From Rufibacter sp. XAAS-G3-1 (GTDB lineage Bacteria; Bacteroidota; Bacteroidia; Cytophagales; Hymenobacteraceae), in NCBI RefSeq assembly GCF_013623775.1, contig NZ_JABFAM010000003.1, positions 248,001 through 312,000 of the forward strand: a stretch of DNA of 64,000 bases. The letters run 5' to 3'. Positions within the stretch are counted from its first letter, which is position 1. Each line of letters starts with the position of its first letter. The notes beneath the pieces were generated by a model, which was not told where the DNA came from, did not search any database, and saw only the letters and a list, made by a program, of their open reading frames with translations. This document shows, in pieces, positions 1 to 64,000 of the stretch. The position numbers and the translations under genes are program-made.

Positions 1-819
1 CGCTTCATCTATGAATGGATTGCCGTTCAAATTTACATCCTCTTGGTGATGGTGCTTTTTGAGATCATGCCCCGTCTCATCTTCGGCCAGATGACGTATG
101 AAGCGCAAGATGCCACTACCCTGCGCAACATAAAAGAATTCTTTGTGTTTGGCAGCATCATTCTGCTGTTCGTGCATTTTATACGGTCTGGCATTTACTT
201 CTACAACCAGTGGCACCGCTACCTCATGCAGTCTGAAAAGCTGAAAAAGGAGACCATCAAAGTGCAGTTTGAGTCCTTGAAGCAGCAGGTAAACCCCCAT
301 TTTCTGTTCAACAGCCTCAATGCCCTTACCTCGCTCATCTACAAAGACCAGGATCTGGCGGCCAAGTTTGTAGAGCAGCTTTCTAAAGTGTACCGCTACG
401 TGCTGGAGAACAAAGACAAAGAGCTGGTAAGCCTGCACACTGAGCTGGATTTCATCTATTCTTACCTTTTCCTGCTGAAAATACGGTTCAGGGAAAACCT
501 GCGCGTGAACATGGACGTGCCCGATGATCTGCTGCACCTCCAGGTAGCGCCCCTCACCATGCAGTTGCTCATGGAAAACGCCATCAAGCACAACATTGTG
601 AGCCGCGATGAACCCCTCTTTATTGACGTGTACGTGGAAGGCGATTACATCATCATCAAGAACAACCTGCAGCTTAGGGAAAGCCATGAAGAATCTACCG
701 GCGTGGGTCTCAAGAACATCATCAACCGCTATAAATTTATCACCGACAAAAAAGTGGATGTGGAAGTAACCGCTTCTACTTTCATTGCTAAATTACCGCT
801 TCTTAACAAGGCTGCCTGA
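1..819 (+). CDS. LytS-type sensor histidine kinase, 5' partial
   Basis: The reading frame is open from the first base of the window, so the true start lies upstream. The visible part has a transmembrane stretch (around 150-210 nt), then a short linker and a His_kinase (PF06580) domain with the phospho-acceptor motif QQVNPHFLFNSLNAL, followed by an ATPase region with MENAIKHN (N box) and GVGLKNIINRY (G box). This layout is that of LytS/YehU-like kinases, which phosphorylate a LytTR response regulator. The next gene is such a regulator and its ATG overlaps this stop codon by one base, so the two are surely a co-translated two-component pair. The stimulus cannot be read from the sequence. Confidence 0.93.
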   Translation, partial: RFIYEWIAVQIYILLVMVLFEIMPRLIFGQMTYEAQDATTLRNIKEFFVFGSIILLFVHFIRSGIYFYNQWHRYLMQSEKLKKETIKVQFESLKQQVNPHFLFNSLNALTSLIYKDQDLAAKFVEQLSKVYRYVLENKDKELVSLHTELDFIYSYLFLLKIRFRENLRVNMDVPDDLLHLQVAPLTMQLLMENAIKHNIVSRDEPLFIDVYVEGDYIIIKNNLQLRESHEESTGVGLKNIINRYKFITDKKVDVEVTASTFIAKLPLLNKAA

Positions 820-1598
820 TGAACATTCTCCTGATTGAAGACGAATACCTGGCTTCGGAAAAACTGGAAGCCCAGTTGTTGCGCTACGACCCCACCATTG
901 AGGTGGTAGCCACCATTGACTCCATCCGGAATGCGGTGAAATGGTTTGAGTCTAACCCAGCCCCAGACCTGGCTTTTCTGGACATCCATTTGTCTGACGG
1001 CAACAGTTTTGAGATTTTCCAGAAGGTGAAAGTAGATTGCCCCATCATCTTCACCACGGCGTATGACGAGTATGCGATCAAAGCCTTCAAGGTGAACAGC
1101 ATTGACTACCTGCTCAAGCCCATCAGCAACGAAGACCTTGGCACGGCCATGGACAAATTCAAAGCCTTGCGGCAAAGCCAGCCCGCCGCCCCCGCCCTGG
1201 ACATGCAGCAGATCATGGCCCTGCTCAACAAGAACTCGTCTACGGCAGAGGCCCCTCACTATAAAAACCGCTTCCTGGTGAAAAGCGGCCAGAAAATACG
1301 CTCTGTCTCTACTGATGAGATTGCCTATTTCTACGCCGAGGACAAGATCGTTTTCCTGATCACCACCGGCGGCCAGCGCTTCATCACAGATTACACCCTA
1401 GACACCCTGCAGGAACTTCTAGACCCCGAGAAGTTCAGTCGCCTCAACCGCCAGTTCATCGCCCACATCCACTCCATTGATGAGATTCATCCGTACCTGA
1501 AAGGCCGCCTGAAAGTGTACGTAAAACCTGTTACCGACAAAGAAATCATCATCAGCAATGAACGGGCGGCGGCGTTTAAAGAGTGGCTAGGGAAATAG
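819..1598 (+). CDS. LytTR-family response regulator
   Basis: A 259-residue protein with an N-terminal receiver domain (about 1-120) and a C-terminal LytTR DNA-binding domain (about 150-255). The acidic pocket is visible as IEDE near residue 7, the phospho-acceptor is Asp55 in AFLDIHLSDG, and the conserved Lys lies in YLLKPIS. LytTR domains bind DNA through beta strands; the typical motif FSRLNRQFIAH is present. It overlaps the upstream kinase by one base (stop TGA and start ATG share an A), which fixes the start. It probably receives phosphate from that kinase. Targets are unknown; no direct repeats typical of LytTR sites were identified here. Confidence 0.95.
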   Translation: MNILLIEDEYLASEKLEAQLLRYDPTIEVVATIDSIRNAVKWFESNPAPDLAFLDIHLSDGNSFEIFQKVKVDCPIIFTTAYDEYAIKAFKVNSIDYLLKPISNEDLGTAMDKFKALRQSQPAAPALDMQQIMALLNKNSSTAEAPHYKNRFLVKSGQKIRSVSTDEIAYFYAEDKIVFLITTGGQRFITDYTLDTLQELLDPEKFSRLNRQFIAHIHSIDEIHPYLKGRLKVYVKPVTDKEIIISNERAAAFKEWLGK

Positions 1599-1640
1599 CC
1601 GTTTTAGGTTCATTTTTGAGAAAACAGCCTCAAAACGGCA
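1599..1640. repeat. stop-codon hairpin repeat copy (GTTTT/AAAAC family)
   Basis: It begins at the base after the stop codon of the LytTR gene. The outer arms GCCGTTTT and AAAACGGC are complementary; the inner part is a weaker match to the family core. It is one of at least 30 related hairpins in the window. Better copies lie at 17117, 23248, 43061, 44983 and 49594. Confidence 0.75.
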
Positions 1641-1658
1641 TCTTACAACAGGTGACCC

Positions 1659-1708
1659 CATAAAACAGAAAAGGTCAGATGGAAGCATCTGACCTTTTCT
1701 GTTTTATG
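1659..1708. terminator. bidirectional terminator hairpin
   Basis: A perfect 23-base stem (1659-1681 and 1686-1708) with a GAAG loop. The arms end in A- and T-rich tracts on both sides. It sits between the convergent LytTR and GNAT genes, as expected for a terminator serving both strands. Confidence 0.85.
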
Positions 1709-1718
1709 CAGGCTGCTT

Positions 1719-2201
1719 CTATAGGTTTTTGAGCATCCAGATGTTACAGGCAAAGTGGCCCGAGTTTCCCAGGGCGTGATCTAATGGCGTGAACCCTGCC
1801 CTTTCATACATGCTCACGGCTTTGGCCAACTCCGGGAAAGACTCCAGGTAAAGTTGCTGGTAGCCAAGTTCTTTTGCCCGTTCTATGTTGTGTTGCAGCA
1901 ATTGGTAGCCTATTCCCTGGCCCCTCACCTCTGCCGCCAGGTAAAACTTCACTAGTTCGGCACAGCCCTGGGGCAAGCCGTCAGTAGGGTACACGCCGCA
2001 GCCGCCTATGATTTCGCCCTCCATTTGGGCTACCACGTAAGCGCTACCGGGGGTCTGAAAAAGATGATACAAATCGTCGGTAGTAAGGTCTGTGTAGACG
2101 GTTCCGGGCTTATCTATTTTAAATTCCCTGAAAACCTTTCTAATCAGGTTCGCCAGCACAGGGTTGTCTCTCTCTTCTATGGCTCTGAAAGCAATGCTCA
2201 T
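1719..2201 (-). CDS. GNAT-family N-acetyltransferase
   Basis: About 160 residues, a single GNAT fold. The acetyl-CoA-binding motif A is recognisable as VRGQGIGYQLLQHNIERAKE (R/Q-x-x-G-x-G/A), preceded by a strand with the LVKFYLAAE pattern and followed by LYLESFPELAKAVSMYERAGF. The start is placed at the Met of MSIAFRAIEERD because that begins the first GNAT strand; an upstream in-frame Met at 2243 would add 14 residues with no family match. The substrate is unknown. It is convergent with the regulator upstream and shares the terminator at 1659-1708. Confidence 0.85.
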   Translation of the reverse strand: MSIAFRAIEERDNPVLANLIRKVFREFKIDKPGTVYTDLTTDDLYHLFQTPGSAYVVAQMEGEIIGGCGVYPTDGLPQGCAELVKFYLAAEVRGQGIGYQLLQHNIERAKELGYQQLYLESFPELAKAVSMYERAGFTPLDHALGNSGHFACNIWMLKNL

Positions 2202-2587
2202 GTACGCTGCGTTACAAGTGTATCCCGCCCTGCCAATTTTCACAAGAACGGCTTAGCAGGATGTTTAAGGGCACAAAGCTAGAAAAACCGCCTCAGTAGT
2301 TCCTGCAAAATTTTAGCGATCTGTTACCTCTTAGGGGCAATAGAGAATTTCCGTTTTTAGCTCATTTTCCCAAAAATCAAGTCAAACGGCACCCGCTTTT
2401 ACCGGCCGACAATGCCTTCTGGTTCAACACTTTTTCTGCTGCTGCAACTGGCTCCTGAAACTTTAAAAAAGTATGCAAGTATCTATACTGTGAATACCTG
2501 AAAGCTACTTGTTTGGTGTAAAGCCATTTACCAGAGCATTGAATCACATTTAAATCATTGTGTTACCTTAACCCAAGGAGAATTCTT
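2202..2587. other. divergent intergenic region
   Basis: 386 bases between the divergent GNAT and dehydrogenase genes. It holds a degenerate member of the GTTTT/AAAAC hairpin family near 2350-2392 and, just before the dehydrogenase, an A/T-rich stretch that should contain its promoter. No coding region was seen. A clear AAGGAG ribosome-binding site lies at 2576-2581. Confidence 0.6.
2576..2581 (+). promoter_or_regulatory. strong Shine-Dalgarno site of the dehydrogenase gene
   Basis: AAGGAG followed by a 6-base spacer and ATG. Such sites are uncommon in Bacteroidota and decide the start here. Similar sites precede the genes at 3755 and 13842. Confidence 0.75.
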
Positions 2588-3742
2588 ATGCTAGCCATGA
2601 ATTACCGGGGGCCTTTGCGGGTCCGAATAGATCACAAACCCATGCCCGAAATCCTGCATCCGCAGGATGCTATTGTCCGCGTCACGCGTTCCTGTATCTG
2701 CGGATCTGACCTTCACTTGTACAATGGTTCAGTGCCAGACACCCGCGTGGGGATGACGTTTGGGCATGAATTCACCGGCATAGTAGAAGAAATAGGGTCA
2801 GAGGTTACCAAGCTGAAAGTGGGCGACCACATACTGGTACCTTTCAACATTGCCTGCGGGCAGTGCGTTTTCTGTAAGCAGGAACTGTACGGCAACTGCC
2901 ATGAGTCTAACCCGCAGGCCACGGCCGTGGGCGGTATCTTTGGGTACTCCCACACAGCTGGCGGTTACAACGGCGGACAAGCCGAATACGTGCGGGTACC
3001 GTATGCCAACGTGGGCCCTACGGTGATCCCGGAGGGCATGGATCCAGATGATGCCGTTATGCTCACCGACGTAGTGCCTACCGGGTACCAGGCCGCCGAG
3101 ATGGGCGGTATCCAGCCCGGCGATACCGTGGTGGTGTTTGGGGCCGGGCCGGTAGGCATCATGGCCGCCCGTTGCTGCTGGCTGTTTGGCGCGGGCCGCG
3201 TGATCATTATTGATAAACTGGATTACCGTCTGGAGTTTGCTAAAAACTATGCGCAGTGCGAGGCTTATAACTACAACGAGATTGGCGACCCGGCGGTGTT
3301 CATCAAGAAAACCACTGACTGGCTGGGTGCCGATGTCTGCATTGATGCCGTGGGAGCCGAGGCCACCGGTAACGCCATGCAAACCATAACCGGTAGAAAA
3401 CTGCTTCTGCAGGCGGGTTCTGCCACCGCCTTGCACTGGGCCATCAATTGCGTAAAAAAAGGCGGTGTTGTCTCTATTGTAGGAGTCTATGGCCCAACCG
3501 ACAACCTAGTCCCAATTGGAAACGTCCTTAACAAGGGTATCACCATCCGGGCAAACCAAGCCTCCGTGAAACGCTTGCTTCCAAGATTGATTGAGCACGT
3601 GCAAAACGGCGTCCTGAACCCCAAAGCGCTAATCACGCACCGCATTCCGCTGGAAGAAGTGTCTGATGCGTACCGCATGTTCTCTGAGAAGCTAGACAAC
3701 TGCATTAAACCAGTTCTTATTCCACCATCAGCCAGAATCTAA
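2588..3742 (+). CDS. zinc-dependent alcohol dehydrogenase (formaldehyde dehydrogenase-like MDR)
   Basis: A medium-chain dehydrogenase of 384 residues. Catalytic zinc ligands are in CICGSDLH and GHEFTG; the structural zinc site is the four-cysteine lobe CGQCVFCKQELYGNC; the Rossmann motif is VVFGAGPVGIMAARC followed by acidic IIIDK, suggesting NAD. The length and the insert between the two lobes resemble the glutathione-independent formaldehyde dehydrogenase branch, but the substrate is not certain. The start is set by the AAGGAG site 6 bases before ATG 2588; an in-frame Met at 2558 lies upstream of that site. A small membrane-protein gene follows after 12 bases, so the two probably form an operon. 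Confidence 0.9.
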   Translation: MLAMNYRGPLRVRIDHKPMPEILHPQDAIVRVTRSCICGSDLHLYNGSVPDTRVGMTFGHEFTGIVEEIGSEVTKLKVGDHILVPFNIACGQCVFCKQELYGNCHESNPQATAVGGIFGYSHTAGGYNGGQAEYVRVPYANVGPTVIPEGMDPDDAVMLTDVVPTGYQAAEMGGIQPGDTVVVFGAGPVGIMAARCCWLFGAGRVIIIDKLDYRLEFAKNYAQCEAYNYNEIGDPAVFIKKTTDWLGADVCIDAVGAEATGNAMQTITGRKLLLQAGSATALHWAINCVKKGGVVSIVGVYGPTDNLVPIGNVLNKGITIRANQASVKRLLPRLIEHVQNGVLNPKALITHRIPLEEVSDAYRMFSEKLDNCIKPVLIPPSARI

Positions 3743-3754
3743 AGGAGAAATACC

Positions 3755-4255
3755 ATGGAAACTACCCCTGAAAAATATGCACATATCATAGGTTGGGGCA
3801 TAGACGCCGACCCAAAGAACGATCCTACCTACCCCATGAGAAACCGCTCCCGAGAGGAGGACAAAGGGTATACCTGGGAACGACCAACGCAGCAACCAAT
3901 CACGGTTGAGGTGTTACATTCTATAGAACGCCCAAACGTAACCTCTGTTTTTGGTACTTCTACCCCACCATCGGGACTGAGCGGCATGATCCGGCGCCTG
4001 GCCTTCAAGAAAAGCGAGAACGATTACGGCCACTGGTTGCCCTTGGTGCTGGCAGACCGCATTAATGTGGTGGAAGGCATTATTGAAGATATAAAAGGCG
4101 GCCGTTTCCCTAACATCATCGCTGAGAAGGGCATGAAAGCCGAATGGCAACACAACCGTTCCGGCCTTCTACGGCAACTAGCCGTAACCGCCATCATTGG
4201 CTACGGGGTGATCGCTTATTACAGGGCTAAAAAGAGAAGAGAAAGTGATTACTAA
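3755..4255 (+). CDS. conserved hypothetical protein with C-terminal membrane segment
   Basis: 166 residues, no family I can name. The N-terminal half is polar and starts with METTPEKYAHIIGWGIDAD; the middle has the segment SGLSGMIRRLAFKKSENDYGHWLPLVLADRINVVEG; near the end is one hydrophobic segment (LAVTAIIGYGVIAYY) followed by a basic tail KKRRE, suggesting a tail-anchored or single-pass protein. The gene follows the dehydrogenase after 12 bases and has its own AAAGGAG site 7 bases before ATG, so co-expression with that enzyme is likely. A role in the same detoxification or stress response is only inferred from this linkage. Confidence 0.8.
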   Translation: METTPEKYAHIIGWGIDADPKNDPTYPMRNRSREEDKGYTWERPTQQPITVEVLHSIERPNVTSVFGTSTPPSGLSGMIRRLAFKKSENDYGHWLPLVLADRINVVEGIIEDIKGGRFPNIIAEKGMKAEWQHNRSGLLRQLAVTAIIGYGVIAYYRAKKRRESDY

Positions 4256-4279
4256 CTGCTCTTTCCTTACCCACTTTTA

Positions 4280-4440
4280 AGAGCATGTTTAAATTTCATT
4301 TTTGCGCTACAAACGGCCATAAAAAGAACCTGCGTTCGCCTTTTTTTCGCCCCATAGCGCTGCTACGCGGCTCAAAAAACGCTTCCGCAGAACCTTTCTC
4401 TGGTTAGTTGAGCGGCAAACCTCAAATGTAAACAAGCTCT
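4280..4440. mobile_element. MITE-like element with ~30 bp imperfect terminal inverted repeats
   Basis: The left end (4280-4308) starts AGAGCATGTTTAAATTTC and the right end (4411-4440) reads, in reverse complement, AGAGCTTGTTTACATTTG. The inner flanks also pair, so the whole 161 bases fold as one long imperfect hairpin. There is no coding capacity. A diverged relative of the left arm occurs at 43138-43206. This fits a small non-autonomous transposable element; no transposase was seen in the window and no clear target duplication. Confidence 0.6.
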
Positions 4441-4442
4441 AA

Positions 4443-4484
4443 AAGAGAAACCCGGCAGTATCTACTACTGCCGGGTTTCTCTTT
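4443..4484. terminator. intrinsic terminator hairpin
   Basis: A stem of about 17 bases (AGAGAAACCCGGCAGTA and its complement) with a 5-base loop, followed by T6. It lies downstream of the dehydrogenase and membrane-protein genes and ends before the glycosyltransferase. Confidence 0.85.
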
Positions 4485-4666
4485 TTTCAAACATTGGATT
4501 GCTCTTATAAAGAAATTTTCGTTTTATCTAAATTATTAAGTTCAGATACTTTAAGTCTTATTTTTAAAGTATTAAACCGCTAAAGAACTTGTAAGGCGGC
4601 TACCTTTCACAATTCTTGTAAGCTTTTGAGGAAAAAACCCGGTTGTTTAAAGTCACTGCCACCAGT

Positions 4667-5548
4667 ATGAAAGTTAGCGGATTTACCTTTATAAAGAATG
4701 CTATAAAATATGATTATCCCATACTAGAGTCCATTTCCTCCATCTTGCCTCTTTGTGATGAAGTAGTAGTGGCCGTTGGCAAATCAGAAGACAATACCCT
4801 GGAACTTATAAGAGGAATAGATTCACCAAAGATTAGGATCATAGAAACGGAATGGGATACCTCTCTCCGGAAAGGTGGGCAGGTGTTAGCGCTTGAGACA
4901 GATAAAGCGTTTGCCGCTATCTCCCCTGACGCTGACTGGGCTTTTTACATACAGGGTGATGAAGTGGTGCATGACCAGTACTATCCCAATATAAGGGAAG
5001 CCATGCTCAAATACAAAGACTCTCCTGCTCTAGATGGGCTGCTTTTCAAGTATAAGCACTTTTATGGCTCCTATGAATATCTGGGGGAATCAACCCGGTG
5101 GTACCGCCATGAGATTAGGGTTATCCGCAACCACCATGGCATCTACTCCTACCAAGATGCACAAGGCTTCAGGAAAGGTAAAAATCAGAAGCTTCAGGTG
5201 AAACCAATAGACGCCTACGTGTACCATTATGGGTATGTCAAGGAACCCAAGGCCATGCAACGAAAGCAAGAGAACTTCGGGAAACTCTGGCACTCAGATG
5301 AGTACATGGATCAGATAATAGTCAAAGCCGAGGAATTTGATTATGCAGGCATAGATGCTTTGAAATTGTTTGAAGGTTCGCACCCCACCGTCATGACCGA
5401 ACGGGTCAGGCAAAAGAACTGGAAGTTTACGCATGACATCTCTAAAAAGAGACTTGAACTGAAGGACAGGTTTAAGCTCTTTGTAGAGCGCCTGACAGGT
5501 TATAGAATTGGAGAATACAAAAACTATAAAATAGCTCCAGATTCGTGA
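4667..5548 (+). CDS. family 2-like glycosyltransferase
   Basis: 293 residues. The N-terminal half shows a GT-A nucleotide-sugar fold: VSGFTFIKNAIKYDYPILESI, then a strand with DEVVVAVGKSEDNT, and the acidic metal-binding patch in YIQGDEVVHD. The C-terminal part contains YVYHYGYVKEPKAM and a basic, Lys-rich end. It resembles glycosyltransferases that act on surface polysaccharide in Bacteroidota; donor and acceptor are unknown. The start is ATG 4667; a TTG 24 bases upstream is also in frame but unneeded. The upstream region is A/T-rich. A calcineurin-like lipoprotein gene follows about 190 bases later. Confidence 0.85.
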   Translation: MKVSGFTFIKNAIKYDYPILESISSILPLCDEVVVAVGKSEDNTLELIRGIDSPKIRIIETEWDTSLRKGGQVLALETDKAFAAISPDADWAFYIQGDEVVHDQYYPNIREAMLKYKDSPALDGLLFKYKHFYGSYEYLGESTRWYRHEIRVIRNHHGIYSYQDAQGFRKGKNQKLQVKPIDAYVYHYGYVKEPKAMQRKQENFGKLWHSDEYMDQIIVKAEEFDYAGIDALKLFEGSHPTVMTERVRQKNWKFTHDISKKRLELKDRFKLFVERLTGYRIGEYKNYKIAPDS

Positions 5549-5673
5549 GAAAAGCTTCTGCAACCCTGCGTAACTTTGCCCTGCTCCGCAACAGATTTCG
5601 GCTGCCCAAGCACAAACGTGCTAAGGATGTATTCGTCTGGCAGAAGAACTGCGCAAGAGCAGCTATTGTGTAA
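5545..5673 (+). CDS. doubtful 42-residue ORF overlapping the glycosyltransferase stop
   Basis: A GTG at 5545 overlaps the TGA of the glycosyltransferase (GTGA) and opens a 42-codon frame that is very basic (RNRFRLPKHKRAKD). The overlap suggests translational coupling, but there is no recognisable family and the frame may be chance or a remnant of a former gene. Confidence 0.2.
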   Translation: MRKASATLRNFALLRNRFRLPKHKRAKDVFVWQKNCARAAIV

Positions 5674-5738
5674 CGCCATACCTTATTCCTGCAGCCTTGG
5701 CACCGCTTAACTTGACCCTTTAGCTTCTCCCATACCCT

Positions 5739-6548
5739 ATGAACAAATGCTTACCAATCTTGGCGGTTTTACTGCTGGCCCTTTCCTCCTGCGACGGGCT
5801 TTTTGAGTACCACCCAAACCAGATCATACTAGATAGTGACGAGAAAAACCTAACGGCCTACAATCTTCAAAAGATTAGGCAACAACAGCCCGGCGATACC
5901 CTAAAACTGATTGTGATGGGTGACACCCAGCGCTTTTATGATGACGCCCAAGACTTTGTCAAAAAAGCAAACGGGTTCCAGGACATTGATTTCGTGGTAC
6001 ACCAGGGGGACATATCAGATTTCGGGATGACCCAGGAGTTCAAATGGATTCATGATATCATGGAAGACCTCAAGTGGCCCTACTTCACGGTCATTGGCAA
6101 CCATGACATGCTGGCCAACGCCAGAAAGGTCTATAAAAAGATGTACGGTGACTTCAACTACTCCTTTGTGTACGGCCATACCAAGTTTGTATTCATTGAC
6201 ACCAACAGCCGCGAGTACAGCTTCAATGGAAAAGTGCCTGATTTGGGTTGGCTGCGCGGGCAATTGCAGCAAGAACCTGGTGCCACCTGGAAGCAAGCCA
6301 TTACTATCTCTCATATTCCGCCCTATGACGGCGATTTTGACAAGAAACTAGAGCTTCCCTTTCACCAGACTTTGAAAGAGAGCAATCTGGTATCTTTAAG
6401 CCTTTACGGGCACATCCATAGATGGCTCTCAGAATACCCATATGATAATCACATTCTGTATCATGCCACCACTACTGTGAAAGAAAGAGGTTTTTCCTAC
6501 ATCAGAATCTGGGAAGGCGGTTATGACATCAAAAGAATCGCCTTCTAG
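5739..6548 (+). CDS. calcineurin-like metallophosphoesterase lipoprotein
   Basis: 269 residues with a lipoprotein signal (hydrophobic stretch then LSSC, Cys19), so it is probably membrane-anchored on the periplasmic side. The metallophosphoesterase signature is complete: MGDTQ (first metal ligands), HQGDISD, GNHD, SHIPP and GHIH. The first motif has Gln where many members have His. The enzyme should hydrolyse a phosphate mono- or diester with a dinuclear metal centre; the substrate is unknown. The next gene starts one base after the stop, so they are probably co-transcribed. Confidence 0.9.
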   Translation: MNKCLPILAVLLLALSSCDGLFEYHPNQIILDSDEKNLTAYNLQKIRQQQPGDTLKLIVMGDTQRFYDDAQDFVKKANGFQDIDFVVHQGDISDFGMTQEFKWIHDIMEDLKWPYFTVIGNHDMLANARKVYKKMYGDFNYSFVYGHTKFVFIDTNSREYSFNGKVPDLGWLRGQLQQEPGATWKQAITISHIPPYDGDFDKKLELPFHQTLKESNLVSLSLYGHIHRWLSEYPYDNHILYHATTTVKERGFSYIRIWEGGYDIKRIAF

Positions 6549-6549
6549 C

Positions 6550-7131
6550 ATGAAACCAGCAGCCCTTTTCCTACTTTCGCTCCTGTTCTATACTGTTTCC
6601 CTTCGTGCCTACAGCCAGGAGCGGACACCATCACCTTTCCACGTAAAAGCTCAGTTTGCCGGAGACCTTGGGTTTCTCTCTGTGGGGGCGGGCAGATCTT
6701 TCTTGAAAGAGAAACTAGAAACAGATCTGTTCTTGGGGTACCTGCCCCAGAAGATAGGCGGAGACAGAATCTTTACCACGGCCATAAAAGCTACTTACGT
6801 GCCCTTACGCGCTATTCAGGTAACATCACTGGATTGGCAGTCACTTAGAACCGGGCTGCAGCTAGGGTACACCTTCGGGAACGAGTACTTTGCCTTTGAG
6901 CCGCACGACAAGTACCCCAAAAGCTACTACGGCTTCTCCACGGCCCTTCACCTCTATTACTTCTTAGGCGGTCAGGTTGATTTCACCAGAGTAGAAAAAC
7001 TGAACAGATTCGGGATCTATTATGAAGTTGGCTCTAACGTTGAATACATTGTTTCCTACGTACAGAACCCAGCATACTTAAGCCCTGCCAAAATCTTCAA
7101 CTTAGCCCTTGGCGTAAGAATGAAGCTGTGA
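6550..7131 (+). CDS. secreted, probably outer-membrane, hypothetical protein
   Basis: 193 residues beginning with a signal peptide (MKPAALFLLSLLFYTVSLRAYS) that should be cut near AYSQ. The rest alternates hydrophobic and polar residues, is rich in Tyr, Phe and Gly, and ends FNLALGVRMKL, a pattern of a small outer-membrane beta barrel. No family is recognised. The start follows the metallophosphoesterase stop by one base; an upstream in-frame Met at 6523 lies inside that gene. Co-transcription suggests a joint envelope role. Confidence 0.75.
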   Translation: MKPAALFLLSLLFYTVSLRAYSQERTPSPFHVKAQFAGDLGFLSVGAGRSFLKEKLETDLFLGYLPQKIGGDRIFTTAIKATYVPLRAIQVTSLDWQSLRTGLQLGYTFGNEYFAFEPHDKYPKSYYGFSTALHLYYFLGGQVDFTRVEKLNRFGIYYEVGSNVEYIVSYVQNPAYLSPAKIFNLALGVRMKL

Positions 7132-7711
7132 GGTAGGCTATAAGTCACAGTTTTGAACTGAAGAGAGGTTGAAGCATAAATGCTTTAAAAGCATTCCACT
7201 CTTGAATAATTGGTGCGCCTTAACAGGAATTGGTGGAGCCAGAACCCACCCCTACCCCTCCCAGGAGGGAATACACCTTGAATGCGCATTAGAGACAAGG
7301 CACTGCCTGGTCTCTACACAGGTACAATTGTCATCCCAGTTCCGGCATCACCGCTTCTGCTACTTTCCCCATTTCCAATCTTTCCTGAGCGCGCCTCGCT
7401 TTTGGCCCTGGACAGACCTCAGCTAAGAACAACAGACTTCACAGGCCGAAAGGGCAGTGCGAGAAGGGAAGACGGGGCCCCGCGGCCGTGAGCGCATACC
7501 GCCAAAGATGAAACAATACAGCACCTGCACCCACGCATTAGGCAGACAAACCAAGGGAACAGCATAAGGCGTGCACCTCCTAATTGCAATAGAATTACGT
7601 CTAGAAGCGTATTCTCTCTAAAGAAGCCAATTCCAGGCAAATGCTAAAGCACAGAAACCAACCAATAACAAGTATGGCCTCTTTTTCCCAAAAAGCCCCT
7701 AAACCACAGCT
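7132..7711. other. repeat-bearing gap
   Basis: No gene is supported here. Most of the gap is a copy of the GC-rich repeat also found at 45081-45345 (see the repeat entry). Short ORFs in it match no coding pattern and are broken differently in the two copies. Confidence 0.65.
7233..7605 (+). repeat. GC-rich structured repeat, copy A
   Basis: Closely related, with indels, to 45081-45345. It shares CCCCTCCCAGGAGGGAATAC-like and GAGCGCGCCTCGCTTTTGGC segments, then AAGGGCAGTGCGAG, GGGGCCCCGCGGCCGTGAGC, ACCTGCACCCACGCA and AAGGCGTGCACCT. Copy A carries about 95 extra bases at 7281-7375. CTCGC..GCCCT can pair with AGGGC..GCGAG in both copies, so a structured RNA or DNA is possible. Confidence 0.7.
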
Positions 7712-8566
7712 TCACACCTGCCACAGCATCTCAAACTGACCCGGTAGTTCCGGCATCTTCCTACCCCTCAAGAATGTTAAAAGGCTTTCGCCCCGCTCAT
7801 CTACGTTAATCACGCTTACCACCGGCGAGGGGGTGACGGACACCAATTGTTGCAATAACGCCTGGCCAACTCCCTTTCTACGCCAGGCGGGAGCCACGGC
7901 TAACTGCGCGATGGCACCGGTGGTTAAGTACACAATACCATAGCCTACACACTCCCCCAAAACATGCGCTTCTACGACCTGCACGTAGGCGGCGCTTCGG
8001 TCAATGGCGGCCGTGTGGTGTTGCCAACTCGGTTCCACGTCCCAGAACGTTTGGTACAGCGGCCACTTCAGGAAAGTAACCTGGTGGAATGACACCTCCT
8101 GCGGGGCGTGCGAATGCCAATGCAGGTCTGCTTTGGAATGCCTGAAAACATGGAACGTCCGGGGAACCTCAAACCCCAGGCGCTCATAAATCCCGAGTGC
8201 CCGCGTGTTCTCCTGAATCACTTCCAACAGACACTGCGTAACCCCGTGTTCTTTGAGCATGGGCAGGCAGAACGCGTACAACCGCTGGGTAAGCGCCTTC
8301 CCCCTGGCTTCTGGCACCACGCCGGTACCGCCGTTGTACGCGGTTGTTTGGCCCTGCCAGATCCCAATCCCATTCAAGATAAAACCCGCAGGTTCGTTCT
8401 GGTAAACGGCCAGCGGAGAAACGGCCAGGTGGGTACCGTCCCGCCGAAGTTTCATTTCCAGAATGGCTGGCATGAGCACCATGGGCGGTACATAATCCGC
8501 GAAAGCGGCATTGAAGAGCGTGCACAGTCTGTCTACCGGCAGTGTTTCTGCAAAAGCAAAGGTCAT
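7712..8566 (-). CDS. tandem GNAT-family N-acetyltransferase
   Basis: About 284 residues with two GNAT halves. The first has the acetyl-CoA loop VVPEARGKALTQRLYAFCLP and LEVIQENTRALGIYERLGFE; the second has LAVAPAWRRKGVGQALLQQL. Two-domain GNATs are well known, often with one active half; here the second half keeps the best R-x-x-G-x-G motif. The start is set at MTFAFAETL because the ten residues before it (Ser-Pro repeats) come from a simple GGTGAAGGTGATG-type repeat. The substrate is unknown. No operon partner: there are repeats on both sides. Confidence 0.82.
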   Translation of the reverse strand: MTFAFAETLPVDRLCTLFNAAFADYVPPMVLMPAILEMKLRRDGTHLAVSPLAVYQNEPAGFILNGIGIWQGQTTAYNGGTGVVPEARGKALTQRLYAFCLPMLKEHGVTQCLLEVIQENTRALGIYERLGFEVPRTFHVFRHSKADLHWHSHAPQEVSFHQVTFLKWPLYQTFWDVEPSWQHHTAAIDRSAAYVQVVEAHVLGECVGYGIVYLTTGAIAQLAVAPAWRRKGVGQALLQQLVSVTPSPVVSVINVDERGESLLTFLRGRKMPELPGQFEMLWQV

Positions 8567-9095
8567 AGGTGAAGGTGATGGTGAAGCCGAAGCCAAATAA
8601 CAAAATCAGGGAAGAGAATCAAAACAGGCTAATTCCCTAATTCACGTAAAGTAACCCCCCTTCCATTCTTTATTGGCGTGCAGTGCTCATCCCTCCCGTT
8701 TTCAGGCTACTTTTCTGAAAACAGGCTCTAAACCTCAGTTAACGTGGTTCATTCTGCTCTAAGGGAACGCATAGCCCTGCCCTCTTTGTTGGGGAGTTTA
8801 AGCTGTTTTTGGGCTATTTTCAACAAAATAAGCCTGAAACAGAATGTGGATAACATAGGCAAACGTACCTGCCTATTCAGATTAAGTTATTATATTTGTT
8901 AATTAGGCTCTCAGTATTTGCCGAAGCCAAACGGCTGAAAGCCCATCATCCCCATACACCTCGTCTTCTAAGTCATTTATTTTCAAGAGGATAAAATCAC
9001 CAGTAGTTGAACGGGAGATGGAGCTTGGCTTTTACGGCGGCAATAGGAGCTATTTTTTTGAAAACAAGAATTATCTATATAAAGGAAATTGACCT
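8567..9095. other. intergenic region upstream of ricT
   Basis: About 530 bases without a gene. It contains two members of the GTTTT/AAAAC hairpin family (8697-8736 and 8802-8848) and a TATATTTG sequence at 8891-8898 that matches the Bacteroidota -7 box, possibly the promoter of ricT with a leader of about 190 bases. Confidence 0.5.
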
Positions 9096-10733
9096 GTGGG
9101 ATGTAGTTCATGTTCTAGTGGCGGCTGCGGCACCAAAACGACTTCTTCGCCTGACGGCACCGAAGTTGTAGCGGGCTGCAAAAGCAACGGCGGTTGCAGC
9201 ACGGGAGGCTGTAACCGATTAAATGTATTTGATTGGCTCTCAGACATGGAAATACCCGTGTCTTTCAAAGAGTTTGACATAGTAGAGATCCGCTTCAAAG
9301 GCGGGCGCAAAGAGTTTTTCCGGAACATCAACCACCTGCCGCTCATCACCGGCGACGCCGTGGTGGTAGACGTGCCCAACGGGCACCACATTGGCCATGT
9401 GTCTCTGAAGGGCGAGCTGGTGCGGTTGCAGATGAACAAGAAAAAGGTTCAGAACAACGACGAGCTCCGGAGCATCTACCGCGTGGCCACCGAGAAAGAC
9501 ATGGAGAAGTTCAACCTCGCCCGCGAGCAGGAACCCACCACCATGTACCGCGCCCGTGCCATTGTGCAGGAACTCAAGCTCAAAATGAAGCTCTCAGACG
9601 TAGAGTACCAAGCCGATAAAACCAAAGCCACCTTCTTCTACTCCGCCGATGACCGCGTGGATTTCAGGGAACTGATCAAGAAACTGGCTGAGGAATTCAA
9701 GGTACGGATTGAGATGCGCCAAATCAGCCTGCGGCACGAAGCCGGACGTTTGGGCGGCATTGGATCTTGCGGCCGTGAACTGTGCTGCTCTACCTGGCTC
9801 ACCGATTTTAGGAGCGTCTCTACCACGGCGGCGCGTTACCAGAACCTATCTCTGAACCCCAGCAAGCTGTCTGGCCAGTGCGGGCGCCTCAAGTGCTGCC
9901 TCAACTATGAGCTGGAAACGTACATGGATGCCCTCAAAGACATCCCGAACGTAAACCGCCCGCTCCAAACCAAAGCCGGAGACGCCTTTCTGCAGAAGAC
10001 CGACATCTTCCGCCGCATCATGTGGTTCGGGTACCGGGGCGACAGCAACTGGTTCCCGGTCACCGTGGAGCGGGTGCACGAGGTTCTGAAAATGAACGCC
10101 GCCGGCGAAATGCCGGAGAACCTGGCCGAGGAAGTGAAAAAGCAGCAGCCCGAAGTGGTGGACTTTGTGGAAGCCCTGGAAGGCAACCTAGACCGTCTGG
10201 ACGAGCAATACAAAGCCAAGAAAAAACGCAACAAGAAGAAGAATAAAAACGGAGGCACCGCCACCGCTGCCTCGGAAGTGTTGGCCCAAGCAGCCCCCAC
10301 CCCAGAAGTGCGCCGTGACCGTCCTTCGGGCCGGCCGGTTCCCGCAGAACCAAGGCCACGCCCTGAGCGCGGTAGCGACAGACCGGCAACCTCTGAAAGC
10401 AGACCGCCAAGGCCTGAGCGCGAACCCCAGGGGAAAGGCCAGCAGCCGCAAGGCAAGCCCCGCCCAGAGCGTGACCAGAACCAGCAGAACCGCCCGCCCA
10501 GAGAGAACCGGCCACCCCGGCCAGAGCGTCTGCCAGGGCAGCGACCGCCGCAAAACAGGCCACAACCGGCAGCACCGCAGGCCGCAACTCCCGGCGCAGT
10601 AGCAGCACCGGAAAGACCAGAAGCCCCGCCACGGCCCGAAGGAGAGCAACGCAGCCGCCGGAACCGCAACCGGAACCACAGAAACCGCCGCCCCGGTAGC
10701 CCGGAAGGCGCACCACCACAAGCAGAAGCGTAA
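9096..10733 (+). CDS. ricT: PSP1/RicT family protein with long basic proline-rich tail
   Basis: 545 residues. The N-terminus is Cys-rich (MGCSSCSSGGCG and further Cys pairs), then a PSP1 domain (about 110-270) with RLGGIGSCGRELCCSTWL and SGQCGRLKCCLNYE, the cysteine signature of RicT/YaaT. RicT with RicA and RicF forms a complex linked to RNase Y in Bacillus; in Bacteroidota its role is less clear. From about residue 375 the tail is low complexity, with many PRPER and NRPPR segments and RRNRNRN near the end, suggesting RNA binding. The start is GTG 9096, which gives the usual MGC opening. The stop overlaps the gldH start (TAATG). Confidence 0.88.
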   Translation: MGCSSCSSGGCGTKTTSSPDGTEVVAGCKSNGGCSTGGCNRLNVFDWLSDMEIPVSFKEFDIVEIRFKGGRKEFFRNINHLPLITGDAVVVDVPNGHHIGHVSLKGELVRLQMNKKKVQNNDELRSIYRVATEKDMEKFNLAREQEPTTMYRARAIVQELKLKMKLSDVEYQADKTKATFFYSADDRVDFRELIKKLAEEFKVRIEMRQISLRHEAGRLGGIGSCGRELCCSTWLTDFRSVSTTAARYQNLSLNPSKLSGQCGRLKCCLNYELETYMDALKDIPNVNRPLQTKAGDAFLQKTDIFRRIMWFGYRGDSNWFPVTVERVHEVLKMNAAGEMPENLAEEVKKQQPEVVDFVEALEGNLDRLDEQYKAKKKRNKKKNKNGGTATAASEVLAQAAPTPEVRRDRPSGRPVPAEPRPRPERGSDRPATSESRPPRPEREPQGKGQQPQGKPRPERDQNQQNRPPRENRPPRPERLPGQRPPQNRPQPAAPQAATPGAVAAPERPEAPPRPEGEQRSRRNRNRNHRNRRPGSPEGAPPQAEA

Positions 10734-11215
10734 TGGGAAAGTCTTTTCGTCTTTGCCTGATTTTGTTATGCGTGGGTCTGTTGCTGGGCAGCTGTGACGC
10801 GAACCGCGTGTTTGAGGAAAACCAGGACATTCCAGACAACCAGTGGCCAGTGGCGTTGGCCCCCGTGTTTGAGTTTGAGATCACAGATACCACGCAGCGG
10901 TACAACGTGTTTTTCAACGTGCGTAACGCGCTGCATTACCCGTTCTACAATCTGTACCTGCGGCACTTTCTGGTAGGCCCAGACGGAAAGCAGATCAGCT
11001 CCATGCTGCACGAGATGTTCCTGATGGATCCTAAAACGGGTGAGCCCAAAGGTAGCGGCGCCGGTGATATCTTTGACCACCGGTTCAGGGGACTCAAGAA
11101 CGTGCGTTTCCCCCAGGCCGGGAAATACCAGCTTAAACTAAACCAATACATGCGCCAAGACCCCTTACCGGGCATTATGGCGGTAGGCATACGGGTAGAA
11201 AAGGCAGTTCCTTAA
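10733..11215 (+). CDS. gldH: gliding motility lipoprotein GldH
   Basis: 160 residues with a lipoprotein signal (LLLGSCD, Cys21). The body matches GldH: an N-terminal part with DIPDNQWPVALAPVFEFEI, a central YPFYNLYLRHFL, and the end GKYQLKLNQYMRQDPLPGIM. GldH is needed for gliding in Flavobacterium johnsoniae and is widely kept in Bacteroidota, including non-gliders. It overlaps the ricT stop by one base; ricT-gldH adjacency is common in the phylum as far as I recall. A terminator hairpin follows within 25 bases. Confidence 0.9.
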   Translation: MGKSFRLCLILLCVGLLLGSCDANRVFEENQDIPDNQWPVALAPVFEFEITDTTQRYNVFFNVRNALHYPFYNLYLRHFLVGPDGKQISSMLHEMFLMDPKTGEPKGSGAGDIFDHRFRGLKNVRFPQAGKYQLKLNQYMRQDPLPGIMAVGIRVEKAVP

Positions 11216-11237
11216 GCCCAGCCAGCGTTAAATCCTG

Positions 11238-11290
11238 AAAGTCGTTTCTGGCCTGATTTTGGCAAATCAAGCTGGAAACGACTTTTTTTT
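11238..11290 (+). terminator. intrinsic terminator of ricT-gldH (hairpin-family member)
   Basis: AAAGTCGTTTC and GAAACGACTTT form the outer stem, CTGATTT and AAATCA the inner one, followed by T8. It matches the GTTTT/AAAAC family layout, and it is the copy with the clearest T tract, so at least some family members can end transcription. Confidence 0.8.
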
Positions 11291-11385
11291 GGCGGTAATT
11301 GTTTAGAGCCTTCTACCCGTATTTCTACTTAGGCAACTCTATTCCCCAAAAACAGTATGTGAACGAACCTAACTTTTACTGACCT

Positions 11386-12489
11386 ATGAAACTCGCCCTT
11401 GAGCTGCTTGGCTGCTTTTTTATTTTGGCTTCGCTGCTAACGCTGGTAAAAAGCACCAATTGGTGGATAAGAATACTGGATTTTCCACGGGTGCAGGTGG
11501 CTTTGCTGGGTACGCTGGTGTTGGGGGGCTATGGTTACCTGTTCGGGTACGAGTTGCTTACCCAGAAGATTTTTGCGGGTTTGCTGGTACTGGCCATTGT
11601 CAATGAGTTGGTGCACGTTCACAAATTCACTCCCTTTGTGCGGGTGCAGGCGCTAAGATCCAGGATCAAGGCTCCCAAGAACTCCTTCGGGATCATGATT
11701 TCCAACGTACGCATGTCCAACACCAATTATGACCGCTTCCTGAAAGTGGTAAAGGAGAACGACCCAGACCTGCTGCTCATCAATGAACCCAACCAGCGCT
11801 GGGCAGACGCCATCTCTGAACTGGATGACCGCTATCCTTACTGCATCAAAGAACCGCTGGAGAACACCTATGGCATGATGCTGTACAGCAAGTTCAAGCT
11901 CATAGACTCAGAGGTCAGGTATTTGGTGGAAGAAGGAATTCCCTCCTTTTATACCTTGATTGAGTTGCCAAGCGGCAAAAAGTTTGATCTCTTTACCGTC
12001 CATCCGCAGCCGCCGCACCTGCACAAAGACACAGACACCCGTGAGGCCGAGTTACTCACGGTGGCTAAAATGGCCAAAGACTCGCCGTACGCCAGCATTG
12101 TCATAGGTGACCTGAACGATGTGGCCTGGTCGTACACCACCAACCTGTTCCGGAAACTAAGCGGCCTACTGGATCCGCGTATTGGCCGGGGGTTCTACAA
12201 CACCTACAATGCGTTCGTGCCTTTCTTCCGATACTCCCTGGACCATATCTTCTATGACCCGGCCTTCCGGCTGATCAGGATGAAGCGCCTGCCCTTCTTT
12301 GGCTCAGACCATTTCCCCATGTTCGTCAGGCTGAACTATGAACCCCTGGAAGCTTACGAGCACCACGTTCCGGAACCCAACCAGGAAGAACAGGAAGACG
12401 CCGAAGAACTGCTGAACAACCTGGAGGTGGACATTCCTGCCACCGCCAGTCCCAACACCCTGCAAAAAAAAGCGGACGGGAAAGGATAA
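11386..12489 (+). CDS. membrane-anchored endonuclease/exonuclease/phosphatase family protein
   Basis: 367 residues. Three hydrophobic segments (about 1-20, 35-50 and 60-75) precede an EEP domain (about 100-330): SNVRMSNTNYDRF, the metal-binding LLINEPNQRW, HPQPPH, VIGDLNDVAWS and SDHFPMFVRL. These match the catalytic Asn, Glu, His, Asp-Asn and His of the fold. Such proteins in Bacteroidota are annotated as EEP hydrolases of unknown substrate; a phosphodiesterase at the membrane is the safest statement. The C-terminal 45 residues are acidic and low complexity. It stands alone; the next 1.35 kb has no gene. Confidence 0.88.
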   Translation: MKLALELLGCFFILASLLTLVKSTNWWIRILDFPRVQVALLGTLVLGGYGYLFGYELLTQKIFAGLLVLAIVNELVHVHKFTPFVRVQALRSRIKAPKNSFGIMISNVRMSNTNYDRFLKVVKENDPDLLLINEPNQRWADAISELDDRYPYCIKEPLENTYGMMLYSKFKLIDSEVRYLVEEGIPSFYTLIELPSGKKFDLFTVHPQPPHLHKDTDTREAELLTVAKMAKDSPYASIVIGDLNDVAWSYTTNLFRKLSGLLDPRIGRGFYNTYNAFVPFFRYSLDHIFYDPAFRLIRMKRLPFFGSDHFPMFVRLNYEPLEAYEHHVPEPNQEEQEDAEELLNNLEVDIPATASPNTLQKKADGKG

Positions 12490-12627
12490 CAGTATAAAAT
12501 CCTGGCAGCCCTTCCGGGTATTCTTGAGGCGAGAAGTGAGGTAAACTCAGTAGCTATTGTCTTTGTGCCAGCCTTATTCCTTTCCTTAGAATAACCCCCG
12601 ATTTATGGGTTTATGGGCTCCTTTTGG

Positions 12628-12662
12628 CATAAGTAGCAGTAACCGCTCACGGCCACGGGGCC
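12628..12662 (-). repeat. GC-rich repeat core, copy D (reverse strand)
   Basis: In reverse complement it reads GGCTGGGCCCCGTGGCCGTG followed by AGCGGTTACTGCTA, matching the core at 7478-7503, 45231-45260 and 49946-49982. The flanks do not match the long copies. Confidence 0.6.
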
Positions 12663-13123
12663 CAGCCTTCCGGCTGAGATAAGTGCGTTAAGATAAGGCT
12701 ATTACTGCTTGAGACAGCGCCCCCCCCTCGGAGGCTAATCTTGTAGGGAAAAAGAACGGTTATTTATTTCCAAAAGATTCCAGAGAATCAAACCGCTCTT
12801 TCGGAGTTCCACTCCGGAAGCCTATTGCCGGGGAGTTCCACTCCCCTTCTTTTACCCGTGGCTCCCGGCGGAGTGGAATTCCGCAGCAGGCAGGTTCAGG
12901 AGTAGAACTCCCGAACAGCAGGGAAATATTTTTCTCTACAAGATTAGCCTTTGCCCAGGAGGGGAGCTTCCCCAACTTACTGCTTTTGGCAGGCTAGGGC
13001 GCAGATTTACTTCCGTGACGCATATAACTGCCGTTATGCAGGAGCTTCACCCCTACCTCTCTCACAGAGGAGGCCGCTGATGCGTTTAGAGGTTGTTTTG
13101 CGAAAAACGAGCCCAAAACGGAG

Positions 13124-13156
13124 AAACCTGTGAGGTCTTGGAGACCTCACAGGTTT
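13124..13156. repeat. CCTCACAGGTTT palindromic repeat
   Basis: A perfect 15-base stem with a TGG loop. A close relative is at 56066-56098. Hairpins of this kind are frequent in many Cytophagales genomes, to my knowledge. Confidence 0.75.
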
Positions 13157-13208
13157 AGCATGAACTGGCATGAGACAGCCGTCCTGTGCCTAAGAACCAT
13201 ACTGTTGT

Positions 13209-13242
13209 GGTGCGTAGAGTTAGCGCCAGCGCTCTACGCACC
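13209..13242. repeat. GTGCGTAG hairpin
   Basis: The 11-base arms GGTGCGTAGAG and CTCTACGCACC enclose a 12-base loop. It shares GTGCGTAG with the longer perfect hairpin at 49682-49720. Confidence 0.6.
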
Positions 13243-13280
13243 CCTGGACAGCCAATCTCCTGATTGGCGAGCCATCGGCA

Positions 13281-13420
13281 CAGACACTCGCAGGTCTAAA
13301 GACGCGACAAGGTCTTTTGGAGCAGGCGGTAGTACAGGGAGGGGGAGCCAATAAAAACTGGCGCGAGTCTCCAGACGCACCAGGAGCTACCAGCACGTTT
13401 GCGTAACATCAGGCACATAA
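13281..13420 (+). repeat. ~140 bp repeat, copy 1
   Basis: Shared with 38373-38527: GACACTC, TCTAAAGAC, CAAGGTCTTT, TGGAGCAGGCGGTA, GAGCCAATAAAAA, CTGGCGCGAG and CTCCAGAC in the same order. The second copy has an extra palindromic block. No coding frame is kept between copies. Confidence 0.7.
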
Positions 13421-13827
13421 CTTTGCAAGTCACAGATTTACTTTCGTGCCAGAGGAGATCTGCTGCTATTTTCCCTTTGGATAAGCCCCAAAGAGAGCCC
13501 CTCCCGCTAAAGCACTGCCGCCACTTCAACTCCAATGCGTACCTGTTATCTAGCAATGGCATAAAACCACTTTCTAGTTTTTACCTCTTTTTCAAAAATC
13601 AGGCAGAAAAGACAAGGGCAAAAATTAAATTCACAATTAACCCCTCCAACCTGACATAAATTTTAAGGCTATTCTCTTATATATTCTTTCTGGATTAAAA
13701 AATCGCAATGCGGGAGTTAACCATGCAAACACCGGTTCGTATAGTATAAACACTTTCCTCAGAAGTGGGTACAACGCCTGTTTCTAAGGCAAGCTTTCCA
13801 AACTCACTATTTCATAAACCTAAAACA

Positions 13828-13834
13828 AAGGAGA
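13828..13834 (+). promoter_or_regulatory. strong Shine-Dalgarno site of the Gly-rich gene
   Basis: AAAGGAG, 7 bases before the ATG. It is like the sites before the genes at 2588 and 3755 and unlike most genes in the window. Confidence 0.7.
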
Positions 13835-13841
13835 TTCAACC

Positions 13842-15884
13842 ATGGAAGACAATCAAAAAGGGCAGCAAAACGATAATAAAGGCTCCTCTACTACTGGATC
13901 AGGCAGCGGTGGCATGGGTGCAAACGCTTCAACCTCCTCTTCATCTGATGCGATGGGCAAAAGCTCAACCTCAGATGCCTCTCTTGGATCTTCGGGCGCC
14001 CAAGGCAGCTCTGGCTCATCTTCTGGTATGACGGGGCAAAGTGGTTCAGGAGCCAGTGGCTCCAGCGATTCTTCCAATACTTCCGGAACCGGAACCTCTT
14101 CATCTGAGTCCAAAACGACAGCGGGTAGGAAAGGCGCCGGAAGCAAAACTTCTTCCACTTCCTCTACTCCAAAAGCCGGCTCTAAAGCAGGTTCTTCTAC
14201 TTCTGCCAAGGCTTCGGGAGATAAATCAGGCACCGGTAAATCATCTGGCAAATCTGCCTCGGCTTCTACCTCAGATAACAACACAACCGGCGGCTCAGCG
14301 GCCTCCATGGGAAGCGGCATGGGCTACGGCGGCTCACAAGGTGGCGAAACCGGCAACCAGGGCAGTTCTTCCATGAGCGGCATTAGTGGTGGCGGTAACT
14401 TCAACGGTGAACAAGGCGGCTACGGCGCACAAGGCGGCGGCGGAGCTGGAGGTGCTGGCAACGGCTACCAGGGAGGAGGCAATAACGGCAGCTTCGGCGG
14501 CGGAAACTCCTGGAACAACCATGATGACCAACACAACCGTTACGGCGGACAAGGTGGCGGCAACTACGGCAACCAAGGTGGTTCCAACTACGGACAAGGC
14601 GGTTACGGCGGCAACAGCAACCAAGGTAGCTCCAACTATGGTATGGGCGGCTATGGTGGCCATACCGGTCACTCACAAGGCGGTCAAGGTGGTTACGGCG
14701 GCGGTTCTGGCATGGGCAGCAACCCGTATGGCATGAGTTCACAAGGCGGCTACGCCGGAAATTCTTCGCGCTCAGAATCTGACCGCGGCGGTTATTCAAA
14801 CTACGGTGGCTCTGGCTATTACGGAAACCAAATGGGCTACGGCACTGAGAGCGGCTACGGCATGCACGGCGGCGGCCAAGGCAGCGGCCACGGTGGATAT
14901 AGCCAAGGCTACAGCAACCAGCAAGGCGGCTCTTACGGTTCTATGGGCTCCAGAGGTGGTTCTTACAGCGAAGAATACGGTTCACGTGGCGGCTCACGCG
15001 GTGGTCAGGGCTACGATGGCAATTCTGACTATGACGGTGGCTACAGCCAGGGCGGAAACGCGTACAGCACCCAATACGGTGGCGGCGGTTCTGGCCGGGG
15101 CGGCAGCAATTACGGTTCACATGACATGGGCTCAAGAGGCGGCTACGGCGGTTCTATGGGCAATGACAGGGGCTCCCGCGGTGGTTACGGCTCCTCCCAG
15201 GGCGGAAACCAGGATTGGCAAGGCGGTGGCGGCTCACAGGGCGGCCGAGGCAACGATAGCAGCGGCTACGGCTCTATGAGCGGTGGCGGTGGCCAAGGTG
15301 GTTACAGCACCCACAATGCCCAGGGCGGCGACTTTGGTTCCCGTTCTTCGCAGGGAGGCGGCAACCGTTCCCAGGGCGGCTACGGTTCTATGGGCGGTGG
15401 CAACTACGGCGGTTCTTCTGACGGAGCCAGCCAGGGATCACAAGGCGGCAACTATGGCCAAGGCGGTCATGGCGGTGGCAGCTTTGGCGGTTCCAACTAC
15501 GGCAACCTGGGCAATGACATGGGCTCGCGCGGTGGATATGGTTCCTCCGGTACCGGTTCCAGAAATGGCGGCCAGGAGCACGGCCACGGCGGTGCCTCTA
15601 CCGGCGGCGGTTACGGCGACCAGAGCCGTGACTACGGCATGGGCGGCTACGGCCAAGGGGGCAGCAGCTACGGCAGCTCCAGCGGTTACGGTGCCTCTTC
15701 TTCTGGTATGGGCTCTCGCGGCGGCTATGGTGACACGCAAGGCAGACAATCCAGCTATGGCGGCGGCGGCTCTGGCTACGAGAATCGCTCCAGATACGGA
15801 AACTCCAATGACCATGATGATTCTGAGGATAACAACCGTGACGGACGTTCTTCCCGTGGTGGTTCTTCCAGAGATGACCGTTAG
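13842..15884 (+). CDS. Gly/Ser/Tyr-rich low-complexity (prion-like) protein
   Basis: 680 residues with almost no ordinary globular sequence. Residues 1-145 are Ser/Thr/Gly/Lys-rich; residues 150-645 are irregular repeats of GGYG, QGGYG, SRGG, MGSRGGYG and NYG; the end is charged (DHDDSEDNNRDGRSSRGG, then SSRDDR). There is no signal peptide and no membrane segment, so it is probably cytoplasmic. Cys is absent and Trp nearly so; spaced Tyr and Arg-Gly-Gly motifs recall FUS-type domains that phase-separate, but that is analogy only. AAAGGAG lies 7 bases before ATG 13842. It ends at a long terminator hairpin and stands alone. The strong RBS and dedicated terminator suggest high expression. The function is unknown. 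Confidence 0.85.
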   Translation: MEDNQKGQQNDNKGSSTTGSGSGGMGANASTSSSSDAMGKSSTSDASLGSSGAQGSSGSSSGMTGQSGSGASGSSDSSNTSGTGTSSSESKTTAGRKGAGSKTSSTSSTPKAGSKAGSSTSAKASGDKSGTGKSSGKSASASTSDNNTTGGSAASMGSGMGYGGSQGGETGNQGSSSMSGISGGGNFNGEQGGYGAQGGGGAGGAGNGYQGGGNNGSFGGGNSWNNHDDQHNRYGGQGGGNYGNQGGSNYGQGGYGGNSNQGSSNYGMGGYGGHTGHSQGGQGGYGGGSGMGSNPYGMSSQGGYAGNSSRSESDRGGYSNYGGSGYYGNQMGYGTESGYGMHGGGQGSGHGGYSQGYSNQQGGSYGSMGSRGGSYSEEYGSRGGSRGGQGYDGNSDYDGGYSQGGNAYSTQYGGGGSGRGGSNYGSHDMGSRGGYGGSMGNDRGSRGGYGSSQGGNQDWQGGGGSQGGRGNDSSGYGSMSGGGGQGGYSTHNAQGGDFGSRSSQGGGNRSQGGYGSMGGGNYGGSSDGASQGSQGGNYGQGGHGGGSFGGSNYGNLGNDMGSRGGYGSSGTGSRNGGQEHGHGGASTGGGYGDQSRDYGMGGYGQGGSSYGSSSGYGASSSGMGSRGGYGDTQGRQSSYGGGGSGYENRSRYGNSNDHDDSEDNNRDGRSSRGGSSRDDR

Positions 15885-15895
15885 TAGGTTCTAGC

Positions 15896-15955
15896 CTATA
15901 CCTTACAACAAAAAGCCCCGCTGAAACTAGCGGGGCTTTTTGTTGTAAGGTATAG
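15896..15955. terminator. long bidirectional terminator hairpin
   Basis: A perfect 27-base stem (15896-15922 and 15929-15955) with a GAAACT loop; the GC core AGCCCCGCT is flanked by A5/T5 tracts. It lies between the convergent Gly-rich and NmrA-like genes. Confidence 0.9.
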
Positions 15956-16012
15956 CAGTTGTACGAAGCTAAGTACGCGGAAAAATTAGTTTGACATACT
16001 TTATTTGATACG

Positions 16013-16882
16013 TTAGAAGCAATCCCGGTAAGTGACCGCAAATTCCTCAAACGTGTAAGGCGGGCGGCCTATGATCTGCTGCACGTCGCTGGTCACGCCA
16101 GAGGCGTAGCCGGCGCGGGAAATGGCGTTCAGTTCCAGTAGGCTTTCGGTCATCCAGTCTGGTAAGTTTTGCTGTTGCATGGCGGCGCGGGCGGCTTCTT
16201 CCGGTACATCTAGGTATTCAATGGGGCGGCCGGTGGCGCTGGAGAAAACCTCGGCTATCTCGTAGCCAGAAAGGGCCTGGGGGCCGGTGAGGGTGTAAGC
16301 CATTTGCGTGTGTTCATCGGGGTGCAGTAAGATTTGGGCGGCTACGTCTCCTATATCCCTGACGTCAATGTAAGAGACCCGGCCATTCCCCATGGGCAGA
16401 TAGAAAGCGTTTTCAGCTTTTATACTGGGCGCGTACTGGTGCACGAAATTCTGCATGAAAGAGCCGGGCCGCAGCAGCGTATAATTCAGTCCAGAGCTCT
16501 TCAGGTAATCTTCGGCTTGGCGGTGCCACTGCCCCAGTTGGATGCCCGGCTCCACCTCCGCCCCGCTGGCCGAAAGGCGTACCACATGCCGTACCCCGGC
16601 GGCCTGGGCGGCATCGGTCAGTTTTTGGGCCATTTCCACCTGATCGGCAGTAAAAGGGGTAATCAGGAAAGCAGTGTTCACCCCGGTGAAAGCCACCGCC
16701 AAACTCTCTGGCCGCTCAAAGTTGATTTCCACCAGTTCTACCCCGGGCAGGCGCTTGAGGTTATCTCCTTTGATGAGGGAGCGTACTCCAGCCCGCACAT
16801 CAGCCCCCAACGCCGAAAGTGCTTTTACGGTGGCAGAACCAACGGTGCCGGTCGCGCCGGTTACCAAGATGATAGTAGACAT
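16013..16882 (-). CDS. NmrA-like NAD(P)-binding oxidoreductase
   Basis: 289 residues. The N-terminal Rossmann motif is ILVTGATGTVGSATVKAL, followed by a strand ending in VRAGVRS, where the Arg residues favour NADP(H). LSASGAEVEPGIQLGQWHRQ and LLRPGSFMQNF are typical of the NmrA/QorB/azoreductase-like branch of atypical short-chain reductases, which often lack the catalytic Tyr-x-x-x-Lys. The role is either redox sensing or quinone reduction; the sequence does not decide. It is convergent with the Gly-rich gene across the terminator at 15896-15955. Confidence 0.88.
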   Translation of the reverse strand: MSTIILVTGATGTVGSATVKALSALGADVRAGVRSLIKGDNLKRLPGVELVEINFERPESLAVAFTGVNTAFLITPFTADQVEMAQKLTDAAQAAGVRHVVRLSASGAEVEPGIQLGQWHRQAEDYLKSSGLNYTLLRPGSFMQNFVHQYAPSIKAENAFYLPMGNGRVSYIDVRDIGDVAAQILLHPDEHTQMAYTLTGPQALSGYEIAEVFSSATGRPIEYLDVPEEAARAAMQQQNLPDWMTESLLELNAISRAGYASGVTSDVQQIIGRPPYTFEEFAVTYRDCF

Positions 16883-17116
16883 ATTGCTGAGGTTGAAGGT
16901 TTGGTCTGAAGGATGCTTCCCTCCTGATGTATTCCCTTCAAACGGAAAAAAGACCGGAGCGTTTTCCGGCTGTTTTGGAAAAAACAGACCAGATACAGAA
17001 AACCGCTTCCGGGCTGGTCAGCGGGTTCAAGTTACCTACCAAACCTTCTCGCCAGCGGGAAGGCCTGGTACTTTTTATTACCGAGTTTTCAAGTGGAAAG
17101 AACAGGGAGCCCACTT

Positions 17117-17158
17117 GCCGTTTTGCGCCTGTTTTCCTGAAAACAGGCGCAAAACGGC
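17117..17158. repeat. stop-codon hairpin repeat, perfect copy
   Basis: A perfect 20-base stem (17117-17136 and 17139-17158) with a 2-base loop. In the sense of the lipoprotein gene it begins within its stop codon. Core GTTTTGCGCCTGTTTTC with its complement. Confidence 0.85.
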
Positions 17159-18084
17159 TACTTCTTCAGACTCAGCATAAACAGCGTTCCCTTCTCGTTG
17201 GAGATCATCATGTCGGTGTCGTTCACGAAGACCAATCCTTCGGCCTGGCCTACTTTGCCCAGCGGAATCTGCTCTTTCCTGCCTTTGAATGCCTGCTCGG
17301 GGCTATCGGCGGCCAAGAGGTAAACCCAACCTTCGCCCAGCAGGGCAATGTGACGGCCATCTGGGGAAATGTCTGCGGCGGTGATTTTGGTGGTGATCTG
17401 GATACTGTCCAGGGGGGCTACGGTCTGGGTTGCCCCCGGCTGGTTGGCGACCTTGTAGAGTTTCACCCAGTCGCCTTTGCCCCGGTTTTTGGTGAAGAGG
17501 TAGAAGGCGTTGTTGTGCAGGAGAAAGCCCTCCACGTCAAAATTCTGGTTCTGCTTGGATGGCGGAAACTCTGTCTGGTCGGCGTACTTGAACGGGATGG
17601 TGCCCACCACTTTCTTCGCTTTTTCGTCTACCTTCAGAATCTGCAGATCTTGGCGGGTGTTCTCGTTGTTGCCCATGTCGCCCAGGTAGAGGAACCCGTC
17701 TGTGCCGCGGGTAATGTCTTCCCAGTCATTGTTTTTGGCGCCCTGCACGTTCATGGTCTCCAGCAGCTCGCCAGATTGGTTTATTTTGTATAAAACCGCC
17801 TCATTGCCCGCGTCTGGGTGCGTCCAGAAATTGCCATCGGCGGAAGCCTCCAGCCCTGAGCTTTCGGGCACCGATTCCTTGCCCATTTTGCTCATCTCCC
17901 GCAGGTCATACTTGTTGTTGACGGCAAAGCCCTCAGAGGCGGGGTTCTTGTCTTTCTTTTTCTTGCCTTCTTTCTTGTCTGATGTATCTGAGGCCACGTT
18001 TTCGCCCTGCGCCGATCCGGTGTCACAGGCCACGGCAACGAGCAAGCTAAGGCCGGCGGTAATTTCCAGTAATTTACTTTTCAT
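17158..18084 (-). CDS. hypothetical lipoprotein, SdiA-regulated/beta-propeller-like
   Basis: 308 residues. The start MKSKLLEITAGLSLLVAVACD gives a lipoprotein signal with Cys20; the longer in-frame extension upstream lies inside the helicase gene. After a Lys-rich linker (KKEGKKKKDKN), the body has repeated propeller-like strands: SSGLEASADGNFWTHPDAGN, GFLYLGDMGNNENTR, DISPDGRHIALLGEGWVYLL and QAEGLVFVNDTDMMISNEKG. It looks like a secreted six-bladed propeller related to SdiA-regulated or esterase-like phytase proteins, but I cannot name the family firmly. Its first 11 bases overlap the end of the helicase gene, so it is translated behind it. Confidence 0.8.
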   Translation of the reverse strand: MKSKLLEITAGLSLLVAVACDTGSAQGENVASDTSDKKEGKKKKDKNPASEGFAVNNKYDLREMSKMGKESVPESSGLEASADGNFWTHPDAGNEAVLYKINQSGELLETMNVQGAKNNDWEDITRGTDGFLYLGDMGNNENTRQDLQILKVDEKAKKVVGTIPFKYADQTEFPPSKQNQNFDVEGFLLHNNAFYLFTKNRGKGDWVKLYKVANQPGATQTVAPLDSIQITTKITAADISPDGRHIALLGEGWVYLLAADSPEQAFKGRKEQIPLGKVGQAEGLVFVNDTDMMISNEKGTLFMLSLKK

Positions 18085-21000
18085 AGGGTTGGGACAATTG
18101 GGTGAGTTTCTGCCAGACCTGCTCAGGCTGGTTCCAGAACTGACGGCTGTACACGGCTCCGTATTTCCAGCCCCGGGCTTTGAGGCGCAAAGGCACATCG
18201 GCGTGCGAGGCTTTGGCCGAAGGTCTACGGAAGTACAGATCGTCATCCGTTAACACTACGGCCTCATACCGGCTGCCGTTGCGGAAAGTGAGGTCGGCAA
18301 AGGGAAGTTCCAAGGATAACCGCGTATTTGTCTTGTTTTGGCCAAACTCCTTTACTAACGCCGGGTACAAAAGCAAGGCCGAGGGGATGTTGGCCGGGGG
18401 CGATGGCCTGGGCGTGAAGCCGTTCTCGCTCACCTCGCGGGCAAAGGCCAGGTACTCGCGCAACAGCCTCGGGCCAGGGTGTTTCACGTTCTCCGTGGGG
18501 AATTGCTCGGGCCACAGACTGGTCACCACGTACACCCGTTTGATGGCCCGCGTGATGGCCACGTTCAGCCGGTTCTCGCCTTTGGCCGCGTTCAGGCTCC
18601 CGAACATGGCCCGCACCACGCCGGTGGCATCAGGCGCGTACCCAATGGAGAAGATGATGTATTGCCGCTCATCGCCTTGAATGTTCTCAATGTTCTTGAT
18701 GATAAGTTCCTGGGGCAGTTTCACGTTTTGGGCCAGGGCCGCTTCTTCCAGTAAATCCTGCACCAACTGTTGCTGCGGAAAGTTGAAGGTAATCACCCCA
18801 ATGTTGGTTTCGCCCTTACTCATCAACTCAAACACCAAATCGCGCACGCGTTCGGCCTCTACCCTGTTGGTCTGGTTTTCCCAAACGCCTTCTACTTTCA
18901 GGTATTGCAGCGCCGGCTCGGCGGTATTCATGGCCTCCAACTTAGGAATAAGCTGGAGTTTATGCCGGTAGAAATGCTGGTTGGAGAACTGAATCAACTC
19001 TGGGTATTGGCTGCGGTAATGCTCAGAAAGCAGCGTCTGCGGCAGGTGCAGCGCGCTCAACTGCAACAGCGATTCCACCAACAGTTCCTCCGTCTCGTCC
19101 TCATCTGTCCCGAAACGCACGCGGTACAGGTCTGACGGCCCCAACTGCTGCTCATCACCGGCGATTACGGCCTGTTTTGCCCGAATCATAGCCGGAATAC
19201 CCACCTCCGCGAAACACTGCGAGGCTTCGTCAAAGATCACCAGATCAAAGATGCGCTCCAGCGGAAACAACGCCGAGACCGTTTCGGGCGAAGCCAGCCA
19301 ACACGGCAGCAACTGACGTATTTCCGCGCCAAACTCAGCGTTCAGTTTGCGCAGCGGGAACAGCATCCGCTTTTTACTTACCTGCGTGAGCAAGCGGCGG
19401 TACGTAACCGGATTGCCCAGCCGGTTGTACTCCATGCTCTTGTACGTCTGCTCGCGCAGGTTGAGCAAAATGATTTGGCGGCTCAGCTCGGCCTTCTGCT
19501 TGATCTTTTCCTGCAGTTCAGTCTCCAGCCGCTCCAGTTCACCGGTACTCACAATGGTGAGCACCGGGTTTTGGCCTTCCAGATGCTGCACCCAAGCTAG
19601 TAAAACGCTATTCTCTACTGCCTGCAGTTGGGCTTCCACGCTTTGCGGAACTGCGGGCCGCAGGTCATCCAGCCAAGTCCGCAACTCAGGTGAGAAGGTT
19701 TGCACCAAAGCATCAAAAAGCACCATCCGGTCGAAGTGCTCGGCCAGGCTTTGCCCCATTCTCTGAGTGGCATTGGCATCCGTAGCCATCACCTCTATCT
19801 GCGAGGGAGTAAGCCAGCTTTCCCACTCGCGGATCTGTTCCTGCAGCTGCTTTAGTTTTGGCAGTGTTTGCGAGAAAATAGCCCTAAAACGCTCTGTCTG
19901 CGTCTGCAATAGAGTATCTGGCAAAACGTCATAGGCGATGAGCCTTTGAATGACTTTCCGCTGTTCCCACGCCTGCTGCAGGGCTGCCAATTCCTGAATA
20001 GCCTCCGCTCCAAAAAAATCAGCCGGAACTTCTAAAGCGGGTTCCAGCAATTTTAAGTTTTGCCATTGGGTTTGCAGAGCTTCCCATTGCTTCAAGGCAG
20101 TGCGCAGGTGCTCTACGGCGGTATCTGAGTTGGTCAGGTTCTTGCCTTCGGCGAACGCCGCCAGTTTCTTTTTATCTGAGGAAAAACTCCACTGGATTTT
20201 GCTCAGGAAACCGCGTTGGGCTTGGTCATACGCCGCCAATAATTGAGTGACTTGCTGGGCCTCTGTAGGTGAAAGTTTGGTTTGCGTAGCGGCGGTTTCC
20301 TGTTGCAGTTGGGTTCGTTGGGTTTCGCGCTGCTTGTAGTCCTTGGTTTGGGCCAGATTTCCGAAAAACAGGCGGGAAACCACTTTGTCTGCCAAGGCGT
20401 TATGCACGGCGTAAAGGGTGGGCAGTTCCTGCAGTAAGGCCTGGAGCGCGTCCCAGGGTTCGGCTTGGGAAGGGATCAATTCCTGTACTTGCCCGGCAGT
20501 GGCTTGCGCCGAAGCCGGGATTTCGGTCAGCAGTTGGGTCAGTTTCTGGCGTTCTGTCCAGGTGTGGTGATGGAAAGACCGGCGGTCGTTCCACGGGAAA
20601 TCCGGGCTTTGCAGCAGTACCGCGTCTTGCAGGTAATGCAGCAGGCGCGGACGCCACTCTTGCCAGGTGGTAGCGGTGAAGTGGAGGTAAATGCCTTCGG
20701 CGGAGAGGTGCGGGGCCCGTGGGTTGCTGCGCAGGTACAATTCTTTGGGCGACCAGCCGCAGGTCTCGGTATCAAACAATGCCTCTTTCAGACTGTGCAG
20801 CCGTTCAGAGATCTGGTTGATGCGGCGGCTGGTTTCCAGAAACTGCCGTTCGGCCTGAATGTTGCCTAACGCCACGTTCTGCCGCTGGTATTCTTCTACC
20901 TGCTCAATCTGCTGCCGTATTTTAAAGAAAACCGCCGGTCTATCTAAGTTCAGGTCATGCACCAACGCCGAGAACTGGTCTAAGCCGGTGGTGGACAGAC

Positions 21001-22069
21001 GTTGGTACACGACGTCCAGCGCGGCCCGCTTCTGGCACACCACCAACACACTTTTGCCCCGCGCCAGGTAATCTGACACCAAATTACAGATGAGCTGTGA
21101 TTTGCCCGTGCCCGGCGGCCCCTGCACCACCACACTTTGCCCCGCTTTCACCTGCCGGAGTGCGGCTTCCTGCGAGGCATCGGCGTCAAAGGCGGTGAAC
21201 AGTTGCTGCTCCAGTTGCGCCTGCGCGGAGGTGACCTCGGTTTGCGGCAAGAGCAGTTCCTCCAAAGACTCCGCGGGCGGGTTTTCCAGCAGGTCATCGT
21301 AGTCTGCTAATTGGTAGGAACCCGCTTGGGGAAAGATGCCTAGCACGGCTTCGGGTTGGAGTTTCAGTTGGCCGGGTTTCCAGGTTTTCTCCAGATCATC
21401 GCGTTTATAGGCTTTGAACGGCTGCAACGCGTCTTTCATCAACTCCTGATTGAAGTTGATTTCCAGGTTACTTTCCTTCAAAAGTTCATAAAGCTTGGTG
21501 CGGAATTGCAGGTCATCGGAAGGAAACTCGTCAAAGTCCTCTTCCATGAGCGCCTCATCTGGCGTGAGGTTGAGGTAATGCGCGTAAGCCAGCAGAAAGC
21601 TTTTGTTGAAGAAAGCAGGCGAGTCTTCTGGGCGCACCAGTTGCCATTGGCGTTTCTCGTTCACCCGCAGTTCCACCGGGAAAAACAGCAAGGGGCAGCG
21701 CACGAGCGTCCCATCTGTGAAAGTGCCCTCCACGAAGGGCCACCCCACAAACAACTCCTTCGCGCCGCGCTCTTCCCAGATCATGTGTGCCCGGCGCTGG
21801 ATGGTCTTCAGGCTCTTGGTGAGCGGGGCCAAGGTGGCATCCCGGGCATCGGCAACGGCACACAGCGTTAGGTTCTGCTTTCCGGCCAAAAGGTCTTTCA
21901 CGTACTCATAAGACGGACTTTTGTGGGCGAAGTCCAGAGCGTGAAGGTCTAAGTGCAGGCTGGCGGAGGGCTTAAGTAACACCAGAGACCTATTGGAACC
22001 ACTAAGATTCAGGAGACGGCGCTGGTACTGTTTGAGCAGGTGCGGAAGCGGGGTTTCGGGATTGGGCAT
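18074..22069 (-). CDS. DUF4011-like superfamily 1 helicase with C-terminal Vsr-like region
   Basis: 1331 residues. The N-terminus (LLKQYQRRLLNLSGSNRSLV) matches DUF4011-type openings. Walker A is VQGPPGTGKSQLICNL near 315, Walker B is VIFDEASQCFAE near 945, AAA_12 motifs include LLSEHYRSQYPELI, and motif VI is LNVAITRAIKRVYVVTS near 1170. Between about 550 and 900 lies a long helical, Gln/Leu-rich insert. The last 110 residues resemble the Vsr-like nuclease tail of such helicases (ending LKARGWKYGAVYSRQFW), but the usual acidic and RD residues look changed, so cleavage activity is doubtful. Relatives occur in defence loci, yet neighbours here do not show one. It overlaps the lipoprotein gene by 11 bases. 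Confidence 0.88.
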   Translation of the reverse strand: MPNPETPLPHLLKQYQRRLLNLSGSNRSLVLLKPSASLHLDLHALDFAHKSPSYEYVKDLLAGKQNLTLCAVADARDATLAPLTKSLKTIQRRAHMIWEERGAKELFVGWPFVEGTFTDGTLVRCPLLFFPVELRVNEKRQWQLVRPEDSPAFFNKSFLLAYAHYLNLTPDEALMEEDFDEFPSDDLQFRTKLYELLKESNLEINFNQELMKDALQPFKAYKRDDLEKTWKPGQLKLQPEAVLGIFPQAGSYQLADYDDLLENPPAESLEELLLPQTEVTSAQAQLEQQLFTAFDADASQEAALRQVKAGQSVVVQGPPGTGKSQLICNLVSDYLARGKSVLVVCQKRAALDVVYQRLSTTGLDQFSALVHDLNLDRPAVFFKIRQQIEQVEEYQRQNVALGNIQAERQFLETSRRINQISERLHSLKEALFDTETCGWSPKELYLRSNPRAPHLSAEGIYLHFTATTWQEWRPRLLHYLQDAVLLQSPDFPWNDRRSFHHHTWTERQKLTQLLTEIPASAQATAGQVQELIPSQAEPWDALQALLQELPTLYAVHNALADKVVSRLFFGNLAQTKDYKQRETQRTQLQQETAATQTKLSPTEAQQVTQLLAAYDQAQRGFLSKIQWSFSSDKKKLAAFAEGKNLTNSDTAVEHLRTALKQWEALQTQWQNLKLLEPALEVPADFFGAEAIQELAALQQAWEQRKVIQRLIAYDVLPDTLLQTQTERFRAIFSQTLPKLKQLQEQIREWESWLTPSQIEVMATDANATQRMGQSLAEHFDRMVLFDALVQTFSPELRTWLDDLRPAVPQSVEAQLQAVENSVLLAWVQHLEGQNPVLTIVSTGELERLETELQEKIKQKAELSRQIILLNLREQTYKSMEYNRLGNPVTYRRLLTQVSKKRMLFPLRKLNAEFGAEIRQLLPCWLASPETVSALFPLERIFDLVIFDEASQCFAEVGIPAMIRAKQAVIAGDEQQLGPSDLYRVRFGTDEDETEELLVESLLQLSALHLPQTLLSEHYRSQYPELIQFSNQHFYRHKLQLIPKLEAMNTAEPALQYLKVEGVWENQTNRVEAERVRDLVFELMSKGETNIGVITFNFPQQQLVQDLLEEAALAQNVKLPQELIIKNIENIQGDERQYIIFSIGYAPDATGVVRAMFGSLNAAKGENRLNVAITRAIKRVYVVTSLWPEQFPTENVKHPGPRLLREYLAFAREVSENGFTPRPSPPANIPSALLLYPALVKEFGQNKTNTRLSLELPFADLTFRNGSRYEAVVLTDDDLYFRRPSAKASHADVPLRLKARGWKYGAVYSRQFWNQPEQVWQKLTQLSQPYEK

Positions 22070-22192
22070 ACAAGGTAAACGGTGAGGCCTGGAGGGTGTT
22101 GTACGAAGAATTTCGCGTTTTTAGGGCGTGGTTAAATTACGCATTGCCACACGCAATCCACAAGGGATTACCCCTACAAATAACCTAGTTAC

Positions 22193-22236
22193 TGTAATTT
22201 CAGGCTGTTTTAAGTAAAACAGCCATAAAACAGAAA
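22193..22236. repeat. stop-codon hairpin repeat copy
   Basis: GGCTGTTTTAAGTAAAACAG core with AATTTC and GAAATT outer arms. It abuts the stop of the HhH protein gene at 22237. Confidence 0.7.
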
Positions 22237-23190
22237 TTACTGAACCGTCAAATACGGCTGCAGCTTCTGGAACTTTGCCTCCTCTATGAGTTTGATTTTG
22301 CGGAGTTCTTCTAGACTAGGATACGGCCCGTGTTGCGTGCGGTAATTCACAATGGCTTTGGCCAGGCTGAAACCGATGTACGGGTGTTGCCGAAGCGCTT
22401 CAAACGTGGCCGTATTGAGGTTGATCTTACGGGGTGCGTTGGCTTTGGAGAGGAAGCCGTACTTGCGCACACTGTCCACTATCTCGGGGGCCAACCCGTA
22501 GACCTCCGCCACCTGCTCTACGGAGTGGAAGCCGCCCATCTTGTTCCTAAAAGCGACAATCCTGGCCGACAACTTACTGCCAATCCCTTTAATCTGCTTC
22601 AGCTCGGTGGTATCGGCGGTGTTGAGGTCAAACGGCTGTACCTCCCACCGCTTGCGCGGGTACTCCGTTTTAGGCCTGTTTTCTGGATAAGGCCCCGAAA
22701 ACGGCTGGTCTTTTTTGTACGTGTCTGCGTACCCGGGGCTTTCATCGGGTAGGTTGATGTACGGGTACCATAACTGGAAAAGCGAATCTGGGAGGCCGTA
22801 GATTTTCTGCAGTTGGGCTTTGCTTTTGAAGGCACCGGCCTTGGCCTTGTAGTTGAGAATGCGCTGCGCGATGTACTTGTTGAGCCCCAATTCCTGCCAC
22901 TGCTCCACGGTTAGCTGGTTTGGGTTGAAGCGGTATAGTTTGATGGGCTTGCGCCGGTAGGAGCCCGCTCTTTCGGTTTCGGCTACTTTTACCTGGGTAT
23001 CCAATTGTACTACCAGACTGTCCAGCAGCTGCTGGTCGGCGGTGGGGTCATAGGGAACATCGTCCTGGAAAAAGAAAAATGGTGCCGCTATGAGCACTAC
23101 CATCAGAAAAATCAGAATAAAGAACTGCTTCAGCTCCCGTTGGGAGAACGAAAAGTAACCCTGAAGAGCGCGAAGCAGACGGTTCAGCAT
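22237..23190 (-). CDS. membrane-anchored helix-hairpin-helix (ComEA-like) protein
   Basis: 317 residues. One N-terminal membrane segment (about residues 22-42, FFILIFLMVVLIAAPFFFF) is followed by a linker and at least three helix-hairpin-helix units: LYRFNPNQLTVEQWQELGLN with KYIAQRILNYKAKAGAFKS, FDLNTADTTELKQIKGIGSK with LSARIVAFRNKMGGF, and INLNTATFEALRQHPYIGF with SLAKAIVNYRTQHGPY. ComEA proteins bind double-stranded DNA in the periplasm during uptake; Bacteroidota homologues with several HhH units are common but their part in competence is inferred. It stands between the helicase and RmlD-like genes and is flanked by hairpin repeats on both sides, so it is probably monocistronic. Confidence 0.88.
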   Translation of the reverse strand: MLNRLLRALQGYFSFSQRELKQFFILIFLMVVLIAAPFFFFQDDVPYDPTADQQLLDSLVVQLDTQVKVAETERAGSYRRKPIKLYRFNPNQLTVEQWQELGLNKYIAQRILNYKAKAGAFKSKAQLQKIYGLPDSLFQLWYPYINLPDESPGYADTYKKDQPFSGPYPENRPKTEYPRKRWEVQPFDLNTADTTELKQIKGIGSKLSARIVAFRNKMGGFHSVEQVAEVYGLAPEIVDSVRKYGFLSKANAPRKINLNTATFEALRQHPYIGFSLAKAIVNYRTQHGPYPSLEELRKIKLIEEAKFQKLQPYLTVQ

Positions 23191-23247
23191 AGACGCTTTC
23201 TACGGGGAAAGTAGAGGGAAGGATGATGGTAGCTTACCCAATAAAGC

Positions 23248-23297
23248 AAAATCGGTTTTGGGGCTGTTTTGATGAAAACAGCCCCAAAACCGATTTT
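23248..23297. repeat. stop-codon hairpin repeat, perfect copy
   Basis: A perfect 23-base stem with a GATG loop, just behind the RmlD-like gene. Its arms are identical to those at 49594-49643 except for one pair: T-A here is C-G there, a compensating change. Confidence 0.9.
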
Positions 23298-23316
23298 CTA
23301 GAGATAGGCCGGCCGC

Positions 23317-24216
23317 TTAAATCTGCCCTGCCACAATGGCAATGCTTTCTTTGAAGGTGCGGGGCTGGAAGCCTAGCTGCGTTTTGGCTTTGGTGATGTC
23401 AAAACCGGTGCGCGGCGGGCGTTTGGCGGGTTGGGTGAAGAGGGTGCCGTCTACTTCCTCAATCAGGGTTTTGTCTAGGTTGAAGTACTCGGCTACCTGT
23501 ACGGCCATTTGGTGCGGGGTCAATAACTCTTCGCCGGAGATGTTGAAGATGCCCTGGGCGTCGTGTTGGGCGGCGAGCCAGCAGCCCTGGGCGAGGTCTT
23601 CGGCGAGGGTGGGCGTGCGGAGTTGGTCATTCACTACTTTGATGTGCTTGCCTTGCTCCAGGCTGCCTTTCACCCACAATACAATGTTAGAACGGCCATA
23701 GTCATGCACAATCCCGAAGACCAATACGGTGCGCAGGATGGCCCATTTGCAGGCGGCGCGTTTCACCAGTTCCTCGGCGGCCAGTTTGCTCTCGCCGTAG
23801 AAATTGACGGGCGCACCTTCGGCTTCCTCGGTATAAGGGCCGTTTTCACCATCGAAGATAAAATCAGTGGAGACGTGGATGAGGTGCACGCCGTGCCGTT
23901 CACAGGCTTTCACCAGGTTCTCTACCGCGTCTACGTTCTGTTTCCAGCATTCTTCGCGTTGGCTCTCGCAGTCATCTACGTTGGTCATGGCCGCGGTGTG
24001 GATGATGTGCGTAGGCTGGGTTTGGGCAATTACCTGTTCCACCTGGTCGGCATTGGCCACGTCCATGGCCGCGAAGGCTACGTGCGGGTACAAACCGGCT
24101 AATTTGTTCTGCCCACGGGAAGAGGCTATCAATTTGATGTGCGCTTCTGTGTGCAGCAGGCCAATCAGTTTCTGCCCCAGCAGACCGTTGGAACCGGTAA
24201 TGAGGATGGTCTTCAT
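23317..24216 (-). CDS. RmlD-like sugar-nucleotide reductase (extended SDR)
   Basis: 299 residues. The Rossmann motif is ILITGSNGLLGQKLIGLL; THIIHTAAMTNVDDCESQ matches the RmlD substrate and cofactor region, and the catalytic triad is in VSTDFIFDGENGPYTE and YGESKLAAEE (Tyr-x-x-x-Lys). The family reduces dTDP-4-dehydrorhamnose or is structurally related (e.g. MAT2B-type). No other rhamnose genes are near, so the sugar role is uncertain. It lies 9 bases behind the cyclophilin gene and is probably transcribed with it. Confidence 0.88.
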   Translation of the reverse strand: MKTILITGSNGLLGQKLIGLLHTEAHIKLIASSRGQNKLAGLYPHVAFAAMDVANADQVEQVIAQTQPTHIIHTAAMTNVDDCESQREECWKQNVDAVENLVKACERHGVHLIHVSTDFIFDGENGPYTEEAEGAPVNFYGESKLAAEELVKRAACKWAILRTVLVFGIVHDYGRSNIVLWVKGSLEQGKHIKVVNDQLRTPTLAEDLAQGCWLAAQHDAQGIFNISGEELLTPHQMAVQVAEYFNLDKTLIEEVDGTLFTQPAKRPPRTGFDITKAKTQLGFQPRTFKESIAIVAGQI

Positions 24217-24225
24217 AGTGGAAGG

Positions 24226-24846
24226 TTATTCGTAGCGGTAGCCGTACAATTTAGTGATTTTCTTTTTCTTCATCTTGTTGGCGGTCACCGTCATCTTGAT
24301 GTCCTGGGTAGGGCGGTCGCGGTAATCTTTGGGGGCGTCCGCTATTTTGTCAATGACAGACAAACCGTCAATCACCTGTCCGTACACGGTGTATTGCTTG
24401 TCCAGGAACGGCACGCCTTCATGGTTCTCTACCAGGTAGAACTGAGAGCCGCTGGATTCACGGTTAGGGTTCATCTCATCGCCCATGCGGGCAGCCGCCA
24501 AAGCGCCATAGACGTGCTTGTGGTGCGGAAGGATTTCGGCAGGAAGGGTGTACCCCGGATTACCGGCTCCGTCATTATCGGGGTCACTGTCCTTGGTGTT
24601 AGGATCACCGCCCTGGATCATGAAATCTTTGATAACCCGGTGGAAAGTGGTGCCGTCATAGAACTTCTGTTTCACCAGTTTCAGGAAGTTTTCGCGGTGC
24701 TTGGGCGTGTCTTCAAACAAGACCAACCGTATAATGCCCTGTGGCGTGGAGATGGTGACCAGGTAATCTTTCTTGCTTTTCTTCTGGGCCATGCCCGCCA
24801 CACTCAACAGCAGCAGCATGGTCAGTAGGAATAAACTTCTTTTCAT
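24226..24846 (-). CDS. secreted cyclophilin-type peptidyl-prolyl isomerase
   Basis: 206 residues with a signal peptide (MKRSLFLLTMLLLLSVAGMA) and a cyclophilin domain: GTTFHRVIKDFMIQGGDPNT holds the catalytic Arg and surrounding motif, GSQFYLVENHEG continues the active site, and TVYGQVIDGLSVIDKIAD is the closing strand. It should assist protein folding in the periplasm. The insert DTKDSDPDNDGAGNPGYTLPAE is typical for Bacteroidota members. The basic C-terminus ends KLYGYRYE. It is 9 bases ahead of the RmlD-like gene on the same strand. Confidence 0.93.
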   Translation of the reverse strand: MKRSLFLLTMLLLLSVAGMAQKKSKKDYLVTISTPQGIIRLVLFEDTPKHRENFLKLVKQKFYDGTTFHRVIKDFMIQGGDPNTKDSDPDNDGAGNPGYTLPAEILPHHKHVYGALAAARMGDEMNPNRESSGSQFYLVENHEGVPFLDKQYTVYGQVIDGLSVIDKIADAPKDYRDRPTQDIKMTVTANKMKKKKITKLYGYRYE

Positions 24847-24856
24847 TTTGCAAGCA

Positions 24857-24896
24857 TCGTTTTAAGGCTGTTTTCAGGAAATAAAGCCGAAAACAG
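24857..24896. repeat. GTTTT/AAAAC hairpin repeat copy
   Basis: CGTTTTAAGGCTGTTTTC and GAAATAAAGCCGAAAACAG form an imperfect stem. It lies between hemC and the cyclophilin gene. Confidence 0.6.
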
Positions 24897-24967
24897 GTAT
24901 TCTATATTTCTTGTTTTTGACGTTGTGAGGCAACTCAAAGAATCTCGGTTCAACTCTGGCTCCGCTA

Positions 24968-25909
24968 TTAGCGTTCTGCTCTAATCGATTTCAGGATTCT
25001 GTCACCGCCCTGGCTTAGAACAACGTGCGCCAGTTGCTCTCCCATGGCCTCAGCCTGATCAGAAGAACCGGTCATTTCCTCCAGAATAAGTTGTTCACCG
25101 TCCAGGCTGATGATCCCGGCTTTTAGGGTCAGGGTCTCGCCGTCAAGGGTAGCCAGGGCGAAGGACGGGATGCTGCAACCGCCCTCCATGGTGCGTAGGT
25201 AGGCACGTTCGGCCAAGAGGCAGAGGTGGGTAGGTTTGTGGTCTAAGGCCAATTTCAGGTTCAGCTTGCGTTCCAGCGGAAGCGTTTTGGCGCACTCAAT
25301 GGCCACGCTGCCCTGCCCGGCGGCGGGAATGAATGTATCCAATGGCAAATGCTGCGCAATCATGTGGTCGTACTGCATGCGGGCCACCCCGGCGTAGGCG
25401 AGCAGAATGGCATCGTACTGGCCGTCTTTCAGTTTCTGGATACGGGTTTGCAGGTTGCCCCGGCACTCAGCCGTAATCACGTTGGGGTAGAACCGCTTGA
25501 GCATAGACCGGCGGCGGGTGGAAGAAGTCCCGATGACTTGTTGCCCTTCGCCCAACTTGAACAACGGGTCAAAGGAAATCACCACGTCATGCACTTTCTC
25601 GCGCTCCATGAAGGCCAGCAGTTCCAGGTCGTCTGGAATGGTGGACTGCACGTCTTTGGCACTGTGCACGGCAATATCGGTGGCCCCGGTGCGCAGGCTT
25701 TCCTCCAGTTCCTCGGTGAACACGCCTTTCGCGCCTATTTTATCCAAAGAACGGTCTAAAACAATATCTCCCTTGGTGGTGATGGTGACGATCTCCACTT
25801 CCAGGCCGTTGGCGCGCAGCGTGTCAGCCACGTGATGGGCCTGCCACAAAGCGAGGCGGCTGCCGCGGGTACCAATGCGAATGGGAGACGTTGATTGGGT
25901 TGTTTCCAT
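24968..25909 (-). CDS. hemC: porphobilinogen deaminase (hydroxymethylbilane synthase)
   Basis: 313 residues, full length. It joins four porphobilinogen units into hydroxymethylbilane in heme synthesis. IRIGTRGSRLALWQA is the N-terminal motif; the ASAKDVQ-type loop appears as IAVHSAKDVQSTIPDDLEL; GTSSTRRRSML holds the substrate-binding arginines; the dipyrromethane cofactor Cys is near residue 242 in MEGGCSIPSFALA. The start METTQSTSP is 9 bases behind the holB stop, so both are probably co-transcribed. No other heme gene is in the window. Confidence 0.96.
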   Translation of the reverse strand: METTQSTSPIRIGTRGSRLALWQAHHVADTLRANGLEVEIVTITTKGDIVLDRSLDKIGAKGVFTEELEESLRTGATDIAVHSAKDVQSTIPDDLELLAFMEREKVHDVVISFDPLFKLGEGQQVIGTSSTRRRSMLKRFYPNVITAECRGNLQTRIQKLKDGQYDAILLAYAGVARMQYDHMIAQHLPLDTFIPAAGQGSVAIECAKTLPLERKLNLKLALDHKPTHLCLLAERAYLRTMEGGCSIPSFALATLDGETLTLKAGIISLDGEQLILEEMTGSSDQAEAMGEQLAHVVLSQGGDRILKSIRAER

Positions 25910-25918
25910 ATTAGTAAC

Positions 25919-27040
25919 TTATGCCACCGGCCTGATGAGCTGGGCAATTTGGATGGACGTATTTAAAAACGTGATTTTAGGGTGCGCGTTCCGCTCAATG
26001 TGGTAATGCGCCTCGTTCAATTCCTGCGACAGTTGCGCCCCGTTGCCCTGGTGGATGAGTTTGGCGAACTTCTGCACGAAGTCCAGTTCGGGCGGCGGCA
26101 GAAAGGCAATCAGCTTGCTGTCTACGCCGTACAAAAGCACTTTTCTGAGCAAACCCAGCGCAAACTGCAGGAAGTTCTTCTGGTTCTCGCGGCCCAGTTT
26201 CTGGAAATCTTCGCTCTGCTCCAGTACGCCAGCAAACTTATGGTTGTAGCACAGGCGCATCCAGCTCAGGAAGAACGTAAAGTAATCTGAGGTCATTTCC
26301 TGGCTCAGGACGCGGGCGGCCTGCAGGTTTCCTTCGGCCAAAGAGACCACCTGGTACGCGCGCTCCCGCTCGGTGCCTTGCTGCTCTACCAGGTATTGGA
26401 TGACTTCTTCATCGGTGAACGCCCGCACTTTCACCAGTTGGGTACGGGACAAAATGGTGGGCATGATTTTGTCTGAGGCGTTGCTCACCAGCAGAAACAC
26501 GGTGGCGGCGGGCGGTTCTTCCAACAGCTTCAGGAGGGCGTTGGCGGCGCTGGCGTTCATGAGCTCGGGCAACCAGATCACAATGACTTTGTATTTCGCC
26601 TCGAAGGCTTTGAGCGAGGTCATGCGCACCAACTCTCGGCTCTCGCCTACCGGAATGGAGCCCTGTTTGTTCTCGGCGCCAATGAACTGCATCCAGTCGT
26701 TGAGGGTCTGGTACGGGCTATCGCTTAGGAAAACGCGCCACTGGGTCACAAAGTTCTTGCTCAGGGCATCCTGGTCTTTCACTTTGGTCACCGGCATCAC
26801 GAAGTTCAGATCTGGGTGAATGCGCTTGCCTATTTTGTTGCAGCTGGGGCACACGCCGCAGGAATCCTGGGGCTGCGGGTCTTCGCAGTTCAGGTACTGG
26901 GCATAGGCCAGCGCCAGCGCCAGGTTGGCACTTCCCTCAGAACCTAAAAAAAGCTGCGCGTGGGCCACGTGCTGGGCTTTGACGGAATTGAGCAGCAGTT
27001 GCTTTGTTTCCTGGTGGCCGTATATCTGGGAAAACTGCAC
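25919..27040 (-). CDS. holB: DNA polymerase III delta' subunit
   Basis: 373 residues. It belongs to the clamp loader. The N-terminus MQFSQIYGHQETKQLL leads into LFLGSEGSANLALALAYAQY, where the P-loop is altered, as expected for delta'. The zinc module is CEDPQPQDSCGVCPSC; NALLKLLEEPPA and LLVSNASDKIMPTILSRTQ are the sensor 1 and SRC-like regions. The C-terminal part is the helical collar domain. It is the first gene of a probable holB-hemC unit, with a hairpin repeat upstream. Confidence 0.93.
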   Translation of the reverse strand: MQFSQIYGHQETKQLLLNSVKAQHVAHAQLFLGSEGSANLALALAYAQYLNCEDPQPQDSCGVCPSCNKIGKRIHPDLNFVMPVTKVKDQDALSKNFVTQWRVFLSDSPYQTLNDWMQFIGAENKQGSIPVGESRELVRMTSLKAFEAKYKVIVIWLPELMNASAANALLKLLEEPPAATVFLLVSNASDKIMPTILSRTQLVKVRAFTDEEVIQYLVEQQGTERERAYQVVSLAEGNLQAARVLSQEMTSDYFTFFLSWMRLCYNHKFAGVLEQSEDFQKLGRENQKNFLQFALGLLRKVLLYGVDSKLIAFLPPPELDFVQKFAKLIHQGNGAQLSQELNEAHYHIERNAHPKITFLNTSIQIAQLIRPVA

Positions 27041-27109
27041 GTATGAATTTACTGTTTTTAAACGAGGGCCGGAGAAACCTACTTCCCCGCCATTTGTCTG
27101 TAAAGATAA

Positions 27110-27169
27110 CGGCGACGGCTGGTTTTTGCCCTACTTTTCAGAAAATAGCGTAAAAACCAGCCGTCGCCG
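27110..27169. repeat. GTTTT/AAAAC hairpin repeat with unique 18-base outer arms
   Basis: Outer arms 27110-27127 and 27152-27169 (CGGCGACGGCTGGTTTTT and its complement) are perfect; inside, CTACTTTTC and GAAAATAG pair with one mismatch. It lies downstream of the GlmU-like gene. Confidence 0.85.
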
Positions 27170-27212
27170 AAGGGATTGTGTAGCAGGACAAATGAGGCTA
27201 TCTATATTGTCT

Positions 27213-27291
27213 TCCTGAAAGGATCTTGTGGGGGAGCTAGAAAAGCGGTCAATTAAGCCCATTGCCGTTCGCCGCCAAGATCCTTCCAGGA
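27213..27291. repeat. inverted repeat TCCTGAAAGGATCTTG
   Basis: 16-base arms at 27213-27228 and 27276-27291 match at 15 positions and enclose 47 bases. It lies just downstream of the GlmU-like gene; the function is unclear. Confidence 0.5.
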
Positions 27292-27310
27292 GGACAAGGA
27301 GAAAAGATAG

Positions 27311-28573
27311 TTATTTCTGTCCGGTCACTTCTGTCTTTTGTGGTGAAGCGATTGTCCCTGCTGGCGCTTCCTCCCAGGTGCGGGAAGGCTTGGTTACCTC
27401 AAACAAATGGTCAAAGATGGCACGGTCTTCCTGGGTGACCGTCAATCCTCGGCGGCCGAACACGGCCCCGGCCACTTCATAGAACTTTGGCAACTTGAAC
27501 GTTTGCGGCTCGGCCCCGCCGCCCCAGGTAAACGACGGAATAAAATTGGGCGGATAACCAGCCCCGAACACGTTGGCCCCCACGCCCACCACCGTACCGG
27601 TATTGAACATGGTGTTGATGCCCGTTTTGGCGTGATCGGCCATAATCAGGCCACAGAACTGTAGGCCGGTGTCTACGAATTTTTCCTGGGCATGGCTGTA
27701 CAGTTTCACGTTGGAGTAGTTGTTCTTGAGGTTGGAGGTGTTGGTATCTGCCCCGAAGTTGCACCACTCTCCCACCACCGAGTTGCCCAAAAACCCGTCA
27801 TGGCTTTTGTTGGAGTGCCCGAAGAACACGCAGTTGCTGATCTCGCCGCCCACTTTGCAGAAAGGCCCTATGGTCACGTCGCCGCGCATTTTGCCGCCCA
27901 TGTTGATGACGCTTTCCTCGCAAATGGCAAATGGCCCTCTAATGACGGTACCTTCCTGTATCTGCGCGTTCTTCCCGATGTAAATGGGCCCGTTTTCGGC
28001 GTTCAGGATAGCGGCTTTGAACTGGGCACCTTCCTCAATGAAGATGTTCTCAGCATTATACGCCACCGTGTGCGGGTCTGCCAGCGGTTGACTTACCCGC
28101 CCTCTGGTGACCAGTTGGAAGTCTTCCCGTATCTGCGCGCCGTTGAACCTGAAAATATCCCAAAGTTGCTGAATGACCGCATGCGGCGGAAGCTCTATCT
28201 GCTTTCTGTGGGTTGTAGTGTGCTGGTATACCTCCTCTACGCTTCCCAGTTCCAGGCTATCGGCGTTCAGGGCCACCAGAAGACTGTCTTGAAACAGCGT
28301 TCCGCCGGCAGGTAACTGGTTTATCTGCGCTACCAGGTCAGCCGTAGGGCAGACAGCTCCGTTCACGTAAAAGTTCTTCCCTCCCTCCAGCCGCTGCCTG
28401 AATTTGCTTTGCAGGTAATCCTCGGCCAGGTAGGAAACTACCCCCCCAGAGAGAAGCTGCCACTTCTGGGCAATGGTCATGATGCCGATCCGGATCTCGG
28501 CCACCGGCCGGGTGAAGGTAAGCGGAAGCAGGTTGGCCCGCAGCACCGGGTCATCAAAGAGAATGATGTTCAT
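27311..28573 (-). CDS. GlmU-like putative sugar nucleotidyltransferase
   Basis: 420 residues. The N-terminus MNIILFDDPVLRANLLPLTF with TRPVAEIRIGI is the opening of the GlmU_Nter / putative sugar nucleotidyltransferase family. The C-terminal half is a left-handed beta helix with hexapeptide turns (IYIGKNAQIQEGTVIRGPFA, VINMGGKMRGDVTIGPFCKV, NNYSNVKLYSHAQEKFVDTG). Known GlmU makes UDP-GlcNAc; this branch lacks the usual G-x-G-T-R-M opening, so its substrate is uncertain. The start is MNIILFD at 28573; upstream in-frame codons lie inside a terminator hairpin. A TAnnTTTG box directly before the ATG suggests a very short leader. Confidence 0.86.
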   Translation of the reverse strand: MNIILFDDPVLRANLLPLTFTRPVAEIRIGIMTIAQKWQLLSGGVVSYLAEDYLQSKFRQRLEGGKNFYVNGAVCPTADLVAQINQLPAGGTLFQDSLLVALNADSLELGSVEEVYQHTTTHRKQIELPPHAVIQQLWDIFRFNGAQIREDFQLVTRGRVSQPLADPHTVAYNAENIFIEEGAQFKAAILNAENGPIYIGKNAQIQEGTVIRGPFAICEESVINMGGKMRGDVTIGPFCKVGGEISNCVFFGHSNKSHDGFLGNSVVGEWCNFGADTNTSNLKNNYSNVKLYSHAQEKFVDTGLQFCGLIMADHAKTGINTMFNTGTVVGVGANVFGAGYPPNFIPSFTWGGGAEPQTFKLPKFYEVAGAVFGRRGLTVTQEDRAIFDHLFEVTKPSRTWEEAPAGTIASPQKTEVTGQK

Positions 28574-28577
28574 AAGG

Positions 28578-28585
28578 CAAAAATA
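28578..28585 (-). promoter_or_regulatory. -7 box (TATTTTTG) directly before the GlmU-like gene
   Basis: It matches TAnnTTTG and would start transcription at or next to the ATG at 28573, i.e. a leaderless or near-leaderless mRNA. It overlaps the T tract of the rpmE2 terminator, so it may be a chance match. Confidence 0.35.
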
Positions 28586-28586
28586 A

Positions 28587-28621
28587 AAAAGTCTCCCTGA
28601 AAAAGTATCAGGAAGACTTCT
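28587..28621 (-). terminator. terminator of rpmE2
   Basis: On the minus strand AAGTCTTCCTGA and TCAGGGAGACTT pair around a short loop and are followed by T6. It sits 23 bases after the rpmE2 stop. Confidence 0.75.
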
Positions 28622-28643
28622 ATACGGTGAACCGTCAACACGC

Positions 28644-28886
28644 TTATTTCTTGTAACGCTGCTTGAACTTGTCAATACGCCCGGCGGTATCCACGTAGAT
28701 GTTTTTACCGGTGTAGAACGGGTGCGACGCAGAAGAAACCTCCACTTTGATTACGGGGTAGGTCTTGCCGTCTTCCATGGTGATGGTCTCATTGGAGTTC
28801 ATGGTAGAACGGGTGATGAATTTAAAATCACTGGAAGTGTCCTGGAAAACCACTTCTCTGTATTCAGGATGAAGGTCCTTTTTCAT
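28644..28886 (-). CDS. rpmE2: 50S ribosomal protein L31 type B
   Basis: 80 residues. [20 protein letters not shown] is the L31 type B opening; there is no CxxC pair, so this is the zinc-free form. [20 protein letters not shown] and [16 protein letters not shown] complete the family pattern. It is monocistronic, with a TACTTTTG promoter element about 40 bases upstream and a terminator 23 bases downstream. In other bacteria zinc-free L31 replaces the zinc form under zinc shortage; in many Bacteroidota it is the only copy. Confidence 0.96.
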
Positions 28887-28926
28887 TATTCTATATTTTT
28901 AACTTCGGATTTCTGGAATAGGACTG

Positions 28927-28934
28927 CAAAAGTA
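28927..28934 (-). promoter_or_regulatory. -7 box (TACTTTTG) of rpmE2
   Basis: It matches the Bacteroidota consensus TAnnTTTG 41 bases before the start codon. No clear TTTG -33 box at the normal distance. Confidence 0.5.
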
Positions 28935-29008
28935 AAGCATTTGCCTCAGATTTAAAACCTTTTCTCAGAAATATTTCCAAAGATACAACTCTGCCGCGTG
29001 CCATGCGG

Positions 29009-29048
29009 CTGTTTTGGCAATTATTTTGGTAATTTAGCCCGAAAACAG
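29009..29048. repeat. GTTTT/AAAAC hairpin repeat copy
   Basis: TGCGGCTGTTTT and AAAACAGC-type arms with a GGCAATTATTTTGGTAATTT centre. It lies between the divergent rpmE2 and phosphoribosyltransferase genes, ending 9 bases before the latter's start. Confidence 0.5.
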
Positions 29049-29057
29049 CACCGCCCC

Positions 29058-29567
29058 ATGGTCTTTACACTAGAGAACCGCATCCTGGACCATCACCAGA
29101 TCCTGCAGAAAATCAAGCGCATGGCGTTTGAAATCTATGAGCACAACTTTGAGGAGAAGCAACTGGTACTGGCCGGCATCCACGAGAACGGCTACTTTCT
29201 GGCGCAACTGCTGGCCCAGGAACTGCGGGCTATTTCGCCTTTGGAGGTCTCTTTGCTGAAGGTGACGCTGCACAAGACCGAGCCACTCACCCATGACCTT
29301 GCCATCTCCCCTGCCCTTTCTTCTTTGACCAACACCACCGTTGTGTTAGTGGATGATGTCTTGAACACCGGTAAAACTTTAGCTTATACCTTGCGGGCGT
29401 TCCTGGACAAAGATTGCAAGAAACTGGAGATTGCCACCCTCATCAACCGCCACCACACGCTCTACCCTATCTCTTCTACCTACACCGGCTATTCTTTGGC
29501 GACTACCCTGCGGGAGCATATCAGGGTGGTGTTGGCGGAGCAGGAATGGAATGCTTATTTGCTGTAG
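29058..29567 (+). CDS. phosphoribosyltransferase (PyrR-like)
   Basis: 169 residues, type I PRTase fold. The PRPP-binding loop is VVLVDDVLNTGKTLAYTL; LVLAGIHENGYFLAQLLAQ resembles the PyrR/Hpt N-terminal loop. Members in Bacteroidota are often labelled PyrR, the pyr-operon attenuator with uracil PRTase activity, but no pyr genes or attenuator are nearby, so substrate and regulatory role are open. The start is MVFTLENRI at 29058; the in-frame Met at 28998 lies in the hairpin repeat. A hairpin-family copy begins right after its stop. Confidence 0.85.
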   Translation: MVFTLENRILDHHQILQKIKRMAFEIYEHNFEEKQLVLAGIHENGYFLAQLLAQELRAISPLEVSLLKVTLHKTEPLTHDLAISPALSSLTNTTVVLVDDVLNTGKTLAYTLRAFLDKDCKKLEIATLINRHHTLYPISSTYTGYSLATTLREHIRVVLAEQEWNAYLL

Positions 29568-29568
29568 G

Positions 29569-29608
29569 CGTTTTGGGGCTTGTTTTGGGAAAAGAGCCTG
29601 TAAATGGG
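29569..29608. repeat. stop-codon hairpin repeat copy
   Basis: GCGTTTTGGGGCTTGTTTTG followed by GAAAAGAGCC begins one base after the phosphoribosyltransferase stop. The right arm is diverged. Confidence 0.6.
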
Positions 29609-29881
29609 TTTATTGAGAGATTGGAGAATTTCCTTTTTGGCTTCTCTGCTGATTTATTCTGAGCATTCTTGAGGTGAGAGACGAAGAGAGTTGCCGTAAT
29701 TTTTGAGCAGTACAACCAAGCTGATCTGCTATTTCTTTTGTGCACGCTTTTTGTCTAGGCTGGCGTAGCGCGGTAGATTTGCTGGTTTATGGGCTTTCTT
29801 GTTTCCTTTTTCCCTCCGTGCGCTCCGTCTTTCTTGCCGAATAGTTTCTAGCTCTTTTCTACTGCCTTTTATACATTTGCC

Positions 29882-29950
29882 ACTATGGCGCGGAAGATAC
29901 TCCCGTGCCTCATGGGTTAAAAGTCACGGAAGTACCTTCCGCGCCATAGT
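29882..29950. repeat. inverted repeat with 15-base perfect arms
   Basis: Arms 29882-29896 and 29936-29950 (ACTATGGCGCGGAAG) with further imperfect pairing inside (TACTCCCGTG against CACGGAAGTA). No second copy seen in the window. Confidence 0.65.
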
Positions 29951-30104
29951 ATTAAATGCTTTCTCTAGTAGTAGCACTTCTATTCCAATAGCGCCTGCCA
30001 AGCGGGATTTTCCCCCTTCAAGGTAACACAAGCTGATTTACGTACAACAAAACAACTTCCCTCCTAATTTAGGAGGGGTGCCCGAAGGCCGAGATGGTAC
30101 GTTG

Positions 30105-31187
30105 CTAATGAGCGGGCGCTAACGTGTCAGGAGGGGTTAGGGGGAGTTGATTTTTCTTGCCCTCCTTCTCATCCAGCTTCTGGAGCCTTTCCTGGCGTTC
30201 CTGCTCCCGTTCTTTCTGTCTGGCGTCGCGTTTGGCTTTGCGGCGGAAGAACCCGTTGAGCAGAATACTGTGCTGCAGGCTTTCCAGGGTGGCATCTAAT
30301 TTATCTGTGCCAGATTCCAGGTTCTGCATGGTCATCTGCAAGTCCACGGCAAATTCCTGGTCGTTGAGGAGTACGCCTAGGGCATTGCTGTTAGAGCCGA
30401 ATTTGTCGGTGGTGGTGTTGAGTTTGCTGGTGATCTGGTTTGCCGTGCTCATGACCTGTTCCAGTTGCGTCATGGTGGCTTGCAGCTTGTTGAACGTGAC
30501 GGTATCGGTGAGCAACTCATCGGCTAGGCCGCCCTGGGTGTTCAGTTTGTTGGAGAACTGGGCCAGGGCCTGCGACGCCCGCACGCTGGTGGCCGAGGTT
30601 CTCTGTAAGTTCGCCAGAATGGCCTGGAAGTTCTGCGCCAGTTGGTCATCGGTGAGCAGGGCGCCGGCCAGGCCTTCGCCTTTGGCTAAACCAGCGCTTA
30701 ACTGTTTGAAGTCATTGGTGATGGCCAGCAGGTTCTTGTTGTTTTCCTGAAGGGTCTGCATCATCTCTTCGGTGCTGAGTTGGGCCGAGGTGGCGATACG
30801 GTCCCCCGGTTGTATCACAGGCATTTGCGGGGTTCCTCCCGTGAGCACAATGGCTTTATTCCCAATTAGACTTTCTGAACCAATGGTGGCTTTCACGTCT
30901 TTGCGGATGTATTTCTGGGCTTCCTGGGTGATGTCCATGGTGATGGCTACCTGTGAGGGCCCTTCAAAGGCGATGCCTTGCACCACGCCTACCCGCACCC
31001 CGGAAAACAGCACCTGGTTGCCTATTTTCAGACCCGTTACGTCATCAAAAACGGCAGACACCTGAATGGTTTTGGTGAATCGTTTTTGTTGGCCGCCCAG
31101 CACAAAGATGCCTGCCACCAGAATCACCAGCGCTAAAAACACAAAGACTCCCACCACTACGGCTCGCTTATTTTCTACTGCACTCAT
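30105..31187 (-). CDS. MlaD-family (MCE domain) lipid-transport protein
   Basis: 360 residues. One N-terminal membrane anchor (AVVVGVFVFLALVILVAGIF) is followed by an MCE domain (about 38-120: VSAVFDDVTGLKIGNQVLFS, GVRVGVVQGIAF, IGSESLIGNKAIVLTGG). The rest is a long helical region ending in a basic, Lys/Arg/Glu-rich tail. MCE proteins form hexameric tubes that carry phospholipid between membranes. The start codon directly follows the ATPase stop, and permease, ATPase and MCE protein are in the order mlaE-mlaF-mlaD, so the set encodes one Mla-type transporter. Confidence 0.92.
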   Translation of the reverse strand: MSAVENKRAVVVGVFVFLALVILVAGIFVLGGQQKRFTKTIQVSAVFDDVTGLKIGNQVLFSGVRVGVVQGIAFEGPSQVAITMDITQEAQKYIRKDVKATIGSESLIGNKAIVLTGGTPQMPVIQPGDRIATSAQLSTEEMMQTLQENNKNLLAITNDFKQLSAGLAKGEGLAGALLTDDQLAQNFQAILANLQRTSATSVRASQALAQFSNKLNTQGGLADELLTDTVTFNKLQATMTQLEQVMSTANQITSKLNTTTDKFGSNSNALGVLLNDQEFAVDLQMTMQNLESGTDKLDATLESLQHSILLNGFFRRKAKRDARQKEREQERQERLQKLDEKEGKKNQLPLTPPDTLAPAH

Positions 31188-31961
31188 CTAATCTATGAAA
31201 TTGTAATCATGAAATAATTTCACCCGCTCATCTTGGGTGTCAAACACTTCCTCAAACGTTCCCTGGCGCTGAAACTGGCCGTCCAGCAGCATCACCACCC
31301 GGTCGCCCACGTCTTTGGCGCAGGTCAGGTCATGGGTGATAATGATGGAAGAGGTATGGAAGCGGCTTTGCACTTCGTTGATCAGGTTATTGATGTCAAT
31401 ACACGTAATGGGGTCTAGTCCGGCGGTGGGCTCATCGTACAGCATGATCTCGGGCCGCAGGATCAAGGTGCGGGCAATGCCTATCCGTTTCCGCTGCCCG
31501 CCAGACAGTTCCGAAGGCATCTGGTTAATGGTCTGGGACAGGCCCACGGCGTCTAGCACCACTTCTACCATTTTATCTACCTCGCCCCGGGTCAGGTCGC
31601 GGCGGTTACGCACCAGCGGAAACTCCAGGTTCTTCCGGATGGTCATGCTGTCATACAGGGCGCTGTTCTGGAAAGAGAAGCCTATTTTCAGGCGCAGCTG
31701 GTCTAGTGCCCGGCCTTTCAATTTGTCAACCCTCTTGCCCAGCACATTTACCTCCCCGGTATCGGGTTTGAGCAAGCCAGAGATGATCTTGATCAACACC
31801 GACTTCCCGGTTCCGGATTTCCCCAGCACCACCAGGTTCTCCCCTTTGTACAAGTCCAGATCCACGCCGCGCAGGACATCCAGATCACCGAAGGATTTCT
31901 CCAGCCCCCTGATGTTGATGACGCAGTTGCTTCTGTCAATAACCGGTTGTGTCTGTTTCAT
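31188..31961 (-). CDS. MlaF-type ABC transporter ATP-binding protein
   Basis: 257 residues, one complete ABC domain: Walker A GKSGTGKSVLIKI, signature LSGGQRKRIGIARTL, Walker B IMLYDEPTAGLDP, and switch His in IIITHDL. The Q loop is GFSFQNSALYDSMT, typical of MlaF-like ATPases. It powers the MlaE permease encoded 13 bases upstream; the MCE protein starts immediately downstream. Confidence 0.93.
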   Translation of the reverse strand: MKQTQPVIDRSNCVINIRGLEKSFGDLDVLRGVDLDLYKGENLVVLGKSGTGKSVLIKIISGLLKPDTGEVNVLGKRVDKLKGRALDQLRLKIGFSFQNSALYDSMTIRKNLEFPLVRNRRDLTRGEVDKMVEVVLDAVGLSQTINQMPSELSGGQRKRIGIARTLILRPEIMLYDEPTAGLDPITCIDINNLINEVQSRFHTSSIIITHDLTCAKDVGDRVVMLLDGQFQRQGTFEEVFDTQDERVKLFHDYNFID

Positions 31962-31974
31962 GGCCTTCTAAGTA

Positions 31975-32787
31975 CTAACGGAGCGCCGTAATTATCTGCA
32001 AGGATAACAACTCCTCAATGAACACTAAAAACATAGCTGTTACTACGGACGAATTGGCTGCTTTGCCTACGCCCTCGGTACCTTTTGAAGAATTGTAGCC
32101 TTTGTAGCAGCCCACCACGCCAATGGTAAACCCAAAGAGGGCCGACTTGAACAAGGAAGAAAAGATGTCCAGAAACGTGATGGCGTCAAAAACCTGGGAA
32201 AAAAACGTCACAAAGCTGGTGCCTTCGTTTGCGTTCACATTCAGGAAAGCACCCAATAACGCCACCAGCATGGTGTACATCATGAGGGCCGGAATCATAA
32301 ACGTAGTGGCCAGCACGCGGCTTACCACCAGAAACTTAAAGGGATTGGTGGCCGATACTTCCATGGCCTCAATCTGCTCGGTCACTTTCATGGAACCTAG
32401 TTCGGCTCCAATCATAGACCCAATGCGGCCCGCCCCAATCAAAGCCGTCACCAGCGGAGCCAACGCCCGCACAATGGCCAAAGACACCAACGAGGGCAGC
32501 CACGAGGTAGCCCCAAACTCGGCCAAAGAGGGCCGGGACTGGTTCATGAACACAATGCCAATGATAAAACCGGTAAGGGAAATAAGCGGCAGCGATTTCA
32601 CCCCAATCTCAAAGCACTGCCTAATGATTTCTTTGAACTCATAAGGCGGCATAAACACCTCCTTAAAAAAACGACCGATAAACGAAGCGATGGAATTCAG
32701 CTCGGTGAACACGCGGTCTAATTGCTTGGAGAGTACCTGCGCGCGGGGCCGTCTTACCGGTTTATCGTCATCATTATGGAATTTCAT
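31975..32787 (-). CDS. MlaE-family ABC transporter permease
   Basis: 270 residues. Several membrane segments from about residue 75 on; MlaE motifs are PPYEFKEIIRQCFEIGVKSL, VRALAPLVTALIGAGRIGSM, IGAELGSMKVTEQIEAMEVS and FLVVSRVLATTFMIPALMMY. It is the membrane core of the retrograde or anterograde phospholipid transporter with the next two genes. It is the first gene of the operon, with a 500-base gap upstream. Confidence 0.93.
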   Translation of the reverse strand: MKFHNDDDKPVRRPRAQVLSKQLDRVFTELNSIASFIGRFFKEVFMPPYEFKEIIRQCFEIGVKSLPLISLTGFIIGIVFMNQSRPSLAEFGATSWLPSLVSLAIVRALAPLVTALIGAGRIGSMIGAELGSMKVTEQIEAMEVSATNPFKFLVVSRVLATTFMIPALMMYTMLVALLGAFLNVNANEGTSFVTFFSQVFDAITFLDIFSSLFKSALFGFTIGVVGCYKGYNSSKGTEGVGKAANSSVVTAMFLVFIEELLSLQIITALR

Positions 32788-33301
32788 CTATAGTCTTTGT
32801 TTTCATTTTCGGCATCCCTCCAATGCGGGACACCTGTCAGGCGCTGCTGAAGTCCACAACGCAATTCATGTGGTTTAAAAGCAGTGTATACGCTTTTACG
32901 TTGTCGCTTTCCTTTCATGCTCCATTCTGGCAAGAAGGAGCACGATTAACTAACTTCATACGTGGCTTTCTGTTTTAAGGCAAGCGCTGTTTTTAACCTG
33001 TTTTCCTGAAAAAAGCCCGAAAACGGAAAAACAGCCCATAAACAGCATTGTCCTTGCAGGATTCACCGGGAAAGCCGCGGCAAAATTACATCAAAAAGCC
33101 TGATGACCTATTAAAAACGTTGAGGAGTTCAGCGGCTGGGCAAGACGCTACCGTTCTTCCTAAATGCGTAGCTTGATGAACGTAGTAGAAATTCTGGTTA
33201 CAGGGTTTCAAAACGAGTCACAACATCTACTATACAGGTTTTGTTTTTCTTTGAACTGCCGTTAACACGCAGTATCATTGCTGCACCTTACTTTATACCC
33301 C
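32788..33301. other. divergent intergenic region
   Basis: 514 bases between mlaE and rdgB. It holds a hairpin-family copy near 32985-33030 and a promoter-like pair before rdgB (33250-33280). The string CGGCATCCCTCCAATGCG at about 32811 recurs with one change near 42112; no meaning assigned. No gene seen. Confidence 0.55.
33250..33280 (+). promoter_or_regulatory. putative rdgB promoter
   Basis: TTTG at 33250-33253, a 19-base spacer, and TATCATTG at 33273-33280 (one mismatch to TAnnTTTG), 22 bases before the rdgB ATG. Confidence 0.4.
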
Positions 33302-33898
33302 ATGAAAATCTGTTTCGCCTCAAACAACGCCCATAAATTAAAGGAAATCCAGCAACTGCTGGGGCCGCCTTTTGAGCTGGTCAGCCTGGAAGCCCTGGGC
33401 TGCACCCAGGAACTGGCCGAAGACCAGGACACGTTGGAGGGCAATGCCCTGCAAAAAGCTTCCTACGTGTGGGAGAAGTACCAGGTACTCTGCTTCGCCG
33501 ATGACACGGGGTTAGAGGTAGAAGCGCTTAACCACGAACCCGGCGTTTATTCTGCCCGTTACGCCGGCCCCGCCCGCGAAGACCAGGCCAACATGCAGAA
33601 AGTATTAGAGAAACTGCAAGGTCAGCCTAACCGAAAAGCCCGCTTCAGAACCTCCATCGCGCTTATTCTGGAAGAAGGCGAGCAGCACCTGTTTGACGGC
33701 ATTGTGGAAGGCCACATCATGGAGGCCCCGCGGGGCGAACAAGGGTTTGGCTATGACCCCATCTTTGTGCCGGAGGGCCATGGCCGCACCTTCGCCGAGA
33801 TGGACAGCCGGGAGAAAAACCAGATCAGCCACCGGGGGCGGGCGGTACAGCAATTGGTTTCCTTTCTGCAACACCGCTACGTGCAAACCGGCACCTGA
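33302..33898 (+). CDS. rdgB: non-canonical purine NTP pyrophosphatase (RdgB/HAM1)
   Basis: 198 residues, full length. It removes dITP, ITP and XTP from the nucleotide pool by hydrolysis to the monophosphate. ICFASNNAHKLKEIQQLLG is the N-terminal substrate loop; VLCFADDTGLEVEALNHEPG holds the catalytic acidic residues; YSARYAGP, GFGYDPIFVPEG and ISHRGRAVQQL are family signatures. The start is ATG 33302; the upstream Met at 33278 lies between the promoter and this start. The uridine kinase gene follows 76 bases later. Confidence 0.95.
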   Translation: MKICFASNNAHKLKEIQQLLGPPFELVSLEALGCTQELAEDQDTLEGNALQKASYVWEKYQVLCFADDTGLEVEALNHEPGVYSARYAGPAREDQANMQKVLEKLQGQPNRKARFRTSIALILEEGEQHLFDGIVEGHIMEAPRGEQGFGYDPIFVPEGHGRTFAEMDSREKNQISHRGRAVQQLVSFLQHRYVQTGT

Positions 33899-33942
33899 TA
33901 AATTCTTTTGAAGGCGCGTTAGGCATCATGCCCACAAAAAGC

Positions 33943-33950
33943 TAATTTTG
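33943..33950 (+). promoter_or_regulatory. -7 box (TAATTTTG) of udk
   Basis: Full match to TAnnTTTG, 24 bases before the udk ATG. A -33 box is not obvious. Confidence 0.45.
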
Positions 33951-33974
33951 CGCGCCGTAAACCAAACGTAATTT

Positions 33975-34598
33975 ATGCATCAAAAGCCATTTATTGTAGG
34001 AATCACGGGAGGGAGCGCATCAGGAAAAACCACATTTCTGAGCAGACTACTGGCTTCGTATGCACCTGAAGACATTTGCCTGGTCTCGCAGGACAACTAT
34101 TACCACGACCGCGACAAACAGTTTATAGACGAAAACGGCTTTCACAACTTTGATTTGCCCACTTCTATTGACAGCGAGGCGTATGCCCATGACATTCTCC
34201 AGCTAAGCAAAGGCGAAACCGTTTACCGCAAAGAGTACACGTTCAACAATGCAAACGTGATTCCGCGCCAGTTGGAGTTTAAACCGGCGCCTATTGTAGT
34301 GGTGGAAGGCATTTTCGTGTTCTACTTTGAACAAGTGGCCAAGCTGCTGGACATGAAGGTGTACATTGACGCCAAAGAGTACATCAAACTACAGCGCCGC
34401 ATCTTAAGGGATAAAGTAGAACGGGGGTATGACCTGGATGATGTGTTGTACCGCTACACCAACCACGTGGCCCCCACGTATGAGAAGTACATAAAGCCGT
34501 TCAAGAACGATGCCGATGTGATCATTCCCAACAACCGCAACTTTGAGGTGGGCTTGGAGGTATTGGTGACCTACCTGAACTCTAAAATCAAAAAATAA
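33975..34598 (+). CDS. udk: uridine kinase
   Basis: 207 residues. It phosphorylates uridine and cytidine in pyrimidine salvage. The P-loop is VGITGGSASGKTTFL; VSQDNYYHDR and FDLPTSIDSE are the nucleoside-binding motifs; VVVEGIFVFY is Walker B-like; RRILRDKVERGYDLDDVLYR is the lid. The length is normal for the bacterial family. An intrinsic terminator follows, and a TAnnTTTG box precedes it. Confidence 0.95.
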   Translation: MHQKPFIVGITGGSASGKTTFLSRLLASYAPEDICLVSQDNYYHDRDKQFIDENGFHNFDLPTSIDSEAYAHDILQLSKGETVYRKEYTFNNANVIPRQLEFKPAPIVVVEGIFVFYFEQVAKLLDMKVYIDAKEYIKLQRRILRDKVERGYDLDDVLYRYTNHVAPTYEKYIKPFKNDADVIIPNNRNFEVGLEVLVTYLNSKIKK

Positions 34599-34625
34599 CC
34601 TTTTCTTACCCCCAAGGGCACTTAA

Positions 34626-34664
34626 CAAAAGCCTCTGCTGTTCAACCCACAGCAGAGGCTTTTG
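34626..34664. terminator. intrinsic terminator of udk
   Basis: A stem of about 14 bases (AAAAGCCTCTGCTG and its complement) with a 9-base loop, then TTTGTTTTC. The T side overlaps the -33 box of the next gene's promoter. Confidence 0.85.
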
Positions 34665-34690
34665 TTTTCTTTAAGAATCCGCTATCTTTG
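34661..34690 (+). promoter_or_regulatory. promoter of the small secreted-protein gene
   Basis: TTTG (34661-34664), 18-base spacer and TATCTTTG (34683-34690), a full match to the Bacteroidota consensus. The ATG at 34700 is 9 bases beyond, so the mRNA would be nearly leaderless. Confidence 0.6.
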
Positions 34691-34699
34691 CTTACAGAG

Positions 34700-35065
34700 A
34701 TGAAACCCACGCACTACATACAACGTAATTGGCGGCTGCTTTGCACAAGCATTGCCTTGCTGTTGGTGCTCACGGTCAACCACCGGGCCTTACCGGCTTA
34801 TGCCCACGTCTCGGCCTCCCCGGCAGAGCAGGCCGCAGTGAACAAACAGGGCCGCGATGCGGAATCATCTGTGGTGAAACAGAAAGTCTCTTTTGAGGCC
34901 ACCACTTCTTTTGTTGCTTTAGAGATAGCTGAGCCTGCTGCCTTCCTGCGCCTCACCTTCATTTCGCCGGTGCAGCAATTGGTTAAAACATCCTTAGGCA
35001 CCCCCTACTGGGCGTTCTTACTGCAACAACTGGCCACGCTGCCCATCTCTCCCAACGCTCCCTAG
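34700..35065 (+). CDS. small hypothetical protein with signal peptide
   Basis: 121 residues. A basic N-terminus and a hydrophobic stretch (LLCTSIALLLVLTVNH) look like a signal peptide or anchor. The rest is Ala/Val-rich with SPVQQLVKTSLGTPYWAFLL and ends LPISPNAP. No family recognised. The C-terminal PNAP also ends the unlinked protein at 41631-42026. The gene has its own promoter right after the udk terminator; secDF follows 180 bases later. Confidence 0.65.
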   Translation: MKPTHYIQRNWRLLCTSIALLLVLTVNHRALPAYAHVSASPAEQAAVNKQGRDAESSVVKQKVSFEATTSFVALEIAEPAAFLRLTFISPVQQLVKTSLGTPYWAFLLQQLATLPISPNAP

Positions 35066-35137
35066 CGCCTCTGCCCGGAATTTTCCGCTTTTCACGCGCA
35101 TTTCCGGGGTAACCTCCGCATTCACTTTCAGGGCTCT

Positions 35138-35185
35138 AGGCCTGGCGTTTTCTGCTTCCTTTTCAGAAAACAGGGCATAATCGGC
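35138..35185. repeat. GTTTT/AAAAC hairpin repeat copy (diverged)
   Basis: GCGTTTTCTGCTTCCTTTTC and GAAAACAGGGCATAATCGG. It lies between the small secreted-protein gene and secDF. Confidence 0.5.
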
Positions 35186-35244
35186 TTAGCCGCCTCTTTC
35201 TAGTAGCATCATTCCTTTCATTTTTCTTTATTCATTCATTACCA

Positions 35245-38235
35245 ATGCGTAACAAAGGTTTTATCCTTGCCCTGACGGTCATCGTATCGGCGTTGTGCCT
35301 GTACTATCTGTCCTTCTCTTTGGTCTCTAAAGGCGTAGAAGAAGACGCCACCCGGTTTGCCACCACCAAAACCGGCACCGTTGACCATTACAAAAGACAA
35401 TCTTACCTGGACTCTGTCTGGAAAGCCCCGGTTTTCAACTTCCTGGGTGCGGAGTACACGTACCAGGAAGTAAAAGAAAGCGAGCTTGGCCTGGGTCTTG
35501 ACTTAAAAGGCGGAATGCACGTAACGCTGGAGGTTTCTCCGGTAGAGATCATCCGGGCCATGGCCGGAAGCCGCAGAGATGCCGCTTTTGAGCAAGCCAT
35601 CACCCGTGCCCAGAAGTTGCAGACCACCAGCCAGGAGAGCTTTGTAGACCTGTTCTACCGCGCTTACCGTGAGTTGCAGCCTAACGCGAAACTGGCTTCC
35701 ATCTTCGCCAACAGCACCACCCGTTCTTTAAGCTACAACTCTACTGACAAGGAGGTTCTGAACGTCATCAACAAAGAAGTGGATGATGCGGTGGCCCGTT
35801 CTTTCAACATTCTGCGCACCCGTATTGACAAATTCGGGGTAAACCAGCCTAACATCCAGCACCTGAAGGGTACCAACCGCATCCAGATTGAGTTACCGGG
35901 CGTAGACAACCCAGAGCGCGTTCGTAAATTATTGCAAGGAACCGCTAACCTGGAGTTCTGGGAAGTATGGAGCGTACAGGAATATGGCCCTTATTTCACC
36001 CAGTTGAACGACTACCTGGTAAAAGAAGAAGCGGCTAACAAACTGAAAGGCACTGCTGCGCCTTCGGCTGCGCTTGCTTCGGCGGCTGACACTACCTCTA
36101 ACGCCTTGACTGCCGCCGCAGGGGCAGATTCTTCTGCGTTGGCTGCCCAGTTAAGCAAACTCGCTGACAGCGCCGCTGCCCAGCAAGACTCCATCAACCC
36201 TAACCAAAGCTCACTTTTAGCGCGTCTGTTCACTACCCTGCCAGGTGGTTTAGGCACCAACGTGCGTGACACCGCCAAAGTAAACGCGCTGTTTGCCAAG
36301 TCGGAAGTGAGAGCGATCTTCCCCCAGAACATGAAGTTCCTGTGGGGTGTGAAGCCAATTGTTGCCAATGACGGGGCTGAGTTCCTGGAACTGTACGCCG
36401 TGAAGAAAGGCCGCGACGGCAAAGCCCCCTTAACCGGTGAGTTCATCTCAGACGCCCGTCAGGATTACGACCAGACCGGTCGCCCGGAAATCACGATGAG
36501 CATGAACGCCGCCGGCTCTAAAAGATGGCAGCGTCTGACCGGTGACAACATCGGTCGTCAGGTGGCGATTGTACTGGATGACTACGTGTATTCTGCCCCG
36601 GTGGTACAAAGCGAGATCAGTGGCGGTAACTCTTCTATCTCTGGTTCTTTCACCATTGAAGAAGCCCAAGATTTAGCCAACATCCTGAAAGCCGGTAAAA
36701 TGCCTGCTCCTACCCGTATTGTGGAAGAAGCCATTGTGGGGCCGTCTTTAGGTCAGGAGGCCATTAACCAAGGCCTTGTTTCTTCTTTGGCCGGTATGGG
36801 TCTGGTAGTCTTGTTCATGTTTGCGTATTACAGCAAAGGTGGCTTGGTGGCTAACGTTTCCCTGTTCTTCAACATCTTCTTCATCATTGGAATCTTAGCC
36901 CAGTTTGGCACCGCCCTCACCTTGCCGGGTATTGCCGGTATGGTATTGACCATGGGTATGTCTGTGGATGCGAACGTACTCATCTTTGAGCGGATCAAGG
37001 AAGAACTGGCCTCGGGCTTAGGTATTCAGGAAGCGATCAAAAAAGGATACAGCAAAGCCTTCAGCTCCATCTTTGACTCCAACGTGACTACCTTATTGGC
37101 GGGTATTATTCTGTACTTCTTCGGGTCTGGCCCGGTAAAAGGATTCGCCATCACCTTGATGATTGGTATTGCTACTTCCTTCTTTAGTGCGGTATTCATT
37201 TCCCGTCTGTTAGTAGAATGGATGACCTCTGGCAAGAACTTCAACGGCCTTTCTTTGGAGACCCCGCTCTCCAGAAACTGGTTCAAGAACATCAAGTTTG
37301 ACATCTTAGGCAACCGTAAGAAAGCGTACGTGTTCTCTGCGGCCTTCATTCTCTTTGGGATTGCGGCGGTCTTCATCAAAGGCGATTTGCCTTTGGGCGT
37401 AGACTTCAAAGGCGGTCGTTCTTACGTGGTGAACTTCAACAATCCGGTTGCGGCCTCTGAGGTAAGATCTGCGTTGGATGACGAGTTCAAGGGTGCCGGT
37501 ACTGAGGTAAAAACCTACGGTTCTCCCAACCGCCTGAAAGTGACCACCAGCTACATTGCGGAAGATGAGTCAACCCAGGCTGATGAAACGGTAAGAACCG
37601 CCTTAGTTCAAGGTCTGCAACAGTACAGCGCGCAGAACCCAACCATTGTAAGCTCTTCTAAAGTAGGCGCTACCATGGCCGATGATATCCAGAAGACGGC
37701 CATCATTGCGGTGCTCCTTTCTTTTGCCGGTATCTTCCTTTACCTGGCGTTCCGTTTCAGCCGCTGGCAGTTCAGCTTGGGTGGGGTAATCGCCTTGATC
37801 CACGACGTGTTGATTGTGTTCTCGGCCTTCACCATTGCCAACCTGTTCGGGGTTTCTTTTGAGATGGATCAGGTATTCATCGCCTCTATCCTAACCATCA
37901 TTGGTTACTCCATCAATGACACCGTGGTTGTGTTTGACCGGATACGGGAATACACCCAAGAGAACCCACGCTTGAAGTTCCGCGACATTGTGAACCCCGC
38001 CTTGAACAGCACGTTCAGCCGTACCATTATCACCAACTTAACGGTATTGCTGGTAGTGATTGTCCTGTTCATCTTCGGTGGTGAGACCCTGCGAGGCTTC
38101 TCCTTCGCCATGTTGATCGGTTCCTTGACTGGTACTTATTCTACCCTGTTCATTGCCGCTCCAATTGTAGTGGACACCACCAACGTAGACAGAGAGAAAC
38201 TAGTAGCCACCAAACCAGTAGTAACTGCGGGCTAA
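35245..38235 (+). CDS. secDF: fused protein translocase subunit SecDF
   Basis: 996 residues, SecD and SecF in one chain as usual in Bacteroidota. It uses the proton gradient to complete export through SecYEG. SecD part: first membrane segment at 5-25, GLGLDLKGGMHVTLEV near 80, a periplasmic domain with an Ala/Ser-rich, probably disordered insert (about 260-320), then five membrane segments with GMVLTMGMSVDANVLIFERI. SecF part from about 690: LGVDFKGGRSYVVNF, then IGYSINDTVVVFDRIRE. The chain ends after the twelfth membrane segment. It is monocistronic, with a terminator 20 bases downstream. Confidence 0.97.
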   Translation: MRNKGFILALTVIVSALCLYYLSFSLVSKGVEEDATRFATTKTGTVDHYKRQSYLDSVWKAPVFNFLGAEYTYQEVKESELGLGLDLKGGMHVTLEVSPVEIIRAMAGSRRDAAFEQAITRAQKLQTTSQESFVDLFYRAYRELQPNAKLASIFANSTTRSLSYNSTDKEVLNVINKEVDDAVARSFNILRTRIDKFGVNQPNIQHLKGTNRIQIELPGVDNPERVRKLLQGTANLEFWEVWSVQEYGPYFTQLNDYLVKEEAANKLKGTAAPSAALASAADTTSNALTAAAGADSSALAAQLSKLADSAAAQQDSINPNQSSLLARLFTTLPGGLGTNVRDTAKVNALFAKSEVRAIFPQNMKFLWGVKPIVANDGAEFLELYAVKKGRDGKAPLTGEFISDARQDYDQTGRPEITMSMNAAGSKRWQRLTGDNIGRQVAIVLDDYVYSAPVVQSEISGGNSSISGSFTIEEAQDLANILKAGKMPAPTRIVEEAIVGPSLGQEAINQGLVSSLAGMGLVVLFMFAYYSKGGLVANVSLFFNIFFIIGILAQFGTALTLPGIAGMVLTMGMSVDANVLIFERIKEELASGLGIQEAIKKGYSKAFSSIFDSNVTTLLAGIILYFFGSGPVKGFAITLMIGIATSFFSAVFISRLLVEWMTSGKNFNGLSLETPLSRNWFKNIKFDILGNRKKAYVFSAAFILFGIAAVFIKGDLPLGVDFKGGRSYVVNFNNPVAASEVRSALDDEFKGAGTEVKTYGSPNRLKVTTSYIAEDESTQADETVRTALVQGLQQYSAQNPTIVSSSKVGATMADDIQKTAIIAVLLSFAGIFLYLAFRFSRWQFSLGGVIALIHDVLIVFSAFTIANLFGVSFEMDQVFIASILTIIGYSINDTVVVFDRIREYTQENPRLKFRDIVNPALNSTFSRTIITNLTVLLVVIVLFIFGGETLRGFSFAMLIGSLTGTYSTLFIAAPIVVDTTNVDREKLVATKPVVTAG

Positions 38236-38254
38236 TTCTTAACCCGTTTCCACC

Positions 38255-38286
38255 AAAAAAGGCCAGACAATTGTCTGGCCTTTTTT
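38255..38286 (+). terminator. intrinsic terminator of secDF
   Basis: AAAAAAGGCCAGACAA and its complement form a near-perfect palindrome ending in T6. Confidence 0.9.
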
Positions 38287-38372
38287 ATTGCTCCTTTACA
38301 GAATGCTGTAGTTGGGCCCAGTTAGGCGTTTTGGGGTCGATTTAGGGAAAACAGGCTTAAAACGGCAGAGGC

Positions 38373-38527
38373 GTAGACACTCATAAATCTAAAGACACTC
38401 CAAGGTCTTTGGAGCAGGCGGTATTACAGGGTGAGCCAATAAAAAACTGGCGCGAGACTCCAGTCTCGTGACATGGGATAAAGCGAGTCTCCAGACTCGC
38501 CGGGCACCACCGGCAGCATTACGCAAC
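38373..38527 (+). repeat. ~140 bp repeat, copy 2
   Basis: Matches 13281-13420. It includes two palindromes absent or reduced in copy 1, CGAGACTCCAGTCTCG (38453-38468) and GCGAGTCTCCAGACTCGC (38494-38511). Confidence 0.7.
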
Positions 38528-38947
38528 AGCAATTAACAGTAAGGGTAATGACTTCACTCGCTCACGTCCCGCGAGTGTTCTGTTCTAGTATATCATTGTT
38601 TTGATAGAGACTATCTCCGTTTTTAAGCCATTTTGGCTAAAAGTGGGCAAAAACGCACCGCTGCCCTTTCTGAGTCACACTTGTTTTAAGGCTGTTTTCA
38701 GAAAATAAACCAACAAAGGCCAGACATACATCCGGCCTTTCTGGCTCCCAATAGAAATCTCCGCCTCCAACTGGTATTTACCTGGTTCGCTTGCGCCAGA
38801 AGGTATATCACCGGTGATGGAAGATACTTTAGGTGATTGGGAATTAATCGGCCTGAGGCGTTTTAGCCCTGTTTTTGAAAAAACAGAAGGAAAACAGAAA
38901 ATGTCTGGTCATCAGAAACCACCGGCTGGGCCAAGCTTCACCCCTGT

Positions 38948-41200
38948 TTACAACGGGGCTACTTCATTTACCAGGGTTTCCTCCAGTTGCTTAATGCGCC
39001 GGGGCACGCCCACAATCCAGACAATGTCGCCTTCTTCAAAATGAAGCTCAGAATCTGGGTTGAGAATGCGCTGGCCTTTCCTTTCAATCCCCACAATCAG
39101 ACCCCGGGTTTTTTCACGTACGCCGGAGTGCCGGATGGATTTGTGCAGCAAGGCCGAGTCTGATTTCACCTGCAGCTTCTGTAGCCGGATGTCTTCTTTC
39201 TGTCCTTCTACCTCGTCTGGCAGCACAACACTGGTCTGGATAAACTGCCGGAAAGCTTCCATCTGTTCATCTGACCCAAAGACGTACAGTTTGTCTTTGG
39301 GGAACAGAAGCTCATTGCGGGTGGGGGCCAGAATGGTACGGTTGCCCCGCTCAATCACGGCCACGTTTATCCCGTATTTCTCCCTTACCTGAAGTTCCAG
39401 CAGGCTTTTGCCCACCACCACAGATTCGGGGGTGACGTCAAAGCTGGTAAGGTGCACATTCCAGGGCGTGAGGGTGTGGTGCATTTTGGCGGCCTCGTGG
39501 ATTTCCCGGGCGTTCAGGTTCCTGACAAACCGGTTCTCAATCCTAATGTAGAACCGCTGGATTCTTTTGGAGAACACCACCATGAGCGTTGTAATCAACA
39601 GTCCCCCCAGAATAGCCAGCTGCACCGAGAAGAACTGGTTCAGCAGAAACCAGATGAAAAGGATAGCTACCGCGATGCGGCCAAACTCCAGGACAATGAT
39701 GAGGCTTCGGTAGTTACGGTTGGCCCAGATACGGCCCTGCGCCTCTTGCTGCGGATGGTGCACCGCCAGCGCCCACAGGAAAGGAGCCATAAAGATGAGG
39801 GTAATGGCCGTGGTGACCACGTTGCCCAGGTTTCCGTCTACCAGATGCTGGGTGATAAGCGGGTTCAGGTAACGGGCAGAGAGCAGCACAATGCTGATGA
39901 TGATGACCGAGTACACCACCAGGTTGATCATGTAAGACTTGAGCACCAGTTTCCAGTCGCTGGTAGTGGAGATGGTTTGGGTGCCCGAGCTGTACTCGTT
40001 CAAAGATTTCAGCCACTTCTCGGGCAGCATTCGCTCAGTAGCTCTGTACAGCGGCTCGGCTAACTGAATCATGTACGGCGTGGTGAACGTGGTAATGGCC
40101 GATACCGCCACTGCCACGGGGTACAGGAAGTCACTGGTCACGTTGAGCGTCACGCCCAGCGTAGCGATGATAAACGAGAACTCCCCAATCTGCGACACGC
40201 TCATCCCCGATTGGATAGAGGTTTTCAATCCCTGGCCCGAGATCAACCCCCCGGCGGTGATACTCACGGCTTTCCCCACCAGCGTTACCACCGTGATGAG
40301 GGCAATAGGCCCGGCGTAGGTCACAATCATGGCCGGGTTGATCAGGATTCCGACCGAAACAAAGAAAATAGCCCCAAAAAGGTCTTTCACTGAGGAGATC
40401 AGGTGTTCAATTTTTTCGGCTTTGGTGGTCTCCGCTAAGATAGACCCCATGATGAACGCGCCCAGCGCGGGAGAGAACCCCACTTGGGCGGCCAGAATGA
40501 CCATGAGCAGGCAAAGCGCCAGGGAGACAATAAGCAGCGTCTCGTCATTCATGAGTTTGCTGGCTTTGCGCAGAAACGTGGGGATAAGGAAAATACCGCC
40601 CAGAAACCACAGCAGCAGGAAGAAAGCCAGTTTAAGAACGGCGGCCAGCATTTCTGAGCCGGCAAACTGTTGGCTCACCGCCAACGTGGAAAGCAGAACC
40701 ATGAGCAAGATGGCCACCAGGTCTTCCACAATGAGCACCCCAAACACCAGGCTCGCAAACCGCTGCGACTTTACGCCCAGCTCGTCAAATGCCCTGATAA
40801 TGATGGTGGTGGAGGAAATAGAGAGAATACCGCCCAAAAAGATGCTGTCCATGGTAGACCAGCCCAGGATCTGCCCGGCCAGGTACCCCAAGAGTAGCAT
40901 CACCACCACTTCTATGAGCGCCATGACCGAGGAGGCGCCGCCCACTTTCACCAGTTTTTTAAAGCTGAACTCCAGCCCCAGGCTGAAAAGCAGGAAAATC
41001 ACCCCAATCTCGGCCCAGATGGTGATGTTCTCCATTTCCATGATGGTGGGAAACAGCGCCACATGGGGGCCAACCAGCAGCCCCGCAATAATGTAGCCCA
41101 GCACCAAAGGTTGCTTCAGTTTTTTAAAGAGAAGCGTAGTAATACCGGCCGCCCCAAGAATGAGGCCCAGGTCTGTTACCAAATGTGGTAGGTGTGTCAT
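38948..41200 (-). CDS. CPA2-family cation:proton antiporter with TrkA-C domains
   Basis: 750 residues. An N-terminal Na+/H+ exchanger domain of about 12 membrane segments (1-390; VLGYIIAGLLVGPHVALFPT, LLFSLGLEFSFKKLVKVG, GFSPALGAFIMGSILAET), then a membrane-rich middle (430-550), then two TrkA-C-like regulatory domains (about 590-665 and 675-750: LLELQVREKYGINVAVIERG, RGLIVGIERKGQRI). KefB/KefC-like proteins export K+ or Na+ in exchange for protons; TrkA-C often binds a nucleotide. There is no TrkA-N domain. It stands alone. Confidence 0.92.
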   Translation of the reverse strand: MTHLPHLVTDLGLILGAAGITTLLFKKLKQPLVLGYIIAGLLVGPHVALFPTIMEMENITIWAEIGVIFLLFSLGLEFSFKKLVKVGGASSVMALIEVVVMLLLGYLAGQILGWSTMDSIFLGGILSISSTTIIIRAFDELGVKSQRFASLVFGVLIVEDLVAILLMVLLSTLAVSQQFAGSEMLAAVLKLAFFLLLWFLGGIFLIPTFLRKASKLMNDETLLIVSLALCLLMVILAAQVGFSPALGAFIMGSILAETTKAEKIEHLISSVKDLFGAIFFVSVGILINPAMIVTYAGPIALITVVTLVGKAVSITAGGLISGQGLKTSIQSGMSVSQIGEFSFIIATLGVTLNVTSDFLYPVAVAVSAITTFTTPYMIQLAEPLYRATERMLPEKWLKSLNEYSSGTQTISTTSDWKLVLKSYMINLVVYSVIIISIVLLSARYLNPLITQHLVDGNLGNVVTTAITLIFMAPFLWALAVHHPQQEAQGRIWANRNYRSLIIVLEFGRIAVAILFIWFLLNQFFSVQLAILGGLLITTLMVVFSKRIQRFYIRIENRFVRNLNAREIHEAAKMHHTLTPWNVHLTSFDVTPESVVVGKSLLELQVREKYGINVAVIERGNRTILAPTRNELLFPKDKLYVFGSDEQMEAFRQFIQTSVVLPDEVEGQKEDIRLQKLQVKSDSALLHKSIRHSGVREKTRGLIVGIERKGQRILNPDSELHFEEGDIVWIVGVPRRIKQLEETLVNEVAPL

Positions 41201-41630
41201 ATAGTATTATATACTTGTGATCTTAAGAAAACGCAATAATAAGCAGGAGCAACTCCAGGGCCCATCATTGGCAAGTAGTTTGGGATGTGCGTACCGCACT
41301 TAAAGCAGGCCCGTTCCGGGGGGCATTCCAAGGCAAGAGATACCCGGTGAACGCACTTTCCAAGCAAGTAAACCCAACGGAGTGAATAACGCCTGTTTTC
41401 ACTAAAAGAGCCTTAAAACGCGCACCGCCTACGGTGTGCCCATCAAAAAAGAGGCCCCACGTGTAGAGAAGCTACTTTTCTGGCCACAACACAAATACGG
41501 AATGTACGCTGGGTTAGGTTCCTGCAGCCTGTCTCCGTTCAAGATGTAGCGACGGCCCCTCACCTATCTAATCTTTTTAAGAAGGGAAAGGCAGAGCAGG
41601 TAAATTCTACACCGGAACCAGGCAAGCTGC
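41201..41630. other. intergenic region
   Basis: 430 bases. A hairpin-family copy lies near 41391-41420 (GCCTGTTTTC, CCTTAAAACG). Nothing else recognised. Confidence 0.5.
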
Positions 41631-42026
41631 CTACGGGGCATTGGGCTGCAGCGCAGAAGGCAGCAACCGGAAAATGAAGAAAGACACAACGGCTGTGCCA
41701 CCGTAAAGAGCTGGCCCTGTATTGCCTAAATATAGAGAAGGAAGTTCCACTAAGGCCGGTTTGAGGGCCGGCAGAAGTTCAAGGTTGGGCGAAGAAGAGG
41801 CCTTGGCATCTGGGAAAACATGCACCTCCTCCGGCCCTACATCTGGCTTTTCCCCGTCTGCCGGGCCGGGTGCCGTTTCAGGGCCGTTTTTCTCCATCTG
41901 CCCGAAAAACAGGAACCGATACACTTCCACCTCTTGCCCGGGCATGGTTACCGCCCAGAGCAACACCACCCACATGAGCGGGTACTTCAAGTGATGTTTC
42001 GCAATTCTGAGGAAGGAATTCAGCAT
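41631..42026 (-). CDS. small hypothetical membrane protein
   Basis: 131 residues from MLNSFLRIAKHH. One hydrophobic N-terminal segment (YPLMWVVLLWAV), a Pro/Glu-rich middle, and a hydrophobic end (LYGGTAVVSFFIFRLLPSAL) finishing QPNAP. No family recognised. It shares the closing PNAP with the protein at 34700. An upstream in-frame Met at 42116 would add 30 residues from an A/T-rich promoter-like stretch and is rejected. It is divergent from the YitT gene. Confidence 0.6.
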   Translation of the reverse strand: MLNSFLRIAKHHLKYPLMWVVLLWAVTMPGQEVEVYRFLFFGQMEKNGPETAPGPADGEKPDVGPEEVHVFPDAKASSSPNLELLPALKPALVELPSLYLGNTGPALYGGTAVVSFFIFRLLPSALQPNAP

Positions 42027-42155
42027 TGTTACAAAATAAAAACGAAATGCCTTAAATGCCAAATGAACTTCTACGCTAAAAAATACCCACATTTTGATTA
42101 TATTGGGAATCGGCATCCCACCAATGCGTAACCAGAACAGCTTAGCTCCCTCTTA

Positions 42156-43037
42156 ATGGCCATAACCGCTCCCAACACCTTCACCCTTTCCTCAGAGGTA
42201 AAAAACATCATTCTCATTCTCCTGGGGGTTCTGTCTGCCAGCATGGGCCTGAAAGGGTTTCTGCTTTCCAGCCATTTGATTGACGGAGGGGTGACCGGTA
42301 TCTCCATGCTGCTGACCCATCTCTTCGGGATACCGCTCTCCATCCTGCTGGTAATGATCAACCTGCCTTTTATTTTCATGGGCTACCGGTACGTGGGCCA
42401 TGTCTTCGCCGTCAGGAGTGCGCTCGCCATCATAGGCCTTTCCCTTAGTCTGGTTTTTATCACGTTCCCAAGCTTTACGCATGACACCATGCTCACCGCT
42501 GTCTTTGGCGGGGTGTTCATTGGGTTGGGGATTGGTTTGGCCATGCGGGGCGGCTCAGTTCTGGATGGCACTGAGATTGCCGCCGTGCTGGTAAGCAAAC
42601 GCTACCCGCTGCTAAAGGTGAGCGATGTGATCCTGATTCTGAACATCATCATCTTCCTGACCGCCGCGCTCTTCCTGGGCACCGACGTAGCCCTCTACTC
42701 CATTCTAACGTACTTCTCAGCCTCCAAGATGATCGATTTCCTGCTGCACGGGATTGAGCAGTACACGGGCGTCACCATCATCTCGGCGCAAAGCGAAGAA
42801 ATACGGGTGACCATCACTGAGAAATTGGGCCGCGGTGTCACTATTTACCAGGGCAAACGGGGGTTCGGGAAGCGGGGCCACAACCTGGAGATTGACATTA
42901 TCTTCACCGTGGTGACCCGCCTGGAAATACCGGCCCTGAGAAGGGAAGTGAAACTCATTGACCCAGATGCCTTCGTCATCCAACAGAGCATTGATGACAC
43001 AGACGGCGGCATGGTCAAGAGAAGGCCGCTGCACTAG
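42156..43037 (+). CDS. YitT family membrane protein
   Basis: 293 residues. Five or six membrane segments in the first two thirds (LILLGVLSASMGLKGFLLSS, GGVTGISMLLTHLFGI, GGVFIGLGIGLAMRGGSVLD with GTEIAAVLV) followed by a cytosolic DUF2179 domain (IEQYTGVTIISAQSEEIRVT, GVTIYQGKRGFGKRG). The family is widespread; the function is not established, transport being likely. It ends at the perfect 34-base hairpin shared with the convergent permease gene. Confidence 0.92.
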   Translation: MAITAPNTFTLSSEVKNIILILLGVLSASMGLKGFLLSSHLIDGGVTGISMLLTHLFGIPLSILLVMINLPFIFMGYRYVGHVFAVRSALAIIGLSLSLVFITFPSFTHDTMLTAVFGGVFIGLGIGLAMRGGSVLDGTEIAAVLVSKRYPLLKVSDVILILNIIIFLTAALFLGTDVALYSILTYFSASKMIDFLLHGIEQYTGVTIISAQSEEIRVTITEKLGRGVTIYQGKRGFGKRGHNLEIDIIFTVVTRLEIPALRREVKLIDPDAFVIQQSIDDTDGGMVKRRPLH

Positions 43038-43060
43038 GCGCTCTGCAAGAATATTCACTC

Positions 43061-43132
43061 ACAAGAAAGCCCTGCCCTGTTTTAGGCCTGTTTTCAGTAA
43101 AACAGGCCTAAAACAGGGCAGGGCTTTCTTGT
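43061..43132. repeat. stop-codon hairpin repeat, 34-base perfect stem
   Basis: Arms 43061-43094 and 43099-43132 are exact complements around a CAGT loop. The inner part is the family core (GTTTTAGGCCTGTTTT); the outer 16 bases (ACAAGAAAGCCCTGCC) occur in no other copy but are mirrored exactly. It lies between convergent yitT and APC genes and may end both transcripts. Confidence 0.95.
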
Positions 43133-43137
43133 GACCG

Positions 43138-43206
43138 TGTTTGAACTTTGTCTTTCGTGCTGCAAATGGTCATAGCAAGAATCGGCTTTCGCCGATGAAC
43201 TCGCAC
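43138..43206. repeat. diverged fragment of the MITE-like element
   Basis: GTGTTTGAACTTTGTCTTTC and TGCTGCAAATGGTCATAGCA follow the left arm of 4280-4340 at about two thirds of positions. The right end is not present. Confidence 0.4.
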
Positions 43207-44637
43207 TTAGGCATGCACCGCTTCTTCCACGGGCTTCTTCTCTGGGGTGTTCTTCTTGAGAAACCACCAGTACATAGGAATTCCGGTGAGCATTAGCACC
43301 AGTCCAATCCCTGCCTCACGGGGCCGCACCATAATGGTGTTGAAGAACAGGGCAATGCAAAAAAGTATCATAATGGCCGGTACTACGGGGTAGCCCCAGG
43401 CTTTGTAAGGGCGGGGTGCATCTGGCATTTTGCGGCGCAGGATGAAAACGCCCAAGGTGGTGGCGCCATAGTAGATGAATACCGCAAAGATGATCATATC
43501 TGTAAGCTGGTCAAAGGTACCCGACAGCACCAGCACGCAGGCCCAAACGCACTGGAAAACCAAAGACTTGGCCGGAACCTGCGCGTGGTTCAACTCGGCG
43601 GCTTTCCGGAAGAAGAGGCCTTCCCGCGCCATGGCAAAATACGTGCGGCAACTGGCCAGCACCGTCGCGTTGGTACAACCCAGGGTGGTCACCAGAATAA
43701 GGATGGAAATGAAGAATCCGCCACCGGCACCCCAGAAACTCTTGATGGCTTCAATGGCTGCTATTTTGTTTCCGGCCTGGTACACGGCTTCCAGGTCTTG
43801 GATGGGCAACAAGGCCAGATAAGTGGCGTTGACAAGCAGGTAAATGGCGATAACCGTGAACACACCAATGGTGATGCCCCGCGGGATGTTCCGGTGGGGG
43901 TCTTTGATTTCGCCCCCCACAAAGCCCACGGCGGCCCACCCCTGGTACGCCCAGAAAGCCGAGAGCATGGCCGCAAACACGGCACTGAACGTGACGGGGG
44001 TACTGGCAGGGGTACGCATGTCAAAGCTTCGGCTTAGGTCTGCCTGTCCGCTGCCCAACCCGAAGCATACAATCAAGCCAATGCCAATGAACACCAGCAC
44101 CAGAATGGCGGAACTCAAGCCCGCGCCCGCTTTCAGGCCCCGGGTGTTAATCCAGGTCAGAAAGATAATGAGCAGGATGGCCGTCAGCTTCACGTTGAAA
44201 TCCGCGAACGGATAAAAAACGCCCGCAATGTCTACACTGGCCCAAGATTCCAGCAAAGGCGGCACCTCTGCCAGACCGTGCAGTGACTGGGCAAACACAT
44301 ACGCCAAAGAAGAAATGGCCGCCGTCTGGATTACGGTAAAAAGCGACCAACCGTAGATAAAAGCAAAGAAACGGTTGTAAATGCGTTTATAATACGCGTA
44401 CTCGCCGCCGGTATCGGCCAGCAGGCCGGCTACCTCGGCGTTGCTCAAGGCCCCGAACAAAGTGATAATGCCGCCCAACAGCCAGCAAACCAAAACCCAC
44501 CCGGGCGAATGCAGCTCTGCGGCCATAGGGGCCACTTTCTTGTACACCCCAGAACCAATAATGTTCCCAATAACTACCACTATCACCAGGCGCAAGCCCA
44601 ATGACCGGTGAAGCTGCTTTGTGTCGGCCATGTCCAT
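43207..44637 (-). CDS. APC-family amino acid permease
   Basis: 476 residues with about 12 membrane segments. The opening LRLVIVVVIGNIIGSGVYKK is the APC substrate-binding G-S-G motif; FGALSNAEVAGLLADTGGEY, FWAYQGWAAVGFVGGEIKDP and NIPRGITIGVFTVIAIYLLV are family signatures. It resembles LAT/SteT-type permeases of Bacteroidota. The substrate is not decided. The start may be MDMADT (44637) or MADT (44631). It is convergent with the YitT gene. Confidence 0.92.
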   Translation of the reverse strand: MDMADTKQLHRSLGLRLVIVVVIGNIIGSGVYKKVAPMAAELHSPGWVLVCWLLGGIITLFGALSNAEVAGLLADTGGEYAYYKRIYNRFFAFIYGWSLFTVIQTAAISSLAYVFAQSLHGLAEVPPLLESWASVDIAGVFYPFADFNVKLTAILLIIFLTWINTRGLKAGAGLSSAILVLVFIGIGLIVCFGLGSGQADLSRSFDMRTPASTPVTFSAVFAAMLSAFWAYQGWAAVGFVGGEIKDPHRNIPRGITIGVFTVIAIYLLVNATYLALLPIQDLEAVYQAGNKIAAIEAIKSFWGAGGGFFISILILVTTLGCTNATVLASCRTYFAMAREGLFFRKAAELNHAQVPAKSLVFQCVWACVLVLSGTFDQLTDMIIFAVFIYYGATTLGVFILRRKMPDAPRPYKAWGYPVVPAIMILFCIALFFNTIMVRPREAGIGLVLMLTGIPMYWWFLKKNTPEKKPVEEAVHA

Positions 44638-44982
44638 GAAAAATTTCTATCAATCTGCCAAAAAGTATTGAGAAACCCTAATCCTGCAGGTGCTGCCCTC
44701 CTGAATAAAGCACATGAAAATATCCTATGAAAGGCACTTTGCTTTCCTGTTGGGGCAAGTCCGGTAAGGCTGTTGTAAAGGGGACTTTATTTGAATGCGG
44801 CCATTCCAGAGAGCTAAGACACCATGGCTTCTGTTTTAAGGCTATTTTCAGGAAAACACGGCCAAAACAGCTTGGCTTGGACTTATATTTTTAGCGATGA
44901 GCAGAAGGAGTTAGCCTGGGTCTGCAGTGCTAGATCGGCATTCTGCTGTAAATGGCCGGGAGCTATTCCTACTGATGGAAAT

Positions 44983-45046
44983 AATCAAGACACCCTGTTT
45001 TGAGCCTGTTTTTCAGAAACCAGGCTCAAAACAGGGTGTCTTGATT
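44983..45046. repeat. GTTTT/AAAAC hairpin repeat with 26-base perfect outer arms
   Basis: Arms 44983-45008 and 45021-45046 are exact complements; the centre TTTTTCAGAAAC pairs imperfectly. The outer AATCAAGACACCC is unique to this copy but mirrored. Confidence 0.9.
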
Positions 45047-45080
45047 CAAGAGATTTGATGTATATGCCTTAGAAGGAGAC

Positions 45081-45345
45081 GTGGGGAGCAGAACCTTCCC
45101 CTCCCAGGAGGGGAATACACCTTTCTTCAGTTCCAGTCTTTCCCGAGCGCGCCTCGCTTTTGGCCCTGGACAGGCAGAAGGTAAGAGAGACAGGCCTCCC
45201 GGGCCGAAAGGGCAGTGCGAGAGGGGAAGTACGGGCCCCGCGGCCGTGAGCGCTTAGCAGAAACTATGCAAAGAGCCGCACCTGCACCCACGCAACAAAC
45301 GGAAAGCCAAGGGAACAGCAAAAGGCGTGCACCTACTAATACCTA
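45081..45345 (+). repeat. GC-rich structured repeat, copy B
   Basis: Related to 7233-7605 but without its ~95-base insert. Shared blocks: CCCCTCCCAGGAGGGGAATA, GAGCGCGCCTCGCTTTTGGC, CCGAAAGGGCAGTGCGAG, GGGCCCCGCGGCCGTGAGCG, GCACCTGCACCCACGCA, CCAAGGGAACAGCA and AAGGCGTGCACCT. CTCGC/GCGAG and GCCCT/AGGGC pairings are kept, and here GGCCCTGGACAGG can extend pairing with CCTCCCGGGCC. Confidence 0.7.
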
Positions 45346-45414
45346 CGCACCAAGCGGCCAAGCTAAGGGAACAGGGGTAACCCACAGCATGTCTAACATC
45401 AACCTAAGGGCCCC

Positions 45415-47061
45415 TTAAACAGCCGGTTTCTCCATAATTCGGCGCAGCCACTTAAGCATGAGCACCAACACCAGCGCCGCCGAAACAGTTACCGCGAAGT
45501 TCACCCAGAAAAAATACTGTTTGTCATCATAGGTGTCCCAGAGGCTGGCCAGAATCCCAGATAGTTTGTTCCCGATGGAGGTAGCAATAAACCAGCCGCC
45601 CATCATGAGCGCCGTCAACCGGGGCGGACTTACTTTTGACACCAGTGACAGCCCCATTGGACTAAGGCATAATTCGCCAATGGTGACCACAAAGTAGGTT
45701 CCTACCAGCCACAGACTGGAAACCTTGTATTGTCCGTTGTCGCCCGCCCACACGGCACCCACCATCACCAACGTAGAAAGGCCGGTGATGAGCAGGCCCA
45801 GTGCCATCTTAGCCGGGGTGCTGGGTTCTTTTCCCTTCCGGCGCATAAAGCCCCAGAAAGCAACAACCAGCGGCGTCAAAATAATCACGAAGAAGGGATT
45901 GATGGATTGGAACAGCTCCGTGGAAATCAGAGACAGAGAGTTTCCCTCCTGCGGCCATTCTTCCTCTGGAAGATTGTTCAGGTAGGGGGCCGGGGCCTCT
46001 TTGGTGATTACTTTGCCCTCGGCATCGGTGCGGGTACGGAAGGCGGCGTCAAAGTCTGGGACGGTAGTGGGCGTTGCATCCACTTGTTGCACCATGCCCA
46101 GCGAAGCGGCCGGTTTTTCCAGCGTTTCCGGCAGGCTGCGGTCGGTGTAATATTCGGCCCAGGTGGTTAAGGCGGTACCGTTCTGTTTGAAAACGCCCCA
46201 GAAAACCACTACCACGGCAAAGATAGAAAGCAGCGCGGCAATTGGTTTCTTGTCTTCCACCGAGGCGCGCGACCAGAGGCTCACGTAGAACAGGATAATG
46301 GGAATTGACCCAAAGATGAAGGCATCTGTTGAATCTGAGCCAAAAACATCGCCCGGAATCAACACCCAACTGAGGATACCCACCACCAAGGCGGGCAGGA
46401 TGACCAGGCTGAACACCTTCCAGAGCGGCATGTCATGCGGCTGGGCCGGTTTCCGGATGTCATAGTCACGGTGGGTTTTGTTCCCTGCCCAGAAGATAAT
46501 GAGGCCAATGAACATCCCAATGCCCGCCGCCAGAAACGCGAAGCCCCAACCATACGTGTTGCGCAAGTACGCCGCCACAAAGTTGCAGATGAAGGCCCCC
46601 ACGTTAATGCCCATGTAAAAGATGTTATACCCGGTGTCTTTCTGGGGAAGGTACTGGGGTTCTGAATACAGGTTGCCTAAGAGGGTAGAGATGTTGGCTT
46701 TGAAGAAACCGTTGCCAATGACAATGAGCGCCAGTGACAGGTAGAAGAACGTATCGCCGGGGATGGCCAAACCGCAATACCCCAGCCCCATCAAGATCCC
46801 GCCAATGGTGATGGAGAGACGGTAGCCCAGCAATCTATCGGCCAGCAGGCCACCAATAAAGGGCGTTAAAAAGACGAGGGCAATAAAGGTTCCGTAAATA
46901 TCGGAGCCCTGGTCATTAGGTAATCCCATCCCACCGCTTTGGGTATCGGTCATGTAGAGGAAGAAAATACCTATCATGAGGTAGTAGCCGAAGCGCTCCC
47001 ACATTTCCGCCAGAAAAAGAAAATAGAGGCCCTTCGGGTGCTTTGAAGCTGATGTTGACAT
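45415..47061 (-). CDS. POT-family proton-dependent oligopeptide transporter
   Basis: 548 residues, 12-14 membrane segments. The POT proton-coupling motif E-x-x-E-R-F is present in LFLAEMWERFGYYLMIGIFF; the FYMGINVGAFICNFVAAYLR segment is the PTR2 signature; GELCLSPMGLSLVSKVSP is the conserved C-terminal motif. It imports di- and tripeptides with protons. A large loop (about 290-350) is typical for Bacteroidota members. It stands alone downstream of a 300-base gap. Confidence 0.95.
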   Translation of the reverse strand: MSTSASKHPKGLYFLFLAEMWERFGYYLMIGIFFLYMTDTQSGGMGLPNDQGSDIYGTFIALVFLTPFIGGLLADRLLGYRLSITIGGILMGLGYCGLAIPGDTFFYLSLALIVIGNGFFKANISTLLGNLYSEPQYLPQKDTGYNIFYMGINVGAFICNFVAAYLRNTYGWGFAFLAAGIGMFIGLIIFWAGNKTHRDYDIRKPAQPHDMPLWKVFSLVILPALVVGILSWVLIPGDVFGSDSTDAFIFGSIPIILFYVSLWSRASVEDKKPIAALLSIFAVVVVFWGVFKQNGTALTTWAEYYTDRSLPETLEKPAASLGMVQQVDATPTTVPDFDAAFRTRTDAEGKVITKEAPAPYLNNLPEEEWPQEGNSLSLISTELFQSINPFFVIILTPLVVAFWGFMRRKGKEPSTPAKMALGLLITGLSTLVMVGAVWAGDNGQYKVSSLWLVGTYFVVTIGELCLSPMGLSLVSKVSPPRLTALMMGGWFIATSIGNKLSGILASLWDTYDDKQYFFWVNFAVTVSAALVLVLMLKWLRRIMEKPAV

Positions 47062-47276
47062 TCAGGTGTAGTTTTTTAATCTGCTTTGAAAATAGGGAAA
47101 AGAAACGGGAATATCTCTTTAGAGGGATATAGAACGCGTAATTTGGCTTAAAACTGAACTAAGTTGACCACATTCCTTGGGTGTAAAGCAGAAAAGACCC
47201 TGAACCTGCTGGGTAAATCCAGCAACGCACTCTTGCCCTTGCTGGGTGTTGTCACCAACAAAGGCGGCAAAATGCT

Positions 47277-47308
47277 AGACTAAAAAGTGAAGCATCACTT
47301 TTTAGTCT
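47277..47308. repeat. perfect 14-base hairpin
   Basis: AGACTAAAAAGTGA, AGCA loop and exact complement. It may work as a second terminator with the one next to it. Confidence 0.7.
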
Positions 47309-47315
47309 TACAAAC

Positions 47316-47347
47316 AAAAAAGGCCCTGATTTCTCAGAGCCTTTCCT
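47316..47347 (-). terminator. intrinsic terminator of the nfu gene
   Basis: On the minus strand AAAGGCTCTGA and TCAGGGCCTTT pair around GAAA, followed by T4. It sits 18 bases after the nfu stop. Confidence 0.85.
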
Positions 47348-47364
47348 TTATGGGAGTATACACC

Positions 47365-47982
47365 TTAGAGCACTACGCCTTCGGCTACTACTTCTTGCAC
47401 TTCGGGTACCATGCGCTTGAGCAGGTTCTCAATACCGGCCTTTAGGGTTACGGTAGCCGATGGGCAGCCGCTGCAAGAACCTTGCAGGTTGACGGTGACC
47501 ACGCCTTCTTTGTAAGAACGGAAGGTGATGTTACCCCCGTCTTGCTCTACCGCCGGGCGCACGTAGTTTTCCAGCAGGTCAATCACTTTCTGCGAGATCT
47601 CGGTGTCTTCGGCAGAAAGATCTGTGGGCACCTCGGCTGAGGCCGAGGCCGCCGTGGTGGTAACCGGATTGCCGATGAAAATAGGGCCACCGGCCTCAAT
47701 GTATGATTTGATGAACGTTCTCAGTTCTGGGATCAGGTGCGCCCACTGTACCGGAGAGTTCTTGGTCACGGTGACAAAGTTACTGGCGATGAACACCCTG
47801 GACACATAGTCAAAGTTGAACAGTTCCTGCGCGAAGGGAGAATCCAGGGCGCTTTCCACGGTGGGGTAATCCACGCTTCCGCCCTCGCCCAGCAAGGTGG
47901 AGTTCAGGACGAATTTCATTGACTCCGGGTTCGGGTTCGCCTCGGCGTACACAGATACCGGTTTGGTTGTATTATCAGTCAT
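47365..47982 (-). CDS. nfu: NifU/Nfu-type iron-sulfur cluster carrier
   Basis: 205 residues. The N-terminal scaffold domain (Nfu_N; ANPNPESMKFVLNSTLLGEG, RTFIKSYIEAGGPIF) and C-terminal NifU-like domain with the cluster-binding CxxC (NLQGSCSGCPSATVTLKAGI, Cys near 168 and 171). It carries Fe-S clusters to targets. Residues 105-125 are an Ala/Ser-rich linker. It is monocistronic with a clear terminator. Confidence 0.92.
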   Translation of the reverse strand: MTDNTTKPVSVYAEANPNPESMKFVLNSTLLGEGGSVDYPTVESALDSPFAQELFNFDYVSRVFIASNFVTVTKNSPVQWAHLIPELRTFIKSYIEAGGPIFIGNPVTTTAASASAEVPTDLSAEDTEISQKVIDLLENYVRPAVEQDGGNITFRSYKEGVVTVNLQGSCSGCPSATVTLKAGIENLLKRMVPEVQEVVAEGVVL

Positions 47983-48195
47983 GGCTATTTTCTGGTTATA
48001 TATAGTAAAAACTTACGGTCAGGTATTTAAGTTTCCAAAAATAGTGAGAATTTCCGATACCTGGTGCTTACTTCTTGGGTACCGCCCCTGTGCCGTTTCT
48101 GGCCGGTTTTCAGGAAAGAAGGACAGAAACGCCCGCCCTTTGCCCCAGAAACCGTAACTTTACCTGTCTACTTTGTTTTAATTAACCCCGCGCCT

Positions 48196-49572
48196 ATGTC
48201 CTTTGCCACTGTTCTACTGGCGGCCACTCTGCCAGATGTGCCCGGCTTTTTGATTATCCCGTTTGCCTTACTCATTGGCCTTATTGCTACCGGGCCCATT
48301 TTTTTCCCCAGTTTCTGGCACCACCACTTCAAAACCATTGCGGTGGGTCTGGGCTTGTTGGTACTGGCCTATTACCTGTTTGTCTTGCATGACACGCACC
48401 TGCCCGCCGAGACCCTGGCCGAATACGCTTCTTTCGCCATATTACTTAGTTCTTTGTACATCGCCGCTGGCGGAATTTACATCAATGCCAACGCCAATGC
48501 CACGCCGCTCCTCAACGTGGGTATTCTGCTGTTTGGGGCCATTATTGCCAACGTGATTGGAACCACCGGGGCCTCGCTGCTGCTCATCAGACCGTTCATC
48601 CGGCTCAACAACCACCGCATTAAACCGTATCAGGTGGTCTTCTTTATTTTCATTGTGAGTAATGCCGGCGGCTTGTTGACCCCCCTGGGAGATCCGCCGC
48701 TGTTCATCGGGTTCCTGAAAGGCGTGCCGTTCTTCTGGACATTGCAGCACCTCTTTACGCCCTGGGTTATCGCCGTTGGCGCTCTGTGCCTGATTTTCTT
48801 CATTCTGGACAGCCGAAACAAAGGAACCTTCACGCCTAAGCCGGAGGTACAAGCCCGCGTTGAGGCCAAAACCGAGTTCTTCTTCACCGGGAAACGCAAC
48901 CTGCTTTGGCTGGCTGTGATCATAGGCGCCACGTTCCTGAATCCTGCTTCCTTTGCTTGGCTGCCCTATATTCCGCTGGAAGGCGGCATTAAAGTGTCCT
49001 TTGTGCGCGAGTTGGTTCAATTAACGGCTGCTTTCCTGTGCTTTAAGATGGCCAGCCGCACCGCCCTCAACGGGAACCACTTTTCCTTTGACCCCATTCT
49101 GGAAGTGGTGTTCCTGTTCTTCGGGATTTTCTTCACCATGATGCCCGCCCTGCAACTTTCCGCTGAACTGGCCTCCTCCCCCGAGTTTGCGGCGAAACTC
49201 ACCCCATCGGTGTTCTACTGGGTAACCGGCTCGCTCTCCGGCGTGCTGGACAACGCCCCCACCTACGCCAACTTCCTATCGCTGGGAATGGCCAAATACA
49301 ACTTGAACTACGCAAACACCACCCATGTCCACGACTTCGCCTACGGTTTAGGCCAAACCCCTGAAACCTTGCTGGTGCTGGAGGCCATTTCCATTGCATC
49401 TGTTCTGTTCGGTGCCATGACCTACATTGGGAACGGGCCTAACTTCATGGTGAAAGCTATTGCCGAGCAAGCCGGTGTCAAAATGCCCCCGTTCTTCCAG
49501 TACATGCTCAAGTACTCACTTGTGTACTTGCTACCGGTGTTGTTTCTGATTTGGGTGTTGGTGATCCTGTAA
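48196..49572 (+). CDS. NhaD-type sodium:proton antiporter (ion transporter superfamily)
   Basis: 458 residues, about 12 membrane segments. The start at MSFATVLLAATLPDVPG avoids 44 residues of extension in a hairpin-bearing leader. Signatures: IIANVIGTTGASLLLIRPFI, SNAGGLLTPLGDPPLFIGFL, VFYWVTGSLSGVLDNAPTYA and GNGPNFMVKAIAEQAGVKMP match the NhaD/citrate transporter-like family. It probably exports Na+ in exchange for protons. It is convergent with aroC across a hairpin repeat. Confidence 0.9.
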   Translation: MSFATVLLAATLPDVPGFLIIPFALLIGLIATGPIFFPSFWHHHFKTIAVGLGLLVLAYYLFVLHDTHLPAETLAEYASFAILLSSLYIAAGGIYINANANATPLLNVGILLFGAIIANVIGTTGASLLLIRPFIRLNNHRIKPYQVVFFIFIVSNAGGLLTPLGDPPLFIGFLKGVPFFWTLQHLFTPWVIAVGALCLIFFILDSRNKGTFTPKPEVQARVEAKTEFFFTGKRNLLWLAVIIGATFLNPASFAWLPYIPLEGGIKVSFVRELVQLTAAFLCFKMASRTALNGNHFSFDPILEVVFLFFGIFFTMMPALQLSAELASSPEFAAKLTPSVFYWVTGSLSGVLDNAPTYANFLSLGMAKYNLNYANTTHVHDFAYGLGQTPETLLVLEAISIASVLFGAMTYIGNGPNFMVKAIAEQAGVKMPPFFQYMLKYSLVYLLPVLFLIWVLVIL

Positions 49573-49593
49573 GGCTTCGTATACTTTTACAGT

Positions 49594-49643
49594 AAAATCG
49601 GTTTCGGGGCTGTTTTCTTGAAAACAGCCCCGAAACCGATTTT
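49594..49643. repeat. stop-codon hairpin repeat, perfect copy
   Basis: A perfect 23-base stem with CTTG loop, ending in T7. It is the twin of 23248-23297, with one compensated base pair. It lies 22 bases behind the antiporter gene. Confidence 0.9.
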
Positions 49644-49681
49644 TTTGGTTCAGCTCATGTACGCCAATCAGAAGTTGGCTG

Positions 49682-49720
49682 CCCTTGTTGTGCGTAGTCA
49701 GAGACTACGCACAACAAGGG
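49682..49720. repeat. perfect 18-base hairpin
   Basis: CCCTTGTTGTGCGTAGTC, AGA loop and exact complement. It shares GTGCGTAG with 13209-13242. Confidence 0.75.
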
Positions 49721-49945
49721 AAATGGAGCGGGTTTTAGCCAACAACTCCAAAATTAAAAGGTGCCTCCGCTTCCCCGGCCTGTCGCCCAACAGGCCGGAA
49801 GAAAAGCGTTCAAGCCTGCAACTATATATGTTGGCTTGTCAGGGGGTAAGCCAAGGAAAGGACTTCCTTTTTCCCTACAAGATGAGCTCCACGGGAGAGA
49901 GGCAAGGGTGGTTCGCTGGCTCCAGCGGCAAAGGCCTTAACTACT

Positions 49946-49985
49946 GGCCCCTTTGCCCCCGCGGCCGTGAGCGCTTACCGCTACA
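49946..49985 (+). repeat. GC-rich repeat core, copy C
   Basis: CCCCCGCGGCCGTGAGCGCT followed by TACCGCTACAGATGAAACAA. It matches copy A at 7483-7516 closely; the flanks are unrelated to copies A and B. Confidence 0.6.
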
Positions 49986-50059
49986 GATGAAACAACACAG
50001 CGCATAAACCACGCAAAAGACCCCTATCCCAAGGCATCAGCCACCCACGCAAAGGAAGC

Positions 50060-50105
50060 CTCTATTTTAAGCCTATTTTCTGAAAAACAGGCAAAAAAGG
50101 GAAAA
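50060..50105. repeat. stop-codon hairpin repeat copy next to aroC
   Basis: CTATTTTAAGCCTATTTTC and GAAAAACAGGCAAAAAAGG, abutting the aroC stop codon. Confidence 0.65.
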
Positions 50106-51188
50106 CTAGTCAATTCTATTTGCCCGCTGGCGCAATACAAAATCAGCCAGCACCAACGCCGCCATGGCATCTACAATAGGCACGGCCCGTGGCAGTACGC
50201 AAGGATCATGACGGCCTTTGCCTTGCAAGGTGATCTCCTGCCCGCTTTGGTCAATGGTGGTTTGCGGCTGCAAAATAGTAGCCACCGGCTTGAAGGCCAC
50301 TTTGAAGTAAATGTCCTGCCCGTTGGAAATACCGCCCTGGATACCGCCGGAGTGATTGGTGCGGGTTTTCACCAGACCATCGTCATCGGTATAAAAGACA
50401 TCGTTGTGTTGGGAGCCATACATGCTGACCCCGGCAAACCCGCTGCCGTACTCAAAGCCCTTCACGGCGTTGATGCTCAGCATGGCCTTGCCTAGTTCGG
50501 CGTGCAGTTTGTCAAAAACGGGTTCTCCCAAGCCTGCCGGCACGCCTTTGACCACGCAGGAAACCACGCCGCCCACGGTATCCAGTTTGTCGCGGGTTTC
50601 TTCAATGAGTTGGATCATGGCCTCAGCGGTCTTGGGGTGCGGACAACGCACGATGGTGCTGTCTACCTGGCTCAAGTCCATTTGGGTGTAATCTGCCGGG
50701 GCGAAGATGTTGCCTACTTGTGACACATACGCGGTAATCTGAATGCCTTGCAGCGCCAGGAACTTCTGGGCCAATACCCCGGCGGCTACCCTCGCCAAGG
50801 TCTCCCGGGCAGAGCTTCGGCCGCCGCCGCGGTGGTCGCGGGAGCCGTACTTGGCGGTGTAGGTGTAGTCTGCGTGCGACGGACGGTATGCTTTTTCTAT
50901 GTGCGAATAGTCATGGCTTGCCTGGTCTTTGTTGAATACCGCCAGCGTGATGGGCGTGCCCTGGGTTTGCCCGTTGAAGATGCCGGAAAGAATCTGCACC
51001 TGGTCTTTCTCATCGCGGGGCGTGGTGATCTTGGACTGGCCGGGGCGCCTACGGTCTAACGCGGCCTGGATTTCTTCCAGGGTAATGGGCAATCCGGCGG
51101 GGCAGCCGTCCACAATTACACCCACGGCCGTCCCGTGCGATTCCCCAAAAGTAGTGATCCGGAAAATGGATCCGTATGTGTTACTCAT
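50106..51188 (-). CDS. aroC: chorismate synthase
   Basis: 360 residues, full length. It converts EPSP to chorismate with reduced FMN, the last common step of aromatic amino acid synthesis. [19 protein letters not shown] is the N-terminal signature; [20 protein letters not shown] and [14 protein letters not shown] are the second; [20 protein letters not shown] and [18 protein letters not shown] are the third. Its first 4 bases overlap the end of the BatD-type gene, so the two are co-transcribed although their functions are unrelated. Confidence 0.97.
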
Positions 51189-52615
51189 TTTCTCTTCAGT
51201 ATGAAAATAAACAAAGCCGCCCCCAGCATGATCCCCAGCACCACGTTGGTGTACAGGCGCACTTCCTTGAATTGGTCTACGCTAATCAGCTCATTGCTTT
51301 CTGTGGCGGCAATATTGTAAAAATCGCCCACATCTTGCGCCCTGATGAAACTATTTTGGTCTTCCTGCCCCCGCACCTGCACCGTCAAAGAGGGCCGAAG
51401 GGTATCATACCGGGCGGTTACGGGATTGAAAAACACCCATTGAAACAACTCTGCCAACGGAAACTCACCGGTCTGCCGCCCCACAATAAAGTACCGGAAC
51501 GTCTTGCTGCCCACCAGCCTGCCCTGGGAAATCTGCTGGCTCTGCCGGATCTCGGGAGAATAGATTTCCAGTTCGCTGGACACATGAAGGCTCTGCGGCG
51601 AGGGCAGCGTTCTGATGTTTCCTTCGCCTTCCACCTTAAAGTGGTAGACCAGATTCTGGTTCAGGGAAATGGTTTTGCGGGAAAACTGCTCTTCTACCCG
51701 ATACTCGCCTACTGCCACCTGGTCCCGCAACGGGTGCGGCGGCAGCGCCCTCACGCTTACTTCCCTGCGTTGGGCCGGGTAGGCTTTGATTTCCGGGAGG
51801 CGGTTTTGGGTAAGCAGTGACGGGTCTTTCGCGACTTTGTATTTGGTCATCTTCAGGCTTACCGCCGGGAAACGGAGCGGTTGCGGAGTGATGGGGAACA
51901 AAACCGCTTCGTATAGCTTGTAACGCGTAAACGCCTTCTCCCCTATTTTGATTTTCTCGGGGTGGATTTCTTCTGGTTGCACCACTTCCTCCAGCGCACT
52001 TCGCTGTTTCAGTTGCTGCACAATGGTTCCTATCTGGGCCTCGAACTCAAAGAAATCCAGGAGTCCCAGGTCTACGTCTGCCACGTAAAACCAAAGCGAA
52101 ACCGGAACCGCTTCGCCCACAAATACCCTTCTTGTAGGTACGTGCAGCGTAAGAAACGCATTCTCTTTCACGTCTACGAATTCTGGGACTGCGGTAGCGG
52201 GAACTGTGGCGGCCAGACTGTCTTTGGGGTTTACGCCAGCCGGAACGGCAGCCCCTACCTTCACTTTTACCCCGGGCGCGGCCACACTTTTGCCATCTAC
52301 CAGCAGGGTGAAGGGCTTCACCACTACCTCGCCTTCGCGCAGCGGGGCATATTGCTGGGTGAGCGTGTACACCACAGATTTTTTGGTTCCCCTGGTAATG
52401 GTGGTGGTGAAAGATTTCTGGGTGCTTTTCTGCAACCCCTCTACCTCTGGGAAGCCTTCTACTTTAGCTGGCCGGGTGGCCGGTGATTTGAGAGAGATGG
52501 TAAAGTACTGGTCTACGGGAATTACGGTGGGGCCATATTCTATAGCATGGTTTTGGGCGTTGCCCCAGGCAGCCCAGCAAAAAAACCATAGAAAGAAAAT
52601 TACCCCCTTTTTCAT
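51185..52615 (-). CDS. batD: BatD-family protein
   Basis: 476 residues. A signal peptide ([20 protein letters not shown]) leads into immunoglobulin-like beta domains with the BatD pattern ([60 protein letters not shown]), and the chain ends with one membrane segment ([16 protein letters not shown]) and a short basic tail. BatD belongs to the Bat group of envelope proteins linked to oxygen tolerance in Bacteroides; no batA, B, C or E genes are visible here. It overlaps aroC by 4 bases. Confidence 0.85.
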
Positions 52616-52891
52616 CTGTTTTTCTCAAAACGGCCCTGAAACAGCCGGTCCCAACGCCCACAAAAGTACGAATATCCCGTCAGTGCCCTACCCTCCTCCA
52701 GCGTAGAATAGATTGCTTGCAAAGAAATACCACTCTTCGGCAAGTTTTTTCGCCTCCTCTGAAATCCAGTGCCATCGCTCCCGTCGTAGGTCTCGCTAAT
52801 TCCGCCGGTTCAAGAAGGCGGCGTTGCGCATATCTGGGTGCTTAGCTGGGCCCCGAAAGTAGAAATTGTTTCATCTTCAATTTTAAAAACT

Positions 52892-53653
52892 ATGGCAAAA
52901 AACACAAAGTCAATTCCTGAGCAGGAGCTATTGCAGGGATTGAAAAACCCCTTGAACCGACGTTCTTTCCTCCAGTACACCGGAGCAGGCGTAGCCGCCT
53001 CGGCCCTGCTGCTGGCCGGTTGCGACGACGATGACGACATCACGGACACCAACACGACGGGTAGCGTAAACCTGGGCACCGGCGATACAGGCATTCTAAA
53101 CTATGCCTATGCCCTGGAGCAGTTAGAAGCGGCTTTTTATAGCATGGTGGTCACTCATGCTTCCTTCCAATCTACCTTCAGCAACGCTACCGAGCGCTCT
53201 GTTTTGATGGATATCCGGGACCACGAAGTAGCCCACCGTGAGTTTTTCAAATCTGTTCTGGGAAACAGTGCTATCCCTGCCCTTACCCCTAATTTCTCAG
53301 CCGTAAACTTTGCTGACAGAACCTCAGTCTTGATGACCGCCCGAACTTTTGAGGATTTAGGGGTTGCGGCCTATAACGGGGCAGGTAAATTATTGACCAG
53401 CGCTACCAACTTAACCTTGGCGGGCAAAATTGTATCTGTGGAGGCGCGCCATGCCGCCGAAATCAGAGAAATGGTAAAAGTGAACACGTTTGCGGCGCGG
53501 GGTGCTACTCCAGCAATTGGCCAGGAAACTATCATTACCGGTGGAACGGCTAACGGCGGTTTAGATATGGCTTTATTGCCTTCGCAGGTATTACCCCTTG
53601 CCCAGCCATTTATCAGGGAAACCATCAATGCCAGCAATTTACCAACCATTTAA
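52892..53653 (+). CDS. ferritin-like protein with Tat-type lipoprotein signal
   Basis: 253 residues from MAKNTKSIPEQE. A twin-arginine motif NRRSFLQYTG precedes a hydrophobic stretch ending LLLAGC, so a Tat-exported lipoprotein is likely; an acidic DDDDDI run follows. The body is a four-helix ferritin-like domain with metal ligands in LEQLEAAFYSMV, MDIRDHEVAHREFFKSV, ARTFEDLGVAAYNGAG and VSVEARHAAEIREM. It pairs with the next gene, a paralogue 15 bases downstream. The function of such pairs is not established; iron or oxidant handling in the envelope is inferred. Confidence 0.88.
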   Translation: MAKNTKSIPEQELLQGLKNPLNRRSFLQYTGAGVAASALLLAGCDDDDDITDTNTTGSVNLGTGDTGILNYAYALEQLEAAFYSMVVTHASFQSTFSNATERSVLMDIRDHEVAHREFFKSVLGNSAIPALTPNFSAVNFADRTSVLMTARTFEDLGVAAYNGAGKLLTSATNLTLAGKIVSVEARHAAEIREMVKVNTFAARGATPAIGQETIITGGTANGGLDMALLPSQVLPLAQPFIRETINASNLPTI

Positions 53654-53668
53654 GCAGGAGACAACGCC

Positions 53669-54517
53669 ATGAATATCTTTAATATCTTAACAGAAATAGA
53701 AAAAGTTGACCCAGAAGTGTACGCGCGTTTTGACTCACGCCGCAGGGTGTTCAAACATTTGGGTGGTTTTGGCAAGAAATTGGCCGCCGCCGCTATTCCG
53801 GTAGCATTTGGGGCAGTGTTCAACAAAGCCTATGGCCAAGGCACCTCCAATGCCGCTATCATTAGTATCCTGAATTTTGCTTTAACCGCAGAATTAACGG
53901 ATTCTACCTATTACCGGAAAGTATTGGAAGCCAACGGTGCTGCTTTACCGGCTACTTTTAAAACCGGCTTAACCCTCATCAGAGACAACGAATTAGGGCA
54001 CGTGGCCACGCTGCAGGCCGCTATTACCGCTTTAGGAGGCACACCCGTCACCATTGCTGAAACACGGTTAGACTTTACCGCCGGTGGTCGCTTACCCAAT
54101 CCATTCACTGACTATGCCACCGTGTTGGCTTTAGGACAGGCGTTTGAAGACACTGGTGTTCGGGCGTATAAAGGACAGGCACCCGGTTTGATGACCAATG
54201 ACATGGTGCTGCAGACAGCTCTGCAAATTCACTCAGTTGAAGCCCGCCACGCCGCTTATTTCCGGAGAATGCGCCGGGACAGCCAAAACCTAGCCACCAA
54301 CCAGCCCTGGATTACCATGAAAGACCGCGGTGGTTTACCAGATTGGACACAACCGGTGTATGATGGGGAAGAATTAACCACTCAAGCCACTGTTCCTATA
54401 GCCACCAATGGCATCTCCGCAGATTCAGCGTCGGAAGCCTTTGATGAACCATTAGACAGGGCTACGGTAATTGCTATATTAAATAACTTTTATCTGGCCG
54501 GACAGAAGCTCTCTTAA
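53669..54517 (+). CDS. ferritin-like protein, paralogue of the preceding gene
   Basis: 282 residues. The N-terminus has an arginine pair (DSRRRVFKHLGGFGKKLAAA) followed by a hydrophobic stretch up to AYGQ, again Tat-like but without a lipobox. The four-helix domain keeps the ligands: LNFALTAELTDSTYYRKVLE, LIRDNELGHVATLQA, GQAFEDTGVRAYKG and SVEARHAAYFRRM. A C-terminal extension (about 220-282) is not in the partner. AGGAG precedes the ATG by 8 bases. It is the second gene of the ferritin-like pair; a strong terminator follows. Confidence 0.87.
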   Translation: MNIFNILTEIEKVDPEVYARFDSRRRVFKHLGGFGKKLAAAAIPVAFGAVFNKAYGQGTSNAAIISILNFALTAELTDSTYYRKVLEANGAALPATFKTGLTLIRDNELGHVATLQAAITALGGTPVTIAETRLDFTAGGRLPNPFTDYATVLALGQAFEDTGVRAYKGQAPGLMTNDMVLQTALQIHSVEARHAAYFRRMRRDSQNLATNQPWITMKDRGGLPDWTQPVYDGEELTTQATVPIATNGISADSASEAFDEPLDRATVIAILNNFYLAGQKLS

Positions 54518-54629
54518 GCTCGTGTTTAGCTAGAGGCTCTAGAATGGCTGACGCTGTTATCAATCCTTTTAGCCGTAGTACAGGTGAACGCTATTGTGGC
54601 TTCACTTAAAACAGAACTTAGTGGCATTA

Positions 54630-54672
54630 CATGAAAAAGGAGCGGTTTGCACTAAATCGCTCCTTTTTCATG
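54630..54672. terminator. intrinsic terminator of the ferritin-like pair
   Basis: CATGAAAAAGGAGCG and its complement form a 15-base stem; the A5/T5 tract on each side makes it work on either strand. Confidence 0.85.
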
Positions 54673-54796
54673 ATCCATTTTGGTAAAATACGTATAAATA
54701 GTTAGCTATTCCGTATAAAAACGGGAATTAAATGGTGCATCTTTACGTATACACCATAGCTCCCCATAATAAATCAAATTACATCTTTAAAAAGCC

Positions 54797-54991
54797 ATGT
54801 TAGAATACGTGAAGTTGATTTTAGACAAAGTAAGTTTTGACTCTGGTTTATTTGAAAAGGAATTACGCAAGAACATGCGTCTACTGCTGGACACAGAGTT
54901 AGAGATGTTACGGGACTGGTGCTACACTCGCTTCGCAGATGCCTACAACCCTATCTTAGACAAGGCCTTCGGGAATGTGCTGGTCGCCTAA
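54797..54991 (+). CDS. small conserved-looking hypothetical protein
   Basis: 64 residues ([20 protein letters not shown], then [20 protein letters not shown], then [20 protein letters not shown] with VLVA). It is helical and mixed-charge with no membrane segment. The codon use and the good start support a real gene, but the family is not recognised. Its last 36 bases overlap the 3' end of the convergent queG gene. Confidence 0.65.
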
Positions 54992-55927
54992 ACCCGTTGG
55001 TTCGTTGGCCACAAAACGCAGGTTGCGGGTAAGCCCCTCAAAACCGGTGCGTTTTACCGCCGATTTTCTAAAAACATCTTTAAAAACTTCCTGAGTAAGC
55101 TCCGCCCAGTCACCTTTGGAAAGGTGGAGCAGCTCTGGGTGTGGGGCAAACGCCGGTTCCTGGTGGGATTTGCTGAACCGGTTCCAGGGGCAAACATCCT
55201 GGCAGATGTCACAGCCAAACACCCAATTCCCGAACTTGCCTTCCACTTCCTGCGGAATCTGGTCTTTCAGCTCAATGGTGAAATAGGAGATGCACTTGCT
55301 GCCGTCTACCACGTAAGGAGCCGAAATAGCATCTGTAGGGCAAGCATCCATGCATTTGGTACAAGTGCCGCAATAATCTTTGATAGGCCCGTCGGGTTCC
55401 AGTTCCAAGTCCAAAATCAGCTCCGCGATGAAGAAGAAACTGCCCACCCCGGGTCTGATAAGGTTGCTGTTTTTGCCCACCCAGCCCAGACCGCTTTTCT
55501 TCGCCCATACTTTGTCCATCACTGGTGCCGAGTCCACAAACACCCTTCCGCCCACTTCGCCAATCGCTTCCTGAATAAACTGGAACAGCGTCTTCAGCTT
55601 GTCTTTAATCACAAAGTGGTAATCCTGGCCGTAGGCGTACTTGGAAATTTTGAACGTGTCCTCGGGCTGGGTTTCCTCCGGGAAGTAATTCAACAAAAGA
55701 CTCACCACCGATTTGGCCCCATCTACCAACAGGCGCGGATCCAGGCGCTTGTCAAAATGGTTGGCCATGTAGTGCATCTGGCCGTGCATGTTCTGGTTCA
55801 GCCAATGCTCCAGCCGCGGGGCCTCCTCCTCCAGAAACTCCGCCTTGGACACACCGCAGTACATAAACCCCAGTTCCTGGGCTTTCTGCTTGATGAGCTG
55901 CGTATGTTTAGGGGCGAGGTTGAACAT
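54956..55927 (-). CDS. queG: epoxyqueuosine reductase
   Basis: 323 residues from [14 protein letters not shown]. It reduces epoxyqueuosine to queuosine in tRNA using cobalamin and two [4Fe-4S] clusters. Cluster ligands are in [16 protein letters not shown] and [27 protein letters not shown] and [18 protein letters not shown] are typical of Que[21 protein letters not shown] holds the catalytic Asp. The in-frame upstream extension to 56074 is from a hairpin repeat and is rejected. The C-terminus overlaps the small convergent gene by 36 bases. Confidence 0.95.
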
Positions 55928-56065
55928 GGTGCTTTGGCCGATGATCGTTTCAAGAGAACAAAATTGGCGGAAAAGAATTTCAGTTGCGGCATTTTCTGTT
56001 TTAAACCTATTTCTTAGAAAACAGGCCAGAAACGGAATGGCAGCGGAATTGGCTAGGGAAACAAA

Positions 56066-56098
56066 AAACCTCACAGGTTTTCAAAACCTGTGAGGTTT
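56066..56098. repeat. CCTCACAGGTTT palindromic repeat
   Basis: A perfect 15-base stem with a TCA loop; related to 13124-13156. Confidence 0.75.
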
Positions 56099-56201
56099 GC
56101 ACTTACTAAAGTGTTTTTCTAAAACCTCATAGCGCGCGCAGCTCCTACGAGTGTCTTGCCGTTTCAAGCTTAATTCATTTAAAACAGCCCTAAAACGCAA
56201 A

Positions 56202-57245
56202 CTACTCGGCATTGTCAAATAAGGTGCCGCTGCGTACGTGGTTCGGTGGAATCTTGCCCAGGTGACGGTACGCGGCTTCGGTGGCTTCCCGGCCGCGGCT
56301 GGTGCGCTTGATGTAGCCTTCCTGAATCAGGAAGGGTTCATAGACTTCTTCAATGGTTTCGGCTTCGTCACCGCAGGCGGTAGCGATGGTGGAAAGCCCC
56401 ACCGGACCACCTTTGAATTTATCGATGATGGTCATCAGAATGCGTTTGTCCATCTCGTCCAGACCGTTGTGATCCACGTCCAAGGCGTTGAGGGCAAACT
56501 GCGCAATGTCTACCGTGATGGTGCCGTCGCCTTTGATCTGGGCGAAGTCTCGGGTGCGGCGCAGCAGGTTGTTGGCGATACGCGGGGTACCACGGCTCCG
56601 GCGGGCAATCTCGAAAGCGGCATCCTCCAGAATAGGCGAGCCCAGAATCTCGGCGGAACGCTGCACAATGGTAGTCAACAATTTAGAATCATAATACTCC
56701 AGCCGCGCATTAATCCCGAAGCGCGCCCGCAAGGGCGAAGTCAACAGGCCGGAGCGGGTAGTGGCGCCAATGAGCGTAAAAGGGTTCAAGGAAATCTGCA
56801 CAGAACGGGCGTTAGGCCCCGAGTCCAGCATGATATCAATCTTGTAATCTTCCATGGCAGAGTACAAGTACTCTTCCACAATGGGGTTCAGGCGGTGGAT
56901 TTCGTCAATGAACAGCACGTCGTTCTTCTCCAGGTTGGTGAGCAAACCGGCCAAATCGCTGGGCTTGTCCAATACCGGGCCAGACGTAATCTTAATGTTG
57001 GAACCTAAGGAGTTGGCAATAATATGGGACAGGGTGGTTTTCCCCAGGCCGGGAGGGCCGTGCAACAAAACATGATCCAGTGCTTCGCCCCGCATAATGG
57101 CCGCTCCCACAAACACTTTCAGGTTATCTACCACCTTCGCCTGACCCGTAAAGTCGCTGAAGTCCAACGGCCGCAGGGCCTTGTCATACTCCTTCTCGGC
57201 GGGGGAAAGATGGTCGGCAGAGCCGCTTAAATAGTCTTCTCTCAT
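56202..57245 (-). CDS. ruvB: Holliday junction helicase RuvB
   Basis: 347 residues from [14 protein letters not shown]. It is the hexameric motor for branch migration with Ruv[21 protein letters not shown] precedes Walker [15 protein letters not shown]; Walker B is [13 protein letters not shown]; sensor 1 is [20 protein letters not shown]; the arginine finger and winged helix follow, with [18 protein letters not shown] 9-residue extension upstream (57272) is possible but unlikely. A degenerate hairpin-family copy abuts its stop. No ruvA or ruvC in the window. Confidence 0.97.
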
Positions 57246-57686
57246 GGTAATATCTCTTAGCGTGGTAAGCAAAGATTCAGATGTAAAGATAACACATCAC
57301 ACGCTAAAAACGCTCCCGAAGAGAAGACTAAGAACTATCTTTTTGCTATTATTTTTCGCCAAATAACTTCTGATTAGCTAATCACTTTAGCTTCTTACTT
57401 TTAACCTGTTTCCAAAAAAACGGCTTAGAAACAGGAAAAGCAGCTACGTTTCCGCAATTTTCTCTAATGATTAGCCTACTCTGAAAAGTTTTTCACCATT
57501 GGTTATGTTCTCATCAACACCTTCAAATCAGTTCAGTTTGATGCCAGTTTTGGGAAAGGAGCCGGCAAACGATGGTTGGTGAGAACACCAACAAGGACAC
57601 GAAAAACAAGGAAGGCAGCCACGTTTCCGCAACTGCCCTCTTATCGTTTATCTAAAAACTAATCACTATCAACAAATCAATCACCA
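57246..57686. other. intergenic region
   Basis: 441 bases, A/T-rich. A hairpin-family copy is near 57400-57440 (TAACCTGTTTCC, GGCTTAGAAACAGG). The strings GGTTATGTTCTCATCAACAC and GATGGTTGGTGAGAACACCA in it are imperfect inverted repeats. No gene seen. Confidence 0.5.
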
Positions 57687-58865
57687 CTACTTGAACGCCT
57701 GAATGCCCGTGATGTCTGCGCCCGTGATGAGCAGGTGGATGTCATGGGTGCCTTCATAGGTAATCACGCTTTCCAGGTTCATCATGTGGCGCATGATGGG
57801 GTATTCGCCGGTGATGCCCATGCCGCCGTGAATCTGCCGGGCTTCGCGGGCCACGTGCAGGGCCATGTCTACGCTGTTGCGCTTGGCCATGGAAATCTGC
57901 TGGGTAGTGGCTTTGCCTTCGTTCTTGAGCACACCCAAGCGCCAGACCATCAGTTGCGCCTTGGTGATTTCGGTCACCATCTCGGCCAGTTTCTTCTGGA
58001 TGAGCTGGAAAGAGGCAATGGGCTTGTCAAACTGGATGCGCTGCTTGGCATAGTTCAGGGCAGATTCATAGCAGTCAATGGCGGCGCCGATGGCTCCCCA
58101 AGCGATGCCGTACCTTGCCGAATCCAGGCAGCCGAGCGGGCCTTTGAGGCCATCCACGTTGGGCAGCAGGTTTTCTTTGGGCACTTTCACGTCTTCAAAC
58201 ACCAGCTCACCGGTGGTAGACGCGCGCAGGCTCCATTTGTTGTGAATCTCGGGGGTGGAAAAACCTTCCATGCCGCGCTCCACGATGAGGCCTTTGATGC
58301 GGCCCTGCTCGTTTTTCGCCCACACCACGGCCACCTGGCACTCCGGCGAGTTGGAGATCCAGAGCTTGGCCCCGTTGAGCAGGTAATGGTCGCCCATGTC
58401 TTTGATGTTGGTGACCATGCCGCCGGGGTTCGACCCAAAGTCAGGCTCCGTCAACCCGAAACAACCCAGCCACTCACCGCTAGCCAGCTTAGGCAGGTAT
58501 TTCTTGCGCTGCTCCTCAGAACCGTAAGCGTAGATGGGATACATGACCAGAGAACCCTGCACCGAGGCGGTAGACCGCATACCCGAATCGCCGCGCTCAA
58601 TCTCTTGCATGATGATGCCATAGCTGATGTAGTCCATTCCGCCGCCGCCGTACTCCGTGGGAATAGTGGGGCCGAACGCACCCACGTCCCCGAACTTAGG
58701 GACAATCTCAGAAGGGAAATGCGCGTCCTGGGCCCATTTCTCAATATTAGGGGAGATTTCGCGCCGCACGAAGTCGCGCATGGTCTGCCGGATAAGTTTG
58801 TGCTCATGGGTGAGCAGGTCGTCTACGTTAAAGTAGTCTGGGGCGCTGGAGTTGTCTGTAGCCAT
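57687..58865 (-). CDS. acyl-CoA dehydrogenase, glutaryl-CoA dehydrogenase-like
   Basis: 392 residues from MATDNSSAPDYFNVDD. It is a full-length FAD acyl-CoA dehydrogenase: FGLTEPDFGSNPGGMVTNIK is the first signature, YGIAWGAIGAAIDCYESALN and IHGGMGITGEYPIMRHMMNL carry the C-terminal motifs, and the catalytic Glu lies in LESVITYEGTHDIH (Y-E-G-T). The Y-E-G-T-x-D-I-H form and the MDYISYGIIMQEIERGDSG opening are typical of the glutaryl-CoA branch. The reaction would be glutaryl-CoA to crotonyl-CoA in lysine/tryptophan breakdown, but substrate preference is inferred. It stands alone. Confidence 0.93.
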   Translation of the reverse strand: MATDNSSAPDYFNVDDLLTHEHKLIRQTMRDFVRREISPNIEKWAQDAHFPSEIVPKFGDVGAFGPTIPTEYGGGGMDYISYGIIMQEIERGDSGMRSTASVQGSLVMYPIYAYGSEEQRKKYLPKLASGEWLGCFGLTEPDFGSNPGGMVTNIKDMGDHYLLNGAKLWISNSPECQVAVVWAKNEQGRIKGLIVERGMEGFSTPEIHNKWSLRASTTGELVFEDVKVPKENLLPNVDGLKGPLGCLDSARYGIAWGAIGAAIDCYESALNYAKQRIQFDKPIASFQLIQKKLAEMVTEITKAQLMVWRLGVLKNEGKATTQQISMAKRNSVDMALHVAREARQIHGGMGITGEYPIMRHMMNLESVITYEGTHDIHLLITGADITGIQAFK

Positions 58866-59202
58866 AGGTTCTAGGGTGCCATTACTGTCTGTTTCCAAAC
58901 TTAACAAGAAACCCCGCCCCCGCCAACACTTGTGAGCAAAACCTTTCACAACATTGATTGCTCCGTCTGTTTTGGAGGTGTTTTCTATGAAACAGGCCCA
59001 AAACGGCAACACCTATTTCATTGTCGGTCTGAAGGCAAAATTAGCGCTGGCGTAACTTGTGGTAGACCTACAGCAAGTTTTCAACTTGCCTTGCACATGT
59101 AGCAAGCTTAGGGAAAAAGGGAGTAAGAAGCCGGTATAAATAGGAAACCCTTGCCTGAAAAGACAAGGGTTTCCTATTTATACCGGTTTTGCTGAAAACA
59201 GC
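58866..59202. other. intergenic region with terminator and hairpin repeats
   Basis: 337 bases. A hairpin-family copy at 58968-59010, the 23-base terminator hairpin at 59131-59186 and a half copy abutting the receptor stop. No gene seen. Confidence 0.6.
59131..59186. terminator. terminator hairpin of the TonB receptor gene
   Basis: A perfect 23-base stem (CCGGTATAAATAGGAAACCC and TTG, with its complement) and a 10-base loop. It is 16 bases beyond the receptor stop on the minus strand. Confidence 0.75.
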
Positions 59203-61638
59203 TTAGAAACGCAGGCTTACTTGGGCCATGAAATTGCGGGGAGCCTGCGGGAAGTAATAGTTATAGTCATAGCGGTTAGGGTCTCCGGTGTAAAGCTCAG
59301 TATAGGTATAACCGTTGGCTTCATATTCTTCATTGAGCACGTTGTTCACCAGCAAGCCCAATTCTATTTCCTTCATCCAGTTAGTGGGTTTGAAGCGGTA
59401 AAACACCCGCACATCGCCCACCTCATAGGGCCTGATGCGGCGGCTTTGGTTGGCGGTATTGTCCAGGAACTGCTCACTTACGGTCTTGTACTGGAACTGG
59501 AAACGCACACCAGTCAACGGCTGCACCTCCAGCTGGGTAGAAGAAACGAAGCTGGGCGAGTAGGCAATGGTGGTTTCCTCGTATTGGTTTACCACCACAT
59601 CCTCCGGATTGTAGTCGTAGGCCAGCACTTCTGTAAATTGCCTAATGCGGTTGCGGCTGAGGGAGAGGTTGGTACTGAGGCGGGCGAACTCGCCTACCCC
59701 TACGCCGGCGGCCAGTTCCACCCCAGTCCTGAAACTTTCCGGGATGTTGGTTCTCAGGCCGGTGCCCACATCATTGATCTGACCAGTAAGTACCAGTTGG
59801 TTCTTGTAGTCCATGTAGAAATAAGTCAGGTCAGCCGTAAAGAGCATAGGTAGTCCGTTCAGCTGCCCCAGGGGCTGGCGCAGACGGTAACCCACCTCAT
59901 AATCTATCATGCGCTCTGCGGTGGCTCTGTCGGTGGCCGGCCGGTCTGTGAAATCTGAGCGAGTGGGTTCTCTATGTCCTACCGCGACGGAGGCGTACAG
60001 GTTATGAGCATCTGAGAAAGCGTAAGTAATACCGGCTTTGGGGTTGAAGAATGTGTAATTGGCGCGGGTGGTTACATCACGCTGGTCATCATCTGTGCCG
60101 TCTATTGTATAGGCTACCGTACGCAACTGCAGGTCTCCAAAGAAACTCAGGGCATCTGTGGCCTGCAACGTGGCTTTGCCATACACGTTGAAATCGGTTT
60201 TGCGGGCATCGCCTTCATAATAGCGGTGGCCGGGCCTGATGGTAGATGCGTACTGCGCCCAAATAACCTCCCCGAAGTGCGCGCCGGTATACCGGTTCCA
60301 ACCGCCACCTAAAACGGCAGAAAGTTTACCTGCCCCGCTGTACTGCAACGCAAACGTGGTTCCGTAGAAGTGATTGTCCAACCATTTCTGGCTTACTAAG
60401 TCTGTGCGAGACAGCGTAGCATTGCCAATGGTTACCGGCGGAATGTTGTACCCGGTAAAGCGTTCATTGACTTTGTACTGCTCATAAAACCCATAGCCTC
60501 TGGTGTAATGCAAAGCTGCATTCAGTGACAAGACAGGGCTGAACTCGTGGCCATAGTGTAACTGGTAGTGGTACTGCTGGTAATTATCTACCTCATTTTC
60601 ATACGGAATATCTGTGCTGCCGTAATCTGTTCCCACAGAGTTGAAGGTTCGGTTCGTTTCCAGCATATCCGCAGACACCCCGTTCCAAGCTTGGTACGTG
60701 ACTTCATGCCCGCCAAACACCACTGCTTTCAGGAAGTCTTTGGCTCCGTAGTAACCGCCAGAAAGGTAAAAGGATTTGAGGTCTGAGGTGGCACGGTCAA
60801 TGTACCCGTCAGAGGAAAGGCGGGACAAACGGCCATCTACCGCGAACTTTCCGCCCAGCAAACCGGTGCCGAACTGCACGTTGTTTTTCCAGGTGTTATA
60901 GGAACCATAGGCATTGTCTGTGCGGACATACGCCTCTGGGCTGGCACCCTGGGTTTGCAAATTAAGGCTGGCACCGAAGGCTCCGGGCCCGTTAGACGAG
61001 GTTCCCACGCCGCGCTGAATCTGCACATCCTGCAAGGAAGAGGCGAAATCTGGCATGTTCACGAAGAAAACGCCATGGCTTTCGGCGTCATTCACCGGAA
61101 TTCCGTTCACGGTCACATTGATGCGGGTAATGTCTGACCCTCTAATGCGCATGCTGGTGTAGCCTACGCCGGCCCCCGCATCTGAAGTGGTGACCAAAGA
61201 TGGTGTGTTTTCCAGCAAATAGGGCAAATCCTGCCCGAAGTTGCGGCTTTCCAGCTCCTGCTTGCTTACGTTGGTGTACGTGGTGCCCGTCCGCTCATTG
61301 GCACGGGTGGCCGTCACCAACACTTCCTTGGTAGCCACGCTGGTGCGGATGAGGGAAATCTCCACCGGTTGGGCGGTTGGCACATTGACAGATTGGGTAC
61401 CCGTGGCGTAGCCCAGGTAACTTACTTGCAGGGTGTACTCGCCGGCAGGCAGGTTAGTGAAGGTGAAACGGCCATCAGAAGAGGTAGAAGTGATGCGGTT
61501 GCCAGCAGAAAGGGTAACGGTACTTCCGAGGAGCGGGGCTCGCGTGGTGGCGTCTACTACACGGCCCGACAACGTGTTCTGTGCCAGGGCAAGCCAAGGC
61601 AGCAGGCAGCCCATGAGCAGGGCTAAAGCGTTTTTCAT
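59203..61638 (-). CDS. TonB-dependent outer-membrane receptor, predicted thiamine/thiamine-precursor uptake
   Basis: 811 residues from MKNALALLMGCLLPWLALAQ (signal peptide). A carboxypeptidase-regulatory-like domain (about 22-105) is followed by the plug (about 115-225; LENTPSLVTTSDAGAGVGYT, MRIRGSDITRINVTVNGIPV) and a 22-strand barrel ending in MAQVSLRF, with the terminal Phe needed for insertion. The substrate is read from regulation: a TPP riboswitch lies in its leader (61717-61788), and riboswitch-controlled TonB receptors for thiamine are known in Bacteroidota. No inner-membrane transporter is next to it. A promoter box (TAGCTTTG) precedes the riboswitch. Confidence 0.92.
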   Translation of the reverse strand: MKNALALLMGCLLPWLALAQNTLSGRVVDATTRAPLLGSTVTLSAGNRITSTSSDGRFTFTNLPAGEYTLQVSYLGYATGTQSVNVPTAQPVEISLIRTSVATKEVLVTATRANERTGTTYTNVSKQELESRNFGQDLPYLLENTPSLVTTSDAGAGVGYTSMRIRGSDITRINVTVNGIPVNDAESHGVFFVNMPDFASSLQDVQIQRGVGTSSNGPGAFGASLNLQTQGASPEAYVRTDNAYGSYNTWKNNVQFGTGLLGGKFAVDGRLSRLSSDGYIDRATSDLKSFYLSGGYYGAKDFLKAVVFGGHEVTYQAWNGVSADMLETNRTFNSVGTDYGSTDIPYENEVDNYQQYHYQLHYGHEFSPVLSLNAALHYTRGYGFYEQYKVNERFTGYNIPPVTIGNATLSRTDLVSQKWLDNHFYGTTFALQYSGAGKLSAVLGGGWNRYTGAHFGEVIWAQYASTIRPGHRYYEGDARKTDFNVYGKATLQATDALSFFGDLQLRTVAYTIDGTDDDQRDVTTRANYTFFNPKAGITYAFSDAHNLYASVAVGHREPTRSDFTDRPATDRATAERMIDYEVGYRLRQPLGQLNGLPMLFTADLTYFYMDYKNQLVLTGQINDVGTGLRTNIPESFRTGVELAAGVGVGEFARLSTNLSLSRNRIRQFTEVLAYDYNPEDVVVNQYEETTIAYSPSFVSSTQLEVQPLTGVRFQFQYKTVSEQFLDNTANQSRRIRPYEVGDVRVFYRFKPTNWMKEIELGLLVNNVLNEEYEANGYTYTELYTGDPNRYDYNYYFPQAPRNFMAQVSLRF

Positions 61639-61660
61639 GTGAAAAGGTAAAAAATAGATA

Positions 61661-61697
61661 AAACAACCAGGAGCCACCAGGGGCCGGTGCTCCCACT
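61661..61697 (-). terminator. possible riboswitch expression-platform hairpin
   Basis: On the minus strand GGAGCACC and GGTGGCTCC can pair around GGCCCCT, followed by GGTTGTTTTATCTATTTTTT. It lies between the riboswitch and the start codon, so it may be a terminator controlled by TPP. The pairing was not tested by folding software. Confidence 0.45.
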
Positions 61698-61716
61698 CTG
61701 TTTTGTTCCCTTGTTT

Positions 61717-61788
61717 TTCCCTTCGCCGGCATTACCCGGATCAGGTTCAATGGGTATGATCTCAGCCCGTTATCTTAAGGCACCCCTA
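61717..61788 (-). promoter_or_regulatory. TPP riboswitch (THI element)
   Basis: On the minus strand the conserved parts appear in order: GGGGTGCC, CGGGCTGAGATCATACCC, GAACCTGATCCGGGTAATGC and CGGCGAAGGG. These are the P1-P5 and TPP-binding sequences of the family. It is 79 bases ahead of the receptor ATG. TPP binding is expected to turn expression off. Confidence 0.95.
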
Positions 61789-61796
61789 AACTGAGG

Positions 61797-61804
61797 CAAA
61801 GCTA
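61797..61804 (-). promoter_or_regulatory. -7 box (TAGCTTTG) of the riboswitch transcript
   Basis: A full match to TAnnTTTG placed so that transcription would start at about 61790, at the first bases of the riboswitch. A TTGG about 20 bases further upstream could serve as the -33 box. Confidence 0.6.
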
Positions 61805-61955
61805 CGCCTGCCCTTTTTCAAAACCAACCGGCCCCGCCACTTATGTAAGTTTTTTTTGCGCTACGGCTCAACATAGGCGGGCAACCCTACGTTGAACAAA
61901 ATGAACCGCTTAGCTAGTGTGGATGTGATGTGAGACTTTTAATTCATCAAGTTGT

Positions 61956-62177
61956 ATGATGATCGTATACTCTTTGGTTATGTTTGCCTTGATAGCTTTT
62001 TTGGCACTAGCCCCCCGTAAAAGAATTAGTGTGCCCCCGCAGGATGACAGCGACGATGACGGCGGCGAACCCCTCAACGATGGTTTACCCGATCTGGATC
62101 TTCCCCCAGGCATTTGCCTGCCCATTAATGACTGGGAACCCGATTACAACCGGTCAGTAGCGAAAACTACCCTTTAG
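61956..62177 (+). CDS. small acidic membrane protein
   Basis: 73 residues. An N-terminal hydrophobic segment (MIVYSLVMFALIAFLALA) is followed by PRKRISV and an acidic, Gly/Pro-rich tail (DDSDDDGGEPLNDGLPDLDL, then PPGICLPINDWEPDY). No family recognised; the well-formed anchor and tail and a terminator 27 bases downstream support a real gene. The start could be the next Met (61959). Confidence 0.6.
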   Translation: MMIVYSLVMFALIAFLALAPRKRISVPPQDDSDDDGGEPLNDGLPDLDLPPGICLPINDWEPDYNRSVAKTTL

Positions 62178-62203
62178 ACGTAATCTGGTGTACCGGAATT
62201 GCC

Positions 62204-62246
62204 AAAGCCCGGAAGCATGGTCTGAGAACCAAGCTTCCGGGCTTTT
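62204..62246 (+). terminator. intrinsic terminator of the small membrane protein
   Basis: AAAGCCCGGAAGC and its complement with a 17-base loop, followed by TTTTACTTT. Confidence 0.8.
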
Positions 62247-62293
62247 ACTTTAAGTTTTTGTAAAAGATTCAATTATTATCAATGAAGCTCTAC

Positions 62294-62338
62294 CGTCGTT
62301 TTCTGCCTGTTTCCATAAAAACAGGCAGAAAACGGCAG
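62294..62338. repeat. GTTTT/AAAAC hairpin repeat copy
   Basis: CGTTTTCTGCCTGTTT and AAACAGGCAGAAAACG pair perfectly (62297-62312 and 62319-62334). Confidence 0.8.
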
Positions 62339-62520
62339 TACAAGCGGATGCTTACGAGAAGTGTACAGCTAAAAGTCTGGTTTTTAGCCCACTTTTCTGA
62401 AAATAGCTTAAAAACGAAGGCATAAGTGGATGCTAGCCCCAGAGGAATTGCTTTAAATGTACGTTAATGAAAAACTCTAAACAGGTTCAGTATTTCGATT
62501 TGAAGTAGAGAATAATATAT

Positions 62521-62530
62521 CGAACATAAT
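62521..62530. repeat. 10-base inverted repeat, left copy
   Basis: CGAACATAAT; its exact complement ATTATGTTCG is at 63361-63370, on the far side of the recombinase gene. It could be half of a recombination site, or chance. Confidence 0.35.
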
Positions 62531-62630
62531 TCATCTCCTTAACCAAAAATCAACTTTGCTTTTTATTAAAGTCCAAAGGATATCTCATAAATACAAGCAG
62601 TAGCAAGTGTAGCTAAAATCAGCCCTAAGA

Positions 62631-63254
62631 TTAATTTCCCCCCTTTACCTGTTTGATTTTCAAGGCCTGAGCTTTTACAAAATTCGCTACTGTAAGCCTA
62701 TGAACGCATAATATTCGGGCGATAGCGCTGTAAGATATCTTTTTGTCTAATAACTCCTTGATTTCTTCTTCTTTCCCGGTAAGTTTTACATAAGATGCTT
62801 TGCTGCCTTTGGGGCGGCCTAAGATTACACCTTCTGCTTTACGCCTTGCCAACGCTTCCTTGGTTCTTTGAGAAATCAGATTCCGTTCTATTTCTGCGGA
62901 CAGTCCGAAAGCAAAGGCAAGAACTTTAGAATTGATGTTGTTTCCTAGCTCATAGCGCTCCTTGATAGTATAGACCTGAATATCTTTCTCCATGCAGTCG
63001 TGCAGTATCTTCATGATTTGCATCAGGTTCCGGCCAAGTCTTGAAAGTTCTGTCACTACCAGCAAGTCGCCTTTTTGCATGCGTTTCAGTAACGCTCCAA
63101 ATTTTCTATCCTCTAGTTTTTTGGTGGCGCTTATGGTTTCTTCTATCCACTCATTAATAAGTAGGTTCTGCTCTCTGGCGTACTTCTTTATCTCAAATTT
63201 CTGGTTTTGGGTGGTTTGCCTGTCTGTGCTTACCCGTATATAACCGTAGTTCAT
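62631..63254 (-). CDS. serine site-specific recombinase (resolvase/invertase)
   Basis: 207 residues. The resolvase domain is complete: YGYIRVSTDRQTTQNQ holds the catalytic Ser (Ser9), TELSRLGRNLMQIMKIL the conserved Arg residues, and FGLSAEIERNLISQRTKEAL the long E helix. GRPKGSKASYVK leads to a C-terminal helix-turn-helix (ISYSAIARILCVHRLTVANF). Such enzymes in Bacteroidota resemble Mpi, the master DNA invertase for surface genes, or transposon resolvases. It lies beside a truncated specificity gene, which suggests rearrangement of that locus. The region is more A/T-rich than the rest. Confidence 0.93.
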   Translation of the reverse strand: MNYGYIRVSTDRQTTQNQKFEIKKYAREQNLLINEWIEETISATKKLEDRKFGALLKRMQKGDLLVVTELSRLGRNLMQIMKILHDCMEKDIQVYTIKERYELGNNINSKVLAFAFGLSAEIERNLISQRTKEALARRKAEGVILGRPKGSKASYVKLTGKEEEIKELLDKKISYSAIARILCVHRLTVANFVKAQALKIKQVKGGN

Positions 63255-63360
63255 GTTTTTACTGCTAAAAATAATAGCGGCAATTATTCTAAGCAGGTTT
63301 TAGATGTATTATTTAAGTATAAATATTACAGTTGCAGTTATCTCATAAGTTAAGCCAGCG

Positions 63361-63370
63361 ATTATGTTCG
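63361..63370. repeat. 10-base inverted repeat, right copy
   Basis: ATTATGTTCG, complement of 62521-62530. It ends about 25 bases before the open frame of the truncated specificity gene becomes recognisable. Confidence 0.35.
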
Positions 63371-63395
63371 GCAGCACAGCCACCGGACGTCTTTC

Positions 63396-64000
63396 GGGGC
63401 GGGCAGCAGCTGGGTGGTGCTCAACGAGGCGGAGATGCGCATCAAGGAAAAGATAGAGAAGGCCGGGGTACCTTTGAAGGATTGGGATGTTCAAATTAAC
63501 TATGGTATTAAGACGGGTTTTAATGAAGCCTTCATTATAGATGATGCCACAAGGAGAGAGTTGATTGAGAAATGTCCTAAAAGTGAAGAAATCATTCGAC
63601 CGATTCTTTTAGGTAGAAACATTAAAAGGTATTCTTACCAATGGGAAGGGCTATGGTTAATCAATGCTCACAATGGGTTAAAAAGCAAAAAAATTCCAAG
63701 AGTTGATGTTATAAATGATTATCCAGCAGTCTTCGAATTCCTAAGCAAATTTAGGGAAAAGCTGGAGTTACGTTTAGATAAAGGAGACCATTGGACAAAC
63801 CTTAGGAACTGCGCTTATTTAGATGAGTTTGATAAGCCTAAAGTAGCCTGGGGTAATCTTGCTCAACAATCTCAATTCACAATTATTCCTGATGGTTTTA
63901 TGATAAATGCTCCTTCTCCTTTTTTTGTAACTAATAATCTTTATTTAATTGCAATACTTAATTCAAAGCTTGGTGATTACTATATTAAATCTCTAGGTGT
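63396..64000 (+). pseudogene. 5'-truncated Eco57I/TaqI-type restriction-modification specificity domain
   Basis: The frame is open from 63354 but family-like sequence begins only at GAGSSWVVLNEAEMRIKEKI (about 63396), the segment just ahead of the TaqI-like target-recognition domain. It continues with YGIKTGFNEAFIIDD, IRPILLGRNIKRY, LWLINAHNG, NLRNCAYLDEF and LIAILNSKLGDYYIKSLGV, and runs off the window. The methylase and nuclease parts that should come before it are missing. The first ~80 bases are GC-rich, the rest A/T-rich. With the recombinase next door it may be a silent specificity cassette rather than a dead gene. The first in-frame ATG is 63435. Confidence 0.75.

Follow-up and report, generated by a model that had tools for sequence, protein, structure and literature searches.

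What use could a bacterium have for a protein of 680 residues that is rich in Gly, Ser and Tyr and of low complexity along its chain? The question is raised by a gene within a 64 000 nt stretch of DNA from Rufibacter sp. XAAS-G3-1 (referred to below as the window). Tyr/Arg-patterned prion-like proteins have been studied mainly in eukaryotes. The answer proposed here, to which we give about an even chance, is a disordered cytoplasmic protein of the Hymenobacteraceae (order Cytophagales) that would be induced by general stress, condense or gel, and thereby shield macromolecules. Coordinates of the features are collated in Table 1.

Table 1. Features of the locus (window coordinates) and the basis of each assignment.
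Feature	Position	Strand	Basis
Syntenic upstream neighbour, endonuclease/exonuclease/phosphatase gene, PF03372	11386..12489	+	Pfam, synteny
Promoter-like element AAC-N16-CGTATAG, ECF-type architecture	13719..13744	+	upstream of 37/37 homologues; also before stress genes
5' leader hairpin with a 13-pair stem (window sequence: two pairs broken)	13753..13793	+	covariation, 14/16 genus sequences
Shine-Dalgarno AAAGGAG	13827..13833	+	sequence; AAGGAG in most aligned genus sequences
Coding sequence, 680 aa, low-complexity, predicted disordered	13842..15884	+	translation, homologues, pLDDT
Basic S/T/A/K segment, residues 91-145, net +8	14112..14276	+	composition, alignment
Near-invariant genus core MSSQGGYAGNSSRSESDRGGYSNYGGSGYYGNQMGYGTESGYG, residues 298-340	14733..14861	+	identity, pN/pS
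Motif GGSY-x-[DE]-[EA]-[YM], RGGSYSEEY in the window, residues 371-379	14952..14978	+	37/37 homologues
Mixed-charge tail, residues 641-680	15762..15881	+	composition
Intrinsic-terminator-like palindrome, perfect 13-bp, 6-nt loop, ends TTTTT	15910..15941	+	sequence
Syntenic downstream neighbour, NmrA-like oxidoreductase, PF05368	16013..16882	-	Pfam; similar gene in 7/11 regions by inspection

Reading frame and composition of the protein

The forward frame was translated into 680 residues with no internal stop; the longest open stretch obtained in 500 mononucleotide shuffles (three forward frames) was 271 codons, with a mean of 135. The product consists of Gly (34.1%), Ser (20.4%), Gln plus Asn (13.1%), Tyr (6.9%) and Arg (3.8%) among others, with 0.4% Ile, Leu and Val taken together and no Cys, so that the real, Cys-free and almost aliphatic-free frame claimed in the preliminary description is confirmed. 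The GGYG, QGG and SRGG units named there were counted 11, 22 and 8 times, respectively, and RGG 10 times. The N-terminal part is made up of Ser/Thr/Gly and is Tyr-free; next come the basic segment, a long Gly/Tyr/Ser/Gln part and the mixed-charge tail. The latter had been called a charged RGG tail: its charge was found (seven Arg, seven Asp and two Glu in residues 641-680), its RGG character was not, a single RGG being located there and the others being scattered along the chain.

The properties of the protein were compared across 37 homologues (17 from genera g1 and g2 selected by homology, 11 selected by synteny and nine from g6 selected by the motif described below). Cys is absent and the GRAVY value lies between -1.09 and -2.05 in all of them, and the Tyr-rich ones have a net charge per residue that deviates from zero by no more than 0.015. 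With 12-residue windows over the first 52 residues, the highest Kyte-Doolittle mean was -0.18 for the window protein and did not exceed 0.97 in any of the 37 homologues; a hydrophobic N-terminal stretch resembling a signal peptide is thus absent, as had been stated earlier.

Another gene in the window, PSP1-domain-encoding (9096-10733, forward strand), carries a long Pro/Arg/Gln-rich, apparently disordered C-terminal tail.

Conservation within the genus

An open homologue was found in 15/15 other Rufibacter genomes searched, in 1/21 other genomes of the family (as a weak match) and in 0/22 genomes of other families. Frameshifted homologues, which had been named beforehand as one of the findings that would speak against the earlier reading, were not encountered in these 15 genomes. 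Sixteen genus proteins and one from genus g2 (537-756 aa, all Cys-free) were aligned. For the window sequence versus the other genus sequences, dS was 0.89-1.47 and dN 0.11-0.35 (Nei-Gojobori, near saturation); judged from these rates, the gene is under purifying selection in the genus. A frameshifted or artefactual frame was ruled out by the open genus homologues together with this selection.

Conservation is uneven. Mean amino acid identity in residues 301-325 was 0.98, with pN 0.038 and pS 0.50 (16 genus sequences), and in residues 51-100 it was 41-46% with many gaps; such a pattern with a near-invariant core is not what one would expect of a generic low-complexity chain. A profile of residues 291-406 matched 16/16 genus genomes and 0/184 other genomes of the family.

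Synteny and the GGSY motif

The neighbourhood of the endonuclease gene was inspected in 12 genomes whose match to it had 51-71% identity, matches of 37-42% (the sole ones in genera g5 and g6) being excluded. A low-complexity ORF (533-660 aa) lies downstream of the PF03372 gene in all 11 further regions of the family (genera g2, g3 and g4), usually at a distance of 0.6-1 kb; in the twelfth region, which belongs to another family, the endonuclease gene is there and the low-complexity ORF is absent. In most of these relatives the 0.6-1 kb extend from the endonuclease gene to the start codon; in the window the gap between endonuclease gene and promoter element alone (12490-13718) is long, at 1.2 kb, and the part of it aligned within the genus is not conserved. 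In one g4 genome (L073, 2161-3194, reverse complement) transposase-like ORFs, recognised by eye, lie between the two genes, with gene and promoter element kept.

The syntenic g2-g4 proteins carry [RQ]GGSYN[DE]E[YM], the counterpart of RGGSYSEEY in the window. GGSY[NSG][DE][EA][YM] occurs in 37/37 homologues (expected by chance, on average over shuffled proteins, 0.0002), by construction for the nine from g6, the other 28 having been chosen by whole-protein homology or synteny. A 36-position profile of the motif matched 133/200 genomes of the family at E 0.01, with a single match per genome. Genera g1-g4 account for 76 of them (E 1.5e-6 or better) and g6 for 57 (E 9e-7 to 0.009). No match was obtained in 67/200 genomes, nor in any of genus g5, so that five of the six genera match.

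Ten g6 regions were fetched, nine of them (L124, whose forward-strand ORF was masked by the overlap filter, being excluded) with a hydrophilic ORF of 297-543 aa. A gldH-like gene (by eye) is located upstream in 7/10, and directly downstream an NmrA-like gene in two and a lipoprotein-like gene in five. Six of the nine g6 homologues contain only 12-18 Tyr and less Gly, with GGSYND[EA]Y retained; the position-specific motif persists where the prion-like Gly/Tyr composition is missing. When 395 genomes of the phylum were searched with the motif profile, matches came solely from the own genome, from one g6 genome and from a 79-aa frame, the last being a 10-residue match that was taken as chance; this search missed two of the four family genomes listed, and its sensitivity for g6 is limited. 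Within the genomes sampled and the sensitivity of the profile, the gene appears to be restricted to this family.

Promoter element and candidate regulon

The DNA upstream of the 17 aligned sequences is poorly conserved except for the start-codon region and an AACCATG-N12-CGTATAG-like element about 120 nt before the start. AAC-N16/17-CGTAT, relaxed forms chosen after the g4 and g6 sites had been seen, was found at most 250 nt upstream of 37/37 homologues and in 0.7% of mononucleotide-shuffled upstream regions; the strict form AAC-N16-CGTATA was found upstream of 28/37 (shuffled 0.14%).

In the own genome AAC-N16-CGTATA gave 18 sites, fewer than the 26 of its reversed control. All 18 and 26 sites were classified, and 12/18 own sites versus 1/26 control sites are placed 15-160 nt ahead of an ORF and are not contained in a longer one (Fisher p 9.5e-6, with the 15-160 nt limits fixed after the real sites had been seen). 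The genes behind these 12 sites are this gene, those assigned by Pfam to CsbD, DUF892, catalase, two DUF4142 proteins, DUF305 and an M23 peptidase, and four ORFs with no Pfam match above the cut-off (L131, L132, L142 and L144). A DUF1206 gene has the element 492 nt upstream, beyond the 15-160 nt range.

A search of five related genomes for AAC-N16-CGTATAG returned 23 sites, against 56 for the reversed control, which was used for its count only. An ORF 14-170 nt downstream, together with a location outside longer ORFs, was recorded for 16/23; of the remaining sites, L195 has such an ORF and also lies inside a longer one, L181, L182 and L189 lie inside a longer ORF, and three have neither. The genes behind the sites include the homologue (four), DUF892-like genes (four), SDR-like oxidoreductases (four), small acetyltransferases (two) and YtxH/CsbD (one); Pfam agreed for one DUF892-like gene, two SDR-like genes, both acetyltransferases and YtxH/CsbD, the remaining genes being assigned by eye. 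In the fifth of these genomes the spacing before the homologue is N17. Because the site counts do not exceed the reversed control, it is the positions of the sites and their neighbours that support the element.

The alphaproteobacterial general stress promoter is described in PMC7083833 as GGAAC-N16-CGTT with an almost invariant AAC and a regulon that contains csbD and catalases. Owing to the AAC-N16-CGT likeness (AAC at -35, CGT at -10 and a spacing of 16-17 nt in 37/37) and to the csbD/catalase regulon, with the element before known stress genes and site counts not above control, the element found here is read as an ECF-type general-stress promoter by architecture, from which the sigma factor class is inferred. 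Its presence upstream of 37/37 homologues suggests a stress response as a concrete role.

The sites outline a candidate general-stress regulon of the Hymenobacteraceae with AAC-N16-CGTATA(G), comprising L083, L084, L130, L136, L140 and L141 in the own genome and L174, L178, L179, L180, L185, L186, L187, L190, L192, L193 and L195 in relatives; the literature search found no published description of such a regulon. One member of the own genome, L132:1589-2884 (forward strand, contig C7 near 37296), encodes a second Gly/Ser/Asn/Tyr-rich protein (432 aa, no Pfam match, EGFFGRITHGIKDAWNSIAGDED close to its C-terminus), 64 nt behind AAC-N16-CGTATA.

Leader hairpin, ribosome-binding site and terminator

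Just after the -10 region the leader can form a stem in which 80.2% of alignment cells are paired and 7/13 pairs are changed on both sides (14/16 genus sequences, L037 and L043 being excluded because their loop length differs). The stem was defined from the aligned L032, which favours it. None of 500 shuffles equalled the alignment in paired cells or in covariation score; its number of both-sided pairs was reached by 17 and that of further pair types by 9, and slid versions of the stem gave at most 50.5% pairing. RNAalifold recovered 11 of the pairs unaided, with a covariation term near zero; leaders of genera beyond g1 were subjected to single-sequence folding only. Protection of the mRNA by the hairpin is the simplest reading, one that fits high expression without showing it. 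Rfam (gathering scores) returned no RNA gene in the leader, its sole match in the window being a TPP riboswitch elsewhere (61700-61797, reverse strand, 67.7 bits).

The ribosome-binding site had been ranked in the top class of the window; it is strong, though not the only one of its kind, since AAAGGAG occurs eight times on the forward strand. A simple terminator scan called no site near the palindrome behind the gene, in our opinion because the T run belongs to the stem.

Predicted disorder and spacing of aromatic residues

An AF2 model computed from 10 genus proteins had a mean pLDDT of 37.0, with 677/680 residues below 50. This is taken as predicted disorder along the whole chain, a shallow alignment also lowering pLDDT. 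Even spacing of aromatic residues is a mark of phase-separating prion-like domains. In 31/31 proteins with at least 30 Tyr the aromatics were spaced more evenly than in shuffles (5-residue blobs), and with 10-residue blobs one protein (L129) was at p 0.051; GYG-type units and shared ancestry may explain part of this evenness.

No match to the window protein was obtained in Pfam and NCBIfam at E 1 or among PDB sequences at E 0.001, and membership of a family known to these collections was therefore rejected. Neither Pfam nor NCBIfam revealed a folded RNA-binding domain, whether RRM, cold-shock or another type, and the AF2 model has no confident part. In a sequence search of the own genome (E 0.001) the protein found only itself, and thus no paralogue at the level of sequence similarity. 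The earlier overall reading, a cytoplasmic prion-like disordered protein, holds at the level of computation (composition, pLDDT, aromatic spacing and no export stretch). What goes beyond it is the motif where that composition is missing and the ECF-type element at 37/37 homologues.

Proposed mechanism and alternative explanations

In the proposed mechanism, an ECF-type sigma factor would transcribe the gene from AAC-N16-CGTATAG together with those for catalase, CsbD, DUF892 and similar proteins. The 5' hairpin would probably stabilise the mRNA, giving a long-lived transcript, and the protein would then build up in the cytoplasm. Its Gly/Ser/Asn/Gln spacers would keep the chain soluble, extended, hydrated and flexible, with evenly spaced Tyr and scattered Arg acting as weak stickers. 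At high concentration, under crowding or at low water (the likely setting being drying, starvation or oxidation), a condensed or gelled state would form and shield cytoplasmic macromolecules, and the GGSYxEEY motif may contact a specific partner or client. Induction, condensation, protection and binding through the motif are thus what we infer from the computed gene, conservation, disorder, motif, promoter association and hairpin covariation. The strongest counter-evidence comes from g6: because six of its nine homologues are Tyr-poor, sticker-driven condensation cannot be the one function shared by all. What they have in common may be the motif, or hydrophilicity as such, and condensation may be lineage-specific. 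A more far-reaching version is put forward tentatively, as possible and rather doubtful: a counterpart of stress-granule scaffolds in which a sigma-controlled FUS-like protein, retained at one locus in much of the family, would reversibly condense or gel the cytoplasm under stress, take up clients via GGSYxEEY and have the second Gly/Ser/Tyr-rich protein of the regulon as its partner.

Among the alternatives, a hydrophilin/LEA-like protectant would be a dilute shield, soluble or vitrifying, that forms no condensates and has no particular partner. The hydrophilin rule, as worded in PMC4190154, asks for Gly above 6%, GRAVY below -1 and mean hydrophilicity above 1. Gly amounts to 13.1-35.0% and GRAVY lies below -1 in 37/37 homologues; a mean hydrophilicity above 1 was found in 0/37 (window 0.16; Hopp-Woods). 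Since two of the three parts of the rule hold, the protein is not classed as a hydrophilin, and it may still work like one. The stress-type promoter favours such a protectant, as does the retention of hydrophilicity while composition varies, the Ala/Pro-containing g6 forms included. On the other hand, the hydrophilin pool in PMC4190154 spans 6.2-16.8% Gly and a mean hydrophilicity of -0.3 to 1, a Gly range exceeded by the up to 35% found here, and a generic shield needs neither a near-invariant 43-residue genus core nor a common motif. We regard this explanation as somewhat improbable.

Two further explanations are considered unlikely. In the first, the basic segment and the RGG units would attach to RNA or DNA, with the low-complexity part organising the nucleoid or mRNA under stress. 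The net charge of +8 in residues 91-145 and the 10 RGG units point in this direction, as do the TPKA-like stretch, which is similar to histone H1 tails, and the FUS/hnRNP-like composition. Such a scaffold is hardly expected, however, from a protein in which no folded RNA-binding domain (RRM, cold-shock or other) was found, whose overall net charge is near zero and which contains only 3.8% Arg. In the second, which is given equally little weight, the chain would be a linker or bristle on which GGSYxEEY and the genus core are displayed to a single folded partner, an adaptor or anti-sigma-like regulator. The motif in 37/37 homologues (28 not motif-chosen, and also without Gly/Tyr richness) and the pN of 0.038 in the core agree with it, but the length of the chain and the even aromatics in 31/31 Tyr-rich proteins exceed what a linker needs, and the partner side is putative. 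The Gly/Ser/Tyr repeats are similar to those of structural proteins, but export as a fibre or matrix protein of silk or loricrin type was rejected as very improbable: a hydrophobic N-terminal stretch is absent in 37/37, and the promoter is common to enzyme and stress genes, even though a few of the genes behind it are of membrane or exported type (DUF4142, M23).

The stress-induced condensing or gelling protein is accordingly retained as the proposed reading: a long unfolded protein that Rufibacter and many relatives keep at a fixed chromosomal place behind a stress-type switch is a good candidate for a protective condensate or gel. The locus represents a bacterial candidate family (of the 200 genomes searched, 76 had strong motif matches and 57 weaker ones) and offers a measurable motif, a predicted stress switch and a natural series of compositions, Gly/Tyr-rich at one end and Ala/Pro-containing at the other. 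It thus becomes testable whether bacteria use regulated prion-like proteins against drying or oxidation, and whether composition or motif is the functional part.

Comparison with known systems

The low-complexity domains of FUS and hnRNP proteins resemble the window protein in their use of Gly, Ser, Tyr, Gln and Arg, in even aromatics, in predicted disorder and in a net charge near zero. By composition, spacing and the AF2 model, a predicted disordered Gly/Ser/Tyr/Gln-rich domain with well-mixed aromatics is present, whereas a folded RNA-binding domain such as an RRM was not found. The window protein differs also in having more Gly and the GGSYxEEY motif, and its family was found in a single bacterial family among the genomes searched, FUS and hnRNP being eukaryotic. 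Because it has no RNA-binding domain and no sequence match (PDB, E 0.001), it is not classed as a FUS/hnRNP homologue.

Bacterial hydrophilins and LEA-like proteins share high Gly, strong hydrophilicity and disorder, and a stress-linked regulation is predicted for the window protein; they are much shorter. The latter differs by its Tyr/Arg stickers, by its mean hydrophilicity and by the lack of a Pfam match. Hydrophilins from Acinetobacter (Green et al. 2022) are reportedly one example of bacterial desiccation proteins.

The alphaproteobacterial EcfG general stress response (PMC7083833) has the same AAC-N16-CGT architecture and csbD and catalases in its regulon; the window -10 is CGTATA rather than CGTT and the phylum is another one.

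Gly-rich kinked segments are reported from some bacteria too (PMC8551513), and bacterial condensation and drying are reviewed in PMC10534466. The literature search found no paper joining Rufibacter with glycine-rich or containing the motif strings, and the excerpts of PMC6400439 and PMC10534466 make no mention of the family. In the survey PMC6400439, Bacteroidetes belong to the phyla in which prion predictions make up the largest fraction, and Clostridium Rho is likewise a bacterial protein of prion-like composition. Its prion-like region is sporadic in the genus, according to that survey, whereas the window protein is nearly all of low complexity and its ORF is kept genus-wide and beyond.
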